Of a stretch of DNA of 38,700 bases, positions 1 through 38,700 are shown piece after piece. The notes below the pieces were generated by a model. It did not search any database. It saw only the letters and a program-made list of their open reading frames with translations, and was not told where the DNA came from. Origin of the DNA: Methanomicrobiales archaeon. Its GTDB lineage: Archaea > Halobacteriota > Methanomicrobia > Methanomicrobiales > Methanospirillaceae. The DNA lies in the NCBI GenBank assembly GCA_025350045.1, contig JANXYM010000011.1, forward strand, positions 1 through 38,700, written 5' to 3'. Position 1 is the first letter of the stretch, and each line of letters starts with the position of its first letter. The position numbers and the translations under genes are program-made.

Positions 1-813
1 ACCCCTCCCCCGCCTCCCCCCGAGCCCCCCAAGACCACGGACGAGGAACGCCGGCAGATCGAAGAAGCCCTGGCAGCGATGAAAAAACAGAAAGCCGATA
101 TGCTTGCAGCAGCCGCAGCGGCAAAAGAAAAGGCAGCTGCCGCTGCCGCAGCAGCACAGGCCCATGCCCAGGGGATTGATCTCCTGACCGGAAAGAAGAT
201 ACTGACTCCTGAACAGCTGAAACGCAAAGCGGAAATTCTGGCGGAGATGGCACTTAACCAGGCAGAATCGCAGCGCTGGACTGCTTATTCAAACACGCTC
301 GACACGGCGGTAACCGTCCTGACTGCCGTTGAAAAAAGTGCAGATATTGCCATAGATATCGGCTCCACGCTTTCCCCGGGTGCCGGGGGACGTATCAAGA
401 ATATCTATGCAGTAACAAAAACCGTCAGTAAAAATATGAGCCAGAGCTTTGCTGAAGGCAAGGGTCTGATGGAAGGGTTTAAAGGCGGGGTTGTCGAAGC
501 GGCAACGGACAAGGCGCTTGACCTGTTCGCCGGCCAGGTAACCGATAAGTTCAAGGGAAAGATTCCCGGCTTTGGGAAGTTTGATACGCATTCCAATGAT
601 CTGGGTGATTTGAGCTTAGGACAGATACGGGATCGCCTGAGCAAATCGGCAGTCCCCGATTCGGGAGACATTGTTCAGGATCTCCGCAATATCATGAAGA
701 ACTCGGATGCCCAGCGGGCATTGAGCAATTCGCTGAAGAATGCAACGCAGGGACAGGTCCAGGGCACTGTTCTCTGGGATCCGTTCAAGAAAGGAATTGG
801 AGTAACGAAATAA
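1..813 (+). CDS. 3' part of a proline-rich / helical protein (5' end outside window)
   Basis: The frame is open from the first base, so the gene starts upstream of the window. The first methionine, at base 79, is internal. The visible part opens with a proline-rich stretch (TPPPPPPEPPK). A charged Ala/Lys/Glu-rich helix follows that looks like a coiled coil (long alanine runs around bases 100-170), then a mixed helical domain of about 180 residues ending in WDPFKKGIGVTK. No membrane segment is seen in this part. The proline-linker-then-helical-tail layout matches the protein at 2125-4005, which also precedes a zinc-ribbon-tailed gene. I infer this is the first copy of a duplicated two-gene cassette, although the helical tails are not clearly alike in sequence. 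The stop is 17 bases before the next gene, so the two are probably cotranscribed. Function unknown. Confidence 0.8.
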   Translation, partial: TPPPPPPEPPKTTDEERRQIEEALAAMKKQKADMLAAAAAAKEKAAAAAAAAQAHAQGIDLLTGKKILTPEQLKRKAEILAEMALNQAESQRWTAYSNTLDTAVTVLTAVEKSADIAIDIGSTLSPGAGGRIKNIYAVTKTVSKNMSQSFAEGKGLMEGFKGGVVEAATDKALDLFAGQVTDKFKGKIPGFGKFDTHSNDLGDLSLGQIRDRLSKSAVPDSGDIVQDLRNIMKNSDAQRALSNSLKNATQGQVQGTVLWDPFKKGIGVTK

Positions 814-830
814 AACAGGGATGAAGAATA

Positions 831-1925
831 ATGACCGCGCAGATACAATTTACCGTCAAACCCGAGTTTCTTGGTATTCTGGGAACGCTTTCTCACAAAA
901 CTGTCAGTAGTATCTCTCCGTTCAATTACAAAACAGGAACAACGGACGGAAAAGCAGAGATTGGACAACTAATGGCACTGGAGGTATGCGATGCACAGGG
1001 AGCGATCAGGGCCGACAAGCTGGCAGCCGTTCAGGCACTTGCCACTGCTGAGGCGTTTACCCGGATTTACCTGACCACTCCCCAGGGAGTCATCGAATAC
1101 ATCGCCTATTTTGCTCCCGACGGAACGATAGCGGGAGTGACCAATGACAGCGGTATGCAGCTGGTCAGTTATCCTGCCACAAACGATGCCATGCTCGAAC
1201 TGGTCCGGCAGACCCTGGGATTCTCTCTCTATAAAAACGGGTCCTTTGATGCTCACCTGACCCGGGCAGAGACTCTTGTACTGGCAGCGATGATTGATCT
1301 CCAGCGAAAGGAGATGCTGCATAAATTTGCCGATGGCATGACTGCCGAACGTCTGGTTCATACCCCGCAGGCAATCTCCGGCATGCTGGCTGCTCCTCCG
1401 GGAAATTTCCAGTGGCTGTCCAGCGCATTTGTCGATCTCTTTACTCCGGAGCGTATTCCAAAAACGGATGCATTGAAAAGTATTCTTGAAGGCCTTGTTG
1501 CCAAAAAGTTTGCAGTCCGCGGGAACAACGGATATACCCTGTCCGATGACTGCGTCCTGCTCTCCCGCGGCCACCTGATGCCGTCAATGTACCTGACCCT
1601 GACTGCAGGAAAAGCCACCACGTCCGGCACAACCAATGCGGCTGGATTTTCCTGTATCATCAGCGGGATCCATGACCTGCTCTTTATCGATTACCAGGCC
1701 GACGCAGTCGAGCTGCAGACCGTTGCATCTGCAGAAATTCATGATTATGTCTCGGCATTTCTCACCAACCCTTCAGTGCTGGATGGACTTCTGGGACTGA
1801 CCGCACAAAAAGCATCAGCGCCTGCCGCCCCGGGAGTACCGGGCAAAAAATTCTGCCAACAGTGCGGGGAACTGTTAAAACCGGGGCTGAAATTCTGCAG
1901 CAGTTGCGGTGCAAAAGTTGTATAA
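831..1925 (+). CDS. Zinc-ribbon-tailed protein of unknown function (copy 1)
   Basis: A 364-residue soluble protein with no signal peptide or membrane helix. The last 25 residues form a zinc ribbon with two CxxC knuckles (FCQQCG and FCSSCG) spaced as in the small zinc ribbons of archaeal membrane and regulatory proteins. A segment around residues 215-250 (LKSILEGLVAKKFAVRGN...) has the look of a winged helix. The protein is a distant paralog of the product of 4006-5103. Both are about 365 residues long, both have a helical stretch followed by a GNGY / GNNGYxLS motif, a strand-rich block, and then a C-terminal zinc ribbon. The start ATG follows the upstream proline-rich gene by 17 bases. I do not recognise the main domain. 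An adaptor or assembly role for the neighbouring membrane protein is only a guess. Confidence 0.85.
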   Translation: MTAQIQFTVKPEFLGILGTLSHKTVSSISPFNYKTGTTDGKAEIGQLMALEVCDAQGAIRADKLAAVQALATAEAFTRIYLTTPQGVIEYIAYFAPDGTIAGVTNDSGMQLVSYPATNDAMLELVRQTLGFSLYKNGSFDAHLTRAETLVLAAMIDLQRKEMLHKFADGMTAERLVHTPQAISGMLAAPPGNFQWLSSAFVDLFTPERIPKTDALKSILEGLVAKKFAVRGNNGYTLSDDCVLLSRGHLMPSMYLTLTAGKATTSGTTNAAGFSCIISGIHDLLFIDYQADAVELQTVASAEIHDYVSAFLTNPSVLDGLLGLTAQKASAPAAPGVPGKKFCQQCGELLKPGLKFCSSCGAKVV

Positions 1926-2124
1926 CCCTCGGGTAATCCGGTGAAATAACCCATCAACGGGATTTCCGGCTCTCCTTTTTCTCCCCTCTTTTTTATTCCT
2001 GCCCTTCCATTGTACACCTTTTATGAACAATTCAGCACTCTCAAATATGTTCACAATGAATAAAACAGAATAGTAATATTTTTCCTCTTTGCGGGAAACA
2101 AAAAAAAGTACGGAATGTTTTACC

Positions 2125-4005
2125 ATGGATTTTAACGAGGCTGAACAGAGACGGGTACTATTCTTAACCCGGTTACGATCGGGCCAGCTCACTCCGGTCC
2201 AGTTTGCCAAGGCCCTGACCAGCCTGCAAGTGACGGATGGCCGGGGAACGATCTGGCAGCCCAACCCTTCCGGGGAAGGCTGGATATTCTGGACCGGTTC
2301 CGTGTGGCAGCCGGGGACGCTCCCCGCGATCTCCGGACCGGGCACAGCAGCAGGAACCAGTGGCCAGAAATCAGCCAAGGATTTCAACGAGTTCAAATCT
2401 TCTCTGATGACCGTGGATGAGTTCAAGAAGATGTCCAAGGATGTCCCGCTTGCAAAGCGGCCGCAGAAATGGTGGGATCTCCTCTCCATCCTTGGCGGGG
2501 TTGTTGCTGCTATCATCTGGTTCCTCTACGGGGGAATCCGGAGTGGGCGTGAAGGATTTGACCTCATCACCCCGCTCCTTATGATTGCAATTCCGGTCAT
2601 CCTCGTATGGTTCAGGGCAGATATCGATCAGATCCTCCTTCCCCTCCAGCCACCCCGGAAAAAGATCCCGCGGCTTATTCTTATCGGGCTGGGTATCGCT
2701 GTCCCCTTTGTTACCGCCTGGATCCTCTATAATCTTGTGCATATCAGCCAGTACCCCCTGATGCAGGCAAATCTGGTAATCGGGGTTATGGCTTCCTATG
2801 CACTGGTTCGCGATCCCGTGCCGGCAAAGGGAAACTCCCCCCGGAATTCAGGACCCCTTTCACCGTCATCGGTCGGCATTATTTTCTTTGTCATGCTGGC
2901 ATCGCTGCTGGCCATCCCGGTCATGGCCGATGACTGTTCCCGGGATGTCCTGAATGCCCAGGACTGCCTCCGGACCAACGGGTTTGCAGAGACCATGGCC
3001 GGTGCAACGGCTGCCGGTCTTGGTGTTCTCGTAAATGGCCCGATTATCCTTGGCGGGATTCTTTCCGGTGGATCCGGCGCTGCCGGTGGTGCCGGAGGAG
3101 CAGGGAGCGGTGCCGGATCTGGTGGATCTTCCGGTGGATCAGGCAAAATGTACGGTACCGGGACAAAGGGTGATCCGTTCCGCGATGGCAATACATTGGG
3201 AGAAGTCGGCCCGGACGGGAAGTTTGTCCCCTATGCTGAAAATGCCAACCTGCCCCCGAGAGTCTATGGCGACGGGACCTCGTCGACTCCCTACTCGAAT
3301 TCACAACAGCCCGTGTACGATCCTTCACCTACTCCCCCGGATGTACCGCCTCAGCCGCCGGAAGCCCCGGTTCCGCCACCTGAACCTCCGGTTCCACCAG
3401 TACCCCCAGTGCCTCCGGTACCTCCGGTTCCACCAGTACCCCCAGTGCCTCCGGTTCCACCAGTACCCCCAGTGCCTCCGGTTCCACCAGTACCCCCAGT
3501 GCCTCCGGTACCTCCGGTTCAACCGGTACCCCCCGTGCCTCCAGGCCTCACTCCCTTTGAGCGGCAGTGGTGGATGGACAAGCGTGACCGTATTGACGAT
3601 GCTCTGGGAGCATTAAGAGCCCAGCGGCAGCACAAGAAATGGCTGGAAAATACCGGGGTACCAAACGCACTGAAAGTGAGGACCGCCCAATGGCTGCGTG
3701 CAGCATTCAAAGGGGGAAAAGACTCGGTTGAAGCCATCACGGATCCCAAGGGCAAACTATGGGATGGTACGAAAAAGAAACTGGGCATTGAGACCCCGCT
3801 TGACAAAGCCAAGGATAAAATATTCGGCAAAGATGTTGAGATGAACGAGGTTATCAAGGATTTCAAGGAAGCCGATGAAAAATACCGTTCATTAAAAAGC
3901 GAACTCGATAGTATGCCAAGTGAAGAAGACATGGCGCAGACTTTCCGCGATCTCCTTCACCAGGCTGCCGAGGCCAACGGTAAGCTTCAGGCAGGAGGAA
4001 AATAA
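2125..4005 (+). CDS. Multi-pass membrane protein with glycine-rich, VPP-repeat and helical tail regions
   Basis: The ATG at 2125 is preferred over an upstream TTG at 2089, because it begins a conserved-looking N-terminal module and gives 626 residues. Residues 1-70 resemble a module common in bacterial and archaeal envelope proteins (LRSGQLTPVQF, then DGRGTIWQPNP, then GWIFWTGSVWQPG), seen here as paired aromatic/Gly motifs. About five or six hydrophobic segments follow (roughly residues 117-140, 146-165, 184-207, 213-230, 248-268 and 288-312). After VMADDC there are two cysteines, then a Gly/Ser-rich stretch (310-345), a VPP-repeat linker (about 397-475) and a charged helical tail (476-626). 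The next gene begins directly after this stop, which implies translational coupling. It could be a surface-anchored scaffold, but the function is unknown. Confidence 0.85.
   Translation: MDFNEAEQRRVLFLTRLRSGQLTPVQFAKALTSLQVTDGRGTIWQPNPSGEGWIFWTGSVWQPGTLPAISGPGTAAGTSGQKSAKDFNEFKSSLMTVDEFKKMSKDVPLAKRPQKWWDLLSILGGVVAAIIWFLYGGIRSGREGFDLITPLLMIAIPVILVWFRADIDQILLPLQPPRKKIPRLILIGLGIAVPFVTAWILYNLVHISQYPLMQANLVIGVMASYALVRDPVPAKGNSPRNSGPLSPSSVGIIFFVMLASLLAIPVMADDCSRDVLNAQDCLRTNGFAETMAGATAAGLGVLVNGPIILGGILSGGSGAAGGAGGAGSGAGSGGSSGGSGKMYGTGTKGDPFRDGNTLGEVGPDGKFVPYAENANLPPRVYGDGTSSTPYSNSQQPVYDPSPTPPDVPPQPPEAPVPPPEPPVPPVPPVPPVPPVPPVPPVPPVPPVPPVPPVPPVPPVPPVPPVQPVPPVPPGLTPFERQWWMDKRDRIDDALGALRAQRQHKKWLENTGVPNALKVRTAQWLRAAFKGGKDSVEAITDPKGKLWDGTKKKLGIETPLDKAKDKIFGKDVEMNEVIKDFKEADEKYRSLKSELDSMPSEEDMAQTFRDLLHQAAEANGKLQAGGK
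3391..3543 (+). repeat. 27-bp in-frame tandem repeat encoding VPP triplets
   Basis: Four identical 27-bp units occupy 3391-3417, 3427-3453, 3454-3480 and 3481-3507. Units 1 and 2 are separated by a 9-bp spacer that encodes VPP. After unit 4 comes another 9-bp spacer and a degenerate fifth unit at 3517-3543. All units keep the reading frame and encode VPPVPPVPP. The near-perfect nucleotide identity, with no synonymous drift, indicates recent slippage or recombination, so the linker length is probably variable between strains. Confidence 0.95.
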
Positions 4006-5103
4006 ATGGCAGGATTTGGTTTGAAAAGCGAATATATACCCCAGCTTGGCATTCTCTGGCCGGGGACAAGGACCCCACTCACACCCCTCCTTCCGCCCGG
4101 AAACCCGCAGGAACAGGATCAAATACGAACCGTGCTTGGTCCTGCCGGACTGCTTGACAGCACCGGAACAATCGGATCCCCCTGCCATACGGCGATGAAA
4201 GTTCTCGCTGCCCCGTCACGGCTGATCACCGCGGATTTCATGCGACCCGATTATTTTCATATGGTCACGAGATATTTCTCAAAGGACGTTGAAAATACCT
4301 TTACCCATATCGTAGATGAGAGCGGGTACGGACAGGGTTTCACCATACTTACTCTGCAGGATCTCATTGCAGTATGTGATCTCGAAGATCCGGTAAGCAA
4401 CATGGCTGCTGTACCGGTTGATCTGGCACTCGAAGAAACAGAAGCACAGCTCCTTGCTGCACTCCTTGACAGCGAAAGGATCTCAGCACGCAATGCCATT
4501 GCAGGTTCAGCGGACCCGGGCAATCTGTCCATCTTCCCTGCGGTCCAGACCCCGTCAAGCGCTGCGGCTTGTTTCTCAACCGCTACTGAACAACCGGGGG
4601 ATTATGTGTTTCTCGGGCTCCTGAACAGCGGTCACGATATCGGGAAGACGAGTAGTACCGTACCCGGTGAGAAGGATTTTTTGGCTCTTATCAATAATGG
4701 GCTTATCAGGCAATCGGGTAACGGGTATGAACTTTCGGAATCACTGCTTTTCATGGCGAGGAGGACTGTATTTATCGATATGGCTGTCACAATCAGCATC
4801 AGATATATTGATACTACTGGCTCCATTCACGCTGAATCGGCGCAATGTATTCGTGCTGATGGCACATTGCTATGGTTTATCAGGCCCCCACAGGCACCGG
4901 GCACGATTCTCCTGAAATACGTACCCTCCAGCCGGTTCGGGGAGATCCTGCAATCCCTGTTCGGGGACGAATCGTATTCATTGTCAGGAATGATCGTTCC
5001 GGCTGCCGAAACGAAACCAAAAACCCGGTTCTGCCCCCAATGTGGTGCAGAGCATCGCGCCGAAGCAATTTTCTGCAATCAATGCGGATACAGATTTACC
5101 TGA
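4006..5103 (+). CDS. Zinc-ribbon-tailed protein of unknown function (copy 2)
   Basis: A 365-residue protein whose ATG immediately follows the TAA of the membrane protein gene, so the two are almost certainly coexpressed. The C-terminus is a zinc ribbon (FCPQCG ... FCNQCG). Comparison with the product of 831-1925 shows the same length and the same order of elements. A helical block (LEETEAQLLAALLDSERISA) corresponds to LTRAETLVLAAMIDLQRKEM of copy 1. A winged-helix-like piece ending GNGYELSES corresponds to NNGYTLSDD. Both then have a strand-rich part and the ribbon. Sequence identity is low, so the duplication is old. No membrane segment or export signal is visible, so the protein is probably cytoplasmic. 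Function unknown. Confidence 0.85.
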   Translation: MAGFGLKSEYIPQLGILWPGTRTPLTPLLPPGNPQEQDQIRTVLGPAGLLDSTGTIGSPCHTAMKVLAAPSRLITADFMRPDYFHMVTRYFSKDVENTFTHIVDESGYGQGFTILTLQDLIAVCDLEDPVSNMAAVPVDLALEETEAQLLAALLDSERISARNAIAGSADPGNLSIFPAVQTPSSAAACFSTATEQPGDYVFLGLLNSGHDIGKTSSTVPGEKDFLALINNGLIRQSGNGYELSESLLFMARRTVFIDMAVTISIRYIDTTGSIHAESAQCIRADGTLLWFIRPPQAPGTILLKYVPSSRFGEILQSLFGDESYSLSGMIVPAAETKPKTRFCPQCGAEHRAEAIFCNQCGYRFT

Positions 5104-5115
5104 TTGAGGCTAGTC

Positions 5116-6054
5116 ATGGTCAACACTTCATCATCTGATATGGGAAACAGAACCTGCCCAAAGTGCGGTAGTCCGCTTACCCCGGGCCTGAAGTTCTGTG
5201 AATCGTGTGGAGCCAAAGTTGAGCAACCCGCTGTCTGCGTACAGTGCAGCGCCCCGCTTCTCCCGAATGCAAAGTTCTGTGAAACCTGCGGAAAACCCGT
5301 AGCAAGAGCGGCCACCCCGGCTTCTGCTGTACCTCCCGCCCCGGCTCCGGAAGTGATCAAAACACCTCCTGCGGCTGAACCCCCGGCAGCCGCGCCTGCA
5401 CCCGCAGAAGTAAAAAAGCCGGCACCGAAGCCCGGACCGGCAGCTGCCCCCGGCGGGAAAGTTCCTGAATTAAAAATACCGGAGAAACCCAAGGTACCGG
5501 TACAAAAACCCCCGGGGAAAGCACCCGCATCCCGCACCCAGACCCTGGTGATCGCCGGCGTCGTGGGACTCGTTATTGTCGCAGCCCTTGCGTACTTTGT
5601 GCTCCTGCCCATGCTCTCCTCCGGATCAGGAACCCCCGCAGCAGGGAACAGTGCTCCCGTATTTGGGGCCAGTCCCACCCCGACCGTTTCATCAGCAACG
5701 GGCACCCCGGCCACGGATGCCTCATCCGTATCGTTTGTTACGGAACCCACCCGGGTGCCTCCGGCAACCCTTCTCGTTAATTACGAGGCTGCACGCGACC
5801 CGATCACCGGCCTGGTAACCGTGACGTTCAGGGGAGGTACCGGCCAGTATGGTGTTTCTGATGTAGCGATCCGGCTTACGCGATCCGATGGCCAGGTGCA
5901 GACCCAGACCTTCAAGCCTAAGGAGATTGGGAGTTCTACTACTCTGCCGGGAACCCTGATGACCGACCGCATTGAAGTTGTCGCAAATTATTACAACGGG
6001 GAAAAATACCGGATCATCGACCAGCTGTTCGAATATAAGAAGAAAAATTTCTGA
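5116..6054 (+). CDS. Double-zinc-ribbon, single-pass membrane protein
   Basis: The start at ATG 5116 is preferred over TTG 5104, because a GAGG Shine-Dalgarno-like site (5106-5109) sits six bases upstream of it. The product has 312 residues. The N-terminus holds two consecutive zinc ribbons (CPKCG/CESCG, then CVQCS/CETCG), followed by a Pro/Ala/Lys-rich linker of about 70 residues. A single hydrophobic helix lies near residues 142-168 (TLVIAGVVGLVIVAALAYFV). A Thr/Ser-rich spacer and a strand-rich domain of about 100 residues, presumably outside the cell, complete it. Zinc ribbons inside and a sensor-like domain outside is a common archaeal membrane architecture. It is the last gene of the 1-6054 run and shares the ribbon type with the two preceding soluble proteins, so a common partner is plausible. 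Confidence 0.85.
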   Translation: MVNTSSSDMGNRTCPKCGSPLTPGLKFCESCGAKVEQPAVCVQCSAPLLPNAKFCETCGKPVARAATPASAVPPAPAPEVIKTPPAAEPPAAAPAPAEVKKPAPKPGPAAAPGGKVPELKIPEKPKVPVQKPPGKAPASRTQTLVIAGVVGLVIVAALAYFVLLPMLSSGSGTPAAGNSAPVFGASPTPTVSSATGTPATDASSVSFVTEPTRVPPATLLVNYEAARDPITGLVTVTFRGGTGQYGVSDVAIRLTRSDGQVQTQTFKPKEIGSSTTLPGTLMTDRIEVVANYYNGEKYRIIDQLFEYKKKNF

Positions 6055-6055
6055 T

Positions 6056-6067
6056 TCTTTTTTTAAA
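6056..6067 (+). terminator. Oligo-T terminator after the zinc-ribbon run
   Basis: A run of seven T (6058-6064) lies directly after the stop codon at 6052-6054. Archaeal RNA polymerase terminates at such U-tracts without needing a hairpin. The position fits the end of the 1-6054 gene run. Confidence 0.5.
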
Positions 6068-6372
6068 GATAAGTTCCGGGCGGGATACCCGGGATGGCTT
6101 ACCGGTGTCTTGCATGCTTAACGCATGTATTGGGTGGATTTCAACGAGGGGCTGCTGTACTCAAACCTCCTGATACCATGAACCTGCCCCCCTTCTGATG
6201 TCCCGGGAACTGTTTTCTTAGCGGCATGACCGGGAAAAAACGCCCTGCCCGGTGAGACCGCTGATGAGAAGGACCGGTTACTCTGGCCGGAAGAAAATCT
6301 CAAAACCGTATTTTGGCAACCCGTTCCAGCCGTGTCAAACAATGAAAATACAACCCCGATCTGATCACTTCT
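6068..6372. other. Gene-free interval between convergent genes
   Basis: About 300 bases between the zinc-ribbon gene and the 3' end of the minus-strand protease gene. The short minus-strand frame here has no recognisable composition, start context or motif. I see no RNA gene and no strong promoter. Confidence 0.5.
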
Positions 6373-7506
6373 TCAGATCTGCTTGAGTTCCGCAACCTTG
6401 AGAATATCTGTCCGGGTCACAATCCCGAGAATCTTCCCGTCCACCACGACCGGTATCCTGCCGAAATCCTGTGCTGACATGATCCGGAGTGCATCGATCA
6501 CCGGCGCTTCCGGGGGGAGCGTGATTAAGTCCCGGGTCATGATATCGCGCACCTGCATGGCCTCGCGGTCAATGGATGACATCCGGTTCACATCTGCAAG
6601 GGTGACCATGCCAACCAGGGTGTCCCGCTCGACGACCGGAAACCCGAGATGCTTGCTGGAATACATCATGCCAATGACCGTGCTCAACGGCATGGTCGGC
6701 GGAACGGTGATGACCGGTTTGCTCATCATCTCTCCCACGGTCACATTCTGCAGCAGCTGGCTGTACTTCACCGCTGTTGACTCTGTGTTTGCACCGATGT
6801 AGATGAAGAGCGCAATCAGGATAAGGAACGGCGAGAAGGTAAAGAGCCCGATGATGCCAAAGATGATCGCAAAACCTTTCCCGATATCAGCGGCAATTTT
6901 TGTAGCCCTGTGGAGTGGCATCCTCGTTGCCAGCCAGGCCCGGAGCACCCTGCCGCCATCCATGGGAAATGCCGGTATGAGATTGAAGAGGCACAGGATG
7001 ATATTGAGCATGCCGAGATATCCCCAGACAAAGATCCATGCCCCCTGCTGGCCCGGGTCAGCGGTTACCGATGGCGCAGCATACACGAGCCCGCAGCATA
7101 CGAGCCCGAGAACGAGACTCGCAAGCGGCCCTACAAAGGCCATAGGAAGTTCAACTTTGGGATCCGGAGTCCCCTCTTCCATCTCTGCGATACCCCCGAA
7201 GATCATCAGCGTGATGCTGTTGATCCTGATCCCCTTACGCGACGCTACGATTGAGTGGGCAAGCTCGTGGACGAGGACCCCGGCAAAGAGCCCGAGAGCG
7301 ACAACAACTCCCAGGATCCATGGCATGTACCCGCTGGCGATGAATGACGTATCGATCGGTACTGCAAAGATATTCGTAAGCACTCCTGCCGTGAGCAGGA
7401 TCTCGCTGCCGATGATCCAGGCAAAGAGCGGTATAACTAACAGGAATGTATAATGAATCAGGATCGGAATCCCGAATAAGCGTCCAATTCTGAATGATCC
7501 GTCCAT
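6373..7506 (-). CDS. Site-2 protease family zinc metalloprotease with CBS pair
   Basis: A 377-residue intramembrane metalloprotease of the S2P / SpoIVFB type. The zinc-binding motif HELAH lies at residues 80-84 inside a transmembrane helix. The third ligand region, NLIPAFPMDGGRVLRAWLA, has the aspartate at residue 183. About six hydrophobic helices cover residues 12-245. The C-terminal 120 residues are two CBS domains (VGEMMSKPVITVPP... and VRDIMTRDLITLPP...), which bind adenosyl ligands in other proteins and probably gate activity. This fusion is a standard form (M50 family with CBS). It cleaves transmembrane substrates within the bilayer; the substrate here is unknown. The gene is divergent from the PRC-barrel gene, with only 50 bases between the starts, so the two share a promoter region. 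Confidence 0.95.
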   Translation of the reverse strand: MDGSFRIGRLFGIPILIHYTFLLVIPLFAWIIGSEILLTAGVLTNIFAVPIDTSFIASGYMPWILGVVVALGLFAGVLVHELAHSIVASRKGIRINSITLMIFGGIAEMEEGTPDPKVELPMAFVGPLASLVLGLVCCGLVYAAPSVTADPGQQGAWIFVWGYLGMLNIILCLFNLIPAFPMDGGRVLRAWLATRMPLHRATKIAADIGKGFAIIFGIIGLFTFSPFLILIALFIYIGANTESTAVKYSQLLQNVTVGEMMSKPVITVPPTMPLSTVIGMMYSSKHLGFPVVERDTLVGMVTLADVNRMSSIDREAMQVRDIMTRDLITLPPEAPVIDALRIMSAQDFGRIPVVVDGKILGIVTRTDILKVAELKQI

Positions 7507-7556
7507 CTGAAAGGATTATCTTTTTAACTCTTAAGTATATACTCTCTCTGATAACG
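7507..7556. promoter_or_regulatory. Shared divergent promoter interval
   Basis: This 50-bp gap separates the divergent protease and PRC-barrel genes. It is AT-rich, with a T-rich stretch at 7520-7528 and a TATA-like tract (TTAAGTATATA, 7531-7541). The TATA position relative to the plus-strand ATG would imply a very short or absent leader. The exact elements are uncertain. Confidence 0.35.
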
Positions 7557-7823
7557 ATGGAAACCCAGATTACCGATTTGTTCGGACTCCAGATCTATAC
7601 CGATAAGGGTATGTTTGTCGGCGAAGTCGAGGATGTTGTCATCGATGTGGACAACAAGAAGATGGAAGGTCTCGTGGTCGGCAAAGTCAACGACCAGCTC
7701 TTTGAGCTCAAGAACTTCAAGGGACTCAAGATCCCGTACCGTATCATCAGCGCTATCGATGATATCGTCCTGATCCGCCACCTGCCCGGCGCATTTGCCG
7801 GCTCCGGTAGCGGGGACGAGTAA
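7557..7823 (+). CDS. PRC-barrel domain protein
   Basis: The start is placed at ATG 7557 (METQITDLFGLQIYTDKG). The in-frame ATG at 7494 would overlap the divergent protease gene and add a tail foreign to the family. The 88-residue product is a single PRC-barrel domain: a first strand GLQIYTDKGMFVGEVEDVV, then EGLVVGKV, then IPYRIISAIDDIVLI. It resembles the small archaeal stand-alone PRC-barrel proteins, which are related to the RNA-binding barrel of the ribosome maturation factor RimM and to photosynthetic reaction-centre subunit H. Archaeal members have been linked to RNA metabolism and cell division (CdpB family). Which role applies here cannot be told from the sequence. The protein is short, acidic at the C-terminus (SGSGDE) and has no membrane segment. 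Confidence 0.9.
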   Translation: METQITDLFGLQIYTDKGMFVGEVEDVVIDVDNKKMEGLVVGKVNDQLFELKNFKGLKIPYRIISAIDDIVLIRHLPGAFAGSGSGDE

Positions 7824-7889
7824 CGAACGGATAAAAACTGCGGTACAACCCGCATATCACATTTTCTCTTAATCCCGCAGGCTCTCTTT

Positions 7890-8621
7890 ATGGAAAACCG
7901 GGAACTCTTTTCCAATCTTACCACCATTCCCCCGATTTTCGTCCGGCTTGACGGGCGGGCATTTCACCGGCTGACAGAAACCCTCGGTCTTGAAAAACCG
8001 TTCGATGATTTCTTCAATACTTCGATGTGCATGGTCTGTTCATCCCTGCTGGCGGAGAGCGGCCTGAATCCCGATTTTGCGTTTACGTTCTCCGATGAGA
8101 TCAGCCTGTATTTCACCCAGCTGCCGTTCAGCGGGAGGGTGGAGAAGATCGATTCCGTGGCGGCATCGTTTGCTGCAAGCTCGCTCACCCTTGCCCTGGG
8201 GGGCACCTCGCTGCTCTCCTTTGATGCCCGGGTGATCCCGGCAACCCCGGCCTTTGCCATGGAGTACCTGGCAAACCGGCAGAACGAGGCGTGGCGCAAC
8301 CATATCAACGGCTACTGCCAGCAGGTGTTGATCGAAGAAGGGATGAACGGGAAGAAAGCCGCCGAGCATCTCAAGGGCCTGCCCTCAAAAGCACTCCACG
8401 ATATGATGCACGTGCGGGGCTTCAATCTCGCCATGACACCGGCATGGCAGCGCCGGGGTGTACTGGTGTTCAAGAAGCTCACCGAGAAAGAGGGGTACAA
8501 TCCTATCACTCATGAGACCGTTGTGGCGGAGCGGAGTGCCGTTACGGTCGAGAAGGATCTCCCGCTGTTTACGAGTGATGAAGGGAAAGAGTTCCTGAGG
8601 CAGCTGGTGTGCGGGTTGTGA
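7890..8621 (+). CDS. tRNA(His) guanylyltransferase / Thg1-like 3'-5' polymerase
   Basis: A 243-residue member of the Thg1 superfamily, which adds nucleotides in the reverse (3'-to-5') direction. Eukaryotic Thg1 adds G-1 to tRNA-His. Archaeal and bacterial Thg1-like enzymes also repair 5'-truncated tRNAs in a template-dependent way. The metal-binding residues are visible: VRLDGRAFHRL with Asp21, and FTFSDEISLYF with Asp69-Glu70. The HIN motif (NHINGYCQQVL) and the conserved RGxxL / KKL region near the C-terminus are also present. The length is normal for the family. The ATG at 7890 fits the family N-terminus (FVRLDGR about 18 residues in). It follows the PRC-barrel gene by 66 bases on the same strand, so cotranscription is possible. 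Whether it is a true G-1 adder or a repair enzyme is not decidable here. Confidence 0.93.
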   Translation: MENRELFSNLTTIPPIFVRLDGRAFHRLTETLGLEKPFDDFFNTSMCMVCSSLLAESGLNPDFAFTFSDEISLYFTQLPFSGRVEKIDSVAASFAASSLTLALGGTSLLSFDARVIPATPAFAMEYLANRQNEAWRNHINGYCQQVLIEEGMNGKKAAEHLKGLPSKALHDMMHVRGFNLAMTPAWQRRGVLVFKKLTEKEGYNPITHETVVAERSAVTVEKDLPLFTSDEGKEFLRQLVCGL

Positions 8622-8642
8622 GGGATAATCTTGTGCGGTAAT

Positions 8643-8664
8643 TCTTTTTTTAACTTCTTTTTAG
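8643..8664 (+). terminator. Double oligo-T terminator after the Thg1 gene
   Basis: Two closely spaced T-runs (8645-8651 and around 8658-8662) follow the stop codon by about 25 bases, the expected form of an archaeal terminator. Confidence 0.5.
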
Positions 8665-8923
8665 TCTGACTATCTTCCTTTTTTATTGAGTCCCCCCTCT
8701 TGCGCCACCAGTCCCCGGGGGGGACGGGGCGCAGTGCGATGACCCCGAATACATTGTAAAAAAAATAGCATTCGATCGTACTAATCGAGGGTTAAGTAAA
8801 AATTATCTGAACCGCCGCGGGGGCGCCCCGTCGGGGGCGGCGGGGTTTATCGTTATAATGGGGGTATGGGGGCATCAGCCCCCATCAATATTGACGGGAA
8901 ACACAATTTTTTCGTCAAGAGAA
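8665..8923. other. Intergenic block of GC-rich hairpins between convergent genes
   Basis: There is no coding potential, but several strong inverted repeats. At 8701-8706 / 8728-8733 there is an outer stem (TGCGCC with GGCGCA) around an inner stem 8711-8716 / 8720-8725 (GTCCCC with GGGGAC). At 8866-8873 / 8878-8885 there is a perfect 8-bp stem with a four-base loop, located just past the 3' end of the synthetase gene. A GC-rich imperfect inverted repeat lies around 8812-8845. The segment between them is AT-rich. The first hairpin loosely resembles the second dispersed repeat family of this window. Confidence 0.6.
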
Positions 8924-11900
8924 TCAGATGACTTTCGCAATCCCGATCGTCATCGCAACGCCTTCGACATCCCAGTCTTTGACCATCTCGTACGTTTTTG
9001 TAGTGGCACCGGTAGTGTGAATCGCGAGCTCCCGCGCCCGTACCTCCTCCATAATTTCCGTACGCCGCGAACCCTGTATAAGAGCACATATCCGCTCGTC
9101 TGCCACCGCGACATCAGCGATGATGAAATCCTCAACTGCAAGATCGAGCTGCTTGCGCATCTCGTTGATCCTGCGGATTACCTCGCGGGCATAGCCCTCT
9201 GCTTCGAGTTCCGGTGTCAGCTGCACATTCACGTACACCGTGGCATCTGGCATCGGCGCTGCGAACACTTCGGGGGGCAACTGCTCGGCAAAGGTGACAT
9301 GGTCTGCACCGATATCGAAGACTGCATCGCCATCGCCGAGTTTCACCGTCCGCCCGGCACTGGTCTCGGCCTTGAGCAGGTTGCCATCGGCCGCTTCAAT
9401 GAGGGTTTTTACGGCAAAGGAGTTCTTTCCAAATCCTTTCCCGAGTGCCTTCATGATCGGCTCTGCTTTCCACCCGATTCGTTCCCACCGGCCCATCACA
9501 ACCCGGACGGTCTTTGCATTGGCACGGTCCATGCAGACCGCATTGAGACGCTGTCCGATCGCATCCCGGACCGGCTCGGCGTCCGTCACTACGACCACTT
9601 CTGCAACCGGCCAGCGGAGTTTGCGCTTGCCGGCCTGGCGGGCATTGGCGCACGCCTCATCGAACGAGCGGACGATCCCGACCGCCTGTTCGAGGCTCTC
9701 GTTCACGAGCGCAGATTCACCCTTGTTCCAGTCGAGCAGGTGCACGCTTGCAGGATCGTTTGTGCACCGCAGGTTGCTGTAGATCTCTTCAGTGATATGC
9801 GGGCAGACCGGCGCGAGCAGCCCGATGAGCTTGCGCATCACGTAGTAGATAGTCTCGTAAGCAAAGTGCTTGCTCTCGGACTCGCCCTCGATCCACATCC
9901 GTTCCCGGACGAGCTGGACATACCAGCGTGAGAGATCTTCCAATATGAAGTTGATCAGTTCCCGGGTGGCCCGGTGGAGCTGGCATTCCCTGATGGCAGC
10001 GTCAACTATGGCGGCAACCGAGTTTATGCGGGAGATGATGAACCGGTCCTCGTCGGGCATCCGGGACAGGTTGGCCCGGATATAGGCATCGTCCCAGACC
10101 CCTCCTTTATTTGCCGGTTCGAATTTGTCGAGAATCATGTAGGGCACCGGGAAGCGGTACACGTTCCAGAGGATATTGGCTGTACGATTGACGGTGCCGA
10201 TTCCTTCCCAGTTGAACTTCAGGTCGTCCCACGGGGCAGAGGAGGAGAGGATGTAGAGCCGGAGCACATCGACTCCGACTTTGGCAATCACTTCTTCGGG
10301 GGTGACCACATTGCCGAGGCTCTTTGACATCTTCTTTCCCTCGGCATCGAGGGCAAACCCGTGCATGCAGACGCTCTTGTAGGGCGCCCTGCCAAACGCA
10401 ATCGTGCTGGCCCCGAGCTGGGAGTAGAACCATCCCCGGGTCTGGTCCTGGCCTTCGGTGATGAAGTCTGCAGGCCAGAGATTCTCAAAATCCTGCGTCT
10501 TACCCGGGAATCCAATCGTAGCCCATGATGCAACGGCCGAGTCGAACCAGACATCGAAGATATCCTCGACCCGCTTCATGGTACCGCCGCAGGCACACGG
10601 GATCGTGACATCATCCACATAGGGCCGGTGGGGATCGGCAAGCGGTCTCCCGCTGAGCTCTTCGAGTTCTGCAATGGTACCTATGACACGGTATGCATCG
10701 CATTTCGGGCAGACCCAGACCGGGATCGGGATACCCCAGTAGCGCTGGCGCGAGATGCACCAGTCCCGGGCATCCTTGATCCAGTCGTAGAATCGTGCGC
10801 TGCCAGCCCATTCGGGGTACCAGGTGACCTTTGCCACTTCCTTAAGCATCACTTCCCGCATCTCGGAGATCTTTAAGAACCACTGGGAGGTGGCCCGGAA
10901 GATGATCGGGGTCTTGCAGCGCCAGCAGTGGCCGTAGCGGTGAGTGACGGTCTCTTTTGCAAAGAGGTGATCGCCAAGCGCTACCAGCACGTTCTCGTTG
11001 GAATCCCGGACGTACTGGCCGGCAAATATCCCGGCCTCTTCCTTGAAGTTCCCGGCTCCGTCAACGGGGCAGACGATGGGGAGCCCCTCTTTGGTCCCGA
11101 GCACGAAGTCATCCCAGCCGTGGCCGGGAGCAATGTGGACCATACCGGTATTTTCAAGCGCAACGAAATCGGCTTCAAGGACTTTGTGCACGATCTCGCG
11201 CTGGAGCGGCACGCAGGAGGCGAGCGGGGATTCATATTCCCATCCTACAAGCTCGGCGCCCTTCTTTGTCTCGACAATGGAATAATCCTTGCACCGCCCC
11301 TTCTTGAGCACTGCCTTTACCAGAGGTTCGGCAATCCAGAGGAGTGTCTCTTTATCGTCTTTCTTCGCGAGTACTTTGGCGTAGAGGAAATCCTTTGCAA
11401 TCGCAACAGCCACATTGGCCGGCAGGGTCCAGGGGGTTGTCGTCCAGATGACAAGGAACTCGTTTGCCTTACCTTTGAGAGGGAACTTGACGAAAACCGA
11501 GGGGTCGTTCTCGTCTGCATATTCCACTTCAGCATCGGCAATCGCGGTCTCGCACCGGGGACACCAGTTCACGACCCGGTGCCCGCGTTCAAGCATGCCC
11601 TTCTCTTCTGCCCGGGCGAGTGTCCACCACGCCGCTTCAATGTATTCGGGCATGACGGTCTTGTACGCGCCGGGAAAATCGAGCCAGACCCCGAGATTGA
11701 TGAACTGGTCATCCATCAGGAGTTTGTTCCTGATTGCAAATTCCCGGCACTGTTCGATGAACTTCTGGATCCCGTACTTCTCGATATCCTTTTTGGACTT
11801 GAAGCCGAGCGCCTGTTCGACTTTGACTTCTATCGGCAGGCCGTGCATATCGTAGCCGGCCCGGTCAATCACGTGGCGGCCGTTCATCCGGTGATAGCGC

Positions 11901-12103
11901 AGGATCGAGTCTTTCAGGATCTTGTTCCATGCGGTGCCGAGGTGGATGGTACCGGTGGTATAGGGCGGGCCGTCAACAAAGAAGAATGGTTTGCCCCCAC
12001 TGCGGTGCTGTTTTACGGTTGCGTACGTGTCATTGGTACGCCAGTGCTCCTGCACCGAATCTTCTAAACCTTTTGCATTGAAGTTTGCAGCGACTTCCTT
12101 CAC
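8924..12103 (-). CDS. ileS: Isoleucyl-tRNA synthetase
   Basis: A 1059-residue class Ia aminoacyl-tRNA synthetase that charges tRNA-Ile in the cytoplasm. The start is GTG at 12103, with a strong GAGGGG site four bases upstream on the minus strand. The signature HIGH motif appears as HLGT at residues 54-57 in PPYTTGTIHLGT. The second signature KMSKS is exact at residues 591-595 (GKKMSKSLGNV). The editing (CP1) domain lies between them and includes WTTTPWTLPANVA and a threonine-rich region. DRAGYDMHGLPIEVKVE and the CWRCKTPII zinc-type knuckle follow the IleRS pattern and separate it from ValRS and LeuRS. The C-terminal anticodon-binding region is full length. The gene stands alone on its strand. 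Long frames on the opposite strand are shadows. Confidence 0.98.
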   Translation of the reverse strand: MKEVAANFNAKGLEDSVQEHWRTNDTYATVKQHRSGGKPFFFVDGPPYTTGTIHLGTAWNKILKDSILRYHRMNGRHVIDRAGYDMHGLPIEVKVEQALGFKSKKDIEKYGIQKFIEQCREFAIRNKLLMDDQFINLGVWLDFPGAYKTVMPEYIEAAWWTLARAEEKGMLERGHRVVNWCPRCETAIADAEVEYADENDPSVFVKFPLKGKANEFLVIWTTTPWTLPANVAVAIAKDFLYAKVLAKKDDKETLLWIAEPLVKAVLKKGRCKDYSIVETKKGAELVGWEYESPLASCVPLQREIVHKVLEADFVALENTGMVHIAPGHGWDDFVLGTKEGLPIVCPVDGAGNFKEEAGIFAGQYVRDSNENVLVALGDHLFAKETVTHRYGHCWRCKTPIIFRATSQWFLKISEMREVMLKEVAKVTWYPEWAGSARFYDWIKDARDWCISRQRYWGIPIPVWVCPKCDAYRVIGTIAELEELSGRPLADPHRPYVDDVTIPCACGGTMKRVEDIFDVWFDSAVASWATIGFPGKTQDFENLWPADFITEGQDQTRGWFYSQLGASTIAFGRAPYKSVCMHGFALDAEGKKMSKSLGNVVTPEEVIAKVGVDVLRLYILSSSAPWDDLKFNWEGIGTVNRTANILWNVYRFPVPYMILDKFEPANKGGVWDDAYIRANLSRMPDEDRFIISRINSVAAIVDAAIRECQLHRATRELINFILEDLSRWYVQLVRERMWIEGESESKHFAYETIYYVMRKLIGLLAPVCPHITEEIYSNLRCTNDPASVHLLDWNKGESALVNESLEQAVGIVRSFDEACANARQAGKRKLRWPVAEVVVVTDAEPVRDAIGQRLNAVCMDRANAKTVRVVMGRWERIGWKAEPIMKALGKGFGKNSFAVKTLIEAADGNLLKAETSAGRTVKLGDGDAVFDIGADHVTFAEQLPPEVFAAPMPDATVYVNVQLTPELEAEGYAREVIRRINEMRKQLDLAVEDFIIADVAVADERICALIQGSRRTEIMEEVRARELAIHTTGATTKTYEMVKDWDVEGVAMTIGIAKVI

Positions 12104-12409
12104 AAAACCCCTCGTGTAGTGTTATCGGACGCTAAAATTTTGCGTGCGTGAGGGAATGTTGGTTTCCCAGCACAAAGTAGTTTTTCTCCCGCCCCGTTTT
12201 GCCGGTTGGGGGGAAAACAGGATATTCATCCACGCGTGTTGCCGTGTTTTCCCGGCAGGAATGTTCGGGAAAAAGGCGGGTGAAAAAAGTACTCTGGAGA
12301 GATCATTTGTTTATTCCTGACGCTCTTTTTGGGTATGCCCGCAATCCCTCCGTTGCTATGGCATCCTCCTGTGACGATACTAAGGTGTTTGTGGAAAAAC
12401 CTTACACCG

Positions 12410-12475
12410 AAAAAAAGGGGCCCGGGGGCTGCTCTCCGTATACTGCCTCCCCCTTTGGGGAGAGAGGGGGTCACC
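12410..12475 (-). repeat. GC-rich hairpin repeat, family 2, copy 1
   Basis: Reading the minus strand, a GGGGG/CCCCC-rich stem-loop segment ends in a CCCC run followed by seven T (A at 12410-12416 on the plus strand). The plus-strand core has TGCCTCCCCC, a short loop, then GGGGAGAGAGGGGGTCA. The same word order recurs at 17909-17972 and 21537-21600. The hairpin-plus-T-tract form is like an intrinsic terminator. Confidence 0.7.
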
Positions 12476-12599
12476 TGTAAAAATCTCCAGAAAGCAGGAA
12501 CGTACTCTCTGATATTTTCAGGTTCTCACCCGGGCAAAAAGCGGATGACCCCCGATCAGGTTACTTGTACATAGGCAACATCCCCATCAATCGGATCGT

Positions 12600-12633
12600 A
12601 ATACATATATGTGCCGGTTTTACATTGAACACT
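12600..12633 (+). promoter_or_regulatory. TATA-like promoter of the lipoprotein gene
   Basis: TACATATAT at 12602-12610 lies about 27 bases before the ATG at 12634. At the usual archaeal spacing the transcript would begin at or next to the start codon, so a leaderless mRNA is likely. No Shine-Dalgarno site is visible, which agrees. Confidence 0.45.
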
Positions 12634-13212
12634 ATGAGCATCAACGGATACACGTATCTCTTTGCAGCACTGGTGATTGTGCTGGTATGTGCAGCAGGTT
12701 GCACCACTCCCCAGACCCCCGGTGCCGCCACCCCGGCCCTGGCAGCTCCGACAGCAAATGCGGCAGCTCCCCAGAACCCTGTCCCCCCGGCTGCTACGGC
12801 AGTCGCAAGGACTGCGAATATCGATTCAATGGTGAACGTCCATTTCAATGATATTGCCTGCCTTGATATCCAGAAGGAGATGGGGGTATCGTACCTCTAT
12901 CCCGACCAGAAGTACAAGCTCACCGCTGCATCCCCTAATGCGGCGGCGGTAAATATCAATGTCCTCATGGTCGATGAGAATGACAAACTGATTCTCGGGC
13001 AGACCCGGCCCCAGTGGGACTCGGTCCAGAAGACCTGGCAGTACCCGGGCCTTGTGCCGACCGTCCAGTTCAATGATATCACCGTCCCCCAGGAGAAGAC
13101 CTTCACGATAAAGACCCAGAGCAAGTATTACATCTGCGCCGATGACCGCAAGGAATCCGGTGTCAACGATATCGTGCTCCGGGTACCGGTGACCCTGACC
13201 CGGCTTGCCTAG
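12634..13212 (+). CDS. Small secreted lipoprotein, unknown function
   Basis: The start at ATG 12634 gives 192 residues and places a typical export signal at the N-terminus (SINGYTYLFAALVIVLVCAAGC). The lipobox is CAAGC, with the lipid-carrying cysteine near residue 23. An Ala/Pro/Thr-rich linker of about 40 residues follows, then a compact strand-rich domain of about 120 residues (NVHFNDIACLDIQKEMG... and the C-terminal VNDIVLRVPVTLTRLA). It has two further cysteines, one in the early part and one near the end (YYICADD), that could form a disulfide. The linker and domain layout is typical of methanogen surface lipoproteins. I do not recognise the globular domain. It is probably a single-gene transcript with its own promoter and a T-run after the stop (13231-13237). 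Confidence 0.85.
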   Translation: MSINGYTYLFAALVIVLVCAAGCTTPQTPGAATPALAAPTANAAAPQNPVPPAATAVARTANIDSMVNVHFNDIACLDIQKEMGVSYLYPDQKYKLTAASPNAAAVNINVLMVDENDKLILGQTRPQWDSVQKTWQYPGLVPTVQFNDITVPQEKTFTIKTQSKYYICADDRKESGVNDIVLRVPVTLTRLA

Positions 13213-13229
13213 TGTGGCAGAGAAAAAAC

Positions 13230-13238
13230 CTTTTTTTC
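13230..13238 (+). terminator. Oligo-T terminator after the lipoprotein gene
   Basis: Seven T at 13231-13237, about 20 bases after the stop codon. Confidence 0.45.
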
Positions 13239-13372
13239 CCTGATTTCCGATAAAGCCCGGTTATGGATACTTCCCGCATCGGATCAGGCAGTTCTTTATG
13301 GATGCATTTTCATGCTGTACGGTATATGCGGAAATCCGCATGGTGCATACCCGTCCTAAGGAGTGACCGATA

Positions 13373-14806
13373 ATGGATACATACCCAATAATCCTCGGTG
13401 GAGTGAAGAAACAGACTGAAGAGATCGTAAGCGTGCGATTCCCATTTACGGGGGAAGTCTACGCGCAGGTCTGCCAGGCAAGCACGCTGGATCTCAAAGC
13501 GGCAGTCACCGAGGCGGTGAAGGGTTTTGAGCCCACGAGAAAACTTTCATCGGGGGCCCGGGGACAGATCCTCACCCGGCTTGCCGATGAGATCCACCGG
13601 AGAGCGGACGAACTCGCCGAAGTACTGGTGATGGAGGGGGGCAAGACCAGGAAGTTTGCTATCAGTGAGGTTGCCCGGGCGGAGGTTACCGTCAGGACCT
13701 CTGCTGAGGAAGCAAAGCGGATCTACGGGGAGATCATCCCGCTGGACTGGACTGATGACACCGCAGGACGCACCGGATTCCTCCAGCGCTTCCCGCTTGG
13801 CCCGGTTGTCGGGATTGTGCCGTTCAACTTCCCTCTTAATCTCGCGTGCCACAAACTGGCGCCGGCTATCGCGTCGGGCAACTCCATCATCCTCAAACCC
13901 GCATCATCGACCCCGATCTCCAGCCTGCTGCTGGGCGAGATGGCACTTGCCGCGGGCATGCCCTCCGCAGCGATCAGCGTGGTTCCCTGCGCTGGCGGTC
14001 GCGCAGAACAACTGGCCCGGGATCCCCGGGTGGCATACCTTTCATTCACCGGCAGCTGCGCGGTCGGCTGGCACCTCAGAGAGATTGCGGGCAGGAAGAA
14101 GGTGGCGCTCGAACTCGGCGGGAATGCGGCGGTGATCGTGCACGAGGATGCAAACCTCGACTATGCAGCACAGCGGATTGCCACCGGCGGGTTCATCAAC
14201 GCGGGGCAGGTCTGCATCTCGGTACAGCGGGTGCTCATCCACAGGCCGGTCTACGAACGTGTGGCAGAAAAGATCCTTGCAGCGGTCAATGCGCTCAGAA
14301 CAGGAGATCCACGGGATCCGGCCACGGATGTAGGGCCGATGATCGACCGGATCAAGGCAGAGGAGGCGTACCGGAAGGTGCAGGAAGCCGTAAAGCAGGG
14401 GGCCCGGATCCTGACCGGTGGCACGCTTGAAGAGACGATGTTTGCACCTACCATCCTTACGGATACCACGCCGGCGATGCGGGTGAACAAAGAGGAAGTA
14501 TTTGCTCCCGTCCTGTCCCTTATCCCCTATGATGATTTCCCGGAAGCGATCCGGATCGCAAACGCGGGGGAATACGGGCTGCAGATGGGCATCTTCACCC
14601 AGAACATCAACCGGGCCATGCAGGCCTTTGCCGATATGGATGTCGGCGGCGTGATCGTGAACGACATCCCGACATTCCGTGTCGACCAGATGCCCTATGG
14701 CGGGGCGAAAGGATCGGGGCTCGGCCGGGAAGGACCGCGGTACGCGATCGAGGAGATGAGTGAGCTCCGGCTGATGGTGATTAACCGGGCGGGCGGGGTG
14801 GAGTGA
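13373..14806 (+). CDS. NAD(P)-dependent aldehyde dehydrogenase (possibly lactaldehyde dehydrogenase, CofA-like)
   Basis: A 477-residue member of the ALDH superfamily, which oxidises aldehydes to acids or acyl derivatives with NAD(P). The catalytic cysteine is C281 in GQVCIS and the general-base glutamate is E247 in LELGGN. The nucleotide-binding motifs PFNFPLNL, SIILKPASSTP and SFTGSCAVG are intact. The C-terminal YGGAKGSGLGREG is the normal family end. The start has a good GGAGTGA site a few bases upstream. Methanogens use a close family member (CofA) to make lactate for coenzyme F420, and this sequence has the compact 470-residue form of that group. Non-phosphorylating glyceraldehyde-3-phosphate dehydrogenase is an alternative, so I give no symbol. 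The gene appears monocistronic. Confidence 0.9.
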   Translation: MDTYPIILGGVKKQTEEIVSVRFPFTGEVYAQVCQASTLDLKAAVTEAVKGFEPTRKLSSGARGQILTRLADEIHRRADELAEVLVMEGGKTRKFAISEVARAEVTVRTSAEEAKRIYGEIIPLDWTDDTAGRTGFLQRFPLGPVVGIVPFNFPLNLACHKLAPAIASGNSIILKPASSTPISSLLLGEMALAAGMPSAAISVVPCAGGRAEQLARDPRVAYLSFTGSCAVGWHLREIAGRKKVALELGGNAAVIVHEDANLDYAAQRIATGGFINAGQVCISVQRVLIHRPVYERVAEKILAAVNALRTGDPRDPATDVGPMIDRIKAEEAYRKVQEAVKQGARILTGGTLEETMFAPTILTDTTPAMRVNKEEVFAPVLSLIPYDDFPEAIRIANAGEYGLQMGIFTQNINRAMQAFADMDVGGVIVNDIPTFRVDQMPYGGAKGSGLGREGPRYAIEEMSELRLMVINRAGGVE

Positions 14807-14870
14807 ACCCCTTTTTCTTTTCATGAGTGATTAGTCTGGTAGTATCCTGAACCTCTTTTAGCCAGCAATC
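14807..14870. other. Short spacer with T-rich terminator region after the aldehyde dehydrogenase
   Basis: T-rich stretch at about 14813-14821 directly after the stop codon, suitable for transcription termination. The repeat array starts at 14871. Confidence 0.4.
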
Positions 14871-15462
14871 TTTCAATCAAACCCTGCTCTAAAAATTTTG
14901 CCGGACCGTGCCTGAAAAATTTCACAGCAGACTTTGATTGGGAAATTTTCATCGAATCGTAATTTGGAATTTTCAACCGGACCTTGCTGAAATAATTTCA
15001 ATCAAAGCTTGATGTTAAATTTTCAACCGGCCCCATGACCCTGCTTAATTTTTTTTAATCGCGATCATGATCGTGTTTGAAACCTTTTTGCGGATCAACT
15101 GCACTTTGATTCTCATTTCTCAACCGCGATCACAAGCCCGGCTGTTCAATCACAAAACCTGTTCCGGGAACACTTTCATTTTCAGACGTTGGCTGCACCC
15201 GGTTTTTCAACTTGACCACACTTAAAAAACGATCCGCAGATCAATCAAACCCTGGTTTCAGATTTTTGATTGACTCCTCTATCTCTGCTCAAATCTTTTC
15301 CATTGCGATCACGATCTCGTTTGAAAAAGGGTAATGAATCAATCAAACCTTGATTTCGAATTTTCACCCAGACCCTGCTCTAAAATTTTTCATCAAACCT
15401 TGCCTGAAAAAAAACAATCACACTCTGCTTGAAATTTTTTAACCAGACTTTGATTGAAAAAG
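14871..15462. repeat. AT-rich degenerate tandem array, about 25-bp units
   Basis: About 590 bases made of irregular units of 24-30 bases, with some longer ones. A typical unit begins with a T-tract and CAA, has an ACCTTGCTT-like core, and closes with an A-tract. Examples are units at 14871-14895, 14896-14919, 14920-14945, 14946-14969, 14970-14995, 14996-15019 and 15020-15048, and again at 15361-15385 and later. Recurrent words are CAATCAAACCTTGA, CAACCGGACC and GCGATCA. A 12-bp palindrome (CGATCATGATCG) lies at 15062-15073, with a related word at 15304-15318. No reading frame is maintained. It is not a CRISPR, because neither repeats nor spacers are constant. Confidence 0.75.
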
Positions 15463-15682
15463 GTGAAATAAAGTACTTACTATTTCATGAACCCCTGCTG
15501 GAAATCCCGCGACCTTTCGTGCCCGGTTAACCGGATTTGCAGGTTACAGAATTTGGCTGTCTTGCATCTGAATACTTATTTGGGGATTTGGGGTTTCCGC
15601 TCGTACCATGCCCCACTGTTCTGCATCTTTCATAAACCCTCCACAATCTTTATCCCCCCGCATTCCTAAGCCAGACATTGGC
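15463..15682. promoter_or_regulatory. Upstream region of the glucan phosphorylase gene
   Basis: It contains a TATA-like AATACTTATTT at about 15569-15579. Standard archaeal spacing from it gives a start near 15604. That would produce a leader of about 80 bases if translation begins at GTG 15683, or a leaderless message if the ATG at 15608 is used. Confidence 0.35.
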
Positions 15683-17836
15683 GTGAAAACAATACGCAAC
15701 CAGTATACCCACATCCCGTTCCGGCTGTCCGGGCTTCTCGATCTGGCCTATAACCTCTGGTGGAGCTGGCACCCCGAGGTACGGATCCTTTTCAAGCAGT
15801 TGAACCAGGAAGCCTGGAAGGCGAGCATCCATAACCCGGTCAGGATGCTGCGGGACATCCCGGCTGAATTCTTAGAAGCTGCCGAGCACGATGCAGAGTA
15901 CCTCCGCAGGTACGATATCATCATGAACCGCTTCCGGCGGTATCTCAATTCCCGGTCCGGCTGGTTTAATGAACAGTATCCCGGGAAGGATGCCCTGACT
16001 ATTGCTTATTTTTCCGCGGAGTACGGGCTGCACCACTCTCTTCCCTTCTATGCCGGGGGGCTCGGGTTCCTTGCGGGCGACCACCTCAAGGAATGCAGTG
16101 ACCTGGGGGTACCGCTCGTTGCGGTAGGATTCATGTACTCGGAGGGATATCTTCACCAGCACATCCAGCCGGATGGCTGGCAGACCGGCTCTAAGGAGTG
16201 CCTCGACCGTGACGCAACACCGGTAAAAAGGGTGCTGAACTGGGACGGGGATCATCTTGTCATCCGGGTGCCCTATGTTGAACCGGCGATCTATGTAGCC
16301 GTCTGGAAGGTGGATGTCGGGAAAGTCCCGCTCTACCTGCTCGACACCGACATCCCGTTGAATGACGGGGCGAGCAGGCGCATATCCTCCAGCCTGTACA
16401 TGAGCGATCGCGAAGAGCGTCTCCGGCAGGAGATCGTGCTCGGTATCGGAGGCCGCAAGGTGCTCCGGACGCTGGGAATCGAGTACTCGGCAGTACATCT
16501 CAACGAAGGTCATCCCGCCTTTGCCCTGCTGGAACGGATCCGCGAACGTATGGAGCACGGCGTGCCCTATGACGAGGCGGTACGGCAGGTGCAGGGAACT
16601 ACTGTTTTTACTACGCACACGCCGGTGGCTGCAGGCCATGATGTCTTCTCACCCGAGCTCATGGACAAGTATTTTGGCACGTATTACCGGGAACTCGGCA
16701 TTGACCGGGATCAGTTCCTCGCGCTCGGAAAGCACCCCCATTACCCTGACAACGGGTTCAACATGACGGTCCTTGCCCTGCGGCTCTCCGGGTATCACAA
16801 CGCGGTCTCGAAAAAACACGGGGAGGTTACCCGGCAGATGTGGAAGTGTCTCTGGCAGGATCGCCCCGAAGACGGGATCCCCATCGATGCGATAACCAAC
16901 GGGGTTCACCTGCCGACATGGATGAACCCCCGTGTTGAAGATCTCTTAGATTCCCATTTTTATTACGTGGCTCCCAACTGGCAACAGGAGCACGACGATG
17001 AGACGATCTGGAACCTTGTCGATGAGATCCCGGATAAGGCACTCTGGGACCTGCATCTCCAGCTCAAGAACAAGCTCATCAACCGGATCCGGGAGCGCAA
17101 GCGGGTGAAGTGGACAAAAGAACACAACGAGATCCCCAACTTCGTCACCGAAGGGCTCTTTTTGAACTCCTCTGTCCTCACCATCGGGTTTGCCCGGCGT
17201 TTTGCCACCTACAAACGGGCAGACCTGATCTTTTACGATCTCGAGCGGCTCAAAAAGATCGTCTCAAACCAGTGGAGACCGGTCCAGATCATCTTTGCCG
17301 GCAAGGCCCACCAGTCGGATGATGAGGGAAAATGCATACTCCAGAAATGCTACCAGATCGCCCGGCAGCCGGAGTTTGAAGGGAGGATCGCTATCGTGGA
17401 AGATTACAGTGAACAGAGTGCCCAGTACCTGGTTCACGGGGTTGATGTCTGGCTCAATAACCCCCTGCCTCCTATGGAAGCCTGCGGGACGAGCGGCATG
17501 AAGGCCGGCATCAACGGCGTGCTGAACCTGAGTATCCCCGACGGCTGGTGGCGGGAAGGGTACAATGGCCGGAATGGCTGGACATTTGGTGCAGAACCCT
17601 GCGAGGGAAACCGGGATGCTGCGGATGCGGGGGCGCTCTACGATATTCTTGAGCGGGAGGTTATCCCGCTCTATTACAGCAGCTCGCTCGATGCGATTCC
17701 CCACGGGTGGGTGAAGATGATGAAGGAGTCGATAAAGAGCATTGCACCCCGGTTCTGTGCCCGGCGGATGGTCAAGGATTATGTAAATAATTATTACCCG
17801 AAGATGGTCACATCAGCGGATGCCGGGCGGCAGTGA
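15683..17836 (+). CDS. glgP: Alpha-glucan (glycogen/starch/maltodextrin) phosphorylase, GT35
   Basis: The enzyme removes glucose-1-phosphate from the ends of alpha-1,4-glucans by phosphorolysis, using pyridoxal phosphate. I place the start at GTG 15683 (KTIRNQYTHIPFRLSGLLDL), where family similarity begins, giving 717 residues. An in-frame ATG at 15608 would add 25 residues. The order is the shorter prokaryotic form: NLWWSWHPE near the N-terminus, YFSAEYGLHHSLPFYAGGLG, HLNEGHPAFALLERIR, TTHTPVAAGHD, and the PLP region ACGTSGMKAGINGVLNLS with the lysine at residue 607. GFARRFATYKRADL is also conserved. It lies alone between the AT-rich array and a hairpin repeat with a T-tract, so it appears monocistronic. 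It probably mobilises stored glycogen. Confidence 0.95.
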   Translation: MKTIRNQYTHIPFRLSGLLDLAYNLWWSWHPEVRILFKQLNQEAWKASIHNPVRMLRDIPAEFLEAAEHDAEYLRRYDIIMNRFRRYLNSRSGWFNEQYPGKDALTIAYFSAEYGLHHSLPFYAGGLGFLAGDHLKECSDLGVPLVAVGFMYSEGYLHQHIQPDGWQTGSKECLDRDATPVKRVLNWDGDHLVIRVPYVEPAIYVAVWKVDVGKVPLYLLDTDIPLNDGASRRISSSLYMSDREERLRQEIVLGIGGRKVLRTLGIEYSAVHLNEGHPAFALLERIRERMEHGVPYDEAVRQVQGTTVFTTHTPVAAGHDVFSPELMDKYFGTYYRELGIDRDQFLALGKHPHYPDNGFNMTVLALRLSGYHNAVSKKHGEVTRQMWKCLWQDRPEDGIPIDAITNGVHLPTWMNPRVEDLLDSHFYYVAPNWQQEHDDETIWNLVDEIPDKALWDLHLQLKNKLINRIRERKRVKWTKEHNEIPNFVTEGLFLNSSVLTIGFARRFATYKRADLIFYDLERLKKIVSNQWRPVQIIFAGKAHQSDDEGKCILQKCYQIARQPEFEGRIAIVEDYSEQSAQYLVHGVDVWLNNPLPPMEACGTSGMKAGINGVLNLSIPDGWWREGYNGRNGWTFGAEPCEGNRDAADAGALYDILEREVIPLYYSSSLDAIPHGWVKMMKESIKSIAPRFCARRMVKDYVNNYYPKMVTSADAGRQ

Positions 17837-18271
17837 ATCTTTTCTGGCTCAGTCGAAAATCTGTTTTTTCCCAGGGTTCAATGAGGCTCTTATATCTGTC
17901 ATGTGTGTGCCCCCTCTCTCCCCCGGAGGGGGAGGCAGTCCAGGGGGAGCATCTCCCTGACCCCCTTTTTTTACCGGGACAATTGGCACAAGCGATACTA
18001 CCGTGTTATCTGAAACAACTCTGCCGGCTACCGTTCATCCTGATCCCGTGAGCCTCGCAGTATTCCCGGATCTCTTTTTTGGCAATACCATACCGGGGCA
18101 GCTATGGAGAACGCCTCATCGCAGGTGACCGAATTTCCGATACCGGCGTTCAGAAATGCCTGTGCGATCTTATCCGTTTCCATGTCACCAGATCTCCCGT
18201 GTTCCCGGCAGAGTGGTTACCGGTGCAGCACCATGAACCTTATGGACTCGGCCGGTCCTATTATACCTGTA
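17837..18271. other. Intergenic region between glgP and dtdA
   Basis: About 435 bases holding copy 2 of the hairpin repeat (17909-17972). The remainder has no convincing gene. The dtdA frame is open from 18104, but the region before 18272 lacks family similarity, so it is most likely untranslated leader. Confidence 0.5.
17909..17972 (+). repeat. GC-rich hairpin repeat, family 2, copy 2 (terminator-like)
   Basis: On the plus strand, 17909-17965 forms two stem-loops (CTCCCCCGGAGGGGGAG and CAGGGGGAGCATCTCCCTG), then CCCCC and seven T (17966-17972). It lies about 75 bases after the glgP stop codon and reads as an intrinsic-type terminator for that gene. The same word order is found, inverted, at 12410-12475 and 21537-21600. 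Confidence 0.75.
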
Positions 18272-19582
18272 ATGAAAGTCGCGCTCGTGAACTCCCGGCA
18301 GGACAAGGCGGGAGTGAACATCCGGCACCATATCGAACAGCTGCTGGCCGCTGATCCTGCCGGGCGGTGGCAGGGGCGGACCTATGACTTTTTTGAGACT
18401 GAGGAACGGTTGATCCATACCAAAGGTGTGGATGAACGAATCGATGCCGACCTGGTGATCTTCCTCTCGCGGCACTCAAGCGTCAACCCGGTGCCGGTCC
18501 TGACCGTGCATGTCACCGGGAACTTCGGTGTCGCCGGGCTCGGGGGCTCAGACCAGACCCTTGCCCCGGCAGCCCCTGCAATGATGCAGGCAACCCTGCG
18601 GGCCCTGGCAAAGCATTGCCCCGAAGGCTACCGGGTCTCGTATGAAGTCACGCATCATGGTCCCACCTCCCTGCACCACCCCTCGTTCTTTGTCGAGATC
18701 GGGAGCACCGAGAAGGAATGGACGGATCCTGTTGCCGGCAGGGCAGTAGCCGAAGCGGTACTGGACGCAGCTCCCATTGCTGCGATCCCGCTGATCGGAT
18801 TCGGGGGAACCCACTATGCAGTCCGCCAGACCGAGATTGCGCTGACCTCCCGCGGGGCGTTCGGGCATATCGCCCACACCCGGGAGATTGCAGGACTTGA
18901 CGATGTAATGATTCGCAGGATGCAGGAGCAGAGCGGAGCCGTTGCGGCATATATCGACCGCAAAGCCATTGACCGTGAAGTCGTTAATACTCTGTCTGTG
19001 ATGCTGGACCAGCTCGCCATCCCGAGATTCTCGGAAAGCGAGATTGCTGCCATGGGACATCTCCCGTGGGACACGTACCGGGCTGTCCGGGCCATGGCAG
19101 AGCAGGTGTCACCGGGTGCCCGGTGCTATATCCATGATCTGAAAGGGGAGGGAACACTCAGCCTGATCCGGGCAAATCCTGATTTAATTGCCGAAACAGC
19201 CAAATCGGACGAGCCGGGGCTGATAAAGGATCTCGGCAAATTACCGGTCGTTCATCTTTCCACGCGTGATAATCGCCTGCTTCCTGAATTTATCACGTAT
19301 AATGAACATTTGCCACAAATAATAAATGATTTAAATACATTGTGCGTAAAAATCATACGTAATAAAGAGATCACTGCAACAGAGAGCGATCACCTGATCA
19401 TTACTAAGGTACGGTTCGACCCCCACAAAGCGCGTGAAATGGGGGTACCGCCCGGACCTGCCTACAAACAACTGGCTTCAGGCCGGTCAATAGCGATCAA
19501 CGGTCAGGAAATCACACCAGCAATGGTGTCGCTGTGCAGCAAGACCGACATCCACATCCCGGGGTTGGAGAAGTTTTCATGA
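18272..19582 (+). CDS. dtdA: D-aminoacyl-tRNA deacylase (archaeal DtdA type)
   Basis: The enzyme frees tRNA from mischarged D-amino acids in the cytoplasm, a chirality proofreading step in translation. The archaeal/plant form (GEK1-like) is unrelated to bacterial Dtd. The start ATG 18272 is chosen because [17 protein letters not shown] is the family N-terminus, giving 436 residues. Conserved blocks are [20 protein letters not shown] with a His-rich pocket, then [17 protein letters not shown], then GHIAHTR. The protein is much longer than the roughly 270-residue form of other archaea. The extra C-terminal part carries [37 protein letters not shown] (about residues 380-420), which resembles the GP motif of the tRNase Z flexible arm and may help bind tRNA. 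The TGA overlaps the ftsZ ATG (ATGA). Confidence 0.93.
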
Positions 19583-20670
19583 GGTCCATTGTAGAAGAGG
19601 CACTAACCAAGGCGAGAGATGAACCTGTTTTTCCCTCGCAAAATAATGAAGACCTCGACCAGATTCTGGCCGAGCTCAAGACCGAGATCGCTGTGATTGG
19701 TTGCGGGGGCGGGGGATCGAATACGATCTCCCGCATGATGGAGGAGGGTATCCACGGTGCGAAACTTATCGCCATCAACACCGATGCCCAGCACCTTATC
19801 CGCACCCATGCCGACCAGCGCATCCTCGTCGGCAGGCAGCGGACCCGGGGACTTGGTGCCGGCTCCATCCCCCAGATCGGTGAGGAAGCCGCGCTGGAAA
19901 ACGAGCAGGAGATCCGGGCGGTTGTCTCGGGTTGCGACATGGTCTTTCTCACGGTCGGTCTCGGTGGCGGTACCGGTACCGGTGTTGCTCCTGTGGTGGC
20001 AAAGGCTGCCCGGGAGGAGGGAGCTCTCACGATCGCCGTCGTGACCCTGCCGTTCGCTGCGGAAGGTGCCATCCGCATGGAGAACGCAGAGGCGGGCCTT
20101 GAGCGCCTGCGGGATGTAGCAGACACGGTCATTGTAGTGCCCAATGACCGGCTGCTCGAAGTTGTGCCCAAACTCCCGCTCTATGCAGCATTCAAGATCG
20201 CCGATGAAGTCCTGATGCGTGCGGTCAAGGGTATCACTGAACTGATCACCGTACCCGGTCTCGTCAACCTCGACTTTGCCGATGTGCGTACCGTCATGGA
20301 ACGTGGCGGTGTTGCCATGATCGGCATGGGTGAGAGTGACAGCGAGGACAAGGCGGCAGACTCTGTGAAAAAGGCGATCCGCTCCCCGCTGCTCGATGTG
20401 GATATCTCCGGGGCAACCGCTGCACTCGTCAACGTAGTCGGTGGCCCGGACATGACCATGGAAGAAGCAGAAGGCGTGGTACAGGAAGTCTACAACCGCG
20501 TGGACCCGAACGCCCGGATCATCTGGGGTGCCCAGATCGACCCCACCATGCAGAACAAGATGCGGACCCTGCTGGTGGTCACGGGCGTACGGTCGCCACA
20601 AATATATGGTCGGAGCGAGAAACTTACCCCCAAAGTACAGAAACAGTTTGAGATCGATTTTCTCAAGTGA
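19579..20670 (+). CDS. ftsZ: Cell division GTPase FtsZ (FtsZ1 type)
   Basis: A tubulin-like GTPase that forms the division ring at mid-cell. I use the ATG at 19579, which overlaps the dtdA stop as ATGA, giving 363 residues. The GTP-binding signature GGGTGTG is exact at residues 129-135. [17 protein letters not shown] gives the glycine-rich N-terminal loop, VVPNDRLLE and [11 protein letters not shown] (T7 synergy loop region) follow, and the C-terminal region is compact. Its place before secE and spt5 is the usual neighbourhood of FtsZ1 in Euryarchaeota. Archaeal FtsZ1 stabilises the ring, and FtsZ2 usually drives constriction. The short acidic N-terminal extension (about 35 residues) is typical of the archaeal form. 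Confidence 0.97.
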
Positions 20671-20676
20671 GCCAAT

Positions 20677-20886
20677 ATGGAAATTTCAAAACCTGATTTC
20701 AAAACAGACATGTTACACGAGGAATTGTTCCGCAAGTACCTCCGTGTCTTAAAACTCGCGCGCACACCCACCCGGGAAGAATTCGGAAAGATTGCAACGG
20801 TCGCTGCCGCAGGTGTGCTCCTGATCGGGCTTATCGGGTTTATCATCTACGTAATCTTCGAGCACCAGAAACTGCTGGGATTCTGA
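20677..20886 (+). CDS. secE: Preprotein translocase subunit SecE / Sec61 gamma
   Basis: A 69-residue single-pass subunit of the SecYEG (Sec61) translocon. It clamps the two halves of SecY in the membrane. It has a basic amphipathic N-terminal helix (LFRKYLRVLKLARTPTREEF) that lies along the membrane surface, and then one transmembrane helix (TVAAAGVLLIGLIGFIIYVI). The length and the Arg/Thr-Pro motif before the helix are the normal archaeal form. It follows ftsZ by six bases and precedes spt5 by five, so the three genes are one operon. Confidence 0.95.
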   Translation: MEISKPDFKTDMLHEELFRKYLRVLKLARTPTREEFGKIATVAAAGVLLIGLIGFIIYVIFEHQKLLGF

Positions 20887-20891
20887 TCCTG

Positions 20892-21416
20892 ATGTCCATG
20901 ACTCCCCAGGCACCCCCCGCAGCGCCATTGGTTCCGGCAGCCCCGGAAGTCTATGTCAACCGGATCTTTGCGATAAAAACCACATCCAAGCAGGAGCGGA
21001 CGGTAGCGGATAATATCCTCAAGGCTATTGAAACCAAGGCAACCGACGTCAAGGTAACGGCAATCATTGTTCCGAAGGAACTGCAGGGCTATGTGCTCAT
21101 TGAGACGCCGGAGAAGATGAACCGTATCGAGCAGCTCGTGGAGCTGATCGCCCACGCGCGCACGGTCATCAAAGGCGAGACCAGCCTTGCAGAAGTGGGG
21201 CACTTCCTCATCCCGAAACCGGTGGTTGCCGGCATTGAAGAAGGCACGATTGTCGAACTGATTGCCGGACCGTTCAAAGGCGAGAAGGCAGTAGTCAAGC
21301 GTGTCGATGCATCCAAGGAAGAGATCACCGTCGAGCTCTACGAGAGCGTGGTCCCGATCCCGATCACGGTCCGGGGCGACAATGTCCGCGTGGTCGAGAA
21401 GTTCAGCGACCGGTAA
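20892..21416 (+). CDS. spt5: Transcription elongation factor Spt5 (NusG homolog)
   Basis: A 174-residue archaeal Spt5, which clamps RNA polymerase on the template and couples transcription with translation. The N-terminal NGN domain (residues 20-105; VNRIFAIKTTSKQERTVADN, then IIVPKELQGYVLIETPE) is followed by a KOW domain (about residues 115-174; EEGTIVELIAGPFKGEKAVVKRVD). A short Pro/Ala-rich N-terminal tail precedes the NGN domain. It is the last gene of dtdA-ftsZ-secE-spt5. In many archaea rpl11 and rpl1 genes follow here, but in this window a T-tract and a hairpin repeat come next and the ribosomal genes are absent. Confidence 0.96.
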   Translation: MSMTPQAPPAAPLVPAAPEVYVNRIFAIKTTSKQERTVADNILKAIETKATDVKVTAIIVPKELQGYVLIETPEKMNRIEQLVELIAHARTVIKGETSLAEVGHFLIPKPVVAGIEEGTIVELIAGPFKGEKAVVKRVDASKEEITVELYESVVPIPITVRGDNVRVVEKFSDR

Positions 21417-21424
21417 TTCTCTCA

Positions 21425-21437
21425 CCTTTTTTTTATT
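21425..21437 (+). terminator. Oligo-T terminator of the dtdA-ftsZ-secE-spt5 operon
   Basis: Eight T in a row at 21427-21434 begin 10 bases after the spt5 stop codon, the expected form of an archaeal terminator. Confidence 0.55.
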
Positions 21438-21536
21438 TGCTGTACTGGCTGACTGTACAGATTCCTGAGCGGTTCAGCCGGGAAAATTATGGGACCGGGA
21501 GAAACGAGCAGTTACCCGCCGGGTCCGCTTCCGAAT

Positions 21537-21600
21537 AAAAACCGGGGGTCAAGGGGGTGCCCCCCCTGGACTTACCTCCTCCTCTGGGGGAGAGTGGGGT
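21537..21600 (-). repeat. GC-rich hairpin repeat, family 2, copy 3
   Basis: The plus strand reads AAAAACC, then GGGGGTCAAGGGGGTGCC, CCCCCTGGACTTACCTCC and a GGGGGAGAGTGGGG end. On the minus strand this is a GC-rich stem-loop segment followed by a short T-run (A at 21537-21541). It lies about 110 bases beyond the 3' end of the minus-strand monooxygenase gene (stop at 21708), as expected for that gene's terminator. The match to copies 1 and 2 is imperfect, but the word order is the same. Confidence 0.65.
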
Positions 21601-21707
21601 TCATCCTCATAGTTTCCGCAGAGGGGGGTCGAACGACTGAAGAACTCGTTTATTTCAGAACTAAAAAAAAATCCACACGTATCGGAGGAATCTAACATTC
21701 CTGTTTC

Positions 21708-22013
21708 TTAAAGCACCATGCTCTGGCACCCTGAGACCTCATACCTGGTCAGGTCTGTTGGTGCTGCCATCCACTCAGCGCATTTCGCAAAATGGGCCTG
21801 CATGTGAGGGGTGGCGATATGTACGTCGAGGTGTTTCTGCGTCTCCCACTCTTCAAAAAAGACAAACAGCCCTTGTTCGAAGACATCTGCATGGAGTTCA
21901 TACCGGGTACATCCCGGCTCTGCACGGACAAGGGGAATGATCTGCTCCACCTGAAGAGCAAAATCCTCGCAATGTTCCGGGTGAACACGACACCGGGCTG
22001 CTACAAGTAACAT
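21708..22013 (-). CDS. Antibiotic biosynthesis monooxygenase (ABM/YgiN) domain protein
   Basis: The start is put at 22013 (MLLVAARCRVHPEH), where the family fold begins, giving 101 residues. The ABM fold is a dimeric alpha-beta barrel; members act as cofactor-free monooxygenases on quinones or polyphenols, or have no known substrate. The motifs EPGCTRYELHADVFEQG and FFEEWETQKHLDVHIATPHM are the characteristic second and third elements (ExGC..Y....D and EEW....L..H...PH). No signal or membrane segment is seen. It is a stand-alone minus-strand gene whose likely terminator is the hairpin repeat at 21537-21600. A redox or quinone-detoxifying role is plausible but not shown. Confidence 0.88.
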   Translation of the reverse strand: MLLVAARCRVHPEHCEDFALQVEQIIPLVRAEPGCTRYELHADVFEQGLFVFFEEWETQKHLDVHIATPHMQAHFAKCAEWMAAPTDLTRYEVSGCQSMVL

Positions 22014-22249
22014 GCATAGTATTCCGGGCTTAATCAGGAAAAAGTACACGATCCCGGTATCCGTGAATCCGGGCAGGGTTTCAGAGAACTTTTTTTAAAA
22101 AACTGGTGAGAGCCAAAGCTATATGATTACGGAACCTGTAAAGGACATTTTATTAAGAACATCCAGCATGCCCGGTCACCGGGAACGGTTTTATCCCGGT
22201 ATCTTCATGAACGGGCTTTCAGAACCCTGCACACGAAAGGATGGGAACT

Positions 22250-23221
22250 ATGAAAAAAACCGCTCAAAAAAAGGACAACAACGCGTTGATCATCAGCCGC
22301 ATCTTTGATGCGCCACGTACGCTCGTATGGAAGGCATGGACAGACCCGGAACAGGTCCGGCGCTGGTGGGGTCCGAAAATATTCACGACTCCCGTGGCAA
22401 AAATTGATCTCCGTCCCGGGGGGAAGTATCTCTACTGCATGCGTTCTCCTGATGGCAGGGACTTCTGGAGTACCGGCGTGTTCCGGGAAATTGTCGAGCC
22501 GGAGCGAATTGTGGCAACGGATAGTTTTTCCGACGAGAAAGGCAACGTGGTCCCGGCTTCATTCTATGGAATGGACTGGGACTGGCCGCCGGAAGTACCG
22601 GTAACTATCACGTTTAAGGAAACCGGTGGCAGGACCACGCTCTCCCTGCTCTATGATCGCATGCCGCCCAAAGAGATGGCTGAACCCATGACCGCCGGAT
22701 GGAACGAGTCCTTCGACAAGCTTACCGCACTTCTCGGAGAAGAGATGATGCGCAGGGCAAAGACCACGATCACCGCTGAACCGGGAATACAGGAAGCTTC
22801 CCTGACCCGCATCTTCAATGCACCGCGTGAACGATTGTTCAGCGCATACACCGATCCGAAACTCATTCCCCTCTGGTGGGCTCCGGCCAGGTTTTCGATC
22901 GTTGTCGAAAGGATGGAGGTAAAACCGGGCGGCACCTGGCGATTCCTCAACCGTGATGCGGAGGGGAACGATTACTGGTTCCACGGCGTGTATCACGAGA
23001 TCTCCCCCGCAAGGATTGTCTATACTTTTGAATTCGAAGGCTTGCCGGGCCACGTGGTCCTGGGGATCGTGAACTTCGAAGAACATGGAGGAAAGACGAA
23101 GGTGGTGGAAAAATCAGTCTTCGAGTCGGTCGAAGATCGCGACGGGATGCTCCGGGAAGGGATGGCAGAAGGCGGGCTTGAGGTTATGGACCGGCTCGCG
23201 GAACTGGTGGAAAAACCGTAA
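22250..23221 (+). CDS. Tandem AHSA1/SRPBCC ligand-binding domain protein
   Basis: I choose ATG 22250 over 22241, because AAAGG at 22236-22240 is correctly spaced (nine bases) only for the second. The 323-residue product is two AHSA1-type SRPBCC domains in series. Domain 1 is residues 10-160: IFDAPRTLVWKAWTDPEQV, RRWWGP, then PGGKYLYCM. Domain 2 is about 175-323: IFNAPRERLFSAYTDPKLI, PLWWAP, then PGGTWRFLNRD. The repeat is obvious from the shared pattern IF(D/N)APR...DP....WW.P...PGG. SRPBCC folds have a deep hydrophobic pocket, and single-domain members are widespread. The tandem form suggests either two ligands or an internal pseudo-dimer. No catalytic residues are recognised. Expression is probably independent of the flanking minus-strand genes. 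Confidence 0.9.
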   Translation: MKKTAQKKDNNALIISRIFDAPRTLVWKAWTDPEQVRRWWGPKIFTTPVAKIDLRPGGKYLYCMRSPDGRDFWSTGVFREIVEPERIVATDSFSDEKGNVVPASFYGMDWDWPPEVPVTITFKETGGRTTLSLLYDRMPPKEMAEPMTAGWNESFDKLTALLGEEMMRRAKTTITAEPGIQEASLTRIFNAPRERLFSAYTDPKLIPLWWAPARFSIVVERMEVKPGGTWRFLNRDAEGNDYWFHGVYHEISPARIVYTFEFEGLPGHVVLGIVNFEEHGGKTKVVEKSVFESVEDRDGMLREGMAEGGLEVMDRLAELVEKP

Positions 23222-23242
23222 CCTGTGACAACCATTCCGGTA

Positions 23243-23854
23243 TCACTGTGCACTATTTACGGATACTTCACAAAACGGGTCATAGCCGGAATCTTCGTTC
23301 CACTCGTATTCGATCTCCCGGCTCACCTGCTGTGCCGCAGGATGTCCGAAAAGGTCTGCCACGAATCCCAGTGCCATATCGATGCCGGCACTGACCCCTG
23401 AACGGGTAGAGATGGTACCGTCTTTTACCCACCGGGCTTTTTTAATCCAGTTCACGCAGGGTGCACTTTTTGTCCAGGCAAATACCCGCTTGTTCGAAGT
23501 AGCGCATTTCCCCTCAAGCATACCGGCCCGTGCAAGGAGTATCGAGCCGGTGCAGACCGTGAGAATAAATTCGGCGTTTCTTGCAAGAGATCTGATGGCG
23601 GCGACACATGCCTCATCGTTCACCATCCCCCGTGCGCCATTCCCCCCGGGAATGAAAAGAATGAACCGGGTGGATTTCAGGTCGGACAGGGGGAGGGTCA
23701 TGACCGGGACCTTCTGGGTGCTCGTGATGATCCCCCCGGCCAGTGAACAAAAGAGCGGGTTGAACTGGTCCGGTACCCTGCCCAGGACCTCGATCGGGCC
23801 AAACACGTCACGCGTTTCAAAATCATTGAAGAGAACAGTAATAACATCTCTCAT
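23243..23854 (-). CDS. DJ-1/PfpI family protein (class I glutamine amidotransferase-like)
   Basis: A 203-residue protein of the DJ-1/PfpI superfamily. The reactive cysteine is in the nucleophile elbow ILTVCTGSILLARAG, and the conserved GPIEVLGRV (DxxGPxEVL) element is near the N-terminus. The block GVSAGIDMALGFVADLFG is the C-terminal signature of the isonitrile-hydratase / AraC-transcriptional-regulator N-domain subgroup. There is no DNA-binding domain, so this is the stand-alone form. Members include isonitrile hydratases, glyoxalases and chaperone-like enzymes; the exact reaction is not clear here. It lies convergent to the tandem AHSA1 gene, with only 21 bases between the stop codons. Confidence 0.9.
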   Translation of the reverse strand: MRDVITVLFNDFETRDVFGPIEVLGRVPDQFNPLFCSLAGGIITSTQKVPVMTLPLSDLKSTRFILFIPGGNGARGMVNDEACVAAIRSLARNAEFILTVCTGSILLARAGMLEGKCATSNKRVFAWTKSAPCVNWIKKARWVKDGTISTRSGVSAGIDMALGFVADLFGHPAAQQVSREIEYEWNEDSGYDPFCEVSVNSAQ

Positions 23855-23982
23855 GAAATCTCTCCGTAATTCCGCAAACAGGGAACGGTTTTTTGTTTTT
23901 TTAAGATCTCTTCCTTGATCCTAATTATTCCCTTTGCATGGGCGAAGAAAAATGAGCCCGGGTGTTCCCGGTAAAAAGTCCG

Positions 23983-24660
23983 TTACCAGAGATACGGAAT
24001 CAGCCGGTAACGGATCTGCCGCGTATATTCCCGGTACCCTTCCAGCTCCCGGCCCAGCATCAGTTCTTCCCCGAGTATCCTCCCCATGAGCAGCAGGGTC
24101 AGGGCAAGGCCCGTCAGAACGCCCCAGACAGATCCGAGCAGCAGGGGTGCCCCGATAAACATCAGGCACCCCCCGAGGTACATGGGATGCCGGACAAACC
24201 CGTACACCCCCGTCGACACCACCCGCTGCTTCCGGTCCTCCTGTATCCTGACAAGGGGAGAGAGGAACGTGTTATCGGTGTAGGACCGGAAGAACAGGAA
24301 GAACGATCCTGCCAGTCCTGCCCCTCCGGCGATGGTCAGCCAGAGGGGGAATGCAGGGGACCATCCGAATCGTTTCGCATCCAGCGGCATGACGATAATC
24401 CAGAGGATGAACCCGGCAAAGAGCCCATAGACCACGTACCGGTCCCAGCCTTCCTGGTTACCGGCACCCGGTTGTTTGTACCGCTCTTCAAGCAATGCCG
24501 GGTCTTTCCGGTACAGGTACAGGATGGTCGAAAAACAGAGAGTCACGAACCAGATACAGAAGATCCAGCCGGCAGGCCAGAAGAGATCCCCGGAGAGGAG
24601 GAGGATCAGTGCGGGAAACAGCAGGATGAACAGGAATGAAAAGACGATCTTCTTCTCCAT
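23983..24660 (-). CDS. Isoprenylcysteine carboxyl methyltransferase-like membrane protein
   Basis: A 225-residue integral membrane methyltransferase of the ICMT / phospholipid N-methyltransferase (PEMT) group. It has about five hydrophobic helices (for example FLFILLFPALILLLSGDLFW and IFCIWFVTLCFSTILYL). The family signature in the C-terminal part is VSTGVYGFVRHPMYLGGCL, then GEELMLGRELEGYREYTRQI, RYRLIPYLW. The RHPMY and EE(x)L motifs bind S-adenosylmethionine and the substrate. Prokaryotic members have mostly unknown substrates, because protein prenylation is absent. A lipid or small thiol/amine methyl acceptor is likely. The gene is not tightly linked to the neighbouring DUF998 gene. Confidence 0.88.
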   Translation of the reverse strand: MEKKIVFSFLFILLFPALILLLSGDLFWPAGWIFCIWFVTLCFSTILYLYRKDPALLEERYKQPGAGNQEGWDRYVVYGLFAGFILWIIVMPLDAKRFGWSPAFPLWLTIAGGAGLAGSFFLFFRSYTDNTFLSPLVRIQEDRKQRVVSTGVYGFVRHPMYLGGCLMFIGAPLLLGSVWGVLTGLALTLLLMGRILGEELMLGRELEGYREYTRQIRYRLIPYLW

Positions 24661-24805
24661 AGATACTGTACTGGCGACCCGTATTATGAACGTGCCTGTT
24701 CCGGTAAGGTACCGGGACGGTGAGCCTGTCCACTCATCCCTTCCCCTTCACGCGGAGACGTGTACCGGGTCCAGCGGGTACAAGGCACGGAAAAGCCGGA
24801 AACGA

Positions 24806-25447
24806 TCACAACCCCTTTCTGACCATGATCCAGGATAATACTCCAATCCAGGCAAGCGATGCAAAGACAGTAGTCCATTCAAGCCCGGGCACCGGCATCG
24901 TGGGAGTGAACTGCCCGAGGATATCCTTGTACCGGAACAGGACCCAGACAAAGGAAAGATCAATAAGAAGCACGAGCAGCCCGTAGTAGGCCAGACCGTG
25001 CACAAATGCAGGGTGCCGGAACAGGGCGATGTTTAAGATGATCAACAGGATGAACAGGGACTTGAAGAGCAGGCCTGCGGCAAGCATATGCTCGGTGATG
25101 TGCGTCTCGGAGAAGATCCCCACGCCGATCAGCGCGATGGCAGTGAAGATCCCGGCAGCCTGTCCGAGGATGATTAATGCCTTTTTCCAGGTGACGTCAT
25201 CATACCATGATTTCAGGCTGATAAAAAAAGGTACCATCACGATGCCGGTGAGGATGCACCCCCCGTTGAAAAAATATGCGCCCACCGGGTTGAAATTCAC
25301 GTTACCGAGATTACTGAGCCAGTCATAGAGCGGGTTGTAGGGAGTAGGATAAAGGATGACCGCGGAGAGCGTGCACAGGGTATAGACGACAACAGCTGTC
25401 AGGCCCGATGCTGAACCCAGAAACCATTTCTGTACGGGAATGTTCAT
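24806..25447 (-). CDS. DUF998 family integral membrane protein
   Basis: A 213-residue protein with about six transmembrane helices. The N-terminus has a helix followed by YPTPYNPLYDWLSNLGN, the hallmark of DUF998 (a short Pro/Asn loop with LS.LG), then NPVGAYFFNGGCILTGI. Further helices and ETHITEHMLAAGLLF follow, and the C-terminus ends in a helix and a short basic tail (IMVRKGL). DUF998 proteins are small membrane proteins, widespread in archaea, with no established function. It is divergent from the large secreted protein gene, with the shared upstream region carrying the conserved promoter described at 25590-25697. Confidence 0.85.
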   Translation of the reverse strand: MNIPVQKWFLGSASGLTAVVVYTLCTLSAVILYPTPYNPLYDWLSNLGNVNFNPVGAYFFNGGCILTGIVMVPFFISLKSWYDDVTWKKALIILGQAAGIFTAIALIGVGIFSETHITEHMLAAGLLFKSLFILLIILNIALFRHPAFVHGLAYYGLLVLLIDLSFVWVLFRYKDILGQFTPTMPVPGLEWTTVFASLAWIGVLSWIMVRKGL

Positions 25448-25589
25448 ATGGTTCGATCTAGGGAAAGCAGAGTATTATATGTTCTTCTTCGCGGAACAAG
25501 CGGTCTGTACCGGCATTCCTCCTCCCCATCTCATCCGGCCCAATCCTGTGCGATCGTGCGGGAGATGGTCGGGGCTGTTCCCTGTACGA

Positions 25590-25697
25590 CCCGTTGACTG
25601 CTTTCTCACTGCCATCACCTCTCTCCCGGGTTTCAAAACAGCATAACGCAACTTGTATTATCTCGCGCAATATAAATCCAATAACAGGAGATCCCGC
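25590..25697 (+). promoter_or_regulatory. Conserved promoter of the large secreted protein gene, copy 1
   Basis: The sequence from about 25605 to the ATG at 25698 is nearly the same as the one before the second giant gene (29100-29194). It includes GCATAACGCAAC, a TATA-like ATATAA (around 25671-25676), and an ACAGGAGA ribosome-binding site. TATA to ATG distance is about 25 bases, so the transcript start is very close to the start codon. The conserved stretch upstream of the TATA box is a candidate regulator site. Confidence 0.6.
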
Positions 25698-28379
25698 ATG
25701 ATTCCCCGTTTCACCCGCTGTATCCTCATCCTTTTCATCCTTCTCGTAACTGTGCCGGTTTTTGCCGCAGCCGCTCCCGCTGCGGGCAATGCCCGTCTGG
25801 CCCCGACTGCACCGCCAACGACTACTGCCGCACCCGTGACGACGGTTGCCTGTGTTGCACCCTGCCAGTGTCTCGTGTATGCAGATGCGGTCAGCCAGTG
25901 GGGTGCATCCGGATTTTCCCAGTGCGCCGAACACCCCTGCGAAGTTTCCCGTTCGGTTACCGGATCGCCGGTAGAGAAGTACTGTTACAAGCAAAAACTG
26001 GCCGCTGCGCCTGTGTCGACAACCCCGGCACTGGTTCGTATTGACCGGACAATACCAATAACCGTTCCGACAACACCCACACAGGTTCGCATGGACCGGA
26101 CACGGCCGATGACCAATACGACCCTTGCGCAGCGGGCGGATGTTCCTGTTCCCGGTATTAGAACATTTGGCAATGGGTCCTTCCAGCGACTTGGCATTGA
26201 GGTAGGAAAAACCAAAATATACCCATCCCTTGATACATCATCCCCGTATTTTGCCAGCCAGTTCACTATTCCCGATGGGAAAACCGAGGGGAAAAAAAAG
26301 TTCTCGGGACCTGTCACATTCTCATATCTCGAGGTGAACCAATACTCAGGATCTCTTCCTTCGTACACAAACTGGCCCGGGTGGGGTGATCAAGAGTCCT
26401 TCATGATAGGCAGCGGGGCAAAAGAATTTACCACAAACTTCCGTTGGACAACTGCAGAGAAAGATGTAAAAGGAGCACTTTTCCAGATCTCGCGGTACCC
26501 GTTCCCTGCAGATCCCGTTCACTGGCAGAACCAGTATGTCCCGGGCCTCGTCGGCTCCGGGCAGGTCAGTGAGGACCATATTGGATATGATGAAAATACC
26601 GCTACCGATTACCGTTACTTCCGGATTAATTTCGCCCGGGCGGCAAACCGGAACCCCGGACTTCCCCCCTACTTCGACGGCACTGCCTCCATAACCCAGG
26701 ACAGCCAGGGAATCGGCGAAGCACAGCAGATGACAAAGATCCCGCTGTTGAATACCGCAATAGTCATGACGGATTATTCGGTTGGCTCATTCAACTTCGG
26801 ACTACCATCGGCGTTTGTTGCTATGGCCTCCGATGATATGACCCCGTATGAGCTGGGAAACCCGAACGAGAACCTGCAGCTCAGCTGTGCTGACTGCCTC
26901 AGTCTCCGCCCCTTCACCCCTCTTGAAACATCGGTGTCCGGTACGGAACAGACGTATTTTGTCAGGGTTGTGCCTCTCCATGCCTACGGGAAGGCTGGCG
27001 TACCCACCCTCCCGGTCACGGTCACCGTACAACGCCCCAAGGCGTGTCCGACCGGCGTGACAAATGTGCAGATCAACCCGCCGTCCGTAAAAATCCTGTC
27101 CTTTACCCCGACCCTCTTTGCCCCGCATGACCGGTTCCCGGGAGGTCCCCAGTATTTTGTTGCGATCAAGGACCCGGACAACTGTACCCAGAAGACACAG
27201 TCCCCTGTCAACACTCCCACCACGTATGTTGTGGGCTCACCCTGTTACGATTTCATGACTTTTGCCCACGGGCAGGCTGGCTGGCACTGGTTTATCCCCC
27301 CGGCAGACGAGTCGCACTGGTACGATTTCCTGCCCGGGTTCCTCGTAGATATCATCAGTGCACTCAATGATACCTACACCATTATTTCCCAGACCTGGAA
27401 TGATGCCCAGGACTTTGCTGCCGAGATGACGGCAAAAGGGTGGTCAGTCCTGCTCACTGCGGGCATCTACCAGTGCGAAGACCATAAAGAATGTTTAAAC
27501 GCTGTCCGGTCGGGACAGTCGGCAGCCCTTTCTGCAATCGGCATCCCGCCCAATCTCCCTACGTACGATCAAATGATGGACGCCGGGGCGGATTACCTCA
27601 TACAGGTGACAGCAGACGAGCTCGGGGCGGGTGAGGCGTACGAAGGAATGCCTGAGGAAGTAAAAGCCAGGATCAGATCAGAATCCAAAACCTTTGCAAA
27701 AGAGTTAGTCGGGGCCCAGAGTTCCTCCCGCAAAGACCAGCTCTCCAGTGCGGTAGGTACCTGGTTCATGCCGGACCCGTTGTATAATTCACCGCACCCG
27801 GCAACCGTGATGGTGAGGGTTTACAATCCGGCAGGAAATCCCCGGTCCACGAGCAGGGTGACGATAACAGTTACGGATTCGGCCGGACTGTACAAGTCCC
27901 GCCAGATGGCTGTCCCGCCGCTAACACCCGGGGAAGGTGTCGCGTTCCCGGTGGTTCTTTCCGAGGATTATGCGCCATTCAAAGGTGGTACCAACTGCCC
28001 GAATGATTACCCGGACGATTCTTCACAATATCCCTGTTATATGTGGAAGTGGCTTGTCCACCGGGACAACGATCTTCCATTCGACACCTTCAGCGCCTCG
28101 GTGCAGTACGCGTATCCCACGTCTGCGGGTCAGGATTCATTCATCCTGAGTAATCTGGGGCCGGACTCCAGTGGTAAAACGCTCACCGGTCTGCTGCAGA
28201 TGGATCCCGGAACACAGAACTGCCCCGCTACCAGTTCCGTCATCACCTACCCGCAGGGCTGGACCATGAAGCTCGATGGCAAGACGGTGGATCCCGAAGC
28301 AATGGATCCCGGTTTCCTTACGGTCGGGGCCGCTGACGGTATCATCAGGACTACCTGTACATCACCCGAGGTGTGTTGA
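25698..28379 (+). CDS. Large secreted Cys-module protein, unknown function (paralog 1)
   Basis: The start at ATG 25698 (MIPRFTRCILILFILLVTVP) is preferred over the open TTG at 25653, because the ribosome-binding site GGAG is nine bases before it and the signal peptide begins there. The product has 893 residues. It has a cleavable export signal, then a cysteine-rich module (residues 51-97; CVAPCQC...CAEHPCE...VEKYC), with the same cysteine spacing as in the next giant gene. A Thr/Pro-rich linker and a middle strand-rich domain follow. About residues 535-640 form a helical region shared with the paralog, containing IGIPPNLPTYDQMMDAGADY. The C-terminus ends CTSPEVC, so a disulfide is possible. 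It is probably extracellular or surface-attached. No enzyme signature is seen. Confidence 0.85.
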   Translation: MIPRFTRCILILFILLVTVPVFAAAAPAAGNARLAPTAPPTTTAAPVTTVACVAPCQCLVYADAVSQWGASGFSQCAEHPCEVSRSVTGSPVEKYCYKQKLAAAPVSTTPALVRIDRTIPITVPTTPTQVRMDRTRPMTNTTLAQRADVPVPGIRTFGNGSFQRLGIEVGKTKIYPSLDTSSPYFASQFTIPDGKTEGKKKFSGPVTFSYLEVNQYSGSLPSYTNWPGWGDQESFMIGSGAKEFTTNFRWTTAEKDVKGALFQISRYPFPADPVHWQNQYVPGLVGSGQVSEDHIGYDENTATDYRYFRINFARAANRNPGLPPYFDGTASITQDSQGIGEAQQMTKIPLLNTAIVMTDYSVGSFNFGLPSAFVAMASDDMTPYELGNPNENLQLSCADCLSLRPFTPLETSVSGTEQTYFVRVVPLHAYGKAGVPTLPVTVTVQRPKACPTGVTNVQINPPSVKILSFTPTLFAPHDRFPGGPQYFVAIKDPDNCTQKTQSPVNTPTTYVVGSPCYDFMTFAHGQAGWHWFIPPADESHWYDFLPGFLVDIISALNDTYTIISQTWNDAQDFAAEMTAKGWSVLLTAGIYQCEDHKECLNAVRSGQSAALSAIGIPPNLPTYDQMMDAGADYLIQVTADELGAGEAYEGMPEEVKARIRSESKTFAKELVGAQSSSRKDQLSSAVGTWFMPDPLYNSPHPATVMVRVYNPAGNPRSTSRVTITVTDSAGLYKSRQMAVPPLTPGEGVAFPVVLSEDYAPFKGGTNCPNDYPDDSSQYPCYMWKWLVHRDNDLPFDTFSASVQYAYPTSAGQDSFILSNLGPDSSGKTLTGLLQMDPGTQNCPATSSVITYPQGWTMKLDGKTVDPEAMDPGFLTVGAADGIIRTTCTSPEVC

Positions 28380-28417
28380 GCCGGGTGAATGGGCTGTAGA
28401 AATTCCGGCTGCATGCT

Positions 28418-28518
28418 TGAGGGGGGGTCGGGCAGTGTACTTTGAGGGGGCAGGCCGGGAACGCTCGGTATTTTGGCGAGTTGTCTCATGCTGATGGGGG
28501 TCGTCCGGCCAACTCGCC
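28418..28518 (+). repeat. Structured dispersed repeat, family 1, copy A
   Basis: It starts GGGGGGGTCGGGCAGTGTAC, then TTTG, a GGCAGGCCGGGA block, GGCGAGTTG (28475-28483), CTGATGGGGGTCG, and closes with CAACTCGCC (28510-28518). That last word is the exact reverse complement of the 28475-28483 word, so a 9-bp stem can form. Copies B and C lie at 35998-36096 and 36794-36890, and an inverted head fragment at 35875-35898. Confidence 0.8.
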
Positions 28519-28566
28519 GGGGCCCTGCCGGGTGAGGTTTTTCTCATCATAGATATTTTATCCGAA

Positions 28567-28599
28567 TTGACAACCTGATTGACAATCGAATTGACAACC
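28567..28599. repeat. Three short direct repeats, 12-bp period
   Basis: TTGACAACC, TTGACAATC and TTGACAACC begin at 28567, 28579 and 28591, exactly 12 bases apart. Iteron-like spacing could be a protein-binding site, although 12 bases is a little more than one helical turn. Confidence 0.6.
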
Positions 28600-29089
28600 A
28601 CTCTTTCAGAATGGAATGAGCTCCCGGACTGAGATTCCCCGCCGTTATGTGACAGACACCTGCCCGAACACCATTTTCCGGCATGAACCCGGGAATCCCA
28701 AAATCCCCTTTCTTTCCCGCCCGACCGTTCTACCTGTCGCGGCATCCGTAATCAGCCTGCCAATCGCTGCTATGTGCGGTTTTTTGCAGGGTGATTTTCC
28801 CGGGAAACTGTTGCGGAAACGCGAAAAACGTTTTTGGACTTTTTTACCTGGACGCCGCTGAATTGGCCGGTGTTCCGGGTCCGGGTTTTGTCCTGATCAG
28901 GATGGTGCGGTTTTGCGAGGATTTTTAAAAATTTTATGGCCGCTTTTCCCTGATCAGCGGTTGCCGGGCTGGTTGGTGCCGGTAAAAAAGGGTCTGGAAT
29001 CCGACAGGGGAGAAGTTCGGCACAGTCATGGACTTACGTGAATCTGCCCGATCCTGATGCAGGCTGGATACATGCCGTATGTACCATTT

Positions 29090-29194
29090 CAGTAAATTTT
29101 CACTGTCCGATCACCTTTTTCTTTGGTTTCCCGTACTGCATAACGCAACCTGTATATCTTCAACGGATATAATTCCAAGAACAGGAGACCCCGC
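29090..29194 (+). promoter_or_regulatory. Conserved promoter of the large secreted protein gene, copy 2
   Basis: A sequence almost identical to the one before 25698. It has TTTTCACTG, then GATCACC, a T-rich stretch, GCATAACGCAACCTGTAT, the TATA-like ATATAA around 29168-29173, and CAGGAGA before the ATG at 29195. Conservation outside coding sequence over about 95 bases suggests that a regulated promoter was duplicated together with the gene. Confidence 0.65.
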
Positions 29195-32100
29195 ATGCAT
29201 CCCCGCTTCGCACTCTGTATCATCCTCGCCTTATTCCTGGCAATTACCATCCCGGTTTTTGCCGCAGCCGCAACCGGTTCGGTCAATGCCCGTGTTGCCC
29301 CGACCCTGGCGCCGCCCATGACTACTACGGAATCCCCCGTTACCTGTGCCGCACCCTGCCAGTGCCTGGCCTATGCAGATGCGGTCAACCTGTGGGGCGA
29401 TGGCGGGTTCAGCCAGTGCGCCGAGCTGCCCTGCGCTGGTTCCCGTTCGGTGACCGGGGCGCCGGTTGAGAAGTACTGTTTCAAACCGAAACAGGCGGTC
29501 GTTCCCGCAACCACGACCCCCGCACAGGCCCTCATCCCCCGGACGCGGGCATCTGCGGTTCCGACAACGCTGGCACAGATTTTCATCCCCGGAAACGTAT
29601 CGACGACAACACCGGTACCGGTCCAGCACCCGGTTATCATTCCTCCCAATCCTTCGCGCCAGCCGGTCCCGGTGCCGCTCGATATGTGCCGTTACGATCC
29701 CGTGAAGAACCAGTGCAATGGCATCTGTCCCCAGACCGGGAAGACCTGTATGCAGATCCAAGAGAGCACATGTGGCGACGTTACGGGTCCGGGTGCGGTG
29801 AAGTGCGGGTGCGTTGATACGAAATTACCTGTCTCCCTGGCAGCATCAGGCCTGGTACGGGCTGCCGTGAACACACAGACCGGTTATCGTTCCTATTCTG
29901 CACCCCCGAAAGGTGCAGTGGAATCGGCAGTCCAGATCCTCACGGGGATCGTACAGAAAAAACCCGATCTCAGTTCTGCTGATGCACGTGCGTACACGAT
30001 GGATACCGCCCGTCCGCTGGCAGTACTGCCTTCGGGCATCTGCGCAGATGACCTCTTCCGCACCACCCTTGTTTTTGCTGACAGCCAGACCGCTTTTATC
30101 AGCACCGATACCGGCAGCCAGAAGGGTACCTTTTCGTGGGACAGTGCAGATCCCCGGGTCAGGACGGCGGTCTGGCAGGTCTCGATCTTCCCCTACCCGG
30201 TGAGCCGTGAGAACTGGTCCAATGTACCCGGCCTCCTTGCGCAGGGAAATCTTGAAGGCGATGAACGCACTTTTTCCATAGACTTCTCAAAGAGCGTACC
30301 GACTGCCACCGATGCTGCATCGGTCTGGGTTGACCGGAAAGCGTTCCTGGTTGTCGGAAAAAATGCCCTCACCCGGGTCCGGGCCGATCTTATGGCCCCG
30401 GACAGCGGAGCACCCGTTGAAAACATGGCAGCATTCGCAGCAAACCGCCAGAAAATGACTGCTGGTCTCGATACAGCTCTTGTGAAAATTGACACCCGCA
30501 TTGCCGCTCCTGCAGCGTACACACTGGTCTCCGGAGTAAAAATCGGATCATTTGCTGATACCGGCAAAGATCTGACCGGCTCAGCAGCCCCGGGAGCAGC
30601 GGCGGTAGGAATCCGGTCCGGGACCTATCTGGCAAAGAATGGTGTGTATGCCCCGGTATTGAGTGTGCCCGCGCTCACCAAGGGTGGACTGGCCGGCTCC
30701 CTTCCCCAGAACCAGCGAACACTCTTTGTCCGGGTGGTGCCGTTTGACCAGAACGGGAATTATACGAACAATCCCTCAAACACAAAGGAAGTTGTGATCG
30801 GTTCACCCCGGTTCAATGTGACAAGCCCGTGGTCCGGGTGGGATGCCTTGCCTGAACCGGACCAGACCGGGTTTACCAACCCGCCTGAACGGGTCAGTTT
30901 CGGAGAACGTCTCTACCAGTTCAATGTCCGGTCCGACCACCTGATCTATATGAGTTCCGCTGACGAACAGGGTGTAGTCACGGGCTGGGTACAGGTTCCC
31001 GGTTCTCCGCAGACGGACAAGAGTATCACTGCCGTCTCGTACCGTCGTATTTCTGCAGGCAGGGAATCTACCGACTCGCACATCTACCTGTTCGTGACCC
31101 GCCAGGATACCGGCCTCACCTGGTATGCCCGGATGGACGACAAGGGAGTGTGGAGTGCATGGAAACAGGTGCCGCAAAAAGACACCGCTGTAACGTATGA
31201 TCTTGAAAAAGCCGTGTCCCTGAATGGCAACCTCTACGTGCTGGCCCGGTTCAATTACCGGTTCTATCACCCGGGCGATATGAGTTATTCACACGTTGCT
31301 ACGAGCTACGTGTACCAGCGGATGAACGATGACCAGAGCGAGAAGTGGGAGACAGACTGGCAGGATACCGGTGTTGCCACGAGCGGCAGTAAGGGGAAGA
31401 TCGCCGGGGCAACCTCCCAGTTTATCGTGGGTGCGTACCAGGACCTCTCGGACCAGCCCCATTTCATCATCTATTATCCCCCGTCATCGCAGAAACCCTG
31501 CACCTCCTGCAACCCGGTAGTGACCATGAATACCGTCACCACCATCAACGTACCGCCCGAGATCCTCAATGCCAAGACCAGCGCAGACGATCTTACCGCC
31601 ACGTCGTACCATGGCCGGCTCTACTTCTTTGTCCGGGGGAAGGGAGGGCACATCTATATGAACTGGGCGACGATCCTGAACCAGCTGGGTTCTACGCAGC
31701 ACTTCGGCAGCCTTCATAGCTGGGAGGATATCTCCCCGCTCCAGATGGCTGCCGGGAGCGGTATTACAAGCCTCCCCAATCAGGAAGGCGACCGGCTGGA
31801 TGTGTACGCAAACGATATCCAGTCCGCAGCACCGGGCTCCGGCGGGAACGGACTCTTCTTGTTCCTCTTTGCCCCGCAATCGACCGGCTTCCACCGGAAT
31901 TCGCTGGGAGGTGCTCCTGAAAATACCCAGGTACTTGCATCGTTCAGCGGCGAAAAGGTGAAGCAGGTCGGGGATATTGCGATGACCGGCTACAGCTCAA
32001 AGGACATCAATATCAGCTGGACCCGCACGACCCCGTTCTGGTTTGCCTGGAACAGCTCCCGGTCCGATCTGTACTACGCCGAGTGGCAGGTTTCAGCCGC

Positions 32101-33676
32101 ACCCTTTGATGAGGTCAACCCGAAGTTCGATGACAAGGGCATAGTCTCCCGGGGCCGGCTGAGCGTCAGCACCACCGATCCGGACCTTGCTACGTACGGA
32201 TCTGGATATTTCAATGCCAATGCCCTGCCCGAATATACTGATCAGGCTCACCTGTTCCCGGTTAATTTCCCCGGGTTTGGCACCGCTCCTGATCCTGCAA
32301 GTCCCACAGTAACCCCGTACTATCTCCGGGTCCTCGCGGTTGCACCGACAACCGGGCCGGGGAGCTTCACCGCGTATGCCTCCGAACAGACCGAGGTCGA
32401 CTGGGGCAAGCAGGACGAGTTCGTGCCGAAATTCTGCACAGCCCCGACCTTTTACCCGTACGAGTACAAGCTGCCCCAGGTCCGCATCACCGGTTACATA
32501 CCGGTAGATCCCCGGGAGGCTGACGCTGAATGTCACGTGATTGCAACGACAGGTCACACGTACTGGAAAGAACAGTACCTGAAAAACCCGACTCCTTCGG
32601 TGCTGATGGGTAAGGCAACGAATGATCCAAACAAGGATGCTGACCAGTTCGCAACAATGATGGTCGGCCCGGTCGATTACGGCTGGACCAAGAATGTCTG
32701 CACGCCTCCTGATGATAAAGCGTGGTGGGAGAAGATCATAGAGGGGTTCAAAGACCTTGTCGCCCTCATTGCCTCACTCGTGAACAATATTGCAGATGCC
32801 TACAACAGTACGAAGCTGATCATCATTTCCTCCTTCTGTGCAGGAGACAGCACCTGTATAACCGTGGTCTCGACCGGGGTGGATATCGGTCTTGCGGCGC
32901 TCGGGGTGCCCCCGTCCCTCCCGAACTTCGACAAGCTGATGGACGAAGGCGCTGATTACCTGGCAGCAACCATTGCAGAAGAGTCCGGGATACCCGGTTC
33001 TGAAATTGCGCTCAGGGCCGGGATGCATGAGATGGCGGGCAGCATGAAGAATGTCCCGAGTCCCCATGACGCGTACGGGCTCCAGCCGGATCCGGAGTAC
33101 CAGTACCGCCCGGCCCGGCTCTCGATTGAATTGCGGAACAATGACCCGGTCAACACCACGCCCCCCGGATCGTTCCGGTTCGAAGATGACTGGGGACTGT
33201 TTAAGACCACGCAGCCCGATACCCCGTTCCCGTCGATGGCACCGGGAGAGGTCCTGACCTTCCCCCTTATCCTCAGGGAGGACCAGTGGAAGGGTGTCAC
33301 CTGCACGGAAAGTTTTGCGGAAGGCAGCGATGTCTGGACTGTTCCCTGCGACGAGTCGTACCCCGGCCAGATCAACAAGGGCTGGTGGGAGAAGTACCAG
33401 CAGGCTGCCAGTGGCGGGGACTCGTTTACCCTGTATTACGATGGGATGTCCGCGAATTTCACCAGCAGTATTACCCGCCAGATGGAGAAACAATACGGTG
33501 TCCCGCTTGATATCTACAAGGGAGATGGCTGGATGCAAGACTACAAATCTCCTGACTGCTTTGCGGAAAAACACCAGCTGGTGTTCCAGGCAACGGATAA
33601 CACGGGAAAGAAGATCTCCGGGGATCCGATCACCCGGCTGAACGTGGATTCCCTTGTGTGGGAATGGCATGCCTGA
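29195..33676 (+). CDS. Giant secreted Cys-module and beta-propeller-like protein (paralog 2)
   Basis: A 1493-residue product with an N-terminal export signal (FALCIILALFLAITIPVFAA). Residues 50-97 repeat the cysteine module of paralog 1 (CAAPCQC...CAELPCA...VEKYC). A second cysteine-rich cluster lies at residues 162-207 (MCRYDPVKNQCNGICPQTG, then KTCMQIQESTC and CGCVD). The middle part, about residues 550-900, has blade-like repeats (SDHLIYMSSADEQGVVTGWV, then TWYARMDDKGVWSAWKQVP) like lectin-type beta-propellers. Near residues 1175-1270 is the C-terminal region shared with paralog 1 (LGVPPSLPNFDKLMDEGADY). No cell-wall anchor or transmembrane tail is visible. A surface adhesin or carbohydrate-binding role is inferred from the propeller only. 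Confidence 0.85.
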   Translation: MHPRFALCIILALFLAITIPVFAAAATGSVNARVAPTLAPPMTTTESPVTCAAPCQCLAYADAVNLWGDGGFSQCAELPCAGSRSVTGAPVEKYCFKPKQAVVPATTTPAQALIPRTRASAVPTTLAQIFIPGNVSTTTPVPVQHPVIIPPNPSRQPVPVPLDMCRYDPVKNQCNGICPQTGKTCMQIQESTCGDVTGPGAVKCGCVDTKLPVSLAASGLVRAAVNTQTGYRSYSAPPKGAVESAVQILTGIVQKKPDLSSADARAYTMDTARPLAVLPSGICADDLFRTTLVFADSQTAFISTDTGSQKGTFSWDSADPRVRTAVWQVSIFPYPVSRENWSNVPGLLAQGNLEGDERTFSIDFSKSVPTATDAASVWVDRKAFLVVGKNALTRVRADLMAPDSGAPVENMAAFAANRQKMTAGLDTALVKIDTRIAAPAAYTLVSGVKIGSFADTGKDLTGSAAPGAAAVGIRSGTYLAKNGVYAPVLSVPALTKGGLAGSLPQNQRTLFVRVVPFDQNGNYTNNPSNTKEVVIGSPRFNVTSPWSGWDALPEPDQTGFTNPPERVSFGERLYQFNVRSDHLIYMSSADEQGVVTGWVQVPGSPQTDKSITAVSYRRISAGRESTDSHIYLFVTRQDTGLTWYARMDDKGVWSAWKQVPQKDTAVTYDLEKAVSLNGNLYVLARFNYRFYHPGDMSYSHVATSYVYQRMNDDQSEKWETDWQDTGVATSGSKGKIAGATSQFIVGAYQDLSDQPHFIIYYPPSSQKPCTSCNPVVTMNTVTTINVPPEILNAKTSADDLTATSYHGRLYFFVRGKGGHIYMNWATILNQLGSTQHFGSLHSWEDISPLQMAAGSGITSLPNQEGDRLDVYANDIQSAAPGSGGNGLFLFLFAPQSTGFHRNSLGGAPENTQVLASFSGEKVKQVGDIAMTGYSSKDINISWTRTTPFWFAWNSSRSDLYYAEWQVSAAPFDEVNPKFDDKGIVSRGRLSVSTTDPDLATYGSGYFNANALPEYTDQAHLFPVNFPGFGTAPDPASPTVTPYYLRVLAVAPTTGPGSFTAYASEQTEVDWGKQDEFVPKFCTAPTFYPYEYKLPQVRITGYIPVDPREADAECHVIATTGHTYWKEQYLKNPTPSVLMGKATNDPNKDADQFATMMVGPVDYGWTKNVCTPPDDKAWWEKIIEGFKDLVALIASLVNNIADAYNSTKLIIISSFCAGDSTCITVVSTGVDIGLAALGVPPSLPNFDKLMDEGADYLAATIAEESGIPGSEIALRAGMHEMAGSMKNVPSPHDAYGLQPDPEYQYRPARLSIELRNNDPVNTTPPGSFRFEDDWGLFKTTQPDTPFPSMAPGEVLTFPLILREDQWKGVTCTESFAEGSDVWTVPCDESYPGQINKGWWEKYQQAASGGDSFTLYYDGMSANFTSSITRQMEKQYGVPLDIYKGDGWMQDYKSPDCFAEKHQLVFQATDNTGKKISGDPITRLNVDSLVWEWHA

Positions 33677-33728
33677 GGGTGGGACCGGTTTGACAGATGT
33701 CAATTTTTTTAAAGGGTGGCCTTTGCGG

Positions 33729-34346
33729 ATGAAGCCGGAACATTTCATGAGGATAGAACGGGGTCGGATATGCGGGTGCACGGGCGCACAGGTGATCACG
33801 GCAAAGCGGAGCGGTGATACAGAACTCCCCCTCAGTACAGGGGAGATCCCGGTGAAAAACACCGGGCCATCAGGATCCGGTGGATCCCGGAGACCCCGTG
33901 ACGCACTGTACGAGCAGACCCAGCGGGGTTTTCTCATCATCGGGTTAGTGAGTGCAGTTGTTATCGTTATTCTTGTATCCATGTACCAGTTCGGTGCTAT
34001 CCCGGTCACGGCTGTTGTACTGGTAATCATGATCGCGGTGCTGGCGTGCTTCTCCACGCTTACGGTATCGGTTTCCGCCGATACCCTCCGCCTCCGTTTC
34101 GGGCCGGTCGGGCTCATCAGGAAGAGCTGGCCGTTGTCAGAGATCGCTTCTGTGACTCCGGTGACCAATCCCTGGTACTATGGCTGGGGTATCCGCTGGA
34201 CCCCGTACGGGATTCTCTATAATGTTGCCGGGTACGGAGCAGTGGAAGTCAGGCTGCTCTCCGGCAAGACATTCCGTATCGGTACCGGCGAACCCGAAGT
34301 ACTCCGTCACGCGATAGAACAGGCCCGGGCGAAGAAGAATCCGTGA
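33729..34346 (+). CDS. Two-helix membrane protein with a PH-like domain, unknown
   Basis: The start is uncertain. I use ATG 33729, which gives 205 residues. An ATG at 33747 is equally possible, and a GTG at 33852 would remove a low-similarity N-terminus. Two adjacent transmembrane helices (GFLIIGLVSAVVIVILVSMY and IPVTAVVLVIMIAVLACF) are followed by a cytoplasmic strand-rich domain of about 100 residues (LRLRFGPVGLIRKSWPLSEI, then GYGAVEVRLLSGKTFRIGTG, then HAIEQARAK). The pattern of two helices plus a beta domain ending in one helix is that of bacterial PH-like membrane proteins. The gene begins about 50 bases after the giant gene, on the same strand. Function unknown. Confidence 0.75.
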   Translation: MKPEHFMRIERGRICGCTGAQVITAKRSGDTELPLSTGEIPVKNTGPSGSGGSRRPRDALYEQTQRGFLIIGLVSAVVIVILVSMYQFGAIPVTAVVLVIMIAVLACFSTLTVSVSADTLRLRFGPVGLIRKSWPLSEIASVTPVTNPWYYGWGIRWTPYGILYNVAGYGAVEVRLLSGKTFRIGTGEPEVLRHAIEQARAKKNP

Positions 34347-34432
34347 TAACCGGGGGCTGGAACAGGGCCCGGACGGACCCCTCTCCTGACTCCGGGGCGC
34401 AGGCCGGTCACCGGACCGGAATGCCCGGGTTC

Positions 34433-34798
34433 CTATCCCCCGACAATGACTTTGAACCCGCCATATGCCATGCGATTCATATCGAACGGCATCTGCATGT
34501 CCTTGTTTTTGGGGTCGTTCATGAGCGGGTCCTGCATTACCTTTGCGTTCACCTCGTCGCGGTGAGCCCGGGACTTAAAGACGATGAACGAGAAGATGAC
34601 CGTCTCTCCGGCTTTAGCCTTTGTCATTTTCGGGAAGGTGATGCCCGGCATCTCCGGGGTGAGGTCGTCGCCGGCACACTCGAAATATTCAAGGGCGCCG
34701 TATTTTTTCCAGGTTTTTTCCCCCATCTTTGCCATCTTGCGGTACGCCGGCATATTTTCCTCCGGCACAACCATCACGAATCCGTCAACGTACTTCAT
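34433..34798 (-). CDS. DUF1428 family protein
   Basis: A 121-residue protein with the full DUF1428 pattern: YVDGFVMVVPEENMPAYRKM, WKKYGALEYFECAGDD, ETVIFSFIVFKSRAHRDEVN, and the closing PFDMNRMAYGGFKVIV. The fold is an ABM-like ferredoxin dimer. The family is common in bacteria, often next to VOC or AHSA1 genes, and has no firmly assigned reaction. Here it is divergent from a VOC gene, and other ABM and AHSA1 family genes lie 11-13 kb upstream, so it may be part of a set of small-molecule-handling genes acquired together. Confidence 0.9.
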   Translation of the reverse strand: MKYVDGFVMVVPEENMPAYRKMAKMGEKTWKKYGALEYFECAGDDLTPEMPGITFPKMTKAKAGETVIFSFIVFKSRAHRDEVNAKVMQDPLMNDPKNKDMQMPFDMNRMAYGGFKVIVGG

Positions 34799-34977
34799 TG
34801 GTTCACATCCCTTTTTTTTGCTTCTGTCTCCCTCCGGGTGATGATAAATGTATCCCGTTGTTTCAAAAACCGGAATAATCTCTGACCGGCAACTCCGGCA
34901 GAGTACAGCCCCCTGCCATTGTCAGGATGAAAATTTTTATCCCTTCCGGTTTCCGTTATAGATCTGGTGACAGCCTG

Positions 34978-35346
34978 ATGTCAGCGATTGTGCACTTTGA
35001 TGTACCGGCAGAGGATACCGGGAGAGCAAAGAAGTTCTATTCCTCGCTCTTTGACTGGAAGTTCGAATCCTACCCGGGAATGGAGTACTATCTGATAACC
35101 ACGACGAACATTGATGGCACGCCAGGTGTGGGCGGCGGCATGGGGAAACGAATGGACCCCTCGCAGCGGATGATGAACTATTTCGGCGTGGCCTCCATCG
35201 ATGCCGCGATGAAGAAGGTGACCAGCCTCGGGGGAAAACTCATCACGGGGAAGATGCCGGTGCCGGGCATGGGTTACCTGGCAAACTGCATTGATACCGA
35301 GGGGAACTTCTTCGGTCTCTGGGAAGAGAACAGAGAGGCGAAGTGA
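34978..35346 (+). CDS. VOC (glyoxalase/bleomycin resistance) family protein
   Basis: I place the start at ATG 34978 (SAIVHFDVPAEDTGRAKKFY) with a GGTGA site nine bases upstream; a more distal ATG at 34927 would add an atypical tail. The product has 122 residues with the paired beta-alpha-beta-beta-beta halves of a VOC domain. The first half is HFDVPAED...FYSSLFDWKF, and the second is YFGVASIDAAMKKVTSLGGK, ending in the motif DTEGNFFGLWEE. The His and Glu positions of a metal site look conserved (H in VHFDV, E in LWEE), though one metal ligand is often missing in this subgroup. Substrate unknown. Confidence 0.9.
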   Translation: MSAIVHFDVPAEDTGRAKKFYSSLFDWKFESYPGMEYYLITTTNIDGTPGVGGGMGKRMDPSQRMMNYFGVASIDAAMKKVTSLGGKLITGKMPVPGMGYLANCIDTEGNFFGLWEENREAK

Positions 35347-35383
35347 TCGCATTCCCGCTCTCCGGAAATCCTGCGGGTCCGGC

Positions 35384-35941
35384 ATGAGAGCGCCGGGCAC
35401 CTGGACCCTGGAGGAGCTGTTTGCCGGCCGACCGGCCGCGCTCGAACTCTTCCACGCCATCCGCCAGTACATCGGGTCGCTCGGCCCGGTAACTATGGAG
35501 GTCATGAAGACGCAGGTCTCCTTTGGGGCAGAGACGAAATTTGCCTGGGTCTGGCTCCCGCAGCTCTGGATCAAAAAGCAGCCGGACGAGAGTGTCGTAC
35601 TGACATTCGATCTGCGCCGCCGGATCGATGACCGCCGGATTAAGCAGTCAGTCGAACCGCGGCCCGGCCGCTTTACGCACCACGTGGTTGTCCGGAAGGA
35701 GAGTGATCTGGACCGCGATCTCCGGGACTGGATCCGTGAGGCGTACGAACAGCATACCTTATTCGTGGTGAGGGGATCGGGAGGGTATAATCCGATCCCC
35801 TGTGGACGGGCCTGCCCGGGAAGTTCACGTCACAAAAATAGTGATATTCAGGATCGCTCATGGCTCTGGTTTTACAAAGTACACCGCCCGACCCCCCCAA
35901 AACCCTCCGGATTTTTGGACATATTATTTGTATCTTTTTGA
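35384..35941 (+). CDS. DUF5655-like protein with an altered C-terminus
   Basis: The start is ATG 35384 (RAPGTWTLEELFAGRPAALE), 37 bases after the VOC gene. The first 125 residues match the DUF5655 pattern (LFHAIRQYIGSLGPVTMEVM, then KTQVSFGAETKFAWVWLP, then DRDLRDWIREAYEQH), which usually ends there. The open frame continues to 35941 with about 55 residues of unusual composition. Part of this tail (YKVHRPTPPKPSG) is encoded by the inverted head fragment of repeat family 1 at 35875-35898. So the normal stop may have been lost by insertion or rearrangement. The tail also covers the hairpin at 35772-35800. The extended product may not be functional in the tail. DUF5655 is often found next to helicase or restriction proteins, but its role is unknown. 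Confidence 0.7.
   Translation: MRAPGTWTLEELFAGRPAALELFHAIRQYIGSLGPVTMEVMKTQVSFGAETKFAWVWLPQLWIKKQPDESVVLTFDLRRRIDDRRIKQSVEPRPGRFTHHVVVRKESDLDRDLRDWIREAYEQHTLFVVRGSGGYNPIPCGRACPGSSRHKNSDIQDRSWLWFYKVHRPTPPKPSGFLDILFVSF
35772..35800. repeat. Perfect 9-bp inverted repeat
   Basis: GGGGATCGG at 35772-35780 and CCGATCCCC at 35792-35800 are exact reverse complements with an 11-base loop. The hairpin lies where the DUF5655 family part of the gene ends, so it may be the original terminator of that gene. Confidence 0.6.
35875..35898 (-). repeat. Inverted head fragment of repeat family 1
   Basis: These 24 bases are the exact reverse complement of 36001-36024, the head of copy B. No further similarity extends past either end. 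The inverted pair spans about 150 bases and could form a long stem or be the remnant of an inversion. Confidence 0.85.
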
Positions 35942-35997
35942 GCAATTTTACGAAGTGATTTTTGTAAGGGGGCGGGGCCAGAAGCAGGCTGACTATG

Positions 35998-36096
35998 AGA
36001 GGGGGGGTCGGGCGGTGTACTTTGCATGGCAGGCCGGGACCGCGTTATGTTATGGCGAGTTGGTGTGTTTGCTGATGGGGGTCGCCAACCCGCCTC
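35998..36096 (+). repeat. Structured dispersed repeat, family 1, copy B
   Basis: It has the same word order as copy A, with a GGGGGGGTCGGGCGGTGTAC head, GGCAGGCCGGGA, GGCGAGTTGG (36054-36063), CTGATGGGGGTCG and CCAACCCGCC (36085-36094). The last word is the reverse complement of GGCGAGTTGG except for one position, so the stem is kept. It lies between the DUF5655-like gene and the toxin-antitoxin pair. Confidence 0.8.
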
Positions 36097-36183
36097 ACCA
36101 GGGCCTCGCTGGTCTGCGTGGATACATCAAGGGTATCTGCGATGGCATACCTTCCCAATGATTATTAGATCCGGGATGTAAGT

Positions 36184-36408
36184 ATGATTATGAGCTCTGG
36201 TGTCACGATCGATCAGGTCTACCAGGAGATCAAAAAAATCCGGGCGGATATGGTGAAGCGGGAAGATCTCGAAGCCCTTGTTGACACGGTAGAGATCCTC
36301 AGCAACTCTGAAAAAGTTCAGGCAATTAAAAAAAGCGAGCGCGATATCAAACAGGGGAAAGTAAAGGCCATTTCCTCTGTTGATGATCTTCTCAACGAGT
36401 GTGCCTGA
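36184..36408 (+). CDS. RelB-like antitoxin
   Basis: A 74-residue helical protein, mostly acidic and basic alternating (VTIDQVYQEIKKIRADMVKR, then AIKKSERDIKQGKVKAISSV, DDLLNECA). The C-terminal DIKQGKVKxxxxxDDLL segment is the pattern of small RelB/Phd-like antitoxins, which wrap the toxin. The N-terminal DNA-binding part is short, so its fold cannot be named. The start could also be ATG 36190. The stop TGA overlaps the toxin ATG by one base (TGATG), the usual coupling in type II modules. It probably represses its own promoter together with the toxin. The antitoxin would be degraded under stress, freeing the toxin. Confidence 0.75.
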   Translation: MIMSSGVTIDQVYQEIKKIRADMVKREDLEALVDTVEILSNSEKVQAIKKSERDIKQGKVKAISSVDDLLNECA

Positions 36409-36674
36409 TGGCGTGGGTCATCAAGCGGACCGATACTTTTCTCGAAAGTTTTTCCCTTGTCAGGAACAATAAAAAAGTCGTTGCCGAGCTTGGTAAGAAA
36501 CTCAAGCGGCTTTCCGAAGATCCTTTGCATGTCGGTGGATGGTTGTCCGGTTCGCTTCACGGTAAGAAATCCACGCGAATCGCAAAACAATACCGGCTGA
36601 TATTTCTTCCCGATGAGCGGGAGCAGGTTGTGTACCTGGTTTTGATCGATCAGCGGGAACATGCGTATGATTGA
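36408..36674 (+). CDS. RelE/ParE-like toxin
   Basis: An 88-residue protein of the RelE/ParE fold. RTDTFLESFSLVRNNKKVVA gives the two N-terminal helices. KLKRLSEDPLHVGGWLSGSL is the beta-strand entry, KKSTRIAKQYRLIFLPD the central strands with basic residues, and VVYLVLIDQREHAYD the closing strand. RelE enzymes cleave mRNA on the ribosome and ParE proteins inhibit gyrase. The terminal REHAYD and the basic IAKQYRLIF segment favour a RelE-type RNase, but the two cannot be separated surely here. ATG 36408 overlaps the antitoxin stop; the frame's earlier ATG at 36399 would overlap it more. Confidence 0.8.
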   Translation: MAWVIKRTDTFLESFSLVRNNKKVVAELGKKLKRLSEDPLHVGGWLSGSLHGKKSTRIAKQYRLIFLPDEREQVVYLVLIDQREHAYD

Positions 36675-36793
36675 TATTGAGCCGGATTTCGCAGGAGCCA
36701 ATCGACCGTATTATAAAAAGAACTGTGCCGCATTTCGCTGAACACGGTCTGCCGGGCCGGTTGGTGATGGGGAAGCGGGGTCATGTCCTCGGT

Positions 36794-36890
36794 GGGAGGG
36801 AGGCCGGGCGGTGTACTTTGCAAGGCAGACCGGGAATGCGATGTAATTTTGGCGAGTTGGCCTGCTCGTTGATGGGGGTCGCCCGGCCGT
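36794..36890 (+). repeat. Structured dispersed repeat, family 1, copy C
   Basis: A diverged copy: GGAGGCCGGGCGGTGTACTT, TGCAAGGCAGACCGGGA, GGCGAGTTGGCC, GTTGATGGGGGTCG, then CCCGGCC. The first half matches copies A and B well. The closing arm is less complementary than in the other two copies. It begins about 120 bases after the toxin stop codon. Confidence 0.75.
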
Positions 36891-36911
36891 ATTGTTGGGG
36901 ACTTGTTTAAA

Positions 36912-37865
36912 CTATGGTTCTTGTTGTCTTTCGATATACGGTCTAAAAAACGCTATAATTGACATTAATATAAACGCCATACTAATTGAAAAAGTGAAAT
37001 TAATAATTTCAGGAAGTATGAACCAAAAAATAGCCCCTGATACCAACCCTAACACCAAACAAATTCCACTGAACAAACGTTCTTTTTCCCTATTTCCTTT
37101 GAGACTAAATAAATATCTTAACATGAGGAACATTACGACGATAATCTCAGCGATATAAACCGTTATGTAAAAGATTAATAATCCTGTTGCCAAAAATTCT
37201 CCGAATGAATTGGAGACAAGGATGACGAAAAACATTAACAAATAAGCAAATGGAATTATGAATAAAAAAATGGTCAAATCTTTAATAACTTCTATAATCG
37301 CTCTTTTTTTATTATCACTTTTAGAATGTTTATAAATTCGAATATAGGTAAATGCATCAAATAAAACAACACAACCAATTACAAGAAATAATACTGAAGA
37401 TAAAAACGAAAAAAATTTTGTGAGTTTATCATTAGTTTGTTGATTTGGAGTTTTCGAAATCTCATTAGAAGATAAATTGCTTGTACAGTTTGAATTAGAG
37501 GGTGTTTTTTCACACTTTATTTGGAAAGAATTAGAAGAATTATTTGTAAATACCATGTTGGAGTTATCCGTGGATGAAAAATTTCCGAAACAATTTTGTT
37601 CTATTTTTTGGTTTTGACATCCAGTCTGAACAGTAAAATTCGATAACGAATTAGTTGAGGGGTTGGAAAAGTTTAGCAAGGCCGGGTTATTAAAAAAAAC
37701 TGCTATAATTAAAAAAACACCCATAATTGCGAACAATCTTTGATTATTTAATAAAAAGGCTCTTAGAGCATAGTCTGATTCAACATTTAAAAAGTGACGA
37801 CATTTGCAACATTTATCGGCATCATCAGTATTCGGCCAATCACAATAGGGGCATCGTTTCATCAC
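36912..37865 (-). CDS. Zinc-ribbon multi-pass membrane protein, AT-rich
   Basis: A 317-residue protein that begins with a zinc ribbon (CPYCDWPNTDDADKCCKCRH). One hydrophobic helix follows (LFAIMGVFLIIAVFF), then a Ser/Asn-rich loop (about residues 65-135) and five further helices in the C-terminal half. The start could be residue 1 or 2 (two consecutive ATG). The gene is clearly richer in A and T than the rest of the window and has many AAA/AAT/TTT codons, unlike its neighbours, so it was probably acquired from another genome. I know no name for the family. The layout of ribbon first and membrane helices later recalls the zinc-ribbon proteins at the start of the window, but there is no sequence similarity beyond the ribbon. 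Confidence 0.75.
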   Translation of the reverse strand: MMKRCPYCDWPNTDDADKCCKCRHFLNVESDYALRAFLLNNQRLFAIMGVFLIIAVFFNNPALLNFSNPSTNSLSNFTVQTGCQNQKIEQNCFGNFSSTDNSNMVFTNNSSNSFQIKCEKTPSNSNCTSNLSSNEISKTPNQQTNDKLTKFFSFLSSVLFLVIGCVVLFDAFTYIRIYKHSKSDNKKRAIIEVIKDLTIFLFIIPFAYLLMFFVILVSNSFGEFLATGLLIFYITVYIAEIIVVMFLMLRYLFSLKGNREKERLFSGICLVLGLVSGAIFWFILPEIINFTFSISMAFILMSIIAFFRPYIERQQEP

Positions 37866-38127
37866 TCATCTCTATTAAAGATCATCAATCAAAATATATA
37901 ATGAACTTGTTAAAATAAAAGAGTGGGTTTGAAGTTAACATGAGGAAATCGTGTTTTATGACCGGATATTGAATATTGATAATACAATCTGCAGTCAATA
38001 GCGATTACACCGCCACCATAGACGGGGCGCTTCCACGATGGTTCGGAATGTGCTTACTTAAATATGCGAGAATGCTTAAGGATCAGTGACTGAAAAAATA
38101 CAAACGTGTTATGGATGAAGTGCGATT
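37866..38127. other. AT-rich interval without a gene
   Basis: About 260 bases between the divergent zinc-ribbon membrane gene and the DUF2513 gene. I see no repeat, RNA gene or clear promoter. The base composition stays low in GC up to about 37980 and rises after that. Confidence 0.45.
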
Positions 38128-38496
38128 GTGATTCGAAATATGGATTTAGTGCGTAAGATTCTCTTCGAGATTGAATCTCAAAGTAGTGGCCCCTCATCCA
38201 AAAGAATTGAAATTGAAGGCTATTCAGAAGACGAAATTGAATATCATCTTACAATAATGAATGATGCAGGTTTTTTTGAAGCAGCCATTGCTAAACGGAG
38301 TGGATCGAAATATCCTTTGATAATACCAACACGACTCACTTGGTTGGGTCATGATTTTCTTGATGCAAGTCGAGATGAGACTCGATGGAATAAAGCAAAG
38401 GAAATAGTAACGAAAATGGGAAGCGGCGTAACCTTTGATGTGTTAAAAACAATATTGGTTCAAATTATGATGTCACAAATTCCCAAATTTTCATAA
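38128..38496 (+). CDS. DUF2513 family protein
   Basis: The start is GTG at 38128 (MIRNMDLVRKILFEIESQSS). The product has 122 residues with the DUF2513 pattern: N-terminal MDLVRKIL helix, IEGYSEDEIEYHLTIMNDAG, FFEAAIAKR, LTWLGHDFLDASRDETRWNK, and a C-terminal amphipathic helix. The middle part looks like a small winged-helix domain. The family is typical of phages, integrated elements and defence-rich regions, but the function is not known. Its codon use is also AT-rich compared with most of the window, so it may belong to the same imported segment as the upstream membrane gene. Confidence 0.85.
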   Translation: MIRNMDLVRKILFEIESQSSGPSSKRIEIEGYSEDEIEYHLTIMNDAGFFEAAIAKRSGSKYPLIIPTRLTWLGHDFLDASRDETRWNKAKEIVTKMGSGVTFDVLKTILVQIMMSQIPKFS

Positions 38497-38519
38497 TTTT
38501 TATATTTTTAGAGTGACAG

Positions 38520-38700
38520 TTAGCAATCGTCACTATCATCTGTATCGCCAAACTCCGGGAGATCACCTTTATGTCCCTTGCCATCAATATTTACAGACCC
38601 AAGCTCGGAACCCGCTAATACGGGACGGCATGGTGCAAAGACTATGGCAGATGTGGTCGAGGTTTTAGTACCCGGCGGAAAGGCAACCGCAGGTCCCCCA
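38520..38700 (-). CDS. 3' end of an unidentified protein (5' end outside window)
   Basis: The minus strand is open for 59 codons from the window edge to TAA at 38520-38522. The end of the product reads GKGHKGDLPEFGDTDDSDDC, preceded by a more hydrophobic TSTTSAIVFAPCRP. No family is recognised. It is too short to judge coding potential with confidence; the DUF2513 stop is only 23 bases away on the opposite strand, so the two would be convergent. Confidence 0.4.
   Translation of the reverse strand, partial: GGPAVAFPPGTKTSTTSAIVFAPCRPVLAGSELGSVNIDGKGHKGDLPEFGDTDDSDDC

What the first reader, a model, noticed from the sequence alone, without database searches (positions are those of the whole stretch)
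1..6054. Duplicated proline-rich / zinc-ribbon cassette of unknown role
Two consecutive pairs, each a protein with a proline-rich linker and charged helical tail followed by a 365-residue zinc-ribbon-tailed protein, are closed by a double-zinc-ribbon membrane protein. The two soluble members are old paralogs. This may be a membrane-associated system not tied to a known function.
Basis: partly seen in the sequence, partly recalled or inferred. Interest (0 to 1): 0.7.

Follow-up and report, generated by a model that had tools for sequence, protein, structure and literature searches.

The report
Archaeal EspG-fold partners of membrane proteins
Next to a multi-spanning membrane protein with a swappable inner tail, these methane-making archaea encode a matching zinc-tipped partner folded like the EspG chaperones of mycobacterial type VII secretion, although the genome shows no such secretion system; the pair belongs to a larger conserved gene set that also occurs in a cyanobacterium.

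Summary
Window 1-6054 carries two tandem gene pairs plus a double-zinc-ribbon membrane protein; the first gene is cut by the contig end. The 'proline-rich' member is not soluble. It is a membrane protein with 5-6 predicted TM segments, a proline linker and a helical tail. The two 364/365-residue proteins are old paralogs, and AlphaFold2 plus Foldseek give both the EspG fold (type VII secretion chaperone; best E 6e-10, next unrelated hit 6e-3). Pfam's EspG model stays below cut-off. The genome shows no WXG100 or FtsK_SpoIIIE match. In all 14 relatives with visible upstream DNA, the EspG-fold gene directly follows a membrane or tail gene, and three unrelated tail types map exactly onto three EspG-fold clades, even where the membrane parts are 79% identical. 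Elsewhere the same membrane N-terminus carries a metallopeptidase-like or papain-like tail with a different zinc-ribbon partner. An ABC transporter and a propeller gene often sit directly upstream. A Picosynechococcus plasmid carries the set. Best reading: a modular, possibly polymorphic-toxin-like membrane effector system in which the cytosolic EspG-fold partner caps its cognate tail. Pairing is well supported; capping and overall purpose are inferred.

The parts
1..813 (+). C-terminal part of membrane protein A (5' end beyond contig): end of proline linker plus type-1 helical tail
   Evidence: Open at 5' end; tail homologous to G184a, G019, G159 and, more weakly, G222 tails; relatives have TM N-termini
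831..1925 (+). EspG-fold protein A with C-terminal zinc ribbon, 364 aa
   Evidence: AF2 pLDDT 84.5, pTM 0.76; Foldseek top 14 all EspG, E 6.2e-10; VIA Z 13.4 vs 7.5 for next unrelated
1851..1919 (+). zinc ribbon of protein A
   Evidence: PF13240 aa 341-363, E 2.7e-5, just under cut-off
2125..4005 (+). membrane protein B (ORF opens at TTG 2089): WxPxPxxxGW N-terminal domain, 5-6 TM, ADDC..LNAQDC loop, Gly/Pro linker, type-2 tail
   Evidence: Alignment A4, hydropathy and charge
2482..3063 (+). membrane domain of B
   Evidence: five hydropathy peaks aa 120-313; the aa 203-249 loop may hold a sixth segment missed by the simple scan
3375..3544 (+). tandem-repeat DNA coding the proline linker of B
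   Evidence: TRF
3544..4002 (+). type-2 helical-hairpin tail of B with conserved tip
   Evidence: AF2 helices 4-57, 100-122, 127-151 of the fused model; tip 59% pairwise identity vs 29-37% in the helices
4006..5103 (+). EspG-fold protein B with C-terminal zinc ribbon, 365 aa, start adjoining the stop of membrane protein B
   Evidence: Foldseek 4l4w_B E 4.9e-8, top 14 all EspG; VIA Z 11.9
5026..5097 (+). zinc ribbon of protein B
   Evidence: PF13240 aa 342-363, E 5.3e-7
5116..6054 (+). double-zinc-ribbon protein with one TM and a conserved C-terminal, probably beta, domain (ORF opens at TTG 5104)
   Evidence: PF12773 E 3.7e-11; alignment with seven relatives

Best explanation
The region is part of a modular membrane effector/receptor operon. 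Membrane protein B (and by homology A) is a multi-spanning protein that keeps both ends in the cytosol; a proline linker carries an exchangeable C-terminal module. In this window the modules are helical tails. Each is bound in the cytosol by the protein encoded directly downstream, which has the fold of EspG, the type VII secretion chaperone that caps helical-hairpin tips, plus a zinc ribbon common to most partner types in the system. The partner most likely caps the conserved tip of its cognate tail, keeping it soluble, inactive or unassembled. The double-zinc-ribbon TM protein is a shared accessory, and a linked ABC transporter/propeller unit is the probable input side. Shown here: fold (predicted), gene pairing, tail-partner covariation, module exchange, operon context. 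Inferred: topology, physical binding, capping, input role, overall purpose.
For: EspG fold of both paralogs from separate models. One paralog gives a colinear sub-threshold PF14011 match, E 0.013; 2 of 16 relatives do. 14 of 14 evaluable genes lie directly downstream of a membrane/tail gene. Tails form three mutually unrelated groups that equal three partner clades (supports 100/99, 95/94, 100/100), while the N-termini of winB and G184a are 79% identical with unrelated tails. The type-2 tail is modelled as a helical hairpin with its most conserved stretch at the tip. Cytosolic tail: charge pattern of the loops, and the C34 relative has signal peptide, ectodomain, TM, then tail. Module exchange: metallopeptidase-like tail with 213-aa partner matches the equivalent pair on Picosynechococcus plasmid pAQ7 (tail 33.6%, E 2e-36; partner 46%, 5e-29) although the N-terminal membrane part there is of another type. 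Propeller and membrane protein co-occur in the order, hypergeometric p 8e-13, and are fused in G145.
Against: The fused tail-partner model has pTM 0.63 and low confidence at the tip (pLDDT about 40-50); no interface measure was available, so docking is not shown. EspG similarity by sequence is below all cut-offs. No functional data. TM count and topology rest on hydropathy and charge only. The co-occurrence p ignores shared ancestry.
Confidence: 0.55

Rival explanations
1. Polymorphic toxin-immunity system: the C-terminal module is a toxin and the downstream zinc-ribbon protein its immunity protein; helical tails would be membrane-active or pre-toxin regions.
For: Exchangeable C-termini behind conserved N-termini with a cognate gene directly downstream; HEVKH metallopeptidase-like tail shared with a cyanobacterial plasmid gene; papain-like tails with shared H and D positions in two genera with homologous partners.
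Against: No tail matches a named toxin family (PADLOC); the putative catalytic Cys of the papain-like tail appears lost in one relative; predicted cytosolic tail in the producing cell and no export route found; EspG fold is known for chaperones.
Confidence: 0.25
2. Membrane sensor/signalling scaffold: ABC binding protein and propeller sense a ligand, the membrane protein transmits it, and the zinc-ribbon partner is the released cytosolic messenger.
For: Conserved ABC (SBP, permease, ATPase)-propeller-membrane protein order in archaea and a cyanobacterium; propeller fused to the membrane protein in G145.
Against: Several pairs, including G019 pair A and C34, lie without ABC genes nearby; no output domain recognised in the EspG-fold partner.
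Confidence: 0.15
3. Chaperone of an unrecognised archaeal secretion route: the EspG-fold partner delivers its client for export, as in type VII secretion.
For: EspG fold; EspG proteins target clients for secretion (PMC11217815).
Against: No WXG100 or FtsK_SpoIIIE match in the genome; the client is itself a multi-spanning membrane protein.
Confidence: 0.05

Closest known systems
EspG1/EspG3/EspG5 chaperones (PF14011) of ESX type VII secretion
   Same: Same predicted fold over about 230 aligned residues; client is a helical hairpin
   Different: Archaeal, C-terminal zinc ribbon, membrane-anchored client, no type VII machinery found, sequence below Pfam cut-off
EsaE, TscG, TshG (EspG-related proteins of other type VII variants; PMC11217815)
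   Same: EspG-related chaperones recognised largely by structure or weak homology
   Different: All belong to type VII loci of Gram-positive bacteria
Polymorphic toxin systems
   Same: Conserved N-terminus, exchangeable C-terminus, cognate downstream gene
   Different: Membrane-embedded carrier with predicted cytosolic tail; no recognised toxin domain; conserved ABC/propeller linkage
VARTIG modules of Thermococcales (PMC8416519)
   Same: Archaeal variable-module loci organised like polymorphic toxin systems
   Different: Centred on a hypervariable Ig-domain protein; no zinc ribbons, EspG fold or ABC/propeller genes mentioned in the passages read

Membership tests
EspG family (PF14011) | EspG fold | tested here: met
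   (predicted models)
EspG family (PF14011) | Pfam gathering score of 27 bits | tested here: not met
   15.6 bits in a paralog; none in own-genome search
EspG family (PF14011) | part of a type VII locus (WXG100, FtsK/EccC ATPase) | tested here: not met
   no PF06013 or PF01580 match in the genome (95.9% complete)
EspG family (PF14011) | binds the tip of a helical-hairpin client | tested here: inconclusive
   tail modelled as hairpin with conserved tip; docking unresolved
Polymorphic toxin system | conserved N-terminus with exchangeable C-terminal modules | tested here: met
Polymorphic toxin system | cognate partner gene directly downstream | tested here: met
Polymorphic toxin system | recognised toxin domain | tested here: inconclusive
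   no family match; HExxH-like and His/Asp motifs only
Polymorphic toxin system | toxicity and neutralisation by partner | not testable with these tools
   needs expression experiments
VARTIG | large Ig-domain protein upstream | tested here: inconclusive
   no Ig match in window proteins, but the upstream part of protein A lies beyond the contig

The most novel reading that the evidence does not exclude
A cross-domain membrane conflict or sensing system in which an ABC transporter/propeller unit controls a multi-spanning carrier with exchangeable cytosolic effector tails, each held by its own zinc-ribbon partner, and in which the EspG fold acts outside type VII secretion.
Probability: 0.35. 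Interest if true: 0.85.

Novelty: new variant of a known kind. Interest (0 to 1): 0.72.

Why it matters
In the literature reached here the EspG fold is tied to type VII secretion in Gram-positive bacteria. Finding it in methanogens, in a genome without detected type VII core families and paired with membrane-anchored clients, suggests that EspG-like capping of helical hairpins is older or wider than secretion. The swappable tail-partner pairs belong to an operon, apparently undescribed, shared by Methanomicrobiales and a genetically workable cyanobacterium (PCC 7002), so its role can be tested directly.

Tried and rejected
Sequence-only recognition of EspG: PF14011 only E 0.011-0.013, in 2 of 16; profile against PDB sequences gives EspG1 at E 0.52. 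Known defence systems: PADLOC gave only weak, unconvincing matches. Named toxin domains for the tails of L082, L083, L119: none. Plasmid searches with the EspG-fold body, papain-like tail and tail A, and a phage search with the EspG-fold body: none. A survey centred on Cyanobacteria was not possible. Makarova et al. 2019 on archaeal polymorphic toxins is not held, so a prior mention there is not excluded. A fold comparison of the tail hairpin gave only generic coiled-coil matches.

Full report
What is there. The window starts inside a gene at a contig edge. On the + strand follow the tail of membrane protein A (1-813), EspG-fold protein A (831-1925), membrane protein B (2125-4005), EspG-fold protein B (4006-5103) and a double-zinc-ribbon TM protein (5116-6054). 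Genes are nearly contiguous, and a ribosome-binding-like GGAG stretch precedes several partner genes. Downstream are a gene that looks like a site-2-protease-type membrane protease and an isoleucyl-tRNA-synthetase-like gene (names from sequence appearance, not tested).

Both 364/365-residue proteins have the EspG fold. They align over full length at 22% (E 9e-13). The model of A (16 aligned relatives, pLDDT 84.5, pTM 0.76) finds EspG as its 14 best PDB matches (E 6e-10 to 3e-7; next E 6e-3), and a second aligner gives Z 13.4 against 7.5 for the first unrelated chain. A second model, tail B read through its TAA stop into partner B, again gives EspG for the partner (E 4.9e-8; Z 11.9 against 8.7). 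Sequence alone does not show this: PF14011 matches reach at best E 0.011-0.013 in two relatives, under the cut-off.

No type VII system was found. Own-genome searches for WXG100 and FtsK_SpoIIIE gave nothing, while controls rang. The genome is 95.9% complete, so absence is likely but not certain.

The proline-rich protein is a membrane protein. B and its relatives share an N-terminal WxPxPxxxGWxxWxGxxW domain, several TM segments and an ADDC...LNAQDC loop. Charges suggest N-in and C-in (my reading of the loops). The C34 relative has a signal peptide, ectodomain and one TM before its tail, which also puts the tail in the cytosol.

The tails are cognate to the partners. Among 16 full-length EspG-fold relatives (own genome, Methanoregula and other Methanomicrobiales), 14 have visible upstream DNA, and all 14 follow a membrane/tail gene. 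Tails fall into three groups with no detectable similarity between groups; these match exactly three partner clades with supports 100/99, 95/94 and 100/100. The tree program warns of long branches, including inside the B group. The carrier does not follow this: winB and G184a share 79% in the N-terminal part but have unrelated tails, and the G139/G038/G033 carriers have a different membrane part with the type-2 tail.

The modules go beyond EspG. In Methanomicrobiales-3 (L082) the carrier ends in a HEVKHQQQ metallopeptidase-like domain, followed by a 213-aa zinc-ribbon partner unrelated to EspG-fold protein A by BLAST. In PtaB.Bin085 (L083) and G156 (L119) it ends in a papain-like domain followed by small homologous zinc-ribbon partners. 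'Metallopeptidase-like' and 'papain-like' are my readings of motifs; no family model supports them. The L082 pair recurs on Picosynechococcus PCC 7002 plasmid pAQ7, where SBP, permease, ATPase, propeller, carrier and zinc-ribbon partner lie in one row. Not every partner carries the ribbon: those of G038 and G033 end without it.

The wider operon. An ABC unit (SBP, permease, ATPase) with a Reg_prop propeller precedes the carrier in own contig C14, L082, L083 (SBP not seen there), G039 and G125; it is downstream in G139 and partly seen upstream in G184. Propeller and carrier co-occur in 10 of 13 propeller genomes out of 232 (p 8e-13 without correction for kinship). Of the other three, G139 has a carrier of another type, G179 ends at the contig edge and G202 has a zinc-ribbon membrane protein next in line. 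In G145 carrier and propeller are one gene.

Mechanism. [quoted passage not shown] Tail B is modelled as a hairpin whose tip is the most conserved part, 59% against 29-37%, yet modelled poorly, which would suit a segment that folds on a partner. The fused model does not resolve docking (pTM 0.63). Capping is therefore an inference. Whether the whole is a toxin-immunity, signalling or assembly system is open; 0.55 is given to the pairing-and-capping model and less to each purpose.

Novelty. EspG fold and polymorphic modules are known kinds. I found no paper joining EspG to Methanoregula and only one paper using the phrase 'EspG fold'. The library is open-access only.

Noticed in passing
G000:C14 end (L007), G000:C27 start (L008), window 1: Three contig ends of this genome fall inside proline-repeat DNA of these carriers. 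Synteny with G184 (two pairs plus double-ribbon protein beside the same neighbours) suggests C14 could lie upstream of the window.
   Followed up: partly
L117:8436-10505: Carrier fused to the propeller protein through a further TM segment (G145).
   Followed up: no
L081:8811-9104: In a genome outside the order, the C-terminal half of an EspG-fold gene directly after an ABC permease whose end is lost: looks like a deletion remnant of the operon.
   Followed up: no
L031:7160-8071 and about 8333-8551: Double-ribbon gene kept beside a decayed EspG-fold gene with an internal TAG (G017).
   Followed up: no
L120 (G163:C1): The WxPxPxxxGW N-terminal domain also matches other, apparently different proteins in several genomes.
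   Followed up: no
L118:8806-12153: 1115-residue carrier with a long Asp/Gly-rich C-terminal region and ABC genes downstream (G147).
   Followed up: no
L029:11443-12915: C34 carrier variant with signal peptide, weak SprB-repeat match and single TM before a type-1 tail.
   Followed up: partly

Follow-up and report, generated by a model that had tools for sequence, protein, structure and literature searches.

Two short inverted-repeat modules with constrained bases, together with a spacer module, form arrays that are spread over intergenic gaps of Methanoregula chromosomes, in part occupy positions shared between species, and in two cases lie at both breakpoints of a chromosomal inversion. One of these arrays is found at positions 14871 to 15462 of the window, the whole stretch of 38,700 nucleotides analyzed here (contig JANXYM010000011.1 of a Methanomicrobiales archaeon genome, G000). 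Binding by a sequence-specific protein likely explains the conserved letters and the phase of the units, a reading supported by the 25-base phase seen in the arrays of two species. More tentatively, the sequence patterns suggest that the arrays could be sites for a putative dimeric DNA-binding protein, possibly one that organizes the chromosome. Chromosome organization and segregation in euryarchaea are still poorly understood, and these arrays, which have a consensus, positions in common between species, and a sister group almost devoid of them, are concrete DNA baits that could lead directly to the protein.

The periodicity of the array in the window was evaluated by autocorrelation, which peaked at lags of 75, 25, and 50 bases (z of 5.4, 4.8, and 3.8, respectively). 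Of 1,000 dinucleotide shuffles, 99% stayed at or below a z of 3.77 and none exceeded 4.5 at any lag; therefore, the degenerate 25-base array described in the initial annotation is real, and the shuffled control of the same composition failed to reproduce the signal at lags 75 and 25. The A/T-content spectrum was weaker, with its top peaks at 25.9 and 23.4 bases lying above 95% of 300 shuffles and below the best shuffle, and with ordinary power at exactly 25.0 bases; moreover, Tandem Repeats Finder, at a minimum score of 30, reported no row within this stretch. The G+C content of the array was 39%, versus 54% for the window, and no open reading frame of at least 80 codons overlaps it, in agreement with the noncoding nature assigned to it. 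The initial annotation had also set the array apart from a CRISPR, a microsatellite, and a coding repeat, and all three were excluded; a CRISPR array requires near-identical repeats and unique spacers, whereas the units of this array are divergent and contiguous.

As seen with a weight matrix, 13 units of a first module, A, are recognizable between 14870 and 15505, and 11 of these have a neighbor 24 to 26 bases away. All the A and B elements of the array are on the forward strand. It opens with six A units (consensus TTTTCAAYCRRACCYTGATTGAAAA) at 14870 to 15019, starting at 14870, 14894, 14920, 14945, 14970, and 14995, with scores of 12.1 to 27.4. These are followed by a near-palindromic B element with the core GCGATCATGATCGTG at 15052 to 15083, detected by a second matrix and matching the B pattern without mismatch at 15061 to 15082. 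A spacer of about 120 bases (15117 to 15237), read directly, stands in the place of a third module, C; it has no A or B match and, by eye, has TTTCAGACGT-like letters in common with an array that this genome carries on contig C6. Then come a single A unit at 15238 to 15262 (score of 17.2), a second B element with the core GCGATCACGATCTCG at 15296 to 15327 (matrix; B pattern with one mismatch), and five A units at exact 25-base steps from 15336 to 15460 (starts at 15336, 15361, 15386, 15411, and 15436; scores of 22.9 to 35.4). The two B pattern matches, at 15061 and 15305, are 244 bases apart. A weak last A unit (score of 12.3) lies at 15481 to 15505, and the array consequently runs past the end at 15462 first given for it. 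The earlier description of about twenty irregular units filling almost 600 bases holds for the irregular series itself; the count comes down to about 13 recognizable A units, the series is interrupted twice by the GATC-rich palindrome B, and the spacer takes up a further part of the stretch.

The anatomy of these modules is clearest in two other genomes, G018 and G021, each assembled as one contig, which hold 10 and 8 array sites, respectively. Module A is a 25-base unit with inverted half-sites, TTTCAAYC-N7-GRTTGAAA, in which the left half, TTTTCAA(C/T)C, is by consensus the reverse complement of the right half. Module B is a 32-base palindrome (consensus ATTTCAATCGCGATCATGATCGCGATTGAAAA) that carries the outer half-sites of A around a GATC-rich center, 14 bases apart, and is often followed by GATCCGGATC. 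Module C is a 66-base spacer in which two conserved blocks, TCCGTCGTGAA and TTAACTTTT, enclose a variable stretch of about 20 bases (46 copies were found, of which 36 were aligned). In both genomes these modules add up to a very regular higher-order repeat of seven A units of 25 bases, 40 bases for B, and 66 for C, that is, 281 bases. Accordingly, 22 of 25 B-to-B intervals measured 278 to 282 bases, the remaining three being 231, 256, and 90 bases; this count covers the 16 of 18 arrays that have at least two B elements, with two B matches located 58 bases after another B set aside. The arrays in the genome of the window show greater degeneracy and a varying long period. The arrays are about 300 to 800 bases long and intergenic, with the long common unit and the many noncoding tandem sites of a prokaryotic dispersed noncoding satellite.

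The module counts are well above those of shuffled sequence. A matrix for A, grown from 32 loci (36 fetched, minus four that overlapped), picked out 321 units with scores of 9 or more, versus 9 in one shuffle per N-free locus (88,052 bases), the matrix having been trained on the same loci. In 34 loci plus the window, 422 A and 60 B matches were obtained, whereas shuffled sequence totaling 445,238 bases gave 5 and 0, respectively; both matrices were again trained on those loci.

Next, the constraint on the modules was evaluated in a comparison of G018 with G021 (flanks differing by 4.8%) that covered 117 A units and 20 B elements. Substitutions affected 66 of 936 core sites versus 308 of 1,989 other sites of the same A units (8 core and 17 other positions), so that the core bases change at less than half the rate of the remaining ones, a contrast that is partly built in, since the core positions were chosen from the consensus. 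Position C9 of A was changed in 3 of the 117 units and the adjacent position 8 in 29, and a step of this size between neighboring positions is hard to obtain by mutation alone. For B, 16 of 32 columns showed no change across the 20 copies. Positions 8 and 11 of A covary strongly (0.435 bits in G018, G021, and G000), with CCGG, GCAG, TCAA, and TCGA dominating and T8-G11 rare. At loci of some relatives (L106, L110, L127, L128, L136, L144, and L155, among the matches listed and by eye), B is conserved and the A core next to it has drifted toward GATC-rich sequences (for example, CAATCGACTTGTGATT and AATCGGATCGCGATT), which looks as if A and its putative reader had changed together.

Protein binding had been one of the two options offered in the initial annotation, and it is also the best reading of the present patterns. 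One sequence-specific, probably homodimeric protein of this Methanoregula clade would dock at dense clusters of sites. Each A unit would offer it two inverted half-sites (TTTCAAYC) 7 bases apart, and each B element would offer the same half-sites 14 bases apart, around the GATC-rich palindrome. Repetition every 25 bases over 300 to 800 bases could then allow cooperative loading and the formation of a large nucleoprotein body in the intergenic gap.

The genomic distribution of the arrays is restricted. When the array of the window was the query of a blastn-type search, its own genome yielded 29 additional matches, several of which belong to the same array; the motif search over the genome that had been suggested earlier thus returned further copies. 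Across 60 genomes, 22 had a match; all 22 are among the 36 genomes of this genus, and the 24 genomes belonging to other genera had none. A sequence-only profile of the A-B-A-A arrangement, built on 46 sequences, matched 29 of 39 Methanoregula genomes at an E value of 0.01 or less, one of them, G027, by a single match (E value of 0.005). With stricter filters, 15 of 120 genomes of the order had a match: 7 of the 9 listed from the genus and 8 of the 111 others, the latter with one marginal match each (E values of 5e-4 to 0.01). Among 84,980 named species genomes, the exact B pattern matched 55 stretches, 52 of which are titled Methanoregula or Methanomicrobiales archaeon, while three are bacterial contigs with one match each. 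No sign of a mobile element was found: no IMG/VR contig had an exact match to two array patterns, plasmid and phage records gave no match to one 461-base array piece, and no transposase family was found among the neighboring proteins scanned. Among open-license papers, judged by title and opening abstract, no description of these arrays was found.

In a midpoint-rooted Orc1 tree of the 37 genomes in which Orc1 was found, some nodes of which are weakly supported, arrays are present in 24 of the 25 genomes of one clade, the exception being the small genome G016, with three weak matches. In the other clade (12 genomes), nine have no match, two have one or two, and G005 has nine. The matches of G005 and G022, which lie inside this otherwise nearly array-free clade, may reflect transfer or contamination of draft genomes. 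The tree does not include G003 (no array match) and G007 (12 matches), in which Orc1 had no match.

Chromosome organization or segregation would be the most likely task of the putative protein, because there are about 8 to 21 array sites per chromosome (a very rough figure) and, in four of the six genomes tested, they are overrepresented close to the main orc1 gene. In this analysis, orc1 was used as a stand-in for the replication origin, and sites within 150 kb of it were counted. G018 has five of its 10 sites near orc1 (0.95 expected; P = 0.001). The corresponding numbers are 4 of 8 for G021 (P = 0.006; 4 of 13, P = 0.04, when five degenerate sites are added), 5 of 16 for G064 (1.7 expected; P = 0.02), and 6 of 21 for G060 (2.4 expected; P = 0.03), where the 493-kb contig bearing orc1 holds 10 of the 21 sites (4.0 expected; P = 0.003). 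In the other two genomes the numbers were 2 of 12 (G029; 0.9 expected; P = 0.23) and 0 of 6 listed sites (G033), with one short array outside that list located 18 kb from orc1. The overrepresentation is moderate, and G018, G021, G064, and G029 are related and have some sites in common, so the tests are not independent. The tests of G060 and G029 comprised only B matches with at most two mismatches. Omitted from the tests were three-mismatch B matches at 435 and 1992 kb and weak matches at 171 and 1444 kb in G018, a B pattern match at 1951 kb in G021, and three-mismatch matches at 187, 592, and 1226 kb in G033, of which that at 187 kb is a real short array. G018 also has a 2.04-Mb stretch without a strong site (P = 0.001); the corresponding gap in G021 vanishes once degenerate sites are counted. 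No rule was found for the orientation of the arrays relative to orc1, about 6 of 10 in G018 pointing away from it as judged by hand.

The arrays were also found at the ends of inversions. Between G018 and G021, an inversion of about 65 kb has both ends in arrays, near 967 and 1033 kb, with the flanks matching left to left, right to left reversed, left to right reversed, and right to right. The same flank pattern was observed between G018 and G064 for the arrays at 884 and 967 kb, which bound an inverted segment measuring 83 kb in G018 and 71 kb in G064. This second inversion contains orc1, and the gene lies on opposite strands in G018 and G064, as expected for an inversion. Arrays of this kind thus seem to mark the breakpoints of inversions around the orc1 locus; on the proposed protein reading, breaking and rejoining at the arrays would be a by-product. 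A more speculative extension, which we consider unlikely on present evidence, is that the arrays are centromere-like or scaffold sites of a new archaeal chromosome-organizing system, in which a clade-specific dimer would polymerize on phased A and B modules, tie together regions near the origin, and hold inverted arrays close, giving rise to recurrent origin inversions.

Array positions are in part shared between more distant genomes. When the 10 loci of G018 were compared with 15 loci from the genome of the window, five (L067, L070, L072, L073, and L076) adjoined the same genes, so that the check proposed in the initial annotation, similar arrays at matching sites in relatives, came out positive for half of them. 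Both flanks match at L076 and only one at the other four, in one case because a contig ends (L090). In two cases, the inversions between G018 and G021 or G064 account for one-sided synteny. The neighboring proteins of the shared loci are 49 to 89% identical, and at that distance intergenic DNA free of constraint would not be expected to align any more. The arrays suggest that a satellite-like higher-order repeat can stay at its position in a prokaryotic chromosome even as its sequence is replaced.

The main rival explanation is that the arrays are a dispensable, slowly spreading satellite, growing and shrinking by unequal recombination, homogenized locally, occasionally reaching new intergenic gaps, and persisting because it does little harm, a possibility that we regard as real but rather doubtful. 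In its favor, whole repeats are gained and lost, and copy number per site differs, between close species with flanks about 92 to 97% identical; of one G018 site, no more than a remnant is left in G021. Among 31 gaps with a called gene on both sides (counted by hand, those of G018 and G021 being partly identical), only 2 separate divergent genes, versus 11 that separate convergent ones, and the other clade is nearly without arrays. A dispensable satellite would, however, not readily account for the constrained core bases, for the positions held in common at 49 to 89% protein identity, for the retention of arrays by 24 of the 25 members of the clade, or for the lack of any transposase family among 30 neighboring proteins scanned with Pfam, 4 of which had no Pfam match.

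The site in the window is a further point for the satellite. Its array lies between an aldehyde dehydrogenase gene (13373 to 14806, forward strand; Pfam Aldedh, E value of 1.8e-142) and an alpha-glucan phosphorylase gene (15683 to 17836, forward strand; Pfam DUF3417 and Phosphorylase), both outside the array; for the latter a GTG start is preferred, because five relatives align from there (residue 1). Of 18 genomes asked, 11 had a phosphorylase match, and in 5 of these 11 the same aldehyde dehydrogenase lies just before it (proteins about 90% identical). In all five, the gap between the genes is about 100 to 115 bases and contains no unit, versus 876 bases in the window. The association with the glucan phosphorylase gene suggested by the initial annotation is therefore not general; arrays at matching sites in relatives occur for other loci and are missing for this one. 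Since the genome of the window nests inside the group with the empty site in the Orc1 tree (with weak nodes), a single gain is simpler than several losses, and this array is probably a young site. The flanks at 14807 to 14872 and 15465 to 15636 had no other match among the loci compared. The closest stretches among these loci were two arrays, one in G004 beside unrelated genes, with 69% identity over 537 bases, and the one on C6 in the window's own genome, with 66% over 463 bases; at 66 to 69%, identity is too low for either to be a recent parent. The empty sites in relatives and the distance of the closest arrays indicate that arrays can appear at new sites. The young look of this array, together with the nearly array-free clade and the weak matches of G016, counts against a chromosome role. 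In another genome, G006, two A units (L206, 3913 to 4075) lie 265 and 403 bases past the far end of the phosphorylase match, and they may represent a degenerate array on the side of the gene opposite to that of the window's array.

A second alternative, local control, would make each array a big operator or insulator of the adjoining genes. All of the 36 array clusters mapped are intergenic, with no called gene inside (gene calls made within this analysis), and phased dimer sites would suit a regulator. Moreover, module C, by eye, resembles an archaeal promoter when read backwards, with a near-constant AAAAGTTAA at a near-constant distance from TTCACGACGG. Nevertheless, the 30 neighboring proteins scanned (2 from the window) are ordinary and functionally unrelated; they include V-ATPase subunit I, Fic, ThiC, asparagine synthase, a Glu/Gln-type tRNA synthetase, phosphoglycerate dehydrogenase, RNase HII, a cation efflux protein, and one type I restriction subunit. 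Together with the 11 of 31 gaps between convergent genes and with the inversion of C relative to the A and B units in both aligned C modules of one other genome (L126 and L142), this makes local control improbable. The C6 array of the window's genome adjoins a type I restriction R subunit (L087, 2042 to 5128).

A noncoding RNA transcribed from the array, with the quasi-palindromes as hairpins, is very improbable. It would draw on the palindromic nature of A and B and on C as a possible promoter, but Watson-Crick pairs between the halves of A occurred at about the frequency expected for independent columns at all 12 pairs (397 units), RNAalifold predicted no pair on 46 aligned modules, and Rfam, at gathering scores, had no match in the window; a structured RNA was rejected on these grounds. 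Because the half-sites vary independently, without covariation, the arrays look like DNA read by a dimer rather than an RNA hairpin. The reading of the initial annotation, bending or a generic histone or Alba chromatin signal through phased A/T tracts, had the AT-rich units and the A and T tracts at a fixed 25-base step to recommend it, but it is hardly credible and did not hold up, since power at 10 to 11 bases stayed inside the shuffle range in the window and in 28 other arrays pooled, the tracts lacking a phase of about 10.5 bases, and since the conserved letters lie in the core and not solely in the tracts; because 25 bases are 2.4 turns, successive tracts face different sides of the helix.

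Among known systems, the nearest working analogue would be the SegB site map of the Sulfolobales which, in the part of the account used here, comprises tens of palindromes scattered along the chromosome that cluster close to segAB and an origin, leaving one large site-poor sector (PMC12284271). The Methanoregula arrays resemble it in their scattered palindromic sites and, in some genomes, in their clustering near orc1, with a site-poor sector in G018. They differ in being intergenic arrays of 300 to 800 bases, whereas the SegB sites are described there as 13-base motifs (TCTAGA-S-TCTAGA), mostly within genes (PMC12284271). No TCTAGA was found within 15,784 bases of array sequence, versus about 5 expected from composition; the SegB motif is thus absent, and membership is not claimed. 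In structure, the nearest analogue appears to be the transposed satellites of Methanocella conradii, which, like those of Leptospira interrogans, are presented in the portion of the source drawn on here as families of long-unit noncoding tandem repeats dispersed over the chromosome (PMC6749651). The long-unit noncoding tandem repeats at many chromosomal sites are the likeness; compared with that account, the Methanoregula arrays differ by nested periods of 25 and 281 bases, three modules, strong divergence around a constrained core, and cross-species positions.

Three further systems share some of these features. The parS clusters bound by ParB consist of inverted-repeat dimer sites, enriched at the origin, that are single and nearly invariant; the arrays have inverted-repeat sites (for a putative dimer) and, in some genomes, a moderate enrichment near orc1 in common with them, but their units are degenerate and lie in phased arrays. 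BIME/REP elements are likewise palindromic units clustered in intergenic gaps, whereas the arrays are mostly of single orientation, with an exact 25-base phase, a higher-order repeat, and no transposase family among the neighbors scanned. Eukaryotic higher-order satellites also nest short monomers within a longer repeat that carries a special binding box, but each Methanoregula array is below 1 kb, there are many sites per chromosome, and no kinetochore is known.

Other repeats were observed in the window apart from the array. Tandem repeats of 27 to 63 bases at 3375 to 3544 encode a PPVPPV-rich stretch within an open reading frame of 638 residues (2089 to 4005, forward strand), which by eye encodes a membrane protein. 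Short tandem repeats, of a 12-base CCGAATTGACAA unit and an 18-base A-rich unit, are found at 28562 to 28599 and 37693 to 37728.

Follow-up and report, generated by a model that had tools for sequence, protein, structure and literature searches.

A dispersed family of phased DNA arrays in Methanoregula and related genera as putative sites of looped nucleoprotein complexes

The BIME/RIP elements of enterobacteria, in which successive REP units face opposite ways and enclose an IHF site, are laid out much like the repeats analyzed here. Both are intergenic, consist of alternating inverted units with a bending-protein site between them (a putative one in the present arrays), have inter-unit sequences unrelated to each other, and have been given a proposed role in the chromosome. 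Archaeal origin recognition boxes also place a G-run beside a dyad-like motif, but the order of the parts and the sequence appear to differ from those of the arrays, which, unlike the boxes, are dispersed. In bacteria, each RAYT gene is flanked by its own REP type (PMC2817692), a pairing that resembles the existence of several array unit types with an array before a paralogue of the MAHFNQ protein family considered below. In looping between phased operators of the Lac/ara type the spacing likewise changes in steps, close to 11 bp per turn, the published fits for in vivo LacR loops being 11.08 and 11.60 bp per turn (PMC1762422), but the present arrays have three sites plus centre motifs and occur at many loci. 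Finally, the SegB sites of Sulfolobales are archaeal, scattered over the chromosome and also found upstream of segAB; according to PMC12284271 they are 13-bp palindromes (TCTAGA-S-TCTAGA) lying mostly inside genes, and by eye they are unlike the units studied here.

The window analyzed is a stretch of 38,700 nucleotides from a Methanomicrobiales archaeon (contig JANXYM010000011.1), in which the original prediction had pointed to three copies of a repeat, A (28418-28518), B (35998-36096) and C (36794-36890), together with one inverted fragment. The three copies are real, since their local alignment scores of 90 (A-B), 77 (A-C) and 90 (B-C) compare with maxima of 27, 26 and 28, respectively, in 500 shuffles each, and the inverted fragment was identified as a reverse-complement copy of the shared unit. 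This unit, which we call the head (GGGGGTCGGGCGGTGTACTT), is one site of an array with the layout H1(+)-O-H2(-)-I-H3(+), where O and I are the spacers (Table 1). Copy B has all three heads, the first of them decayed and missed in the original prediction, and copies A and C contain the third head plus tail only; such single-head copies may be remnants of arrays.

Table 1. Array features located in the window
Feature	Position	Strand	Remarks
Copy A, third-type head H3 alone	28423..28444	+	GGGGGTCGGGCAGTGTACTTTG
Copy A, X tail following H3 in this subfamily	28445..28531	+	contains GGCGAGTTG / CAACTCGCC
Copy B, decayed first head H1	35771..35792	+	AGGGGATCGGGAGGGTATAATC; position matches H1 of the orthologous G008 array
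Copy B, centre motif of the O spacer	35823..35837	-	TTTTGTGACGTGAAC on the minus strand; arms of 37 nt to H1 and 44 nt to H2; by eye, outside motif-matrix scoring
Copy B, middle head H2, inverted	35875..35896	-	inverted fragment of the original prediction
Copy B, centre motif of the I spacer	35946..35960	+	TTTTACGAAGTGATT; arms of 56 and 49 nt
Copy B, third head H3	36003..36024	+
Copy B, X tail	36025..36112	+
Copy C, head H3 alone	36799..36820	+	GGAGGCCGGGCGGTGTACTTTG
Copy C, X tail without the 3' arm	36821..36890	+

The repeats do form a dispersed family, because a search allowing up to 3 mismatches, which gave 3 control matches in total, found the head 13 times in its own genome and in 23 of the 39 genomes of the genus. 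The remaining 16 genomes lacked heads of this sequence (type 1), and this head type is therefore dispensable. The 102 type-1 head clusters collected from Methanoregula and two related genera comprised 46 triple, 22 double and 34 single clusters and no quadruple one, and neighbouring heads were on opposite strands in 114 of 114 cases, although these tallies overstate the number of events since orthologous arrays are not independent. Two-head arrays were absent from the 16 stretches of viral contigs that matched a 16-nt head pattern, and the four matches listed from Evansella were discarded as one near-identical, unrelated sequence. The arrays sit between open reading frames without any preference of orientation: the nearest flanking frames of 91 arrays, taken mechanically as frames of 100 aa or more and not as gene calls, were codirectional in 50 cases, convergent in 21 and divergent in 20, and a promoter- or terminator-specific placement was accordingly rejected.

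The start-to-start distances between heads clustered at 99-105, 121-128 and 145-150 nt, stepping through 103, 126 and 148 nt, and a palindrome-like centre motif lay near most head-to-head midpoints, with arms varying in steps of about 11 nt. With a matrix trained on the very spacers that were scored, the motif reached a score of at least 8 in 69 of 87 non-redundant type-1 spacers (107 of 1740 shuffled ones), and in 61 of the 87 it did so within 6 nt of the midpoint (14 of 1740). The arm lengths fitted best to a period of 11.2-11.3 nt (R of 0.73 and 0.77, where the 99.9 percentile of a uniform null reached 0.39), and a period of 10.5 fitted only slightly worse (R of 0.69 and 0.72). The same layout is used by several head types, all of them with GGGGGTC, and most arrays are built of one head type. 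In the independent type 4, neighbouring heads were opposite in 78 of 79 pairs, with one same-strand pair, the spacing classes overlapped those of type 1, and 21 of 44 spacers had the centre motif derived from type 1 close to their midpoint, compared with 9 of 880 shuffled ones.

Several arrays are common to different species at orthologous loci, and that of the NOG1 locus is common to two genera (g1 and g27). In 22 orthologous array pairs the heads were 85-100% identical, whereas 30 of 44 spacer comparisons were no more than 5 points above the shuffled identity; of the others, 8 were 6-9 points and 6 were 10 or more points above it. Spacer lengths were mostly kept while the letters drifted. 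In this respect the arrays are a rare example of DNA whose geometry persists after the letters separating the sites have mostly been lost, so that natural variation directly reads out a helical step. At the PHI-peroxiredoxin locus no type-1 head was present between the genes in 6 of the 12 genomes where both genes were found.

These data suggest, with a probability that we put at roughly 60%, that copies A, B and C are members of a larger family of phased DNA arrays serving as a putative looped nucleoprotein site rather than as a gene. Each array would offer no more than three sequence-specific sites, successive ones facing opposite ways (H1+, H2-, H3+), and a palindrome-like site would lie halfway from each head to the next. 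The heads would be bound by a protein that changes with the head type but has a common part reading GGGGGTC, and the centres by a shared, DNA-bending protein; assembled along the same side of the helix, these proteins would fold the DNA into a pair of small loops. Less firmly, the complex might serve chromosome organization or long-range regulation, and its factor might be linked to MAHFNQ, a family of 167-aa paralogues with arrays frequently located upstream of their genes. The arrays point to what would be a nucleoprotein complex of methanogens not described before, with MAHFNQ as a testable candidate protein family, and no published description of these repeats was found in the open-access literature. 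They differ from BIMEs in being archaeal, in having at most three heads (type 1) and in a stepped spacing kept across species. Furthermore, REP units are imperfect palindromes, whereas an individual head of type 1 or type 4 has no internal fold (0 kcal/mol, with all 200 shuffles folding at least as well). The RAYT transposase that explains the bacterial arrays is also missing, as the Y1_Tnp domain gave 0 matches in the genome of the window and matches in 5 of 14 control genomes; the arrays are thus BIME-like in layout without being BIMEs, and the archaeal genome that carries them lacks RAYT.

A structured RNA, in which heads would pair with each other into long stems, could account for the inverted neighbouring heads, which are able to pair, and for the use of one head type in most arrays, by which complementarity is kept when the type changes. 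The original prediction had named a small RNA as one possibility and had described a stem as kept in A and B. Across six copies (A, B and C, a pair from G008 and a single one from G006) the 5' arm GGCGAGTTG did not vary, but the mismatches to its best 3' partner numbered 0 in A, 1 in B, 4 in C, 2 and 3 in G008 and 4 in G006, so that the pairing reported for A and B is good in these two, weaker in G008 and at chance level in C and G006. The stem is not conserved, and of the two observations by which the original prediction was to be judged, further copies were found in the genome and the genus but compensating changes were not. Changes shared between type-1 heads were at chance level (5 for H1/H2 against 5.3 in shuffles; 8 for H2/H3 against 7.3), and the folding of spacers did not exceed that of dinucleotide shuffles (mean z from -0.27 to 0.14). 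Because neither head covariation nor spacer folding was observed, and with 0 Rfam matches at the gathering score in the window and a context without bias toward any direction of transcription, we regard an RNA as highly improbable. The miniature mobile element also suggested holds for one subfamily. The array lies between TGCTCTGTAGAAA-like terminal repeats in G048/G049 (by eye also in G053), 6 of 13 aligned copies showed perfect 8-bp target duplications by eye, and a 1005-bp element in G049 with the same ends encodes a DDE_Tnp_1 transposase (E 1.4e-9). In agreement with mobility, H3 plus tail occurs at several unrelated places (A, B and C), and a single end-like match with 2 mismatches is found at 28390, just before copy A. 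However, among 47 sources examined, paired ends outside the array were restricted to the OWC_0057/0058 subfamily; in the others, single matches with 2-3 mismatches occurred here and there and one facing pair lay within a spacer (L104), no paired terminal repeats were found around the window copies, and TGCTCTGTAGAAA was rejected as a general element end. No target duplication was seen by eye at the heads themselves, and the orthologous sharing, with letters mostly randomized and lengths mostly kept, is unlike neutral insertions. That the heads are only transposase-moved inverted repeats, and the arrays insertions without a role, is consequently quite unlikely, and arrays may rather be captured by an IS-derived MITE and so spread.

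The arrays might alternatively be operators, i.e. multi-site binding regions of a family of DNA-looping regulators, each acting on its own gene and on a small regulon. Arrays were found upstream of 41 of 106 genes of the MAHFNQ family and downstream of 4 of 104, the array at the NOG1-MAHFNQ locus ends by eye just before a TATA-like stretch, and the stepped spacing resembles looping. Elsewhere, however, no promoter bias exists (21 of 91 arrays lie between convergent frames), the neighbours NOG1, SerA-like, MoaA-like and SIS-domain isomerase form no obvious regulon, and the MAHFNQ protein showed no family match and no recognizable DNA-binding domain; the AlphaFold model built from two sequences was of low confidence (mean pLDDT 53.8). 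An operator role thus seems unlikely to us.

The looped-array reading can be extended to a multiplexed archaeal DNA-folding system, for whose layout we know of no parallel. In this tentative and rather doubtful extension, MAHFNQ paralogues, each tied to its own head type, would each be autoregulated by the three-site array before its gene and act on dispersed arrays of the same type with a common centre-binding partner, and head specificity would switch between species or paralogues while the helical geometry is preserved. Of the 231 genomes of the class that were searched, 188 have the family, with several members per genome in Methanoregula, and no relatives were confirmed in viral contigs. 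MAHFNQ would be a candidate binder of type-1 heads, but five genomes with such heads (G052, G006, G002, G017 and G040) have another head type before their best MAHFNQ match, these matches being 51-63% identical to the query. In G015, which has type-3 heads at the PHI locus, the predicted type-3 array was absent before the one of its three MAHFNQ genes that was examined. Some arrays are mixed, as in the G053 MITE, in which the first two heads read type 1 and the third type 4.

The three copies (A, B and C) of the predicted repeat were recovered in the window (contig C93 of an assembly of 2.53 Mb) at the positions proposed for them, with alignment scores of 90, 77 and 90 as compared with at most 28 in 500 shuffles. 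By a pattern search, the heads, i.e. the short recurring sites of the repeat, were found in the same genome in inverted pairs. Copy B is an array, with a decayed head H1, spacer O, the inverted head H2, spacer I, head H3 and a tail, X; the orthologous array of genome G008 has the same order and a clearer H1. Copies A and C consist of H3 and X only, without other array parts, and X also follows H3 at two places in G008 and in G006. Pairing of the predicted stem is good in A (0 mismatches) and B (1 mismatch), weaker in G008 (2 and 3) and absent in C (4) and G006 (4); the stem's 5' arm is invariant across all of these copies. A DUF5655 gene (Pfam match, E 2e-19, residues 41-154) has a frame that extends into H1, O and H2 of copy B.

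Array heads of copy B and head types other than type 1
Feature	Position in window	Strand	Sequence	Genomes	Found by
Copy B H1, decayed	35771-35792				
Copy B H2	35875-35896	minus			
Copy B H3, then X tail	36003-36024				
T2 head			GGGGGTCGGGCAGGGGCA	G048, G040	PHI-locus repeats
T3 head			GGTCAGTGGGGGCACTTT	G015	PHI-locus repeats
T4 head			GGGGGTCGCRTGGGTACA		blind scan for alternating triples
T5 head			GGGGGTCAGTGAGGGACA		blind scan for alternating triples
T6 head			GGGGGTCGGAGGTGGAAA		blind scan for alternating triples
T9 head			GGGGGTCTGTGGTGAAA		blind scan for alternating triples

The head type of the window (type 1) was present in 23 of the 39 genomes of the genus (up to 3 mismatches; control matches, 3 in total) and in 25 of 232 genomes and 5 of 40 genera of the class (up to 2 mismatches; no control matches), where the lone matches in G108, G124 and G156 may be due to chance. 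Outside the genus, three heads lie between NOG1 and a gene of the 167-aa MAHFNQ protein family in G231 (genus g27), and one lies upstream of a MAHFNQ gene in G178 (g18). Clusters were built by scoring with a weight matrix, each needing a head of 20 or above and neighbours of 8 or above; shuffled sequence (99 kb) gave no match of 10 or above. From 110 loci, 102 clusters were obtained, with three heads in 46, two in 22, one in 34 and four in none, orthologous loci being included so that these counts are not independent events. All 114 neighbouring type-1 heads alternated in strand, and an open frame of at least 150 aa spanned 6 of the 102 clusters.

Start-to-start distances fell into classes of 99-105 (41 cases), 127, 137, 145-150 (13) and 160 nt for O, and of 96-105 (37), 112-114 (3) and 121-128 (17) nt for I. 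Near the spacer midpoints there is a palindrome-like centre motif of 15 nt (consensus TTTTACGACGGAAAT), which scored at least 8 in 69 of 87 non-redundant spacers, on which its matrix had also been trained, and in 107 of 1740 shuffled ones; 61 of the 69 motifs were within 6 nt of the midpoint (14/1740 in shuffled spacers). The arms from centre to head, counted without 18 spacers below the score and 8 with an off-centre motif, measured about 36, 47 or 58 nt on the H1 or H3 side and about 44, 55 or 66 nt on the H2 side. Their best period was 11.2-11.3 (R 0.73 and 0.77), 10.5 being nearly as good (R 0.69 and 0.72); for the total distances R was 0.45 at 10.5 versus 0.71 at 11.5, with the best period at 23 (0.80). 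Published in-vivo data on LacR loops were fitted with turns of 11.08 and 11.60 bp (PMC1762422).

At the PHI-peroxiredoxin locus, no type-1 head was found between the two genes in 6 of the 12 genomes having both (G000, the window's own genome, G048, G049, G015, G043 and G040), and repeat analysis of PHI loci lacking type-1 heads revealed arrays with other heads. Further types came from a blind scan for alternating triples, of which shuffled sequence contained none in 316 kb and none in 400 kb (two scans), and a 400-kb sample of G040 and G011 sequence contained two, both of one coding-like motif. T4 occurred in 20 of the 39 genomes of the genus (control matches, 2 in total). Among the matches listed (150, of which 132 were used and 18 isolated ones omitted), 78 of 79 close T4 neighbours alternated, and clusters had three heads in 29 cases, two in 18, four in 1 and one in 23, the latter including the 18 isolated matches. 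Among these same matches, O measured 102-103, 137-139, 147-150 or 160-161 nt and I 79-81, 100-104 or 125-127 nt (type-1 convention). At a score of at least 8, the type-1-derived centre motif was near the midpoint in 21 of 44 T4 spacers versus 9 of 880 shuffled ones, a fairer test than the type-1 count because the type-1 matrix was trained on the spacers that it scored, and this result is the best independent confirmation. The sole exception to alternation encountered was in G043 (C1:469177-469252), where three same-orientation heads 28 bp apart, two of type 4 and one type-1-like, adjoin a normal array.

In orthologous three-head arrays (22 pairs, 8 loci), heads were 85-100% identical; locating them by their likeness to the matrix tends to pick conserved ones, a selection of which number, order and spacing are free. 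Spacers of the same pairs were 51-80% identical versus 57-64% for shuffled ones; 30 of the 44 comparisons stood no more than 5 points over shuffled identity, 8 stood 6-9 and 6 stood 10 or more over it, these last in the SerA, L255, C103 and NOG1 groups (G042, locus L258, being placed in the NOG1 group by its other neighbours, without NOG1 itself). Lengths differed by no more than 6 nt, the exception being the PHI-peroxiredoxin locus, at which species differ by whole steps (O 103, 103, 104, 147, 147 and 150; I 104, 125, 123 and 113). The sequences argue that selection has preserved sites and lengths more strongly than spacer letters.

A small RNA, one of the identities originally suggested, is argued against by head changes co-occurring within arrays at the shuffled level (H1/H2 5 versus 5.3, H2/H3 8 versus 7.3, H1/H3 6 versus 9.3) and by spacer folding, computed for both strands of 39 O and 48 I spacers, with mean z between -0.27 and 0.14. 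The suggested miniature mobile element holds for one lineage, but no sign of mobility as the general mode of the arrays was found. In G048/G049 the array is carried by an element, 332-336 bp long in the 8 copies measured, that is flanked by TGCTCTGTAGAAA ends, with perfect 8-bp duplications in 6 of 13 copies (by eye), and a 1005-bp element of G049 with the same ends encodes a DDE_Tnp_1 transposase, a type of the IS5 group. The array has thus become mobile in that lineage. BIME/RIP systems work alike in layout; however, the array heads lack the palindromic unit and no Y1 transposase was found in the own genome, and since both are defining traits the arrays are not members. The geometry is observed, proteins and purpose are inferred. 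The arrays are taken to be phased protein-binding DNA forming small loops: heads would be bound by type-specific factors, centres by one shared factor.

Several arrays sit before MAHFNQ genes. Of 231 genomes of the class, 188 have this family, for which Pfam, NCBIfam, PHROGs and the PDB gave no match below E 0.1. An array or inverted pair was located within 520 nt upstream of 41 of 106 genes and downstream of 4 of 104 (Fisher p 1.7e-10), in a set of 111 gathered genes that contains orthologues, which are not independent, 30 loci picked as best matches to an array-bearing gene and two loci counted twice (L305/L501 with array, L320/L492 without); some seven of the 41 are pairs that lack the GGGGGTC word common to head types. 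When 20 additional paralogue loci were scanned under stricter conditions, one had an array. T2 heads, known first from the PHI locus, also precede MAHFNQ genes in G048 and G042, and G053 has T6 heads at two places, one of them preceding a MAHFNQ gene. A simple one-protein-one-head rule is weakened because in G052, G006 and others, which have type-1 arrays, the matches listed include no gene closely related to the type-1 MAHFNQ gene. In the own genome (G000:C76, L008 about 1800-1880), the MAHFNQ gene of the NOG1 locus seems, by eye, frameshifted near its start (VAHFNQKPGTKSAAS, then a stop), and the array there has two heads only.

At L104 (5364-5741, G020:C101), two heads separated by 359 nt enclose two TGCTCTG-like ends that face each other, each with 2 mismatches; the arrangement looks like that of a MITE inserted into the spacer. 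A short repeated stretch, ATTGACAACCTGATTGACAATCG, lies 3' of copy A (about 28560-28610) and beside the G008 and G006 arrays (L173; L287). Between copies B and C, two small genes (36184-36408 and 36399-36674, both +), DUF2683-like (E 0.0011) and ParE-toxin-like (E 0.0033), both below the cut-off, form a possible toxin-antitoxin pair. Two neighbouring large proteins (25653-28376 and 29195-33673) have start regions that are duplicates of each other (DNA identity 74-77%); Pfam gave no match to these proteins at E 0.001. AT-rich repeats (TTTCAATCAAACCCTGCTC..AATTTT), several spaced 25 nt, occur in both orientations at 14871-15461. A second dispersed repeat, GC-rich (CCCCGGAGGGGGAGGCAG...CCCTTTTTT), has mutually inverted copies at 12410-12460, 17920-17973 and 21536-21589, and a stretch resembling it adjoins a head in L054.
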